Program-made: the position numbers and the translations under genes
Source: an uncultured Pyrinomonadaceae bacterium
Lineage (GTDB): Bacteria > Acidobacteriota > Blastocatellia > Pyrinomonadales > Pyrinomonadaceae
Direction: 5' to 3'
DNA length: 39,566 nt
NCBI GenBank assembly: GCA_902805935.1
Contig: CADCUR010000033.1
Location: 1-39,566 of the forward strand
Notes under the pieces: generated by a model
Told to the model about the DNA's origin: nothing
Database searches by the model: none
What the model saw: the letters and a program-made list of their open reading frames with translations, nothing else
In this document: positions 1-39,566 of the stretch, in pieces
Position numbering within the stretch: position 1 is the first letter of the stretch
Layout of the letters: each line of letters opens with the position of its first letter

Positions 1-971
1 ATTGGGCGATCAATCGTTTTCGTCCAGAGATGAGCAATTTTTTTCTCAATCGCTGTATCGTTTATCTCAAAGAGCAATTTGAACGATGGTGTCCGCACAT
101 CGTCGTCAGCGTCCACCCGTTGACCCAGCATATTTTTGCCCGTTTGCTTAGAGAATTGAATTTAGCCGACCAAATTCCACTTGTCACTGTTGTTACCGAC
201 CCGTGTTACGGGTTTTGGAAAGGATGGGCGTGCGATGAAGTTTCGCTTTATCTGGTGGCGAACAGCGAAGCCCGCCGGCAATTGATTGATTACGGAATCG
301 CGCCGCAGAAAATCAAAATTTCGGGAATGCCTGTGCATCCGAAGTTTCACGAAGTTGACGAAATCGTCGCGCAAAACGCCAGACGAGCGTTCGGCTTGGA
401 CGCGGAAAAATTTACGGTTTTCGTTAACGCGGGCTGGATCGGCGGCGGCAACGTGCCGCAGATTTTCCGCGAACTCGTGCGCGGCGAACTCGACGTGCAG
501 GCGATTTTTCTCGCGGGCAAAAACGAAGACTTGAAACGAGAGGCGGAAGAATTAGCAAAGACCGCCAAGTTTCCCGTCAAAGTCATCGGGTATTCGGACG
601 AAATCGAAAAACTGATGCAGTCGGCAAACGTAATGATTTCCAAGCTCGGCGGCTTGACGACTTTCGAAGCGCTGGCGTGCCGTTTGCCGATTATCGCCGA
701 CGCGACCACGCCGCCGATGCCGCAGGAAGCCGGAACAGTCAACTTTATCGCCAAACGCGGAGCCGGGATTCTTCTCGAAAAGGCGACCGATATTGTTCCA
801 AACATCCAAAATTTAGTTTCCGATACAAAAAAGTATGCCGAGATGAAAGCCGCGACCGTGAATTTGGCAGTCCCGAACGCGACCGAAATGATTATCAAAG
901 AAATCTTCGCGCTGCTTCCCGAAAAACAGCAGCAGCAGATTCTAAACAAATCCGTTCATATCGCTGTCTAG
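1..971 (+). CDS. Glycosyltransferase of the MurG / MGDG-synthase (processive diacylglycerol glucosyltransferase) type, probably 5'-truncated by the window edge
   Basis: ORF 30..971; the frame is open upstream of the ATG at 30 to the window edge (WAINRFRPEM). Motifs VVSVHPLTQ, TVVTDPCYGFWKGW, ISKLGGLTTFEALACRLPII are typical of this family. Confidence 0.8.
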   Translation, partial: WAINRFRPEMSNFFLNRCIVYLKEQFERWCPHIVVSVHPLTQHIFARLLRELNLADQIPLVTVVTDPCYGFWKGWACDEVSLYLVANSEARRQLIDYGIAPQKIKISGMPVHPKFHEVDEIVAQNARRAFGLDAEKFTVFVNAGWIGGGNVPQIFRELVRGELDVQAIFLAGKNEDLKREAEELAKTAKFPVKVIGYSDEIEKLMQSANVMISKLGGLTTFEALACRLPIIADATTPPMPQEAGTVNFIAKRGAGILLEKATDIVPNIQNLVSDTKKYAEMKAATVNLAVPNATEMIIKEIFALLPEKQQQQILNKSVHIAV

Positions 972-1125
972 AGTCGGTCTAAAAACTCCGAACTTAAATC
1001 CACAGGCACATATATATTTTTAGAACTTATCAAAATAAACGTTTCAAGATTCGTTGAAACGGCATTTTGCCTTTTCTCGCAAAACTACCTTAAACTCTTA
1101 AAAGTCTATTGGAGCGAATAAATTT

Positions 1126-1875
1126 GTGAATCTTTTATTGGAAGGAAAACGCGCTTTTGTTTCGGGCGGAACCAGAGGAATCGGCGCGGCGATATGCGAA
1201 GTTTTCGCGCGCGAGGGCGCGGACGTTGCTTTTAATTACCATTCGCGCGACGATTTAGCCGAAGAGGTTAAAAGCAAAATCGAAGCGCACGGCAGACGCG
1301 CGTTGTCTTTCAAAGTTTCCGTGACCGACCGCGTGGGAATGAAAAAAACAGCCAGAGAAATCGTCGAGGTGTGGGACGGCATTGATATTTTGGTCAACAA
1401 CGCCGCCGTCAACAAAGGCGATAATTTTGCGACGACGACCGATAAATCCTGGGATTGGGTCGTGGATACGAACGTCGGCAGTTTATTCGCCGTCACCAAA
1501 CCTTTTTATAAACAAATGATCAGAAAACGCTCCGGCTCGATTCTCAATATCACGAGCATCGGCGCGATTCGATCCTTGCCGACTTCGGTTCACTATGCGA
1601 CTTCAAAAGCCGCAATGATCGGTTTTACAAAATGTTTGTCGCGTGAAGCCGCCAATTTCAATATCACCGTCAATGCAATTGCCGCCGGAATTTTCGACAC
1701 GGATTTGGGACATAGTTTGCCCGAACGCCTTTTGCAGATGCACGATTTTTGGGTGGCGCGGCAACGCTTGGGCAGACCCGCCGAACTCGCCGAATTTGCC
1801 GCCTTTATGGTCAGCAGCCGCAACAGTTTTATGAGCGGCGAGGTCGTCATCGTTGACGGCGGCGCGGTCACGTAA
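1126..1875 (+). CDS. SDR-family oxidoreductase (3-oxoacyl-ACP reductase-like)
   Basis: GTG start; TGxxxGIG-like SGGTRGIGAAI, NNAAV, catalytic S...YATSK, C-terminal MSGEVVIVDGG. Confidence 0.9.
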   Translation: MNLLLEGKRAFVSGGTRGIGAAICEVFAREGADVAFNYHSRDDLAEEVKSKIEAHGRRALSFKVSVTDRVGMKKTAREIVEVWDGIDILVNNAAVNKGDNFATTTDKSWDWVVDTNVGSLFAVTKPFYKQMIRKRSGSILNITSIGAIRSLPTSVHYATSKAAMIGFTKCLSREAANFNITVNAIAAGIFDTDLGHSLPERLLQMHDFWVARQRLGRPAELAEFAAFMVSSRNSFMSGEVVIVDGGAVT

Positions 1876-1905
1876 TTTTCGATTTTTGATTTAATCAATT
1901 TGTTT

Positions 1906-1944
1906 TTCGTTTGTGCGGCGAATCGGATTCGCCGCACAAACGAA
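1906..1944 (+). terminator. Perfect 18-bp inverted repeat with 3-nt loop between convergent genes (likely terminator)
   Basis: TTCGTTTGTGCGGCGAAT-CGG-ATTCGCCGCACAAACGAA followed by TTTTTA on + strand. Confidence 0.75.
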
Positions 1945-1947
1945 TTT

Positions 1948-3012
1948 TTACAGGTTCGTTAAATCGCCGACCAAAATCGGTTCCGGTTTCAACTCTACGT
2001 TAAATTTTTCTTTGACCTTTGCTTGAATCAAATTTTTCAAAGACAAAACATCTTCGGCTGTCGCGCCGCCGCGATTGACGATTGCCAAAGTATGCTTGGT
2101 CGAAAGACCGACGCGCCCGAATTCGTATCCTTTGCCAAAGCCGCTGTTTTCGATGAGCCACGCGGCGGGAATTTTGACGTTTTTTTCGTCGAAATCGAAC
2201 GAAGGAACGCCTTGCAAGCCGATCTTTTGAGCCAGTTTTTCTATTTCCGCGAACTTCGCTTTAGCGACAATCGGGTTTTTGAAAAAAGAACCGGCGCTTC
2301 GTGAGTTTGGGTCTTCGGCATTAATCACCATTGATTTTTCGGCGCGAATCGCTAAAACGGCGCGCCGCGTTTCTTCTAAATTCGGTTTCGCATCGCCGAA
2401 ATAATTCTTTAAGTCGCGGTAAACGATTTTCGGTTCGCCGCCGAATTTTAAGGCGAAAGTGACGGCTGTCACAATGTAACGTTTTTTTTCCGTCGTATTA
2501 AAGATGCTCGTTCGGTAAGCAAACGAGCATTCGGCATTGCTTAACTCGACAAACTCTTTATTTTTTCTGTCGTAACATCTAACCGTTGTAATCGTTTCCG
2601 AAACTTCCTGCCCGTAAGCGCCGACGTTCTGCACCGGGGTTCCGCCAGTGTAGCCCGGAATGCCGCTCAAACATTCAACGCCCTGCAATTTTTTTTCGAC
2701 GCAAAACCGGCAGAAAGCGTCCCAATCTTCGCCTGCATAAGCTGTCACATCAACGATGCCGTCTTTTTTTTGCGCGGTTGAAATGCCTTTGAGCGCGACT
2801 TGTAAAACCAATCCGTTAAAGCCTTTATCGGCGATTAAAACGTTGCTGCCGCCACCTAGGACAAAAGTTTCCAAGTTGTTTTGTTCAGCGAAATTTAATG
2901 CTTCGACAACCTCGCTCTCTCTTTTCGCCGAAGCGAAAAAACAGGCTCGACCGCCGATTTTGAGCGTTGTCAGTTCGGCAAGCGAAACATTTTCTTGAAT
3001 TGATAAACTCAT
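1948..3012 (-). CDS. murB: UDP-N-acetylenolpyruvoylglucosamine reductase
   Basis: FVLGGGSNVLIADKGFNGLV, GIPGYTGGTPVQNVGAYGQEV, SAGSFFKNP. Confidence 0.95.
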   Translation of the reverse strand: MSLSIQENVSLAELTTLKIGGRACFFASAKRESEVVEALNFAEQNNLETFVLGGGSNVLIADKGFNGLVLQVALKGISTAQKKDGIVDVTAYAGEDWDAFCRFCVEKKLQGVECLSGIPGYTGGTPVQNVGAYGQEVSETITTVRCYDRKNKEFVELSNAECSFAYRTSIFNTTEKKRYIVTAVTFALKFGGEPKIVYRDLKNYFGDAKPNLEETRRAVLAIRAEKSMVINAEDPNSRSAGSFFKNPIVAKAKFAEIEKLAQKIGLQGVPSFDFDEKNVKIPAAWLIENSGFGKGYEFGRVGLSTKHTLAIVNRGGATAEDVLSLKNLIQAKVKEKFNVELKPEPILVGDLTNL

Positions 3013-4535
3013 TGGCTGGCGACGATTTCACGAACGGCTTCGATGTAATTTTTTAGATAAACGTCTTTTTCGATGAACGGAACTCGGCGGCGAATCAAAT
3101 CATAAACCGGCTGCGTGCCTCGCCCGAGCCGTTTGTCCGCGCCGATTTTCTTTCGGCGAAAATCAACGCCCTGCGCGGCGGCGAAAAGTTCGAGCGCGAG
3201 AATGGATTCGAGATTTTCGGCGATTTGCCGCAGTTTCAAAACGGACGTGACGCCCATCGAAACGTGGTCTTCGACGTTTGCCGAACTCGGAATCGTATCA
3301 ACCGAAGCCGGATGCGCGAGAATTTTATTCTCCGTGCAAAGCGCGGCGGCGGTGTATTGCACGATCATAAAGCCGGAATTGAGTCCGCCGTTTTCCGTCA
3401 AAAATGCCGGCAAAGCGTGCGCGTTTGAATTTTCGTCGGTCAGGCGCATTAATCTTCTTTCCGAGATATTGCCGAGTTCCGACAAGGCAATTGCCAGATA
3501 GTCCATCGAGAGAGCGAGCGGTTCGCCATGAAAATTGCCGCCGGAAATCACTTCGATATTTTGGCAGTTTTCATCGCAGAAAATCAGCGGATTATCCGTG
3601 ACGGCGTTGAGTTCGATATTGACGACCCATTCGGCGTAAGCGATTGCGTCGCGGCACGCGCCGTGAACTTGCGGCATACAGCGCAAGGTGTATGCGTCCT
3701 GACAATTCGCCGGGTCGAAACAGCGCGTGAACTCGCTTTCGGCTAAAATTTCGCGCAGATTTTTCGCCGATTCGATTTGTCGCGGATGTGGACGCAGCGC
3801 GTGTATTCGCTCGTCAAAAGCCGAAACCGTTCCGCTTAACGCTTCGAGCGAGAGACAACCGGAAACATCAGCGATGTCGGCGAGTCGTTTTGCCTTGTGC
3901 GTTTCGAGCAGCCCGACGGCGGTCATAATCGTCGTGCCGTTCGTCAAAGCCAAACCTTCTTTCGCCGCCGGCATAATCGGCTGCAATCCGGCTTTTTCTA
4001 ATGCTTCTCGCCCCGACAATTTTTCGCCTTTGAGAATCGCTTCGCCTTCACCGATTAAAACGCAAGCCATATGCGCGAGCGGCGCCAAATCGCCGCTCGC
4101 GCCGAGACTTCCCTTTTCGGGAATCAGCGGATTGACGCCGCGATTGAGAAATTCAATAAGCAGTTCTAAAGTTTCCAGCCTAATGCCGGAAAACCCGCGC
4201 GCCAGAGTATTGGCGCGAATCAAGATAATCGCTCTGGTAGTCGGAATATCAAACGGTTTGCCGACGCCGACCGCGTGGCTGACGATAATATTGCGCTGCA
4301 AAAGTTCGACTTCCTCGCGGCTGATGATTTTATCTTTGAACGCGCCGAAGCCGGTCGTGATGCCGTAAGCGATTTCGCCGCGTTTCAGCAGAAACTGCAC
4401 CGCTTCAGCCGAACGTCTGACATTCGCCCGCGCTTTTTCCGAAAGTGAAACGCGCGGCTCGTTCGGCTCGCCGTGCGCGACCGCGAGAACTTGCTCGAAT
4501 GTCAGGCTTTCGCCGTCTAAAATAATTTCGTTCAT
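3009..4535 (-). CDS. hutH: Histidine ammonia-lyase
   Basis: MIO signature GSLGASGDLAPLAHMACVLIGEGEA; YGITTGFGAF; QDAYTLRCMPQVHGA. Confidence 0.95.
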   Translation of the reverse strand: MNEIILDGESLTFEQVLAVAHGEPNEPRVSLSEKARANVRRSAEAVQFLLKRGEIAYGITTGFGAFKDKIISREEVELLQRNIIVSHAVGVGKPFDIPTTRAIILIRANTLARGFSGIRLETLELLIEFLNRGVNPLIPEKGSLGASGDLAPLAHMACVLIGEGEAILKGEKLSGREALEKAGLQPIMPAAKEGLALTNGTTIMTAVGLLETHKAKRLADIADVSGCLSLEALSGTVSAFDERIHALRPHPRQIESAKNLREILAESEFTRCFDPANCQDAYTLRCMPQVHGACRDAIAYAEWVVNIELNAVTDNPLIFCDENCQNIEVISGGNFHGEPLALSMDYLAIALSELGNISERRLMRLTDENSNAHALPAFLTENGGLNSGFMIVQYTAAALCTENKILAHPASVDTIPSSANVEDHVSMGVTSVLKLRQIAENLESILALELFAAAQGVDFRRKKIGADKRLGRGTQPVYDLIRRRVPFIEKDVYLKNYIEAVREIVASQ

Positions 4536-4554
4536 CAGAGTTTGTTTGTTTTAC

Positions 4555-5883
4555 TTAAATTACGATTTTACCTTTTTTAATAATGGATTGAACGAAGTTA
4601 CCACCGAACTCATAGGCGAGATGGCGGTAATCGTCCGTGTCCAAGATTAAAACGTCGGCGCGTTTTCCGACTTCCAAAGAACCGACTGTCGCGCCCAAAC
4701 CGACGGCGAAAGCCGCATTGATTGTAACCGCGTTCAAAGTTTCCGACGGCAGAAGTTTTTGGTAACGGCAGGCAATCGCCATCGCTAGGGCTTGTGACGG
4801 ACACGGTGCGGAGCCTGGATTATAATCGGTGGAAACGGCAATCGCGCAATTGGCGTCAATCATTTTCCGTGCGTCGGCAAAATGCGTCGCGCCGAAATTA
4901 AAATTAACGGTCGGCGTCACGATGCCGATTGTTTCCGAAGCGGCGAGCAGTTTGATTTCTTCATCGGAAATCTGGTCTAAATGATCAATCGAAGTCGCGC
5001 CGAGTTCGATTGCGAGGCGCGCGCCACCGAGATTTGTAAATTCGTCAACGTGTGCTTTTAATTTGTAACCGAGCCGCTTCGCCGTTTTCAAAACGCGCCC
5101 GGATTGTTCGAGATTGAAAGCATTTTTCTCGCAAAAAACATCGGCGAAAAACTGATGAGCGGTGGGCGGTGCTTGATGAGTTTGCTTTGTACAAAAATGC
5201 GAATTCACAAACCATTCAATCGCCTTCGGCAACATCTCATCGCAAATCAAATCAACATAATCATCGGGACAACTTTGGGCTTTGGACTTTGGGCTTTGGA
5301 CTCCCTTGTATTCGGGCGGAAAGGTGTGCGCGGGCAGAAAAGTCGGAACAATATCAATGTGATGAGTCTGGTCGAGTTCGGCGACGGCTTTGAGCATTTT
5401 CAATTCGGTCTCGGTGTTCAAGCCGTAGCCGGTTTTGATTTCCGCCGTGCCCGTTCCGTGAGCCAGCATTTTATCGAGGCGACGGCGCGACTGCTCAATT
5501 AAACCGTTTAAATCGGCTTCGCGCGTTTGCTGCACGGTCGAGATAATTCCGCCGCCGTTTTCCAGAATTTCCAGATAATCCGCGCCTTTGATCTTCAGTT
5601 CAAATTCATCGAGCCGGTCGCCCGCATAAACGATGTGTGTGTGTGGGTCAACAAACGCCGGGCAGACCACTTTCCCGCTCGCGTCAATCACCCTTTCGCT
5701 TTGGTAATGTTCGGCAATTTCGTCAGATTTGCCGACGCCGAGAATCGTGCCGTCGCTGATTGCCAACGCGCCGCCCGCGACGCCGCCGACGTTACGCATT
5801 TCCGCGCCGCGTTTGACTTTGCCGCCGGCGGCGCAGGTGACGAGCTGCGCCGCGTTTCTGATGATTAAATCAACTTTCAACAC
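4555..5883 (-). CDS. hutI: Imidazolonepropionase, with two apparent low-conservation insertions
   Basis: FVDPHTHIVYAGDRLDEFELK, TGTAEIKTGYGL, LPAHTFPPEYKG, KAHVDEFTNLGGA, STDYNPGSAPC. Confidence 0.93.
   Translation of the reverse strand: MLKVDLIIRNAAQLVTCAAGGKVKRGAEMRNVGGVAGGALAISDGTILGVGKSDEIAEHYQSERVIDASGKVVCPAFVDPHTHIVYAGDRLDEFELKIKGADYLEILENGGGIISTVQQTREADLNGLIEQSRRRLDKMLAHGTGTAEIKTGYGLNTETELKMLKAVAELDQTHHIDIVPTFLPAHTFPPEYKGVQSPKSKAQSCPDDYVDLICDEMLPKAIEWFVNSHFCTKQTHQAPPTAHQFFADVFCEKNAFNLEQSGRVLKTAKRLGYKLKAHVDEFTNLGGARLAIELGATSIDHLDQISDEEIKLLAASETIGIVTPTVNFNFGATHFADARKMIDANCAIAVSTDYNPGSAPCPSQALAMAIACRYQKLLPSETLNAVTINAAFAVGLGATVGSLEVGKRADVLILDTDDYRHLAYEFGGNFVQSIIKKGKIVI
5157..5170. repeat. 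Two heptamer copies (GAGCGGT GGGCGGT) inside hutI
   Basis: Direct reading; encodes part of WFVNSHFCTKQTHQAPPTAHQ, absent from typical HutI as I remember it. Confidence 0.45.
5272..5303. repeat. Heptamer tandem array (RCTTTGG)x4 inside hutI
   Basis: ACTTTGG GCTTTGG ACTTTGG GCTTTGG ACTC; encodes VQSPKSKAQS in hutI. Confidence 0.9.
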
Positions 5884-5983
5884 AATTTACGTTTTGTCAG
5901 AATACTTGATTGACTTGTTTTTTAGCAACACCTCGAAAAACGTCTCTTTGCCCAGCTTTCTACAGTTGCGCTAAACTCAATTT

Positions 5984-6148
5984 ATGCCGAATGCTTCACA
6001 AGCCGAAATTTATTTTATCGCCGCGATGTTCGTTTTGATTATCGTCATCAGCGCGGTGGCGACTTATTTTTTCTTTCGCACTTATAGAAAGGAAAAGACA
6101 GAGCGGCAAAAACGAATCGAAAAAACTAAAACAAAAACCGAAAATTAA
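5984..6148 (+). CDS. Small single-TM protein (54 aa)
   Basis: ATG..TAA ORF below the ORF-track cutoff: MPNASQAEIYFIAAMFVLIIVISAVATYFFFRTYRKEKTERQKRIEKTKTKTEN; hydrophobic helix plus basic tail; ends 3 bp before the next gene. Confidence 0.6.
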   Translation: MPNASQAEIYFIAAMFVLIIVISAVATYFFFRTYRKEKTERQKRIEKTKTKTEN

Positions 6149-6151
6149 AAT

Positions 6152-6757
6152 ATGTCGAACACCGAAGATTTGCACGGAAACGCGCCGGACAAATCAAAAG
6201 TCGCGCTGCTTTTGATTGATGTGATCAACGATTTCGAATTCGAAGACGGCGCGAAACTTTTCAAAAACGCCTTGCCGATGGCGCGAAAACTCGCCGCTTT
6301 GCGCGCGCGCGCCAAAAAGGAAAATGTGCCGGTAGTTTACGTGAACGATAATTTCGGCAAATGGCAGTCGAACCTCAAAAATATACTCGAACACGCCATT
6401 CACGAAAAAGTGCGCGGCTCGAAAATCGTCGAACTTTTAAAGCCCGACGAGGAAGAAGATTATTTTGTCTTGAAACCCAAAAATTCGGGTTTTTATTCGA
6501 CGACGCTTGATATTCTGCTCGAACATCTGCAATGCAAAACGCTAATCTTAACCGGCGTGGCGACCGACAATTGCATTTTGTTCACCGCTAATGACGCTTA
6601 TCTGCGCGATTATAATATCGTTGTTCCGAGCGACTGCGTGGCGGCGATTGACGACGAAGAAAACAAACACGCGCTTAAACATATCAAAAGAGTTTTGAAA
6701 GCCGACACGCGCCCTTCCGGTAAAATTGACTTTGAGAAATTGAAAAAAGAAGATTGA
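6152..6757 (+). CDS. Isochorismatase-family cysteine hydrolase
   Basis: ALLLIDVINDFEF, LILTGVATDNCILFTANDAYLRDY (catalytic Asp, Cys). Confidence 0.88.
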   Translation: MSNTEDLHGNAPDKSKVALLLIDVINDFEFEDGAKLFKNALPMARKLAALRARAKKENVPVVYVNDNFGKWQSNLKNILEHAIHEKVRGSKIVELLKPDEEEDYFVLKPKNSGFYSTTLDILLEHLQCKTLILTGVATDNCILFTANDAYLRDYNIVVPSDCVAAIDDEENKHALKHIKRVLKADTRPSGKIDFEKLKKED

Positions 6758-6805
6758 TGCAAAAATCCTCACGAAATAAGGGAGCCAAGGAAAACGCCAC
6801 TTCTC

Positions 6806-6825
6806 CGATGCGGGCTTCCGCATCG
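6806..6825 (-). terminator. Small hairpin between convergent genes
   Basis: CGATGCGG-GCTT-CCGCATCG; A-rich tract to the right. Confidence 0.35.
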
Positions 6826-6828
6826 AAC

Positions 6829-8793
6829 CTAAAAAAATTTGAATTTCTCCGGCACAAATTCGATTGAAAGAATCTCGCCCGCCGATTTGGATTTGTCGGC
6901 ATTCGCAAACGGGCGATAGACGATGACGGCAAAGGCATTTTTTTTCCGTGTTCCGCAACCGATTTGCCCGCCTGCCTCGTCAGCGATATACGAGATTAGT
7001 GTCAGCGTCTCGAAAGTTTCCGAGCTTAATTTCAAAACTTGATTGTCGGTTTTTATCGAATACTCGATGCCGCTCGCGCCGCATTCGATCTTCGTCAAAT
7101 AACCCAAAATTCTTTTTTCGTCTGACTTTGCTCTGCGCAAACTTCTGTTGATGGCTTCCTGCATCGCCAGCCAGTTGAGTCGCGCGCTTTCCTCTTCGGT
7201 CAGCGGCTGGTCAGTAACGTCGTGCAGTCTTCGCCGGTGCGGATTTCTAAGGCTTTCGAGTTGCGATTCGTATGAGTCAATTCGGTAAATCGTGTTTTTG
7301 GCATACACTCGAAGCCGGTCATCGGGCGCGGTTGCGTAAATTTTGCGGGCGATGTTGCGGGCTTTTCCGAAATCCTCTTTCCGCATCGCAAGTTCGGCGA
7401 CGCGCATCTGATTCCACTGATCGCCGGGCGCGGATTCCAAAGCCCGTTCGAGGTATTCAATCGCCAGATCAATCGCTTCGCTTCTGACGCAGTTGACGAA
7501 GGCGTAGAGCCGGTAGCTTGCGGGAAAATTCGGATTGAGCGCGATGGCTTCATCCAAAGATGCGCGTATTTGCGCGGCGCGCGCGTGTGTGTAATTCGAA
7601 ACGAAACCGTAATCGGTCATTCCTTCGCGGCTCAAAATATAGGCGCGGCGGTAATGCGCGAGGTAATCTTTCTCATCGAGCGCGATGGCTTTTTCCGCGT
7701 ATCTAATAGCTTCTCCCAATTTGCCCTGTTTCATTTTTACCAAGCCGAGCGAAGAATTTGCCAGGCTCGAATTGCCGCCGAGTTTGAGCGCCGCTTCAAA
7801 CATCGCGGCGGCTTCGGGCAGACGGTCGGATTGATACAGCAAATCGCCCAAAATGATTTTCGCTTCGGCTTCGGACGCAGGCGCCGATTGCGTTTCGCCG
7901 TCGAAAACCGACTCGTCTTTAAGGTTAGCGACGACGGCGACAGGCGCGCGAAAATTTTTCTGCTCGATGTATTTTTTCAATTCGCGTTCCATCGCTCCGT
8001 AATCGGTCTGAAAGGCTTCGGCGAAGGCGTATCTGTGGCTCTTTCCGCTTAAAACAAGTTGCGTGTATTTATTTAACTGCGAGTTTCGCGCGCCGCCCTC
8101 GCCGTGCTTAAAATAATGCGTCAAAGCCCACGCCTGCGCGTAGAAAAGTCCCGTGCCGTGATTCCCCTGTTTGCGGAGCGAGTAGTAATCCGTCTCGAAA
8201 AACGCTTCAAACGGAATCAACTTACTTTCCTGAAGCAGAAGCAAATGGTCTTCGCGCCAACCGCCGAGCGTTGCCTCTCGGTCGTTTTCGATTTGAACGG
8301 TTTCGTAATATTCCGCCAAGCCCTCGTTCAACCACGGCTGGATATTCGAGCGTCCGAGTTTGTCGTTGACGAGAGAATGAATGTATTCGTGAAAAATCGG
8401 GCGATAGTCGAGCGTTTTTTTATCGTTGATGGATAGGGCAATGTAATTTGCCGCTTCGCCGCTTTGAAAATATCCGGCAGCCGAATCGGTTTTTTTGCCG
8501 TCTTCGTCGAGCGGTCTGAAATCGCGCAGAGACTCGTCGCTCTTAAAGACGACGACGTTGACCGGAACCACCGAATTGAAATTCACTTCGGCAAACGACT
8601 GCCGAAAGATTTCGCGGAACCGTTCGAACCTCAATGTCACGCCGAGAATATCTTTTTTCGAAGCGTTGCCGACGAGTCGGAAGTTTTTCGAGCGCATTTT
8701 CAACCATTCGTCTTTCGCCGCAGCATCAGTAAACGAAACGCAAAATACGAGACACAGCAGAGCCGTTCGAGAAAAGAATTTATAAAACTTCAT
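6829..8793 (-). CDS. Secreted DUF1570/peptidase-MA-like gluzincin with C-terminal TPRs
   Basis: N-terminal signal peptide; HEYIHSLVNDKLG with downstream LNEGLAEYYE (HExxH+E); TPR motifs downstream. Confidence 0.8.
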   Translation of the reverse strand: MKFYKFFSRTALLCLVFCVSFTDAAAKDEWLKMRSKNFRLVGNASKKDILGVTLRFERFREIFRQSFAEVNFNSVVPVNVVVFKSDESLRDFRPLDEDGKKTDSAAGYFQSGEAANYIALSINDKKTLDYRPIFHEYIHSLVNDKLGRSNIQPWLNEGLAEYYETVQIENDREATLGGWREDHLLLLQESKLIPFEAFFETDYYSLRKQGNHGTGLFYAQAWALTHYFKHGEGGARNSQLNKYTQLVLSGKSHRYAFAEAFQTDYGAMERELKKYIEQKNFRAPVAVVANLKDESVFDGETQSAPASEAEAKIILGDLLYQSDRLPEAAAMFEAALKLGGNSSLANSSLGLVKMKQGKLGEAIRYAEKAIALDEKDYLAHYRRAYILSREGMTDYGFVSNYTHARAAQIRASLDEAIALNPNFPASYRLYAFVNCVRSEAIDLAIEYLERALESAPGDQWNQMRVAELAMRKEDFGKARNIARKIYATAPDDRLRVYAKNTIYRIDSYESQLESLRNPHRRRLHDVTDQPLTEEESARLNWLAMQEAINRSLRRAKSDEKRILGYLTKIECGASGIEYSIKTDNQVLKLSSETFETLTLISYIADEAGGQIGCGTRKKNAFAVIVYRPFANADKSKSAGEILSIEFVPEKFKFF

Positions 8794-8963
8794 TTAGATT
8801 CCGTTTGAAAAGGAATTTTTATGTAAATTGTAATTTAGCGAGCGAATTGTTGATAATTTGACGCTCAAACGGTTTCTTTACGTTGCTTCGCCGTTTGCGT
8901 TACACTCGTCTATAAACTTGTGACGGAGAAAAGAAAATAAATCCGCGCATCCCAAATCGAAAT

Positions 8964-9521
8964 ATGCTGCATCCGAAAATTTTAGACCGCAACCGCGCCG
9001 CTTTGATCGTCGTTGATTTCCAGGAAGCGTTTCGCTCGCCGATTAACGATTTCGCGCAAATCGCCGCGCGCATCTCGATTGCCGTGCGCGGTTTCCAAAT
9101 CTTAAATTTGCCGATCATCGTCACCGAACAATACCCGAAAGGTTTGGGCAAAACGTCGGAAGAAATTCTCTTGTCCTTGCCGCCTGATTTTGAAATCATT
9201 GAAAAAACCGCGTTTAGTTCGTGCGGTGCGAGCCAGTTTATGGAAAAACTGCGCGCAAGCAGCGCAACGCAAATCGCTTTGTGCGGATTGGAAGCTCACG
9301 TCTGCGTCAATCAAACGGCGCACGATTTATTGAACGAAAACTTTGAAGTTCATCTTTTGACCGATTGCGTCAGTTCGCGTTTTACGCCGGATAAAGAAAC
9401 CGCGCTGAGAAAAATGCAGGGAAACGGCGTTGTGCCGTCGTCGGTCGAGATGGCTTTGTTTGAATTGATGCGCGACGCGAAACACGAACAGTTTAAGGAA
9501 ATTCAAGAATTAATTAAATAG
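8964..9521 (+). CDS. Isochorismatase-family hydrolase (second, divergent paralogue)
   Basis: ALIVVDFQEAF, IALCGLEAHVCVNQTAHDLL. Confidence 0.88.
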   Translation: MLHPKILDRNRAALIVVDFQEAFRSPINDFAQIAARISIAVRGFQILNLPIIVTEQYPKGLGKTSEEILLSLPPDFEIIEKTAFSSCGASQFMEKLRASSATQIALCGLEAHVCVNQTAHDLLNENFEVHLLTDCVSSRFTPDKETALRKMQGNGVVPSSVEMALFELMRDAKHEQFKEIQELIK

Positions 9522-9580
9522 CCGCCTGATTTTTGACGCGCAATCTTTCTCGTCTTAAAATTTAATCTTCACTCAACATT

Positions 9581-11989
9581 ATGGAAATCTTAGCTTCTCT
9601 AAATCCGCAGCAACGCGCTGCCGTCGAGCAAACCGAAGGCGCGCTGCTCGTCCTCGCCGGCGCGGGTTCGGGCAAAACGCGCGTCATCACCTTGCGCATC
9701 GCTTATTTGATCGCCGAAAAAGGCGTGCCGCCGTATAACATTCTCGCCGTCACTTTCACGAACAAAGCGGCGGGCGAAATGCGCGAGCGCGTCAGAACTT
9801 TTCTGCAAGGTCAGGAGCTACAATCGGCGCCGCTGATTTCTACTTTTCACAGTCTCTGCGTCCGCATTTTGCGCCAAGACATCGAGCATCTTTCGGAAGG
9901 CTACACGAAATCTTTCACGATTTACGATACGAGCGATTCGCAGAAAGTCATCAAAGCCTGCGTCAAAGACATCGGAATGGACGAAAAACAGTTATCGGCG
10001 CGCTCGGTTCAATCGGCGATTTCAGCCGCCAAAAATCGCGGCGAAGATTTCGAGTTGTATGCCTCAAACGTCGAATACACGGACGAGCGCAAGGCGGCAA
10101 TCGCCCGCGTTTTCAAAATGTATGAGGAACGCCTGAACAACGCCAACGCGCTCGACTTTGACGATTTGCTGATAAAAACCGTCCGACTCCTGCGCATTTC
10201 CGATGAAGTCCGCGAGAAATACAACAACAAATTCAAATATATTTTGGTTGACGAATATCAGGACACGAACGCCCTGCAATTCGCGCTGATAAACTATTTG
10301 ACCGAAAAGCAGCAGAACATCTGCGTGGTCGGCGACGACGCGCAATCCATCTATGGGTTCCGAGGCGCGGACATCGGCAACATTTTGTCGTTCGAGAAAC
10401 ATTACCCGAACGCGAAAGTGATTATGCTCGAGCAAAATTATCGTTCGACGCAGACGATTCTCGACATCGCCGACGCGATTATCAGTAACAATCAGGGACG
10501 CAAAGAGAAAAAGCTGTGGACGAACAACGCGGGCGGCGAAAAGATTTTTTATTATCAGGCGTATGACGCTGACAACGAAGCCCGCTTTGTCGCCTCGAAA
10601 ATCGAAGACCATCAGCGCAAAAATCCAGACGATAAATTCGCTATTCTTTACCGGACGAACGCGCAGTCGCGCGTATTTGAAGAGGCGCTGCGCCGTCAGC
10701 GCATCGAGTACAACATCGTCGGCGGATTTTCGTTTTACGAGCGCGCCGAAGTCAAAGACGTGATCGCTTATCTGAAACTCGCGCTCAATCCGTTTGATGA
10801 CATCGCCCTGCTTCGGGTCATTAACACGCCGACGCGCGGACTCGGCAAAACTTCTTTGGACGAACTGACGTTTCGCGCCAGAGATTTCGGCACGTCTTTG
10901 TGGGAAACGCTGGCGATTATCACGGACGAAAAATACGAACAACCCAAAAATCTCACGCCGAGGGCTTTGGAAGCACTGCGCGGTTTCAAGAAAATAATCG
11001 AAAAACTTTCAAAACAAGTGAGCGAAGCGGCGCAAACCGACCGTTCGGTTTCCGAAGTCGTCATCGCCGCGATTGAGGACACAGGTTACTCGAAAATGCT
11101 GCGCGAGGAAAACTCCGAAGAAGCGGAAACCCGGCTGGAAAATTTACAGGAACTCGTCAACGCGGCGGTTGATTACGACAAACAGGAAGCGAACGGTCTT
11201 CGGGATTTCATTGATCATTCCGCGCTGTCGAGCGACACGGACAAATACGACCGTAACGCGAGCGTGACTATGATGACCGTCCACGCGGCGAAAGGTTTGG
11301 AATTCCCGATTGTCTTTCTCGTTGGTTTGGAAGACGGAATTTTCCCGCACGCCCGCAGCGTCAACGACCCGAAGGAACTCGAAGAAGAACGCCGTCTGGC
11401 TTACGTCGCCATCACGAGAGCCGAGCGAATTTTATACGTCACGCATTCGATGCGCCGCCGCGTTTACGGCGAGGAAATGGCGGCTGAACCGTCGCAGTTT
11501 TTGAACGAAATGCCGCTCGATTTAATTAAAGATTTATCGCGCGGCGCATCGTGGCTTTCGTTTGCGAAAAGCTCTGCCGTCAAAAACAATAAGTTTGCCG
11601 TCAAAGCGCTGAAAGGCGAAACGGAAGTTGAAAAACCGCGCGCGACTTACGCCGGAAAAACTTATAACAGTTCAGACGCGATTGCCGAATTTTTCAAAAT
11701 GAAAAAAGACGCTCAGCCGTCGGCTGATATCAATCGGGAAGAAAAGCCAAAATCGCTTTCCGGTCTCGACAAATTAAAAGCCGCCGGTTCGCAAAATAAA
11801 ACCTTTGCGTCCGAAAACTCAAATTCGCAAACGCTCGTCGCCGGTTCGCACGTCCGCCACGCGAAATACGGCAAAGGTCTTGTTCTGCGGCGCGAAGGCA
11901 CGGGCGACAACGTAAAATTGACTATCAGTTTTCCCGGTTTCGGGCAAAAGAAACTGATTGAAAAGTTTGCGAATTTAGAAAAAGCGTAA
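9581..11989 (+). CDS. pcrA: UvrD/Rep-family ATP-dependent DNA helicase (PcrA-like)
   Basis: LNPQQRAAVEQTEGALLVLAGAGSGKT, ILVDEYQDTNALQF, VGDDAQSIYGFRGAD, MMTVHAAKGLEFP, C-terminal HAKYGKGLVLRREGTGDNVKLTISFPGFGQKKL. Confidence 0.95.
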   Translation: MEILASLNPQQRAAVEQTEGALLVLAGAGSGKTRVITLRIAYLIAEKGVPPYNILAVTFTNKAAGEMRERVRTFLQGQELQSAPLISTFHSLCVRILRQDIEHLSEGYTKSFTIYDTSDSQKVIKACVKDIGMDEKQLSARSVQSAISAAKNRGEDFELYASNVEYTDERKAAIARVFKMYEERLNNANALDFDDLLIKTVRLLRISDEVREKYNNKFKYILVDEYQDTNALQFALINYLTEKQQNICVVGDDAQSIYGFRGADIGNILSFEKHYPNAKVIMLEQNYRSTQTILDIADAIISNNQGRKEKKLWTNNAGGEKIFYYQAYDADNEARFVASKIEDHQRKNPDDKFAILYRTNAQSRVFEEALRRQRIEYNIVGGFSFYERAEVKDVIAYLKLALNPFDDIALLRVINTPTRGLGKTSLDELTFRARDFGTSLWETLAIITDEKYEQPKNLTPRALEALRGFKKIIEKLSKQVSEAAQTDRSVSEVVIAAIEDTGYSKMLREENSEEAETRLENLQELVNAAVDYDKQEANGLRDFIDHSALSSDTDKYDRNASVTMMTVHAAKGLEFPIVFLVGLEDGIFPHARSVNDPKELEEERRLAYVAITRAERILYVTHSMRRRVYGEEMAAEPSQFLNEMPLDLIKDLSRGASWLSFAKSSAVKNNKFAVKALKGETEVEKPRATYAGKTYNSSDAIAEFFKMKKDAQPSADINREEKPKSLSGLDKLKAAGSQNKTFASENSNSQTLVAGSHVRHAKYGKGLVLRREGTGDNVKLTISFPGFGQKKLIEKFANLEKA

Positions 11990-12007
11990 TTGATTCTTTT
12001 CACGAAA

Positions 12008-13078
12008 ATGCAGATTAAGCAATTTGAGTTAGCTGAAAAAAACAAACTGCTCGCTTTTCTGCAAACGGTTTACGCGGACAATCCGCGAATGAGCGACGCT
12101 TCGTTTTGGGATTGGCATTTTTTAGGTAATCCATACGTCGAAGCGGACAATTTGCCCGTCTGGATTGCAAAGGACGGCGACGAGATTGTCGGACAATTGG
12201 CGGCAACGCCGGTAAAATTACAAATTGGCGAAGCAAAAAAAGACGCCGTCTGGATTCTCGATTTGATTGTGCATTCGGATTATCGAGGAAAAGGTTTAGC
12301 TAAAAAACTCGTCCTTGCCGCCGAAGCATTTTGTCCGATTGGTTTGGGCGTCAATACAAACGAACAAACCGCGCCGCTTCTGCTGCAAAAACTCGGCTGG
12401 ACGATTGTCGGCAAAATTCCGCGTTACAATAAGCTGCTTTTTCCCGGCGAGGCATTGCGCGAAATCTCGCGTGTAAATCCCGCCCGAAAGCTCGTCAATT
12501 TTTGTTACGCGCCGTTGCGACCGCGATTGAAGAAAAACTTTTTCATCGAAAATCGTCGGCTGCGTTTGATTGAAGAACTCGATTCGTCGTTCGACGGTCT
12601 ATGGCGCGAATCCGCGACGCAATGGTCATGCGCGGTTGCCCGCGAGCCGGAAATTTTGCGCTGGCAATATCAACTGCAACCTGGAAAAAAGTTTGACGTT
12701 TTGGGTTTTTATGAAAATGATAAGCTGCTCGGCTACGCGGTTCTTTTCTTTCGCCGCCGCGATGCGTCGGGCGCGTTGCCGAAAGCCGCGATTACCGATT
12801 TGTGCTATCATCCGTCGAAACCGGTTGAAACGATTGATGAATTGCTGCGCGGCGCATTGCAACTCGCGCTCGAACGCCGCGCCGGAACGATTGTGACCGA
12901 TGTCATAGATTCGACGATTGCGGAACGGCTCAAATCTTTCGGCTTCGGGCGCGTGAAAAATCCGCTTCAACTGATGGTCAAATCAAGCGGGCGGCAGGAC
13001 ATTTTATACGATGCGAAAAGTTGGTTTCTGACGCGCGGCGATTCGGACATAAGTATCTTTGAGCATCCAAACGTATAA
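12008..13078 (+). CDS. GNAT-family N-acetyltransferase
   Basis: ILDLIVHSDYRGKGLAKKLVLAAE; ATG at 12008 preferred to the TTG at 11990. Confidence 0.75.
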   Translation: MQIKQFELAEKNKLLAFLQTVYADNPRMSDASFWDWHFLGNPYVEADNLPVWIAKDGDEIVGQLAATPVKLQIGEAKKDAVWILDLIVHSDYRGKGLAKKLVLAAEAFCPIGLGVNTNEQTAPLLLQKLGWTIVGKIPRYNKLLFPGEALREISRVNPARKLVNFCYAPLRPRLKKNFFIENRRLRLIEELDSSFDGLWRESATQWSCAVAREPEILRWQYQLQPGKKFDVLGFYENDKLLGYAVLFFRRRDASGALPKAAITDLCYHPSKPVETIDELLRGALQLALERRAGTIVTDVIDSTIAERLKSFGFGRVKNPLQLMVKSSGRQDILYDAKSWFLTRGDSDISIFEHPNV

Positions 13079-13080
13079 AA

Positions 13081-13139
13081 GTTTCAGGTTTCCGATTTCA
13101 AGTTGAAGTAAAAAATCTGGAACGTGAAACTTGAAACCT
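13081..13139. repeat. Paired inverted heptamer arms
   Basis: GTTTCAG GTTTCCG ATTTCAA GTTGAAG ... GGAACGT GAAACTT GAAACCT, right arm ends 2 bp before the ATG at 13142. Confidence 0.75.
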
Positions 13140-13141
13140 AA

Positions 13142-13852
13142 ATGCAGATTCCCGTTCTCGCCTATCACAAAATTGACGAGCCGACCAGCGACATAAAACT
13201 GCGCGGCGCGTTCACTTCGTCGAAAAATTTCGCCAGGCAAATGCGCTATTTGAAACGGCAGAATTACAAATTTTACACGGCTTCGGGATTGATTGATTTT
13301 TACCTAGAGAACGGCGCGTTTCCGCCGCGAGCGATAACGCTGACGTTTGACGACGGCTGGAAAGATAATTACACGAACGCTTTTCCGATTATGAAAGAAC
13401 TCGGAATCAGAGCGACGATTTTTCTAGTCTCGTCGTGCATCGGCAAGCGGTCGGCGAAAGTGGTCGCCGACGGCGAAGGCGAACGCGAGCATCTCGCGCT
13501 CGAAGACATTTTGGAGATGTCCGAATACGGCATCGAATTCGGCTCGCATACTTTGAACCACAAATTGTTGCACCAAGTTCCCGATGAAGAAGTCGAATTC
13601 GAGGTCACGGAGTCGAAAAAAGAAATCGAAAACCTGCTGCAAAAGCCTTGTCGAGTTTTCGCTTATCCGGCGGGATTCTGCACTGCGGCGGCGCAGAACG
13701 CGGTAAAACGCGCCGGTTACGTCGCCGCTTTTTCGACCGTTTACGGCGACCGGGAAAACGTCAACCTTTACGCTTTGAACAGAATCGAAATTCTGCGGCG
13801 CAACCGGTTTCTTTTTCAATTCGCGCGAACGATTAAGCCGCTGCGCTCGTAA
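13142..13852 (+). CDS. Polysaccharide deacetylase (NodB-type)
   Basis: VLAYHKID, AITLTFDDGWKDNYTNAFPIMKELGIRATIFLV, FGSHTLNHKLL. Confidence 0.9.
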   Translation: MQIPVLAYHKIDEPTSDIKLRGAFTSSKNFARQMRYLKRQNYKFYTASGLIDFYLENGAFPPRAITLTFDDGWKDNYTNAFPIMKELGIRATIFLVSSCIGKRSAKVVADGEGEREHLALEDILEMSEYGIEFGSHTLNHKLLHQVPDEEVEFEVTESKKEIENLLQKPCRVFAYPAGFCTAAAQNAVKRAGYVAAFSTVYGDRENVNLYALNRIEILRRNRFLFQFARTIKPLRS

Positions 13853-13926
13853 GAGAATTGCCAAAGAAGTTTGCGATTTTGTCGGCAGAGCGGAAAATAC
13901 CAGATAGAAATTTGACAGATAAAATT

Positions 13927-14331
13927 ATGAAAAATAAATTTGTTTTTTCGGCGAGTTTAGCGGTTTTATTCATCTCGGTTTTGGGCTGTAGTTTTTACAA
14001 TCCGCTTGAGGGCAGTTCAAATTCGGCGGCGGGCGACAACCGAACGCTGTCGGACAAAGCGATTGATTCGACGGTCGGCGAAAGCAAAATCGGCGTTCCC
14101 GAATGCGACGAGGTATTTAATTTTTTCGCCGACCAAGCGAAATCGCCGGACGATGATTTCGTCACCCGCGCCGCCCGCGAATACGCGCTGAATAAAATCC
14201 GTGAAAGGTTAAAGCAGAGCATCGCGGAACATCAGGGCGACACGGCGGCGATGGCGAGAGAATGCCGCAAGTTTAAGACGGAGTTGGACAAGTTCAAAAC
14301 TGAGCAAGACAGCAAGCAGCAATCCAAATAA
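13927..14331 (+). CDS. Putative lipoprotein
   Basis: MKNKFVFSASLAVLFISVLGCSF lipobox; ATG at 13927 inside ORF 13858..14331. Confidence 0.65.
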   Translation: MKNKFVFSASLAVLFISVLGCSFYNPLEGSSNSAAGDNRTLSDKAIDSTVGESKIGVPECDEVFNFFADQAKSPDDDFVTRAAREYALNKIRERLKQSIAEHQGDTAAMARECRKFKTELDKFKTEQDSKQQSK

Positions 14332-14354
14332 TTTAACTACTTAAAATAGAATCA

Positions 14355-14463
14355 AAAAGGTTTTCGCCCGTCTGCCGCTGCAAATCGAACAGGAACAGTC
14401 CACCATCGCAGAATTAAAAGCCGCCAATCAAAAGATAAAACCTCATCACTCAATGGGCGTTTG
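14355..14463 (+). pseudogene. Possible coiled-coil protein C-terminal remnant
   Basis: In-frame KKVFARLPLQIEQEQSTIAELKAANQKIKPHHSMGV* with no start or upstream ORF. Confidence 0.3.
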
Positions 14464-14481
14464 AAAAAAAGTTTTTTCAAA
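14460..14481. terminator. A/T-rich palindrome, possible terminator
   Basis: TTTGAAAAAA-AG-TTTTTTCAAA. Confidence 0.4.
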
Positions 14482-14519
14482 AATGCGCTTTTTTAAGTTA
14501 TCGCGGTGAAAAATTAATA

Positions 14520-14525
14520 TATAAT
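14520..14525 (+). promoter_or_regulatory. Candidate -10 box for the DUF4139 gene
   Basis: TATAAT in an AT-rich stretch upstream of the leader hairpin; -35 not convincing. Confidence 0.3.
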
Positions 14526-14527
14526 AA

Positions 14528-14565
14528 TTTGCCGGCGACTCAATTCTTTTCCCGCGCCGGGCAAA
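14528..14565 (+). promoter_or_regulatory. 5'-leader hairpin upstream of the DUF4139 gene
   Basis: TTTGCCGGCG ... CGCCGGGCAAA; 10 paired bases with one bulge; 70 nt before the ATG. Confidence 0.4.
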
Positions 14566-14635
14566 CTAAATTTCGTTTGAACTCATCTTTGCCATTGGCT
14601 GACTCGAACTTCAAATCACAAACAGGAAACAAAAA

Positions 14636-17056
14636 ATGCAAATTAGAATCCTTCTCTCTTTAGTATTAGTGTGTTCGTTTTCCGTTCAAGCGCAAATTCG
14701 TTCGGCGAAACGAAACCTGCTTTCGGGACAAACTTCGAGCGCCGAAACGAACCGCGCCGCTGTAAATTCTCTTCCGATTCGGCGCGTTATTCTTTACTCT
14801 AACGGCGTGGCTTACGTCGAACGTCGCGGCGTGGTTTCGGGCGACGCGGAAGTCAATCTGTCGTTTAAGCAATCGCAGGTGGACGACGTTTTGAAATCAA
14901 TGATCGTGCTTGATTTGGGACAAGGCAGAATCGGCGCGGTTTCTTATAATTCGTCTGCGCCGCCGTCGGCGAAAATGGCGGAGATTCCCTTCTCGATTAA
15001 TTCGGTCAGCGACGGCGCGAACGGCGGACTCGCCGGAGTTTTGGCGCAACTGCAAGGCGCGAAAGTATCGGTTGCCGCGAACGGCGGGACTGTAATCGGC
15101 TCGATCTTGACCGTCGAGAAACGCGACGTGCCGGGCGACAAAGATCGTCCGGCGCGCCAAGCGCGATTTCTTGTCGTTGCCGCAGATAACGGTGAAATTT
15201 CAAGTTTCGATTTAAGCGAGGTGCGTTCAGTCAAACTTCTGGAAAACGGCACGGTCAAAGATGTCAACGAATTTGCTAACGCGACCGCTTCGGCAAGGCG
15301 ACGCGATGCGAAAACCATCACCGTAACGAGCGAGGGCGCGGGTCAGCGCGAGATGATCGTCAGCTACACGATTGCCGCGCCGATTTGGAAAACGACTTAC
15401 CGCGTCGTGCTTGACCAGGCGGGCAAACCGTTTTTTCAAGGCTGGGCGATTGTTGATAACGTGAGCGATGAAGATTGGGAAAACGTCAACCTTTCCCTTG
15501 TTTCGGGAACGCCGATTTCTTTTATTCAACCGATTCAGCAGCCGTTCTTTCGGTATCGTCCCGTCGTCCCGATTCCTAATGATTTGAGGCTCACGCCGCA
15601 GATTTACGAAGACGGAATCAGCTCGAACAATTCGCCCGATTCGATTACGGGAACGGTCGTTGACCCGAACGGAGCGATTGTTCCGAACGCGACCATCACG
15701 ATCAGAAACGATTCGACCGGTGCGGAACAACGCATCTCGACCGATTCAAACGGAAACTTTCAAACGGCGCAACTCGGCGCGGGAAATTATACGGTTTCGG
15801 CTTTCGCCAACGGCTTTCAAACTTTAAGAGTCTCAAACGTCCAAGTCGGCGGCGGGCAAACTAATAATCTGCGTCTTTCGCTTCCGGTCGGCGGCGTTTC
15901 GGCAACGGTTGATGTAACAGCCAGGCAAGTGCAAAGTTTACCGATGAACGGCAGAGGTTCCTCGCAAAATCAAATGTCGGCAGGTATGGCTCAAAATAGT
16001 ATGATTATTGACGGCGCGACAACGACTTCGGTCAGCAACGCTTTGACCAGCGGAAACTCCGGCGTGACGACCGCCGCGACCGGCGACGACATCGGCGATT
16101 TGTTTGAATATAAAATCGAGCAACCGGTGACGGTTTTGCGCGACCGTTCGGCGTTGATTCCGATTGTGCAGACGACGATGGACGGCGAGCGCGTTTCGAT
16201 TTACAACGAGACGGTGCGCCGCGACCGACCAATGGGCGGAATGAAGCTCGTCAACACCACGCCGCTCACCTTTGAAGGTGGAAGTCTGACCGTTTTGGAC
16301 GGCAACGCCTACGCGGGCGAGGCTTTGATGGAACGCCTGAAACCGAAAGAACAGCGGTTCATTTCCTTCGCGCTCGATTTGGGAACGAACATCACCATCC
16401 GGCGGGAAGAGGACAGTCTGCCCGCCAAACTCATCAAAATTCTGAACGGCGTGTTCCAGGTTCATTATTTCCGGCAAGAGAAAAAAACCTACATTCTGCA
16501 AAATCAAACCGAACGCCCGCGCGTCGTTTACATCGAACATCCGGTGCGGCAAGGCTGGGAACTTTCCGACGACACGCCGAAGCCCGACATCACGACGCAG
16601 CGTTATTACCGCTTCAAAGTCGAGCTTGCGGCTTTCGATAAAAAAGAAATCAACGTCTCCGAACAACAGGCTTTGATGGACAGTTACGCGCTGACGAATC
16701 TTTCGCGCACAGATTTGGAACTGTTTCTCACGCGCCGATATATCAACGCTGAGACGAAAGCGCGGCTCGAAAAATTGATTGATTTGCGAACGCAGATGAA
16801 TCAAATTGACCAGAAACTGCAAACTTTTGAACAGGAAGCGGATCAAATCGAGGAAGACCAGAAACGTCTGCGCGAAAACATCGAAGCGCTGTCGAAAACG
16901 CCTGAAGCGAAAACGCTGATCGCGCGTTACATCGCAAAAGCCAATGATCAGGAAACGCGCCTCGAAGCAATGGAAAAGGAACGCAAAACGCTCGAAGCCG
17001 AAAAAGAGCGTCTTGAAACAGAACTCGCCAGTGCGATTCGCGCGTTTAATGTTTAA
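14636..17056 (+). CDS. DUF4139 domain protein with an internal carboxypeptidase-regulatory-like / TonB-plug-like segment; signal peptide
   Basis: Signal peptide; VILYSNGVAYVERRGVVSGDAEVNLSF, SYTIAAPIWKTTYRVVLD; internal ITGTVVDPNGAIVPNATITIRNDSTGAEQRISTDSNGNFQTAQLGAGNYTVSA; C-terminal coiled coil. Confidence 0.82.
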   Translation: MQIRILLSLVLVCSFSVQAQIRSAKRNLLSGQTSSAETNRAAVNSLPIRRVILYSNGVAYVERRGVVSGDAEVNLSFKQSQVDDVLKSMIVLDLGQGRIGAVSYNSSAPPSAKMAEIPFSINSVSDGANGGLAGVLAQLQGAKVSVAANGGTVIGSILTVEKRDVPGDKDRPARQARFLVVAADNGEISSFDLSEVRSVKLLENGTVKDVNEFANATASARRRDAKTITVTSEGAGQREMIVSYTIAAPIWKTTYRVVLDQAGKPFFQGWAIVDNVSDEDWENVNLSLVSGTPISFIQPIQQPFFRYRPVVPIPNDLRLTPQIYEDGISSNNSPDSITGTVVDPNGAIVPNATITIRNDSTGAEQRISTDSNGNFQTAQLGAGNYTVSAFANGFQTLRVSNVQVGGGQTNNLRLSLPVGGVSATVDVTARQVQSLPMNGRGSSQNQMSAGMAQNSMIIDGATTTSVSNALTSGNSGVTTAATGDDIGDLFEYKIEQPVTVLRDRSALIPIVQTTMDGERVSIYNETVRRDRPMGGMKLVNTTPLTFEGGSLTVLDGNAYAGEALMERLKPKEQRFISFALDLGTNITIRREEDSLPAKLIKILNGVFQVHYFRQEKKTYILQNQTERPRVVYIEHPVRQGWELSDDTPKPDITTQRYYRFKVELAAFDKKEINVSEQQALMDSYALTNLSRTDLELFLTRRYINAETKARLEKLIDLRTQMNQIDQKLQTFEQEADQIEEDQKRLRENIEALSKTPEAKTLIARYIAKANDQETRLEAMEKERKTLEAEKERLETELASAIRAFNV

Positions 17057-17077
17057 ACTGTCAACTGAAAGAGTTTT

Positions 17078-18421
17078 TCAGACGGCTTCCGATTGCGAAG
17101 TGAAATTAAACGCTTTGAGTTTGAGCGCGGGCAGCAGCGAAGCATTGCCGCTTTCGGAACCGCCGACGCGCTCCGGCGCGCCGACCAGCTCGACGTTGCC
17201 CGGCGCGAGCATTTGGATGATTGATTGGTTAAAGCGAAAATTTTTGACCGGATATTGAATTTTCCCGTTTTCGACGAACCACACGCCGTCGCGCGTCAAG
17301 CCGGTCAAACTCGCCGTGCGCTGGTCGGTCGAGCGGATATACCAGAAACGGCTGATGATCAAACCGCGTTTCATTGAACCGATCATTTCTTCGATCGTCG
17401 AAGTTTTACCGCTCGTCTCCAAAATTGTGTTGACCGGTCCCGGTGTCGGTTCTTTCGACTGCCGCTGCGCCCAGAAGCGCGTGTAAATCAAATTCTCCAG
17501 CCGTCCGTCTTTCACCAAGTAAATTTTCTGCGCCGGAATGCCGCCCTGCGCCGACTGCGAGCCGGGAATCTCCTGGTTCCACGGGTCGCTCAAAACGCTG
17601 ATTCGCTCGTCAAAAATTCGCTCGTTGAGACGAGTTTTGCCGCCCGGCGCGGAATACGGGCTGCGCCCTTCGTCGGCGTTGCGCGCGTTGAATCCGAACG
17701 AAAGATTACCTAGCAGATCGGCGACGGCTTGCGGTTCGAGAACGACCGTGTAGCTGCCCGGCTCAAGCGCGCGCGCGTTTCGTCCTTCGAGCGTTTTGCG
17801 GATAGCTTCGCGCGCGATGCGCATCGTGTCGAGCCGATTGACATCGTAATGACTGCGCAGGAAATAGCCAGAACTCGTGCCGTCCGCTGTTCGCGTCGTC
17901 ACCGAAAGGCTGACTGACGAGGAGCGTTCGTATTCAAAATTTCCGTTTTTGGTCGCCGATGCGCCTGTCTGCGCTCTGGCTTGATGAAAGCCCGCGCCGA
18001 TGACGCCGGATTTTTCGCACTCAGCCAAAATGTCGCCGACGGCTTTGGCGCGGGCGGTCGAAGAAATATTCGCCGTCGCTTCGACGTAGCCGCTGACGGG
18101 TTTGTAAGTTTGCGCTTTCAAAGTCGGCAGGTATTCGCGGTCGAGCGGCGCGAGCCGAGCGAGCTGCTCGGCTTGTTCGACCATCGTCTTCAAACTCGCG
18201 TCGTCTGTATCATTAGTCGAAGACGCGCCGCGTTTTCCCTCGATCCAAACCGTGATGTTTGCGCCGCGTCCCATTCGCTGACCGCTCGTTAAAAAAGCGT
18301 TGCGGGCAAAGCGCAGATGAGAAAGTTTATCGCTGCCGACGCTCACGCTCGCGTCGTCGGCTTTGACCATCGAAAGTAACTTGTCGGTGATCGCTTTAGC
18401 TTCTTGTTCGGTTAATAACAT
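17078..18421 (-). CDS. TldE/PmbA-like subunit of the TldD/TldE protease family
   Basis: VLEPQAVADLLG, SLTGLTRDGVWFVENGKIQYPVKNFRFNQSI. Confidence 0.85.
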   Translation of the reverse strand: MLLTEQEAKAITDKLLSMVKADDASVSVGSDKLSHLRFARNAFLTSGQRMGRGANITVWIEGKRGASSTNDTDDASLKTMVEQAEQLARLAPLDREYLPTLKAQTYKPVSGYVEATANISSTARAKAVGDILAECEKSGVIGAGFHQARAQTGASATKNGNFEYERSSSVSLSVTTRTADGTSSGYFLRSHYDVNRLDTMRIAREAIRKTLEGRNARALEPGSYTVVLEPQAVADLLGNLSFGFNARNADEGRSPYSAPGGKTRLNERIFDERISVLSDPWNQEIPGSQSAQGGIPAQKIYLVKDGRLENLIYTRFWAQRQSKEPTPGPVNTILETSGKTSTIEEMIGSMKRGLIISRFWYIRSTDQRTASLTGLTRDGVWFVENGKIQYPVKNFRFNQSIIQMLAPGNVELVGAPERVGGSESGNASLLPALKLKAFNFTSQSEAV

Positions 18422-18438
18422 TTCTTACAATCCTCTTT

Positions 18439-20019
18439 TTAACTTAGCGGTTGAGCGGCAGTGTTCAAAATATTGATACCACGAAAACGTGCCGACGGGC
18501 AGCCGTGCGAAACGGCGTTCGATTGTCCGGGTTCGCCTTTGCCGTCGTTGAAACTGCCGGGAATCAAATAAGTTGACGCGCCGCCGAGCGCGTCGCACGC
18601 GCCCCAAAAATCGGTCGTGCGCGATTGATAAGCGACATCTTTCAGCATTCCGGCAATTTTGCCGTTTTTGATTTCCCAGAAAGTTTGCCCGCCGAATTGA
18701 AAATTGTAACGCTGCTGGTCAATCGAATAGCTGCCGCGCCCGTAAATCATAATTCCGCGTTCGACGCCCGCGATTAAATCGTCTTGCGAGACGTTTTCCT
18801 TCGCCGGTTCTAATGAAACATTCGGCATTCGCGGAAACGGAACGCTGCCCCAACTGTCGGCGTGCAGACAGCCGTAAGAAGATTTTTTCCCGACGAGCGG
18901 CGCCAGATCGCGCGTCGTTTGCCAATCTACAAAAATGCCGTCTTTGACGAGATGCCATTTTTGTCCGGCGACGCCTTCGTCGTCGTAAGCGACGGTGGCA
19001 AGTCCCAAAGGCTGCGTTCGGTCGGCGACGAAATTAATGATTTTCGAGCCGAATTGTAATTTGCCGGTTTTGTCCGGCGTCAAAAAACTCGTTCCGGCAT
19101 AGTTGGCTTCCCAAAGTAATGCGCGGTCGAGTTCCGTCGGATGTCCGACCGATTCGTGAATCGTCAAAAACAAATGCGACGGATGCAAAACCAAATCATA
19201 TTTTCCCGGCTCGACGGTTTTGGCTGTCAGCTTCATCACGGCTTCTTCGCCTGCCAGTTTCGCTTCGCCGAACCAATCGTGATTTTCGATGTATTCGTAA
19301 CCGATGCTTTGACCTTCGCGCAACGAATTGCGCGTTTGAAAATCGCCGGTCGCGCGGTCAGTCGCGGTCACGGTAAAGGACGGATTGCCGCGAATCAGAT
19401 ACTGCTCGATGCGCGAGCCATCGCTTGTTGCGAGAAACTTCTGCTCGTTGACCCAAGCCATTGAAGAATTGACGAAACTCACGCCTTTGACCGCCAGCGC
19501 CGCTTCGTTGAGCTTCAGCAAAAATTCGATTTTGTTGTCAACCGGAACGTCGAACGGGTCTTTGAGATAGGAGCTTTTCCAATTCGCCGTTACTTTCGGA
19601 GCGACGACCATTTCAATCGGTTTTTTCTGAAAAGCCGAATTCGCGCGGGCGATTTCAACCGCTTCGGTCGTCGCGCGCCGCACTTCCGCTTCGGTCACAT
19701 TCGGACTGGCGGCAAACCCCCAAGTTCCTTTGACCAAGACGCGCACGCCGAAGCCGAAATTTTGCCCGCGCTGGACGTTTTGCACTTGCTTTTCGCGCGT
19801 GGAAATCCCTTCGAGACGATAACGATTGATGCGCACGTCGGCGTATGTTGCGCCGAGTTTTTTCGCGGTCGAAAGCGCGATGTCCGCCAGATTGTTTTTA
19901 TTGACCTCAAACGCCCGAAGCGTTTCGGCTTCGGCTTCGTAAATCCATGACGGCAAGACGGTCAACGCGCCGAGCGTCAGACCAGCCGTTTTGATAAAAT
20001 CGCGTCGGGAAAAATTCAT
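18439..20019 (-). CDS. tldD: TldD-like metalloprotease with Tat-type signal
   Basis: MNFSRRDFIKTAGLTLGALTVLPSW; HESVGHPTELDRAL metal-binding motif. Confidence 0.88.
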   Translation of the reverse strand: MNFSRRDFIKTAGLTLGALTVLPSWIYEAEAETLRAFEVNKNNLADIALSTAKKLGATYADVRINRYRLEGISTREKQVQNVQRGQNFGFGVRVLVKGTWGFAASPNVTEAEVRRATTEAVEIARANSAFQKKPIEMVVAPKVTANWKSSYLKDPFDVPVDNKIEFLLKLNEAALAVKGVSFVNSSMAWVNEQKFLATSDGSRIEQYLIRGNPSFTVTATDRATGDFQTRNSLREGQSIGYEYIENHDWFGEAKLAGEEAVMKLTAKTVEPGKYDLVLHPSHLFLTIHESVGHPTELDRALLWEANYAGTSFLTPDKTGKLQFGSKIINFVADRTQPLGLATVAYDDEGVAGQKWHLVKDGIFVDWQTTRDLAPLVGKKSSYGCLHADSWGSVPFPRMPNVSLEPAKENVSQDDLIAGVERGIMIYGRGSYSIDQQRYNFQFGGQTFWEIKNGKIAGMLKDVAYQSRTTDFWGACDALGGASTYLIPGSFNDGKGEPGQSNAVSHGCPSARFRGINILNTAAQPLS

Positions 20020-20072
20020 TTCGGTGCCTCGCTGTTAAACCGCGACAGACAAAATCCGCCGCGCGTTAAAAT

Positions 20073-21230
20073 TCAAACTTTAATGTAAATTCGCTTTCGA
20101 TACAAAAGCCACATCAGAAAAAGCCACAATATAATATATGAAATAGCATACATCAAGGATGCGTTAATCGCTGAAGCGAACGGCATAAAAATCGAATCGA
20201 AAATCCATTTTTGTAGGGGAATTGATTTGCCTTCTGCGTCCGCGCCGACTCGGATTATTCCGAAAAGTTTCGCCATCAAACCGGAAAAGACGAACAGCGC
20301 GAGCGCGTTCACGCCGAAAATGACGAACGGTTTCGCCCACCTTTTATAATTTTTGATGTCAACCAGCCAGTAACAAATACCGAGAAAACAGAGCGCCAAG
20401 CCAGCCGTGTAAAGCACATAGGAACTCGTCCAGAGCGATTTGTTAATCGGAAACCAGAAGTTCCAAGCCCAGCCGAGCGCCGTCAGAATCACGCCGAAAA
20501 AAAACATCGCCGCTACTCGTTCATAATCGTCTCGCCGGCTGCGAAGCCAATGTCCGCATAGAACCCCTGCCAAAGTGGTGGCGATTGCCGGAATGGTTGA
20601 AAGAACTCCTTCGGGGTCGAAAACCTTCGACGATTTCCAGATATGATTTTCCGTTAAAATCACACGGTCAAGATACGCCGCAAGATTGCAAGCCTTGTCA
20701 TTAAAAGTCGCAACTTCGCAGCCGGGGACGCTTATCAGAGTCATCAGCGCCCAATAAACCAACAGCAGCGCGCCGGCGATTGTCGCTTGCTGTTTCCAAT
20801 TCGTGCGAATGAAAATAAGCGACGCGACGAAGTAACAAACCGCGATGCGCTGCAAAACTCCCATAATGCGGAGGTTTGAGATGTCGAACCATTCACCTTT
20901 GCTGAAATTATAAAAAGGAAACGCCGCTAAAAATAACCCGAGCGCGAAGATGATCAGCGCGCGGCGAAGAATCTTGGTGTAAATATCGCGGTTAATTCCG
21001 CCGCTCTCGACGCGCTTGCCGAGCGCCAGCGTAATCGAAATCCCGACGATGAACAAGAAGAACGGAAAAACGAAATCGGTTGGCGTCGCGCCGTGCCATT
21101 CGGCGTGCTTGAGCGGCGAATAAATTTGGCTCCACGTTCCCGGATTATTGACCAAAACCATTCCGGCAATGGTCATTCCGCGAAATACATCGAGCGACAA
21201 TAAACGATTAGATTCGATTTCGGCGGACAT
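20073..21230 (-). CDS. NagX/HGSNAT-like heparan-alpha-glucosaminide N-acetyltransferase-type membrane protein
   Basis: LLSLDVFRGMTIAGMVLVNNPG, HAEWHGATPTDFVFPFFLFIVG; multiple TM helices. Confidence 0.88.
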   Translation of the reverse strand: MSAEIESNRLLSLDVFRGMTIAGMVLVNNPGTWSQIYSPLKHAEWHGATPTDFVFPFFLFIVGISITLALGKRVESGGINRDIYTKILRRALIIFALGLFLAAFPFYNFSKGEWFDISNLRIMGVLQRIAVCYFVASLIFIRTNWKQQATIAGALLLVYWALMTLISVPGCEVATFNDKACNLAAYLDRVILTENHIWKSSKVFDPEGVLSTIPAIATTLAGVLCGHWLRSRRDDYERVAAMFFFGVILTALGWAWNFWFPINKSLWTSSYVLYTAGLALCFLGICYWLVDIKNYKRWAKPFVIFGVNALALFVFSGLMAKLFGIIRVGADAEGKSIPLQKWIFDSIFMPFASAINASLMYAISYIILWLFLMWLLYRKRIYIKV

Positions 21231-21334
21231 TTTGTTAATTTCCTTTTAATTTTTTCTCATTCTAATCTAACTTCGCGCGTTTTCAAACTCGATACTAGGC
21301 ATTCAAATTCGCAGCCCGAAATATGAAAAACAAG

Positions 21335-21865
21335 TTACGATTGCCAACCGTTTCTCTCGCGCAACCGCGTGATGTGCGCCGTGTGGTGACGACCGTGCCA
21401 GGCGTAAAGTCCGAGCATCTGCCCTAAAGTCCATTCGCCCGATTCGGGATGAATCAATTTTCGGCAAAAATCTTCGTCGCTCATCGAATCGAGCAGCGTC
21501 GTCCAGCGCAGATGCAGATTCTCCGTAATTGCCAGCGACGGTTCGATTGGCAAAAAGCTATCCGCCAACTCCGCCCAGCGGTCTTCGTAATACGGGCGAA
21601 TCGTCGGCGCCTCTTCGGTCAGCGCGAGTTTGAAACGAACCAGCGAATTAAGATGACTGTCGGCGACGTGGTGAACCGTCTGCCGCACCGTCCAGCCACC
21701 GGGACGATACGGCGTGTCGAGCTGCTCGTCCGTCAAATTTTCGACTGCCGCTTTTAAATTACGCGGAAGTTCAACGATTTCACCGACGAATTGTTTTTTC
21801 AACTCCGGCGTAAATTCGTAATTTTTATCGAATCGTCCAATCGGATAACTTAAATCTTCGCTCAT
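21335..21865 (-). CDS. DinB/YfiT (bacillithiol transferase-like) metal-binding protein
   Basis: YRPGGWTVRQTVHHVADSHLNSLVRFKLALTE, HGRHHTAHI; ATG at 21865 (MSEDLSYPIG) preferred to the upstream in-frame ATG at 21958. Confidence 0.85.
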   Translation of the reverse strand: MSEDLSYPIGRFDKNYEFTPELKKQFVGEIVELPRNLKAAVENLTDEQLDTPYRPGGWTVRQTVHHVADSHLNSLVRFKLALTEEAPTIRPYYEDRWAELADSFLPIEPSLAITENLHLRWTTLLDSMSDEDFCRKLIHPESGEWTLGQMLGLYAWHGRHHTAHITRLRERNGWQS

Positions 21866-21902
21866 ATTTTGCTCTCGATTTTTATAATTTAATTTTCGCT
21901 GA

Positions 21903-21932
21903 CCAGAAATTGCAAATTGCCAATCGAAAATT
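21903..21932. repeat. Degenerate heptamer array between dnaB and the dinB-like gene
   Basis: GAAATTG CAAATTG CCAATCG AAAATTC. Confidence 0.55.
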
Positions 21933-21935
21933 CCG

Positions 21936-24557
21936 TCATTCTCCGAAATAATTTTCAAATCTCGTAAATTCCTTTAAAAACGCCAGCTTAACCGTTCCCG
22001 TCGGACCGTTGCGCTGTTTGGCAATCAAAAGTTCGGCAATACCCGCGTTTTCCTCCGAAGGTTTGTAATAATCCTCGCGGTAAATAAACGCCACTACGTC
22101 GGCGTCTTGCTCGATGCTGCCCGATTCGCGTAAATCCGACATCATCGGTTTCGGTGGATTACGCGCTTCGGGGGCGCGCGACAATTGCGACAAGGCGATT
22201 ATCGGCACGTTCATTTCTTTTGCCAAACCTTTCAGTTCGCGCGAGATTTGCGAAACTTCCTGCTGACGCGATTCGGTGCGCTTGCCGCCCGACATCAACT
22301 GCATATAATCAACGACAATCAAATCCAGCTTTTTCTGCTCGGTAAACAAACGTCTCGTTTTCGCGCGCATTTCAAGAACAGAAATGCCAGGCGTGTCGTC
22401 AATAAAAATCCTGGCGTTTGAAAGCGTCCCGATTGATTCGGCAAGTCTGCCCCATTCATCGCGCGTCAAGTATCCGGTGCGAAAACGGTGCGCGTCCACT
22501 CTCGCTTCGCTGCTGAGCATTCTCATCACAAGCTGCTCTTTCGACATTTCCAAACTGAAAACTGCGACGACGGCATTTTCGATTATCGCGGCGTTTTGCG
22601 CCAAAGTCAGACACAGAGCCGTATTGTGAACGCAAATGTCATTGGCGACAAAGTTATGCGTTTCGGGAATCGTTAAATCGTAAACCTGCTTTTCGCCCGC
22701 GTATTCAATCGAAACGATTTCGTCCCAATAAACTTCGCTCTGTGCCAGATTGTGCAGAGTTTCGTTTTCCAAAGCCGTTGCCAAATTCCCCAAACGTCCG
22801 CGCGTCGGCGCGCGTTTGCCGACGTGAATGTTGGTGTGTCCTTTGATTTCGGCGCGTTTCGCTAACGATGACCAAGATTCCGCGCCTTTCGACTGCTCGA
22901 TATTTTCCCAAATCTCGATTGGAATCAAATCGCCATTCGTTTGGTAATTTCTGTTTTCGAGCTTTTCTAAAGCGAGTTCCAGCGCCGCCTCTTTGCCGTA
23001 AATGCCAATTTCGCGGATAAAAGTTCTGATCGAAAGCGCGTCGGTAATATCAATCTGCCAAGCCGTATTTCTCCCGTCTTTGTATTTCACGGCGCGTTTT
23101 TTTAACTTGGCAATCACGCCGAAACGCAAAAGGAGATGCTGGACTTGGCGAATCATTTTTTCGCTGACCGAAGCATAACCGAGTTGGACTTGCTCAGTGG
23201 TGAGAACACTCGCCCAGCCGTCAGTTGCGAAAAGACGATTTAAGAAAACGGCAACGAGTTCTTTTTTTAATGTAAAAACTTCTTTCGGGATAAATTTCTG
23301 ATGACTGTCGCAGCCGTAAACGTCCAAAGTTTTCAGCCAAACGGTCAGAGCGTTTATGCCTCTGGTTTTACCGCCGACTTTGCGGATGCGAAAAGCGAAT
23401 GTTCGGTCGAATGAGTTTGATTGGACAGTTTCGACTCCGCCGAAATCATTAATGCTTTCAACGAAATCATTCTTTAAATTGACTTTACCAACCGTAAATT
23501 CGGGTGAATGTTTAGTAAGACAGCCATCGCCGAGCAAATATCCTAAAATTTTGACTTCGCACTCGCGCCACTCGTTTTGCCCGAAAACATTTATTATGCG
23601 CGGTACTGCGATTTTATTTCCGACTTTTAACTCTTCGAGTTTTTGCCAGCCGCCGATTGTTAAAAACGGGTGAGTTATCGTTGTTTCGATTTCGCGTCCG
23701 AGCTTGGTCGTCACTCGAAAAACGGGTTTGATTCCGTCGTCAATAAAATCGCTCGCCTCGATTTGCTTGAATTTGTAATCTTCTTTGAGCGTTAAAAGTT
23801 TCGCCGATTTTCGCTTGCAGATTTCTTCGATAGTTGCTGCGCTTCCGTCGCCCAAAACTACTAAGCTATTTGCTTCCAGGCACTTGCCCATTGACGGACG
23901 AGCCGCTACGATAATCAAATCGCTCGGTTGCAAGCCGGAAGTTTTCTCATCCAAATCTCGAAAGCCGGTCGAGAGTCCGGTCAGCGCGTGCGACTCGCGT
24001 TTGGCGAATTCCTGAACTTTTGCGAGAACTGTTTCGGCAATCGGCTGGACGTGCGAGAAACCTTGGCGGGTTTTCTCGTCGGCGAGCGCGAAAATCAACT
24101 GCTCGGCGTGATCGAGAATCATTTCCGCGTCTTCTTCTTCGGCGAGAGCTTCGCTGGTGATTTGATTGCAGACTTTGATGAGGTTGCGCGTCATCGCCTT
24201 GTCTTTGACGACTTTCGTGTAATCGAAAATGTCTGAAAAATGCGGCAAGCCGTAAGTTAAATTGGTGATGGTCGCCACGCCGCCGATCGAATCAATCGAG
24301 CCGTCTTTTTTGAGTTCTTCGCCGATGAGAATCGGGTCTATGCGCTCGCCTTTTTCAAACAGCGTCGTCATTGCTTTGAAAATGCGGCGATTGTTCGGCG
24401 AATAGAAATCTTCAGGAGAAATTTGTTCGATGGCTTGCGTGATCAGTTCGTTATCGAGGAGAATCGCGCCCAAAATCACGCGCTCGCTGTCGGGACTGGA
24501 CGGAAGCGGGCGTTCGAGAAATTGTTCGCGCGTTGTTTCAGGAAACGGTGTCGCCAT
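21936..24557 (-). CDS. dnaB: Replicative DNA helicase DnaB interrupted by an intein
   Basis: [10 protein letters not shown]|intein|[12 protein letters not shown]; downstream [23 protein letters not shown]. Confidence 0.97.
22623..23882 (-). other. Intein (420 aa) with LAGLIDADG homing endonuclease in DnaB Walker A
   Basis: Begins [36 protein letters not shown]-like [11 protein letters not shown] and [12 protein letters not shown], ends [21 protein letters not shown] before Thr of GKT. Confidence 0.96.
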
Positions 24558-24560
24558 TAT

Positions 24561-24595
24561 TCAGTGGTCAGTGGTCAGTGGTCGGTGGTCAGGAG
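24561..24595. repeat. Heptamer tandem array (TCAGTGG)n directly upstream of dnaB
   Basis: TCAGTGG TCAGTGG TCAGTGG TCGGTGG TCAGGAG, starting 4 nt from the dnaB start codon at 24557. Confidence 0.9.
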
Positions 24596-24645
24596 TTGAC
24601 TGCAAACTACGGAAAACTGATTTTTCGGTATATTTATCAATAGAA

Positions 24646-24682
24646 AAAGACTGCAAGTTGAAAAATCAAACTCGCAGTCTTT
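24646..24682 (-). terminator. Terminator downstream of rplI
   Basis: AAAGACTGC ... GCAGTCTTT; on the minus strand the stem is followed by a T-tract (TCTTTTTC). Confidence 0.75.
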
Positions 24683-24742
24683 AGATAATAATATAAATCG
24701 AGCGGGCGAACAAAGATTTGTCTGCTTTTGATTTTCCTTTGT

Positions 24743-25306
24743 TTATTGGCTTTCCGCTTCGTCGCCCGCGTTTTTCACAGAATCTTCTACAACTTTTTCT
24801 TGCTCGTCGGTCGCTTCGGCGGCGGTTTCGACTTTAGATGATTTTTCCGCGCCGCCTTCGGCTGTGACGGTGACGGGAATTTCCAGCGTTACTTCGCGGT
24901 GCAGTTTGACGCCCGCCTTATAATCGCCGGTTCCTTTAATCGTGTCTTTTAAATTGATTTTGCGACGGTCAATTTCGTAGCCGCGCGCCTGCAGAGCTTC
25001 GGCGATGTCCATCGAAGTTACCGAGCCGAAGAGCGTTCCGTCTTTGCCGGCTTTGCGCTCGAATGCGAGCGAGATGCCGCGCATTTGTTCGGCTTGCGCC
25101 TCGGCGGTTGATTTCTCGGTCGCGGCTTTTTTCAGCAGCGATTCGCGCTCGCGGTCAATTTGCTTGACGTTGCCCTTAGTCGCCAAAGTCGCAATTCCCT
25201 TCGGAAGCAGATAATTTCGGGCGTAACCCGATTTTACTTTGACGACTTCGCCGCGTCCGCCCAGATTGTCAATGTCTTCGCGTAATAAAATGGTTGTCGT
25301 TGCCAT
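24743..25306 (-). CDS. rplI: 50S ribosomal protein bL9, acidic C-terminal extension
   Basis: ILLREDIDNLGGRGEVVKVKSGYARNYLLPKGIA. Confidence 0.95.
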   Translation of the reverse strand: MATTTILLREDIDNLGGRGEVVKVKSGYARNYLLPKGIATLATKGNVKQIDRERESLLKKAATEKSTAEAQAEQMRGISLAFERKAGKDGTLFGSVTSMDIAEALQARGYEIDRRKINLKDTIKGTGDYKAGVKLHREVTLEIPVTVTAEGGAEKSSKVETAAEATDEQEKVVEDSVKNAGDEAESQ

Positions 25307-25326
25307 AATTCTAAATTCTCCTTTCT

Positions 25327-25632
25327 CTAGTCGGTGACAAACGGAATCAAAGCCATCGAGCGGGCGCGTTTGATCGCCTGCGCGACGCGGCGCTGATCTT
25401 TGGCGGAAATTTGCGAAATTCGTCGGGGCAGAATTTTACCGCGTTCGGGAATAAACCGTTTCAAAAAATCAACGTCCTTCCAATCAATATAATCGGGAAC
25501 GAATTGACTTTGGCGACGGCGTTGAAACCGGCGCGGCGGCATTCGTTCGTTTTTCAATTCGCTGACCGCATTCAAATCAATATCGTTCAAGTCTGCAATT
25601 ACGTCGTCGTTTCTTTCTCTATTGTCTGCCAT
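25327..25632 (-). CDS. rpsR: 30S ribosomal protein bS18
   Basis: [50 protein letters not shown]. Confidence 0.96.
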
Positions 25633-25640
25633 TTTCTCTC

Positions 25641-26048
25641 CTATTGATTATCCTGAGTTTGATTCGCTTGATTCTCGCCGAAATTCGACGAAGAACCGCG
25701 GCGGCGCGATTGCCGGTTTTCGCGTTTCGCAGTCCACTTCGCCGCCTTTTTACGGTCTTCGTCAACGCGCACGGTAATGAACCGCATCACTGCGTCATTG
25801 ACGCGAAACCTTCGTTCAAGCTCGGCGATTTCCTGCCCCGAACCTTCGATTTCAAACAAAGTGTAATGACCTTCGGTTTTTTTCTGAATCGGATACGCGA
25901 GTTTGCGCCGACCCATTGCTTCGGTTTTGACGACCGTGCCCCCTTCCTTTTCGATCATTTGCTGAATTGCTTCGTTCAGCTTCGTAATGTCTTCGTCCGC
26001 CGTCTCCGGCGTACCGATATACATCACCTCGTAAGTTCTATTTGCCAT
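25641..26048 (-). CDS. rpsF: 30S ribosomal protein bS6
   Basis: [43 protein letters not shown]; strong SD AAAGGAGG upstream of 26048. Confidence 0.95.
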
Positions 26049-26105
26049 TTTTCCTCCTTTTGGCTGTTCAAGCCTCAACGCTTTTGGTTGAAGCAAGAAG
26101 GTTTG

Positions 26106-26684
26106 TTAATTAAATTGCGCCATCGCTTTTTCAATGCCGTCAGACAAGACGGCGCGAATCGCTTCGGCGCTTTGTTCTAAAACTTTTTCGACTGTTTCAA
26201 AATGCATTTTGGAAAAATTTTCCAAGACGAAATCTTTTGTATCTCTGAGCGGATGTTCGGGCTGAATCCCGATTCTTAACCGGATAAATTCTTCGGTTCG
26301 CAAACATCCGATAATTGATTTTAAACCGTTGTGTCCGCCCGCCGAACCTTTTGCGCGCAGTCGCAGCGTCCCGAGCGGCAAAGCTAAATCATCGCTTATA
26401 ACAATCAACTTTTCCCGGCTACGCGTTTCCTTCTTCAGCAGGCAGCCAATTGCTTCGCCGCTCAAATTCATAAAAGTCTGCGGCTTGACGAGTTCGACTT
26501 TTTGATTTTCAATTTCGGCGCGTCCGATGAGCGAGCGGCATTCTTCGCGTTTGACTTGCGTCTGAAATTCACGCGCTAGCCAATCAACGAGCATAAAACC
26601 GAGATTATGCCTGGTTTTTTCGTAGCGCGCGCCCGGATTTCCCAAACCGACGATTAACCAATTCGTTTCAGACGACCGATTCAT
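26106..26684 (-). CDS. pth: Peptidyl-tRNA hydrolase
   Basis: WLIVGLGNPGARYEKTRHNLGFMLVD, TFMNLSGEAI, GSAGGHNGLKSII. Confidence 0.95.
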   Translation of the reverse strand: MNRSSETNWLIVGLGNPGARYEKTRHNLGFMLVDWLAREFQTQVKREECRSLIGRAEIENQKVELVKPQTFMNLSGEAIGCLLKKETRSREKLIVISDDLALPLGTLRLRAKGSAGGHNGLKSIIGCLRTEEFIRLRIGIQPEHPLRDTKDFVLENFSKMHFETVEKVLEQSAEAIRAVLSDGIEKAMAQFN

Positions 26685-26715
26685 AAACAAAAAAATCGCA
26701 ATCTGAAAACATAGA

Positions 26716-27366
26716 TTAGCCTTCGCCGCCTTCGTCGTCTTTTTCGTCTTTGCCGATAACTTCCGGTTCAGCCGGCGTTTCGAGTTGTGGTTCGAGTTCT
26801 TCTTCCTTGACGACGACAATTGAAACGACGACCGATTCGGGCAACTCGTGAACTTCGACGCCTTCGCCGATTTTCATATCCGAGACGTGAATTGATTCGC
26901 CGACATTTAAGTCAGTCACGTCAACTTCCAGGAATTCGGGAATTTGGCTCGGCTCGCACAAAACTTTGATTTCTCTGAGCTGCTGATTCAGAACCGCGCC
27001 TTCTTCCTTGAGTCCGATGGCTTCGCCGACGAGATGAATCGCCACTGTAACTTCGATTTTTTCGCCCTTCGCTAAACGGCGCAAATCGGCGTGAACGAGC
27101 CGACCTCTGAGCGCGTCAATCTGGCGGTCGTGAAAAATCACATCGCCCGTGCCTTCGCCGACCATATCAATCGTAAAAATCGTGTTCTGTCCCGAATCCG
27201 AGCGCAAAATCGCCGCCAAATCTTTCAATTCAACAACTGCCGCCACCGCTTCCGCGCCGGCGCCGTAAATCGAGATCGGAATTTTTCCCGCAGCGCGTAG
27301 CCGCCGCGAGTCGTTCTTGCCGCGCCCTTCTCTTTTTTCTGCTTTTACTACAACTTTCTCTGCCAT
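26716..27366 (-). CDS. rplY: 50S ribosomal protein bL25 (Ctc family)
   Basis: VKAEKREGRGKNDSRRLRAAGKIPISIYGAG, VHADLRRLAKGEKIEVTVAIHLVGEAIGLKEEGAVL. Confidence 0.93.
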   Translation of the reverse strand: MAEKVVVKAEKREGRGKNDSRRLRAAGKIPISIYGAGAEAVAAVVELKDLAAILRSDSGQNTIFTIDMVGEGTGDVIFHDRQIDALRGRLVHADLRRLAKGEKIEVTVAIHLVGEAIGLKEEGAVLNQQLREIKVLCEPSQIPEFLEVDVTDLNVGESIHVSDMKIGEGVEVHELPESVVVSIVVVKEEELEPQLETPAEPEVIGKDEKDDEGGEG

Positions 27367-27372
27367 ATTTTT

Positions 27373-27417
27373 AAGTTTCAGGTTTCAAGTTTCAAGTCAA
27401 TCGCCTGAAATCTGAAG
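27373..27417. repeat. Paired inverted heptamer arms upstream of rplY
   Basis: AAGTTTC AGGTTTC AAGTTTC ... CCTGAAA TCTGAAG. Confidence 0.75.
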
Positions 27418-27423
27418 CCAATT

Positions 27424-28380
27424 CTAAATGAATAATGACGAAACGCTCGTTTCGTCGTGGATTGATTTGATTCCCGAAGCGAGCAATTTCGCCACGCTCA
27501 AAACTTCGATTCTGCCGTCGGCTTCAAGTGCTTTCCCTTTCTCGCAAAGCGGAATCGTATTAGTGACGATAACTTTTTTCAGATGCGAGCTACTCAAATT
27601 CTCGACCGCTTTGCCTGATAAAACCGCGTGCGTGAAACAAGCGTAGATGCTCGCCGCGCCGCTTTTGTGCAAGGCATCGGCGACTTTGCAAATCGTGCCG
27701 CCCGTATCGCACATATCGTCAATTATCAAACAATTTTTGTCGCGAACGTCGCCGACAATGTTCATCACTTCGGCGACGTTCGCCCGTTCACGTCGTTTAT
27801 CGCATAAAGCCAAGCCAGTATTCAATCTTTTCGCATAAGCACGGGCGCGTTCCGCGCCGCCAGTGTCCGGCGCGACGACAATCATATTTTCAATCGGGTT
27901 CTCCTGAAAATAATTTACGATAACCGGCGCAGCGTATAAATGGTCAACCGGAATATCGAAAAATCCCTGAATCTGCGAAGCATGTAAATCAATTGTCAAA
28001 ACCCGTTCCGCGCCCGCCGTCGTAATCAGATTCGCCGTCAGTTTAGCGGCAATCGGAACGCGCGGACGGTCTTTTTTGTCCGAACGCGCGTAACCGAAAT
28101 ACGGCACGACCGCTGTTACCCGTTCCGCTGAAGCGCGACCGAAAGCGTCTAGCATAATCAGCAGTTCCATCAAATTTCGGTCGGTCGGCGGGCAAGTCGG
28201 CTGGATAATAAAAACGTCGGCACCGCGCGCATTTTCTTCAATCTTAAAATTAAACTCACCGTCGGAAAACCTGCCGTTGCTCGATTTTCCCAAATCGCAA
28301 CTCAAATGATGACAGATTTCTTCTGCCAATTCTGGATGCGCGTTGCCCGAAAAAATTTTGATATTGCCCGTCACGCTCAT
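27424..28380 (-). CDS. prs: Ribose-phosphate pyrophosphokinase
   Basis: IKIFSGNAHPELAEEI, SDGEFNFKI, DLHASQIQGFFDIPVDHLYA, LIIDDMCDTGGTI. Confidence 0.96.
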   Translation of the reverse strand: MSVTGNIKIFSGNAHPELAEEICHHLSCDLGKSSNGRFSDGEFNFKIEENARGADVFIIQPTCPPTDRNLMELLIMLDAFGRASAERVTAVVPYFGYARSDKKDRPRVPIAAKLTANLITTAGAERVLTIDLHASQIQGFFDIPVDHLYAAPVIVNYFQENPIENMIVVAPDTGGAERARAYAKRLNTGLALCDKRRERANVAEVMNIVGDVRDKNCLIIDDMCDTGGTICKVADALHKSGAASIYACFTHAVLSGKAVENLSSSHLKKVIVTNTIPLCEKGKALEADGRIEVLSVAKLLASGIKSIHDETSVSSLFI

Positions 28381-28455
28381 TCGCTTCTGCAAATATAAAT
28401 AAATGACGAGCAACTTTTACCCGTTCAAGTTGCCCGTCGCTTTTTTTCGGAAAAA

Positions 28456-28530
28456 TGGCTGGGGCGGGAGGACTCGAACCTACGAATGCCGGATCCAAAA
28501 ACCGGTGCCTTACCACTTGGCTACGCCCCA
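28456..28530 (-). tRNA. tRNA-Gln (anticodon TTG), CCA encoded
   Basis: TGGGGCGTAGCCAAGTGGTAAGGCACCGGTTTTTGGATCCGGCATTCGTAGGTTCGAGTCCTCCCGCCCCAGCCA folds as a cloverleaf with a 7-bp acceptor. Confidence 0.96.
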
Positions 28531-28550
28531 ACAAAAATCACAAATCGTTA

Positions 28551-29456
28551 TCAAACAAAATCCTTACCGAATCCGAGAAAATTATGATACGCAAGCCGCG
28601 AAATTGTCTCTACCGGAAACACGCGGCAGTTTTCCTCTTGCAGCAATTCGAGCGCGTTTCGCCGTTCCTCGTCCGTCTCGAAAATGCCGAAAACACTCGC
28701 TCCGCTGCCCGAAAGCAAGGAGCGTTTTGCGCCGCAGGAAAAAAGTTTTTCCTTGATTTTCCCAATCCTCGGCTCGATTTCAAAAATCACTCGCTCAAAA
28801 TCATTCGTTAACGCCGTCTGCCGTAAATAAAGCGAATTCGCTTCCGCGCGGCAAATTTGAAGAATACTTTTTGAGCTTTTATTTGTCAAGTCAGGCGCGC
28901 TCAGGCGGGCGAAGGCTTTGCCGGTTGAAATGTCAATTTTCAGAGCGGCGATTAGAATATAATTTTCCCCAAAATCTTCGAGCGGAAAAATCTCTGTGCC
29001 GCGTCCTGTGCCGAGCGCCGTGCCGCCGGAGAAAAAGAACGGCACGTCCGAGCCGAGCGTTTTTCCAATCGCGCGCAATTCTTCAAAACTTACCGTAATA
29101 TTCCAGAGTCTGACGAGCGCGAGCAGCGCGACCGCCGCGTTTGAAGAACCGCCGCCGAGTCCGCCAGGCGCTGGAATATGCTTTTCGAGATGAATTTTCG
29201 CTCCCTTTTTAACCGCGTAATTCTCCCGCAAAACTTTCGCCGCTTTGACGATTAAATTTTCGTCATCAATCGGGATTTTGTCGTCGCTGCAAGTCAGAGT
29301 TATCGCTTGGGCTTCGCTGAAAGTCAAATAATCGCAAAGCGAAACGGTTTGAAAAATCGTACAGATTTCGTGAAAGCCGTCGGCACGCTTGCCGAAGACG
29401 CGAAGGAATAAATTTATTTTGGCGAACGACGGCAGAGTGAACGAATTTTCAGGCAT
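28551..29456 (-). CDS. ispE: 4-diphosphocytidyl-2-C-methyl-D-erythritol kinase
   Basis: PSFAKINLFLRVFGKRADGFHEI, KHIPAPGGLGGGSSNAAVALLALV, SLLSGSGASVFGIF; start at 29456 inferred. Confidence 0.94.
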   Translation of the reverse strand: MPENSFTLPSFAKINLFLRVFGKRADGFHEICTIFQTVSLCDYLTFSEAQAITLTCSDDKIPIDDENLIVKAAKVLRENYAVKKGAKIHLEKHIPAPGGLGGGSSNAAVALLALVRLWNITVSFEELRAIGKTLGSDVPFFFSGGTALGTGRGTEIFPLEDFGENYILIAALKIDISTGKAFARLSAPDLTNKSSKSILQICRAEANSLYLRQTALTNDFERVIFEIEPRIGKIKEKLFSCGAKRSLLSGSGASVFGIFETDEERRNALELLQEENCRVFPVETISRLAYHNFLGFGKDFV

Positions 29457-29537
29457 CTGTTTTAGCATAAATAAAGAAAAAAAATGAAGCAAACCAACGG
29501 TTCGCTTCATCATTCGTTTTTCTGATTGTTAAGTTTG

Positions 29538-30131
29538 TTAATTTCTCGCCAGAAATACTTCGGTGAAATAATATGTTCCGTCGGCTGTTACGGCGATGCC
29601 GATGCCCGATTCTTTCCAGCGGCTGTTGAGCAAATTGTCTCGGTGTTTCGGCGACTGCATCCAACGCTCGACGGCGAATTCGACCGGATTTTCAAAGCCT
29701 TGATTGTAGGCGATATTTTCGCCAATCGCCCGCCATTTTCTGACCCCGAACGAATCGGCGCGGTCGTTAACCATCGAGCCATCTATTCCTGTATGGCTGA
29801 AAAAATTATAATTCGCCATATTTTCCGAATGCAGCCGGGCGATTTTCGCCGCCTCGTCGCTCCATACTAATGCTTCCAATCGGATAACTGCCCGCTGTCG
29901 GTTAATCAGTTCAAACGCTCGCCGTTCGAGGTCGAAGGCGTTTGTCGCTTTTGATTTTTCGGCGGGTTTTGCCGATTCTGATGGATAAATTCGCGGGCGA
30001 TTCAAAGCCGAACGGTTTTCGCCGCTGCTGCTAAAAAGATACGCTTTGGGTTTTTCGCTGGCGGCGTTTTGCGGAAACGCGGTTTGAGAAAACGTCAGGA
30101 CGAGTAGAAACAAAAAAAATTTGTTTTTCAT
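29538..30131 (-). CDS. Secreted CAP (SCP/PR-1-like) domain protein
   Basis: Signal peptide; FELINRQRAVIRLEALVWSDEAAKIARLHSENMANYNFFSHTG, RAIGENIAYNQG, WMQSPKHRDNLLNSRWKESGIGIA. Confidence 0.92.
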   Translation of the reverse strand: MKNKFFLFLLVLTFSQTAFPQNAASEKPKAYLFSSSGENRSALNRPRIYPSESAKPAEKSKATNAFDLERRAFELINRQRAVIRLEALVWSDEAAKIARLHSENMANYNFFSHTGIDGSMVNDRADSFGVRKWRAIGENIAYNQGFENPVEFAVERWMQSPKHRDNLLNSRWKESGIGIAVTADGTYYFTEVFLARN

Positions 30132-30140
30132 TTAACCTCA

Positions 30141-30230
30141 CTTCGGTAATCAGACAATCTCAAACGCTTGTTTTGAGACTCACGATTTTGCGTCTTCCGC
30201 ATCGCTGCGGAGTTGCCGTTTATCGTTTAA
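30141..30230 (-). ncRNA. Candidate cyclic di-GMP-I (GEMM-I) riboswitch
   Basis: Minus strand ..AAACGGCAAC-[TCCGCA GCGA TGCGGA]-AGACGCAAAATCGTGAG-[TCTCAAA ACAAGCG TTTGAGA]-TTGTCTGATTACCGAAGTGAGG; GNRA-capped P2, conserved GACGCAAA, P3 and terminal TACCGA in the right order. Confidence 0.75.
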
Positions 30231-30284
30231 GGTTTTGGTTGATTCAGTAGAGTCAACCTTCTAATTTTGCTGTCGGCATTTTTT

Positions 30285-30320
30285 CTTAGAAAAATCTTGC
30301 CAATTATAAAAAACTGGCAA
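30285..30320 (-). terminator. Terminator after the TPR gene
   Basis: Minus strand TTGCCA-GTTTTTTATAAT-TGGCAA followed by GATTTTTC. Confidence 0.6.
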
Positions 30321-30399
30321 AGCGTTTTGATTTCCAAAAATCAGACGAAAATCAAAAACCGACGGCAGCGCCGGAAAGTAAAATTTACGAAGAGTAAAA

Positions 30400-32190
30400 C
30401 TATTTTGAATTTTTCGCTTCGAGTTTGGTTTTCAGGCGGTTTATTTCCTCTGTTTCCGAAGCCAGCGTCAAAGCTTTTCGCCACGCCGCTTTCGCCGCGT
30501 CCGGCTTTCCCTGTTTTTGGTAAACGTCGCCGAGATGTTCGTGAATCGTCGAAGAAGAATCGTCAACCTGCAGAGCCGCTTTGAGGTGTTTCTCAGCTTC
30601 CGGCAGATTTCCGAGTTTGAAATAAGCCCAGCCCAAACTATCCAGATACGAGGGATTTGCCGGGTCAATCTCAACCGCTTGCTCGATAAGTTTCAGAGCC
30701 TCGCTGAGTTTCTCGTCGCGTTCAGTCAGAAAATACCCGAGATTGTTGAGCGCAATCGGGTTGCGCGGCGTGTTTGCCAGAATTCCGCGGAGGGTTTCTT
30801 CCGCGCCGCGAAAATCGCCGTTTGTTTGCTGCACGGTCGCCAGAGTCAGTCGAGCGATTTCTTTGCGTTCCGGGTTTTGCGTCGCCGCTAGCGCCTGATT
30901 GACGGCTTCGACGGCTTCTTTGCCACGCCGCGCCTGGCTGTAGAGGTTGGCGATATACAGATAATTTGAAAAATCATCAAACATTAACGAATCAAGCACG
31001 ATTTCGTTGCTGTCTCCGCCGGTCGTTTTGGGAGCGGTTTGAGCCGACGCTTTCTTTCCGATTAAAGATTTCACGAGCGCTACGGCTTCGTCGGTTTTTC
31101 CGCTGTCGGCTAAAATTTTCGCTTCGAGTCGCAACAGCGAATAATTATCTTTATTGCGGGCGCGGAGCGAGCGGACGGTTTCCAACGCTTCCGACTGTTT
31201 TCCGGTCCGCATTTGGAGTTTCGTTAAAATTTCTACTAAAGATATATTTTCGGGATTGGCATAGACGGCTTGCTGCAAAGCCGGAACAGCGATCGCTACC
31301 GCGGCGGCGTCCGCCGATTCGACGCCGCGCCGAAGCTGTTCGACGGCTTCTTCGTTATCGGAATTGTCGGCGACGGCGCGGCTCAAAACTTCGATTGCTT
31401 CGCGCGTCTCGCCTGATTCGAGCAGCGCTTGACCGTATTTGACCGTCGCGCCTTCGGGCGAGAGGTCAGCGCGCTCGCCCATCACTCTGCTGTAAAAATA
31501 CGGGTCGAGCGGCGTGGCTGAAGCCAGCCATTTTCTCAGCGCGTCAATGCGTTCGGCGGGCATTTTCGTTCTGGCGTAAAAGTCGCTCAAAAAAGCGAAC
31601 GCTTCAGCGTTGCGCGGGTCGAGCCGCGCGACTTCTTTCCACTCGGAAATCGCTTTCTGCGCCCAAACCGGGTCGAGCGTTCCGCCGTTGCCGCGGCTTT
31701 TAATCGTGTAAAGCCTGGCTAAAATCCGCCGCGCGCCGAAATTTCCCGGCTCGATTTTAGCAGCGATACAGGCGAGCGCGACGGCTTCTTCCAAATCATA
31801 CGGCGGAGCCAGCAAGGTCAACTCAGCCAGCGCGGTGTAGGCTTCGGCTAACAACGGATTCAGTTCGACGGCTTTCTGCAGCGCTTGTCTTGCCAACGCG
31901 ACGTTATTCGTCGCCGGAGAAGGCGAGCGGCGCGACGGGCGCATCGCCCAAATATGACGCTGACTTTCGAGCAGCTTGGCGTAAGCCTGCTCACGCCGCT
32001 CGCGCGAAACGGGCGTTTTGCCGGTTATTTGCTCTAGATTTCTGGCAGCCGCGACGGAAATTTTCGGCGCCGAATTCGTCAGTGGCGTTCGCGCCGGTAT
32101 GGGCGGCGGCTCATTGCCGGTTTGGGCGAAATTCGTCTGCCAGCCGATGAGCGTCGAGAAGATTATTAAACTGAGTTTTATACTTTTCAT
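30400..32190 (-). CDS. Secreted TPR-repeat protein
   Basis: Signal peptide MKSIKLSLIIFSTLIGWQTNFAQ (start 32190); many TPR motifs, e.g. NNLGYFLTERDEKLSEALKLIEQAVEIDPANPSYLDSLGWAYFKLGNLPEAEKHLKAAL. Confidence 0.85.
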   Translation of the reverse strand: MKSIKLSLIIFSTLIGWQTNFAQTGNEPPPIPARTPLTNSAPKISVAAARNLEQITGKTPVSRERREQAYAKLLESQRHIWAMRPSRRSPSPATNNVALARQALQKAVELNPLLAEAYTALAELTLLAPPYDLEEAVALACIAAKIEPGNFGARRILARLYTIKSRGNGGTLDPVWAQKAISEWKEVARLDPRNAEAFAFLSDFYARTKMPAERIDALRKWLASATPLDPYFYSRVMGERADLSPEGATVKYGQALLESGETREAIEVLSRAVADNSDNEEAVEQLRRGVESADAAAVAIAVPALQQAVYANPENISLVEILTKLQMRTGKQSEALETVRSLRARNKDNYSLLRLEAKILADSGKTDEAVALVKSLIGKKASAQTAPKTTGGDSNEIVLDSLMFDDFSNYLYIANLYSQARRGKEAVEAVNQALAATQNPERKEIARLTLATVQQTNGDFRGAEETLRGILANTPRNPIALNNLGYFLTERDEKLSEALKLIEQAVEIDPANPSYLDSLGWAYFKLGNLPEAEKHLKAALQVDDSSSTIHEHLGDVYQKQGKPDAAKAAWRKALTLASETEEINRLKTKLEAKNSK

Positions 32191-32318
32191 TGAAAAACCT
32201 TTTACACCTTTTCGCAGACCCGCCACGATTTTTTCCCACACTGACTTGCGCGAGTAATTTACCGAAAACACGATTAACGAAACTATTTCGGCTCGAATCG
32301 CCTCGAATGCCTCGCCGC

Positions 32319-32678
32319 TTAAACGGCAACCAGGCATCCGATGACCGTCAACAGTGTAGCAAAAACCGCTAAAATAATCGCGTTATTTTGTAAAGTTTTG
32401 AGCGGTCCCGTAATGTCCTTCAGCACTGCGACATCTTTCAATCTGTCCCAGCGAAAAAACATTCGCCGCAAAACAAACGCTCCTGCGGCGAGAAAAATCA
32501 TCGCCGCCCAGAGCGTTATCTGTGTTTGTCTTGAAATTGAATTTGCCGTCGCCGGCGCAAGCAGCCAAACCGCGCCGGTTAGAATTACCGTGAAAACGAT
32601 TTGCGCCGAAACTATCATCGCCGTCGCGCGGTAACGGCTTTCGAGCGCAGAAAGACTTTCGGGAGCGATTTCTTCCAT
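32319..32678 (-). CDS. Small integral membrane protein, probably 4 TM
   Basis: 119-aa ORF with four hydrophobic segments. Confidence 0.65.
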   Translation of the reverse strand: MEEIAPESLSALESRYRATAMIVSAQIVFTVILTGAVWLLAPATANSISRQTQITLWAAMIFLAAGAFVLRRMFFRWDRLKDVAVLKDITGPLKTLQNNAIILAVFATLLTVIGCLVAV

Positions 32679-32690
32679 TTTTCCAAACTA

Positions 32691-32774
32691 AAAAAACGAC
32701 AGAGATGCCGAGACGAGCAGGAATATTAAAATAGAAAAATTTCTTTTATCAGTGTTCGCCTTGGCATCGCTGTC
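32691..32774 (-). terminator. Long-stem terminator after the BamD-like gene
   Basis: GACAGAGATGCCGAG / CTTGGCATCGCTGTC (13/15 paired); minus strand continues GTCGTTTTTTTAG. Confidence 0.55.
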
Positions 32775-32794
32775 AATTTTTCGTCTTACAGCTT

Positions 32795-34312
32795 TTATTT
32801 TTGCTGCGCCTGCGGCTGAACCTGCGCCGCCGGTTTTTGCTGAGAAATTACGGTCGTCAGCGATTTCGGAATTTGCGAAGCGTTGATGTCGCCCTGATTT
32901 TCGATGATTTGGTCAATCAGCTCAAATTTCGTTTTATCGAAATCGTCGGTCATCAAAACGCCGTCTTTATCAATCGTCAGCGGATAAAGCCCGAAAAGTT
33001 CGTTTTTGAAATTGGCAATGAACGATTTCTTTTCCGGCGGCAGAACTTTCGTTCGTTCGGGATTCGCTTGGGGAACTTCCGCGCCGATAAGCTGCAACTG
33101 CTCTTTGGATTTTTCGACGTAATCGCTGTTCGGATAATCGCGCACGAGTTGCTGGAAATATCTGGCTGCCTGATCGGTTTCTTCCTCGACTTGATAAGTC
33201 ACGGCGAGCTTGAAAAGGGCTTCGTCCATAAAGGTAAAATTCGGAAACTTATCCAGAATTTCTCGATAACGCGACTGCGCTCCTTTGAGTCCGCCTTTCT
33301 GCTGGTCAACCGATTGTTTGTAATAAAAATTGGCGATATAAAGATTGTGCAGACCGAGATTGTCCTGAACTTCAACCAGCCGCTTGTTAACCAAATCCTT
33401 TAAAATCGTATTCGGGTGCTGCTGCAATAAAGCGCGCAGGCGCTGTTCGGCGCGGCGGGCGCGGGTCGAATCGCGGTCGGGCAGTCCGATTTGGCGCATT
33501 TCCGATTCGGCGATTTTTAGAAAAACGCGGTCGGCGAGCGGATGCGTCGGGAAAAACGTCAGCCAGTCTTGATAAGCCGAGGCTGCTTGAATCAACGCGC
33601 TCGTCGTGCCTTCGAGGAAAAACGAATCGGCGACAGCGAGTTTCGCCATCGGCAGATACGGCGAATCGGGATAAGTCGTGATAATCGTCTGGAAAAGCAG
33701 CCGCCCGACATCGTAATTATTTTTGCGGACTTCTTTGGTCGCCACGATGAAAAGCTCGCGATCGCGTCCCGGCGTGACATTGCCGATTAACTCTTCATAC
33801 TCGTCGGTTCCGCCACCGAAAATTCCCAGAAACTTTTTCTTTTTCTTGATTTCACGCGCCGTTCCTTCGGGCGAGGCGGGATTTGCCCGCAAACTTGCCG
33901 TTTCGGTCAGCGCCGTGTCGGTTCTGAGCTGCAGTTCGTTGACGGAGGCTTCCAGCCCGTCAACTTCCGACGCTTCGTATTTTTCCGAGCGGTCGGCTTT
34001 GCCGCGCAGAGTGTTGACTTCCGATTGCAAGCTCGTCGCTTCTTTCTCCAAACCTCTGAGTCGTCCGAGCGGCGTTTCGAGTTTTGATTTATCGTCTTTT
34101 TTCGATTTGTCTTCTTTATTGTCTTCTTTCAAAACCGAAGCCGCGCTGCCGAGCGAACGGCGCATCGTCTCTAATTTCTGCCGCATCACTTCGAGCCGCT
34201 GCGCGATGGAACCCTGCGTTTCGTTCTTCTGCTGCTGCGCCCAAGCTGGCGCGACGAAACTCAATAAAAGAAACAAACTCAAAACAATCGCTTTATTTTT
34301 TTGTATGAACAT
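32795..34312 (-). CDS. BamD/YfiO-like tetratricopeptide outer-membrane assembly protein with N-terminal coiled coil
   Basis: Signal peptide; TTYPDSPYLPMAKLAVADSFFLEG, YQDWLTFFPTHPLADRVFLKIAESEMRQ, FQQLVRDYPNSDYVEKSKEQL. Confidence 0.8.
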   Translation of the reverse strand: MFIQKNKAIVLSLFLLLSFVAPAWAQQQKNETQGSIAQRLEVMRQKLETMRRSLGSAASVLKEDNKEDKSKKDDKSKLETPLGRLRGLEKEATSLQSEVNTLRGKADRSEKYEASEVDGLEASVNELQLRTDTALTETASLRANPASPEGTAREIKKKKKFLGIFGGGTDEYEELIGNVTPGRDRELFIVATKEVRKNNYDVGRLLFQTIITTYPDSPYLPMAKLAVADSFFLEGTTSALIQAASAYQDWLTFFPTHPLADRVFLKIAESEMRQIGLPDRDSTRARRAEQRLRALLQQHPNTILKDLVNKRLVEVQDNLGLHNLYIANFYYKQSVDQQKGGLKGAQSRYREILDKFPNFTFMDEALFKLAVTYQVEEETDQAARYFQQLVRDYPNSDYVEKSKEQLQLIGAEVPQANPERTKVLPPEKKSFIANFKNELFGLYPLTIDKDGVLMTDDFDKTKFELIDQIIENQGDINASQIPKSLTTVISQQKPAAQVQPQAQQK

Positions 34313-34327
34313 AATTACCTCAATTCG

Positions 34328-34462
34328 ATTTTGGATTTTAGACTTTGGATTAATCTATTTTATAAATTTTCGTTACTATAAGACATTGAATCTAGATATG
34401 TGAAGCAAATCAATTCTCGATGAACGATTGCAATCCAAAATCTAAAATCTAAAATCCAGAAT
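34328..34462. repeat. Two heptamer arrays in inverted orientation flanking ~86 bp
   Basis: ATTTTGG ATTTTAG ACTTTGG (34328-34348) and CCAAAAT CTAAAAT CTAAAAT CCAGAAT (34435-34462). Confidence 0.8.
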
Positions 34463-34464
34463 CG

Positions 34465-35127
34465 TCAAGTCCAAACGGTCGCCGCCTCTATTAAAGCCTT
34501 TACTCCTTTTTCTCCGTCGCCGTCGCCGAAAACGCCGGTTCCCGAAACGATGATGTCCGCGCCCGTTTCAATTACTTTCGCAATGTTAGACGCATCAATG
34601 CCGCCGTCAATTTCAATTTTCGTCGGCAGACCGCGCTCGTCAATCATCCGGCGCAGACGGCGCAGTTTATCCGTCGCCGTGTGAATATATTTTTGTCCGC
34701 CGAAACCCGGATTGACCGACATCAGTAAAACAAAATCGGCAAACGGCAGCCCTTCTTCTAAACTGGACAGCGCCGTCGCTGGATTGATCGCAATGCCCGC
34801 CTGCCCGCCCGCTTCCCGAATCGCCGTCAGCGTGCGCTGCAAATGCGGGTCGGCTTCGACGTGAACCGAAACCATATTGGCTCCGGCGCGGACGAATTCG
34901 GCGGCGTAGCGGTTCGGCTCGACGATCATCAAATGACAATCAATCGTCAAATCCGTGATTCGGCGGATGGATTTGACGATTGGCAAACCGATTGTGATGT
35001 TCGGCACGAATTGACCGTCCATCACGTCAACGTGCAAAATTTTCGCGCCGCCCGCGCCGACCGCCGCGATTTCTTCCGCCAATTTGGTAAAATCCGACGA
35101 TAAAAGCGAAGGAGCTATTTCAAACAT
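34465..35127 (-). CDS. rpe: Ribulose-phosphate 3-epimerase
   Basis: IAPSLLSSDFTKLAEEI, HVDVMDGQFVPNITIG, MSVNPGFGGQKYI, EIDGGIDASN. Confidence 0.96.
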   Translation of the reverse strand: MFEIAPSLLSSDFTKLAEEIAAVGAGGAKILHVDVMDGQFVPNITIGLPIVKSIRRITDLTIDCHLMIVEPNRYAAEFVRAGANMVSVHVEADPHLQRTLTAIREAGGQAGIAINPATALSSLEEGLPFADFVLLMSVNPGFGGQKYIHTATDKLRRLRRMIDERGLPTKIEIDGGIDASNIAKVIETGADIIVSGTGVFGDGDGEKGVKALIEAATVWT

Positions 35128-35170
35128 TTAATTTTCTGTCTATATCTCGGCAAATCTCAAAATCAACGCA

Positions 35171-35332
35171 TAAATGCTCATTTTATACGACAATCGTACA
35201 TTTGAACGTGCAATCGGTCATAAGGAAACACTTTTCGCATATTTGAGACTACAATCGCTCATTTCAGTGTGCAAACCATACATTTGAGATTGCAATCGAA
35301 CATTTTACTTTTCAATCGAATCTGTTTCGGAA
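35171..35332. repeat. Degenerate tandem repeat, ~20-21 bp period, 8 units
   Basis: Units start at 35171, 35191, 35211, 35231, 35252, 35272, 35293, 35313; consensus about CAATCGnwCATTTGAnanTG. Confidence 0.75.
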
Positions 35333-35423
35333 CAGGCAAAAATCGCATTGATTTTTGCCTTTCACCTTTTTACTTTTTTCTCGTTACTTGGTTGCAAAAA
35401 TAAAACGCATCGTTGCTTGCCTC

Positions 35424-36101
35424 TCACGGCTGCGGCGTTCGGCGCGGGCGCACGTCGCTGCCGGTCGGCGCTTTATTGGAATCCGGTTTGCTCTGATTTG
35501 CATTCGACTTGTTTGAATTATTAGTCGCCGCGTTTTTGTTCGATTTATCGCCCACGTTTGAATTTTTAGCGTTGGAATTATTGCCGTCCGACGAATTTGA
35601 ATTATCGTTCGAGCTGTTGCCGATAATGTCGCGCGTAGTGGAACTTTTTTTCTTGTTAGCGTTCGTGTTGGCGTTGGTCTTGTTGGTTTTCTTCGGTTTG
35701 TCGGAAATCAATTCCTCGATTTTTTCGCTGTCGTTCTCTTCGCTCGTATTCTTTTTAATCGTCACCGGAGTTTCGTCGCCTTCGGGATTCGTCTTGCTGG
35801 TGACGACGAGAATCATCTGCCCGGTTTTCACCGTATCGCCCGCTTTCGGCAGTTGTTCCAGAACCGTGTTCGGCTTTTCGTTGCTGTAACGGTCGGCGCG
35901 TTTTTTGATTCGCAAGCCCAAACTCGCCAATTCCCTTTCGCTCTCGACCAAATCCTTGCCGACGATTTCCGGGACTTTCAATTCCTCGCCCTGCAAAGAC
36001 AAATAAACTACACCGACCGCGCCGAACATAAACGCCACGGCGAGCGCAACGACGATAAATAATTTTCCGAACGCCGATGCGCCTTTTCTGATTAAACTCA
36101 T
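35424..36101 (-). CDS. Membrane-anchored PASTA-domain protein with Asn/Lys/Ser-rich tail
   Basis: N-terminal TM; VPEIVGKDLVESERELASLGLRIKKRADRYSNEKPNTVLEQLPKAGDTVKTGQMILVVTS. Confidence 0.85.
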   Translation of the reverse strand: MSLIRKGASAFGKLFIVVALAVAFMFGAVGVVYLSLQGEELKVPEIVGKDLVESERELASLGLRIKKRADRYSNEKPNTVLEQLPKAGDTVKTGQMILVVTSKTNPEGDETPVTIKKNTSEENDSEKIEELISDKPKKTNKTNANTNANKKKSSTTRDIIGNSSNDNSNSSDGNNSNAKNSNVGDKSNKNAATNNSNKSNANQSKPDSNKAPTGSDVRPRRTPQP

Positions 36102-36178
36102 TTTTTTTATTTGGAACGAACGGCGCTTCGCCGACTTTAATTTAGAAGCCCGACGGCTTCGCCCGGGAAAGAAACTTT

Positions 36179-37564
36179 TTAGACTTTATCAAAAACCCGT
36201 CTCTTTTTAAACACGGCGACGAAAAATCCGTCGGTTTCGTCGCGCTGCGGAAGCGTCCGCGCATAATTTTCCGCCGTCGCAAATCTGCCGAAAGCATCAG
36301 GCGTGATTTTTTCAAACTCCGTGTTTTCGGATAAGAATTTCTCCGCGACCGCTTCGTTCTCCTCAGATTCGAGCGAACAGGTCGAATAAACTAACCTGCC
36401 GCCCGGCTTGACGAGTTTTGATGCGCCATACAGAATTCTAAGTTGTTTTTCGGCTAAAAAAGCGAAATCTTCCGCGCGCAGGAAATAGCGAATCTCCGGG
36501 TTATGCCGAATCGTTCCCGTCCCCGAACACGGCGCGTCAACTAAAACGACATCGAAACTCTCGTCGGCGAACGGCAAATCTTTTTCTGCATCGTAACGCA
36601 CAATCTCGACCGAATCCGCGCCCTGCCTGCGGCAATTTGCCTGCAGGATTTTAATGCGATGCTGATAAAAATCTCCAGCGACAATCGGATTTCGGATTTC
36701 GGATTTCGGATTTCGGATTTGGTTTCTAAAATCTAAAATATAGTTTTCAGATTTAAAGATTTGCGATTTTCGATTTGCAATCAGCGTCGTCTTGCTGCCC
36801 GGCGCGGCGCAAACGTCGAGAAAACTTTCTCCGTCTTCGAGCGCGACGATTTGAGCGACGAGCTGCGACGCTTCGTCTTGAAAATAAATTTTTCCTTCGG
36901 CGGCATACGCACGCAAAATTTCGTTTGAGCCGAAAACTTTCCAGGCGTTTGAAACAACGCCCGATTCGACAGTTTCCAAATTGAGTTTGCTCAAAATCGT
37001 TAAAGTGTTTTCATCGGATTTCGCCGTCAGCCGAAAAACCGCCGTCGGAGTTTCGTTGTTGACCAGAGCGAGTTTGGCGGCGTCCGCGAAACCGAATTGC
37101 CGCGTCCACCGCTCGATCAGCCAGCGCGGATGCGAAGTTTCAACTGAAATTCGTTCGATTTCATCCGCATAATCGAGTTCTGTATTCTCGCGCGCGAATC
37201 TTCGCAGAACCGCGTTGACGAATCCTTTCGCCGAAGTTTTCTTTGCTCGAACAGCGAGATTAACCGAATCGTTGATGGCGGCGTGCGCCGGAACTTTGTC
37301 TAGGTAAATCAATTGATAAAGCCCGATTCGCAAAATGATTTTTACCGCCGAATCGAGTTTTTTTCCGTTCGTCAGTTTTTCAATCAGCCGGTCAAGATAA
37401 AGCTGTCGTCTTAAAACGCCGAGCGTCAGCGCGTGGCAAAGACCGCGGTCTTTCGCTTCAAGATTTTCTTCCGCGGCAGGCAAAAGAGCTGACGAAAACG
37501 CTTTGTCGTGTTCGATTTTCGTGAGAATTTCAAAAGCGGCGATTCTAGCGGGTGAGACTTTCAT
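36179..37564 (-). CDS. rsmB: 16S rRNA (cytosine-967-C5)-methyltransferase, with a heptamer-encoded insertion
   Basis: NusB-like N-terminus; FQDEASQLVAQIVALEDGESFLDVCAAPGSKT, LVDAPCSGTGTIRHNPEIRY, LVYSTCSLESEENE. Confidence 0.94.
   Translation of the reverse strand: MKVSPARIAAFEILTKIEHDKAFSSALLPAAEENLEAKDRGLCHALTLGVLRRQLYLDRLIEKLTNGKKLDSAVKIILRIGLYQLIYLDKVPAHAAINDSVNLAVRAKKTSAKGFVNAVLRRFARENTELDYADEIERISVETSHPRWLIERWTRQFGFADAAKLALVNNETPTAVFRLTAKSDENTLTILSKLNLETVESGVVSNAWKVFGSNEILRAYAAEGKIYFQDEASQLVAQIVALEDGESFLDVCAAPGSKTTLIANRKSQIFKSENYILDFRNQIRNPKSEIRNPIVAGDFYQHRIKILQANCRRQGADSVEIVRYDAEKDLPFADESFDVVLVDAPCSGTGTIRHNPEIRYFLRAEDFAFLAEKQLRILYGASKLVKPGGRLVYSTCSLESEENEAVAEKFLSENTEFEKITPDAFGRFATAENYARTLPQRDETDGFFVAVFKKRRVFDKV
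36686..36776. repeat. Heptamer arrays inside rsmB
   Basis: (CGGATTT)x5 at 36686-36720, TCTAAAA TCTAAAA at 36725-36738, then GATTT motifs at 36750, 36758, 36765, 36772. Confidence 0.9.
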
Positions 37565-38328
37565 TTCGGCGTTTTCTTTAGCGGCGGATTGACCGTGAGC
37601 GGTCGTGCGTCTTCGGTTGCGCCGTGCCGCAGATTAGCGTCAACGGCGATGCGGTCGTCGAAGACGAAACATTCGCCTTCCCAGAGGCTTTCTTCGGCTG
37701 GCGTTTCTTCGAGGTATTTCAAAATTCCGCCTTCGAGTTGATAAACTTCCTCAAAACCCAACTCTTTCAAAAACGGCGCGAATTTTTCGCAGCGAATTCC
37801 GCCAGTGCAGAACATCGCAATCCGCTGCCGCTCGCGTGGATTGAAATTTTCTTGGACAAATTTTGGCAAATCGCTGAACTTTTCGATGCGCGGATTCGTC
37901 GCGCCGCGAAACGTGCCAACCGCGACTTCGTAATCATTTCGTGCGTCCAGAACAATCGTATTTTCGTCGGAAATTATCCGATTCCATTCAGCGGGTTTGG
38001 CGTGCGTTCCGCGTCCCTTTTCAATTTCGACCGGCTGCCTGAGCGAAACGATTTCCTTTTTGATTCTAACTTTCGCCTTCAAAAACGGGCGTTCGGCGTG
38101 AAAAGATGTTTTGTAAACCAGCTTTGTTTCAAACTTCTTTTCGAGAACGGCAATAAATTCTTCGATGTCGGTCGGCGAACCCGAAACCGTCGCGTTGTAA
38201 CCTTCTTCGGCGATAATAATCGTTCCGAGAATCGAAAGTTCAAACATCGCGGATTTCAGGGTCGCCCTCATTTCCAGCAAATTCTCCAAACGCTTGAATT
38301 CGTAAAATGTGATGATTTGATAATTCAT
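37561..38328 (-). CDS. trhO: tRNA uridine(34) hydroxylase / rhodanese-like TrhO (YceA)
   Basis: VLDARNDYEVAVGTFRGATNP, IAMFCTGGIRCEKFAPFLKELGFEEVYQLEGGILKYLEE. Confidence 0.93.
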   Translation of the reverse strand: MNYQIITFYEFKRLENLLEMRATLKSAMFELSILGTIIIAEEGYNATVSGSPTDIEEFIAVLEKKFETKLVYKTSFHAERPFLKAKVRIKKEIVSLRQPVEIEKGRGTHAKPAEWNRIISDENTIVLDARNDYEVAVGTFRGATNPRIEKFSDLPKFVQENFNPRERQRIAMFCTGGIRCEKFAPFLKELGFEEVYQLEGGILKYLEETPAEESLWEGECFVFDDRIAVDANLRHGATEDARPLTVNPPLKKTPK

Positions 38329-38342
38329 AAATAATAAACTTT

Positions 38343-39275
38343 TCAGCCTAATTTTTCGCCGACGCTGATTTTCACGCCGTTCAAAAAATCGCGCGGCGTC
38401 ATTCGCCGTTTGCCTTCGAGCTGTAATTCGTCAATTTGCAAAACGGTTTGATTGCCGCAGCCGATGAAAAGTTTGTCACCTTTCGCTTCGAGAACTTCTC
38501 CGACAGTTTGAAATCCCAAATCGGAAATTTGAAGTTCCTGAGATTTCCAAACGGTTAATTTTTTATCCTGAAGTTTCGTGTGTGAAGTCGGGAAAGGCTG
38601 AAAGCCGCGCACGCGATTAGAAATTTCTTTCGCCGGTAAATTCCAATCAATCGCGCCGTCTTCTTTTTTCATAATCGGCGCAAACGTCGCTAGCGCCTCG
38701 TCCTGCGGCTGCGCGACTAATTCGTCAAACATCGCCAGAGTTTCCGACAATAAATCCGCGCCGAGCGTAGATAATCTTCCCATCAATTCAATCGCGTTTT
38801 CATCCGCGCCGATTGATATTTCACGCTGCAATAAAATTCCGCCCGTGTCGAGTCCCGCGTCCATCTGCATGGTCGTCACGCCGGTTTTACCTTCGCCATT
38901 AACAATCGCCCAATTAACCGGAGCCGCGCCGCGATACTTCGGCAGCAGCGAGAAATGCACATTGATCGCGCCGCGCGGAAACGCCTGCAAAAATGTTTCG
39001 GGCAGAATGCGCCCGTAAGCGACGACAACGGCGACATCAGCCGCGTGCGAACGAAACAATTCCAAACTCTCGGCGGTTTTAATTTTCGTCGGCTGGTGGA
39101 TTATTAAATTGTTCTGCAAGGCGAACTCTTTAATCGGAGATGCAGTTAATTTATTCCCGCGCCCCGCCGGTTTATCAGGCTGCGTCCAGACGGCGACGAC
39201 TTCGTGTTTGTCCTGCAAAATTCTTTCGAGCGCCGGGACGGCGGCGTTCGGCGTTCCCATAAAAACGATTTTCAT
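38343..39275 (-). CDS. fmt: Methionyl-tRNA formyltransferase
   Basis: IVFMGTPNAAVPALERIL, VVVAYGRILPETFLQAFPRGAINVHFSLLPKYRGAAPVNWAIVNGEGKTGVTTMQMDAGLDTG. Confidence 0.96.
   Translation of the reverse strand: MKIVFMGTPNAAVPALERILQDKHEVVAVWTQPDKPAGRGNKLTASPIKEFALQNNLIIHQPTKIKTAESLELFRSHAADVAVVVAYGRILPETFLQAFPRGAINVHFSLLPKYRGAAPVNWAIVNGEGKTGVTTMQMDAGLDTGGILLQREISIGADENAIELMGRLSTLGADLLSETLAMFDELVAQPQDEALATFAPIMKKEDGAIDWNLPAKEISNRVRGFQPFPTSHTKLQDKKLTVWKSQELQISDLGFQTVGEVLEAKGDKLFIGCGNQTVLQIDELQLEGKRRMTPRDFLNGVKISVGEKLG
38506..38547. repeat. Decayed heptamer array inside fmt
   Basis: GTTTGAA ATCCCAA ATCGGAA ATTTGAA GTTCCTG AGATTTC. Confidence 0.45.
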
Positions 39276-39296
39276 AACAAAACCATTATCATAATG

Positions 39297-39331
39297 AAAA
39301 AGGGCAAAGACGTAAAACTTACCTCTTTGCC
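39297..39331 (-). terminator. Terminator upstream of fmt, likely ending the SHOCT transcript
   Basis: Minus strand GGCAAAGA-G-GTAA-GTT-TTAC-G-TCTTTGCC-CTTTTTC. Confidence 0.75.
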
Positions 39332-39467
39332 GAACGATGGAGTTAACATAAGGTGAAACCGGATTAGCCCAACTTTGAGTTTGATAAACAACGTGAATAA
39401 CAAAGTCGCTGTTTCGTCCTCACGTTGCATTAAATTGTTAGCCGTCGTGTTTCATTAAAACTTTAAA

Positions 39468-39566
39468 TTATAGCTTGAGCAATTGTTTCTTTTTAACATT
39501 AAACTCATCGTCAGAAATGATGCCACGTTCGCGTAAAGTTGCTAACCTTTCTAACTCATCTAAATA
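39468..39566 (-). CDS. SHOCT-domain protein C-terminus (5' end outside window)
   Basis: Minus-strand YLDELERLATLRERGIISDDEFNVKKKQLLKL* matches the SHOCT pattern; not in the ORF track. Confidence 0.8.
   Translation of the reverse strand, partial: YLDELERLATLRERGIISDDEFNVKKKQLLKL

Follow-up and report, generated by a model that had tools for sequence, protein, structure and literature searches.

A full-length c-di-GMP-I riboswitch aptamer precedes the gene for a secreted CAP-domain protein in an uncultured Pyrinomonadaceae bacterium. It probably controls translation of this gene in cis, acting as an OFF switch through an anti-Shine-Dalgarno (anti-SD) helix that is linked to aptamer stem P1. 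The window, i.e., the whole 39,566-nucleotide stretch of DNA analysed, corresponds to contig 33 in an assembly of 3.87 Mb. Aptamer identity, conservation, covariation, the fixed position before CAP genes and the co-variation of the anti-SD and SD strands were computed; from these we infer the ligand, its binding, the direction of control and the translational level.

The aptamer, its predicted ligand and the CAP gene

Two matches exceeded the curated scores when the whole window was scanned against all 4227 Rfam families, one to a tRNA and one to RF01051 (c-di-GMP-I/GEMM-I). The latter was full-length (30142-30227, minus strand, model positions 1-87 of 87) and reached 49.5 bits, with the gathering score set at 35 (E = 7.1e-7). 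When the scan was restricted to the leader, the same match had an E-value of 6.7e-9, and nothing besides RF01051 was found in Rfam with reporting down to E 1. The stability of the leader fold was exceeded by only one of 200 dinucleotide shuffles (z = -3.3). The first-pass annotation had proposed a GEMM-I candidate here and had named an RF01051 score above the gathering cutoff as support, which was obtained. All the parts it listed were located on the minus strand: GGCAA (30217-30213), P2 TCCGCA/TGCGGA closed by a GCGA loop (30211-30196), the junction GACGCAAA, P3 TCTCAAA/TTTGAGA (30178-30158), TACCGA, and the TGAGG that precedes the ATG. The features of the locus, with the basis of each in brackets, were as follows:

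29538-30131, minus strand: gene for a secreted CAP-domain (CRISP/PR-1/SCP superfamily) protein of 197 aa with an N-terminal signal-peptide-like stretch (PF00188)
30134-30140, minus strand: UGAGGUU, the Shine-Dalgarno region and 3' strand of the anti-SD helix (sequence)
30142-30227, minus strand: c-di-GMP-I (GEMM-I) aptamer, RF01051, full length (cmscan)
30146, minus strand: C equivalent to Vc2 C92, which pairs with a ligand guanine (alignment; nearly invariant across the aligned leaders)
30148-30187, minus strand: P3, with lower helix AAUC/GAUU and upper helix UCUCAAA/UUUGAGA (alignment; both helices covary in orthologues)
30189, minus strand: A equivalent to Vc2 A47, which stacks within the ligand (cmscan alignment; invariant across the aligned leaders)
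30196-30211, minus strand: P2 hairpin UCCGCA-GCGA-UGCGGA with a GNRA tetraloop (sequence, cmscan alignment, compensatory changes in orthologues)
30217, minus strand: G equivalent to Vc2 G20, which selects between cyclic dinucleotides, G being the c-di-GMP type (model position 11, cmscan alignment; register according to PMC6274999)
30224-30225, minus strand: P1 core, CG pairing with the CG at 30144-30145 (paired in 100% of alignment cells)
30228-30234, minus strand: anti-Shine-Dalgarno strand AACCUUA, an extension of P1 (fold, alignment pairing, permutation test)
30237-30258, minus strand: 5' hairpin GGUUGACUCUACUGAAUCAACC upstream of the anti-SD strand (fold)

The element shares with RF01051 the three-helix fold, the G20, A47 and C92 equivalents, and the logic by which cell-surface or secreted genes would be controlled. 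It departs from the family in the putative target gene, which encodes a CAP-domain protein, and in two structural details. The consensus has a GAAA loop on P2 and a CUAA-type internal loop, the tetraloop receptor of the model, in P3, whereas the window has a GCGA loop (30205-30202, minus strand) and a continuous UCUCAAA/UUUGAGA upper P3, with a UCU/AGA helix in place of the receptor. This UCU/AGA helix often accompanies GYGA loops among the Pyrinomonadaceae RF01051 aptamers. By family, the element is, as judged from its sequence, a genuine class I c-di-GMP riboswitch, ordinary in kind.

The first-pass annotation had taken the C preceding GGCAA to be at or near the ligand-selecting position and had left the ligand open. 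In the cGAMP riboswitch, A14 (the equivalent of Vc2 G20) is the last J1/2 nucleotide and lies directly before the P2 pair C15-G40 (PMC6274999). Here, the second G of GGCAA forms the first P2 pair with the C46 equivalent, which leaves the first G of this motif (30217) as the selecting base. The earlier register was thus off by one, too far 5', and the argument built on the C was rejected on the published numbering. Since the true G20 equivalent is G, c-di-GMP is the default predicted ligand. In the alignment, G30217, A30189 and C30146 were all of the c-di-GMP type, and mutation of G20 in Vc2 is reported to weaken binding by a factor of roughly 30,000 (PMC4744006). The host genome encodes eight GGDEF domains, of which seven have the canonical Asp, and has five EAL matches, which makes c-di-GMP turnover plausible.

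It is very unlikely that 3',3'-cGAMP or another cyclic dinucleotide is the ligand instead. The GEMM-Ib riboswitches of Geobacter have the same fold and belong to the same family, but they are described as cGAMP-selective and carry A at the G20 equivalent, where the window has G; some Pyrinomonadaceae relatives have A or C. A host FHA-GGDEF protein does have, at the specificity position, the Ser characteristic of Hypr cGAMP synthases, and two relatives' genomes (G034 and G036) combine A20-type aptamers with a Ser/GGDEF Hypr-type domain. However, the Ser-bearing host domain has a GGEEF motif, which weakens the link to cGAMP, as the combination of Ser and GGEEF is reported to be inactive and absent in nature (PMC6456294), and the seven canonical GGDEF domains also argue for c-di-GMP. 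The FHA-GGDEF protein with Ser and GGEEF was conserved in most of the Pyrinomonadaceae genomes examined (L197, G000:C86:13873-14358; L219, L228, L248, L250, L251 and L253).

The CAP identity of the gene product was assigned by PF00188 on residues 74-192 (E = 3e-17, 64 bits against a Pfam gathering cutoff of 21.1) and, together with the signal-peptide-like N-terminus, agrees with the earlier description of a secreted CAP-domain protein. Ten nucleotides separate the 3' end of the aptamer from the CAP ATG. Downstream on the same strand lie a gene for a GHMP kinase resembling ispE and then a tRNA; a TPR protein is encoded upstream. A second RF01051 copy in the host genome precedes a putative secreted protein of at least 497 residues without a Pfam match. 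Elsewhere in the window (21936-24557, minus strand), an intein-like insertion, which may contain a homing-endonuclease motif, apparently breaks the frame of a replicative, DnaB-like helicase.

Conservation before CAP genes in Pyrinomonadaceae

RF01051 matches were present in 81 of the 119 Pyrinomonadaceae genomes (Acidobacteriota), and the downstream genes were read for 148 listed matches. Most of these fell into three groups, namely CAP genes, pilM-like genes and genes for long secreted proteins. Among the matches listed, at least 52 belonged to the CAP group, corresponding to 49 or more CAP genes from 12 genera, and nearly all the aptamers of the 49 genes stopped about 10 nt short of the start codon. 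Regarding the other two groups, RF01051 lay about 230-380 nt upstream of a gene with a PilM-like (type IV pilus) product at 30 listed loci (e.g., L019, L033, L041), and the genes for very long putative secreted proteins were often preceded by tandem c-di-GMP-I aptamers (e.g., L043, L045, L060, L061).

The named relatives of the CAP gene were mostly from Pyrinomonadaceae metagenome-assembled genomes. At L035, L036 and L037, RF01051 stood immediately before the CAP gene, and the same tRNA was found downstream of it at these loci and at L038. Close CAP orthologues without an Rfam match had the aptamer or a degenerate form of it in most cases, as judged by eye and by pattern search (e.g., G030, G044, G046, G056, G059, G060, G067, G071, G074, G079 and G084). 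The leaders of more distant CAP paralogues were unrelated and contained no aptamer. Consensus folding of 50 CAP-type leaders gave 13 aptamer pairs, 11 of which showed compensatory changes, P2 and P3 included; a lack of covariation in orthologous leaders had been named beforehand as evidence against the riboswitch. At one CAP riboswitch (L110, G041:C12), the C92 equivalent was replaced by U, with G still at position 20.

The aptamer could in principle be decayed or non-functional, with the anti-SD stem merely fixing a constant low level of translation. Some relatives fit such a description: in G111, a CAP gene (L152 and L038, apparently one contig) has an intact SD/anti-SD pairing and a remodelled aptamer that Rfam misses. 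For the window this is exceedingly improbable, as its ligand contacts are all intact, its score is well above the cutoff and its helices covary.

The pairing of CAP genes with a c-di-GMP-I riboswitch is conserved across much of the family, within which the association was examined. In the open-licence literature, with subscription papers mostly outside the scope of the search, no relevant paper linking c-di-GMP riboswitches to CAP/SCP/YkwD proteins was found, and the association appears, provisionally, to be new.

The anti-SD helix and the probable direction of control

The first-pass annotation had suggested a pairing of CCUUA with UGAGG. The pairing was found and was longer than claimed, joining AACCUUA (30234-30228) with UGAGGUU (30140-30134, both minus strand), and comparison with about 50 orthologous leaders supported it. 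This helix is separated from the ligand pocket by the two-pair P1 core, which was paired in all aligned leaders. GUGAGG was kept at the end of the aptamer in most CAP leaders, and many of them had a hairpin of variable sequence 5' of the anti-SD strand (mean z = -2.1; 28 of 49 below -2). In the alignment, 82% of cells in the anti-SD and P1 columns were paired, versus at most 52% when the strands were slid against each other. When covariation was tested with the register fixed, the anti-SD columns, which hardly vary, performed no better than shuffles. Because of this near-invariance, we used a register-free strand-swap test, in which the 5' strand of each leader was paired either with its own 3' strand or with those of other leaders. 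In the 16 leaders with a divergent SD or anti-SD, the mean pairing energy was -6.3 kcal/mol for own strands versus -4.7 kcal/mol (sd 0.39) for swapped strands, a difference reached in 0 of 20000 permutations (257 of 20000 for all 50 leaders), and these counts are not exact probabilities, as the leaders are phylogenetically non-independent and several divergent ones come from one genus. Divergence of the SD is thus accompanied by divergence of the anti-SD, as in the matched pairs UAAGG/CCUUA (the second copy in G000), GAGGAG/CUCCUC (G015) and UAAGA/UCUUA (G041). Taken together, the SD is held in a sequestering helix whose pairing is conserved in orthologues and which, according to the folding model, would be coupled to the aptamer. 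A transcription terminator was ruled out as the expression platform, since no terminator-like site was found between the aptamer and the start codon. No consensus sigma-70 promoter was found before the leader, the consensus being uninformative for Acidobacteriota.

In the proposed mechanism, the RNA would adopt the usual P1/P2/P3 aptamer, with P1 continued by AACCUUA/UGAGGUU and the SD placed in its 3' strand. Upon filling the junction, c-di-GMP would contact G30217, A30189 and C30146 and stabilise P1 together with the attached anti-SD helix, so that the ribosome would be excluded and CAP synthesis would drop. At low c-di-GMP, the helix would open more readily and the CAP protein would be made. 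In the folding model, the penalty for forbidding the anti-SD helix was 5.4 kcal/mol when the aptamer was left unconstrained and 7.1 kcal/mol when it was closed; the helix is worth more when the aptamer is closed, and ligand binding should therefore favour masking of the SD. Because the anti-SD helix extends P1, repression by c-di-GMP is the most likely direction, and we regard it as having a good chance of being correct under this model. The helix was nevertheless predicted to dominate in both states (about 89% paired without ligand versus 95%), which implies a small switch by equilibrium folding alone; a larger one would require a contribution from co-transcriptional folding or ribosome competition.

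The Vc2 riboswitch (V. cholerae VC1722) is described as a translational OFF switch with P1 stability as the key factor, and its proposed control, in which the stability of P1 governs whether the ribosome-binding site is masked, resembles the arrangement proposed here (PMC9262584). The work cited as reference 61 in PMC9262584 places the masked site of Vc2 at a distance from the aptamer, whereas in the window the SD strand begins 2 nt past the aptamer, inside the P1 extension and without a separate expression platform.

The same riboswitch could instead turn CAP translation on, if the bound aptamer strained or displaced the anti-SD helix while keeping the P1 core, or if the unbound fold masked the SD better. 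A precedent exists in Vc1 of V. cholerae, an activating c-di-GMP-I riboswitch (PMC4744006), and the unbound minimum-energy fold of the leader already masks the SD through an ACGAU/AUCGU helix that is incompatible with the aptamer. However, closure of the aptamer raises rather than lowers the stability of the anti-SD helix, and the ACGAU/AUCGU alternative, when the aligned leaders were inspected by eye, was confined to the window's own genus, for which reason we rejected it as an antiswitch. Activation is thus unlikely. With the helix dominant in both states and Vc1 activating, the OFF direction stays a prediction.

Variants at position 20 and significance of the association

Among the 148 listed RF01051 matches, position 20 was G in 141, A in four and C in three; one of the A20 matches (G009_C133) is atypical in its 5' part and possibly misaligned. 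Four of the seven non-G cases came from one genus (g3) and preceded the same CAP gene (L109, L128, L092 and L113), with C20 in G012, G013 and G016 and A20 in G015. In all four, C92 and the rest of the aptamer were kept, and the SD coupling was mostly retained; the CAP frame of G013 is truncated by the contig end. Such bases at position 20 suggest, at the level of sequence, that ligand specificity was altered or lost. In G034 and G036, GGDEF domains with Ser and GGDEF, the Hypr cGAMP-synthase signature, were found (L212 and L223, respectively), and other aptamers of both genomes carried A20. In G015, no Ser/GGDEF Hypr signature was found among the eight GGDEF matches, seven of which were readable. 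It is conceivable, though rather doubtful, that in g3 the selecting base of the same CAP riboswitch changed from G to A in one genome and to C in three, with C20 representing a natural GEMM-I variant for a new or altered ligand that arose in situ before an orthologous gene. If true, the specificity switch could be traced stepwise on one orthologous gene. The occurrence of G, A and C at position 20 before one such gene offers a chance to follow riboswitch ligand specificity as it changes.

The placement of the SD within the P1 extension, without a separate platform, would represent a compact natural design. As bacterial CAP proteins are widespread but little understood, a conserved regulator offers a hint at their function. 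With the association described here, conserved in a large part of an Acidobacteria family, a secreted CAP-domain protein joins the genes associated with c-di-GMP-I riboswitches, and the predicted mode of control suggests that Pyrinomonadaceae produce less CAP protein at high c-di-GMP.
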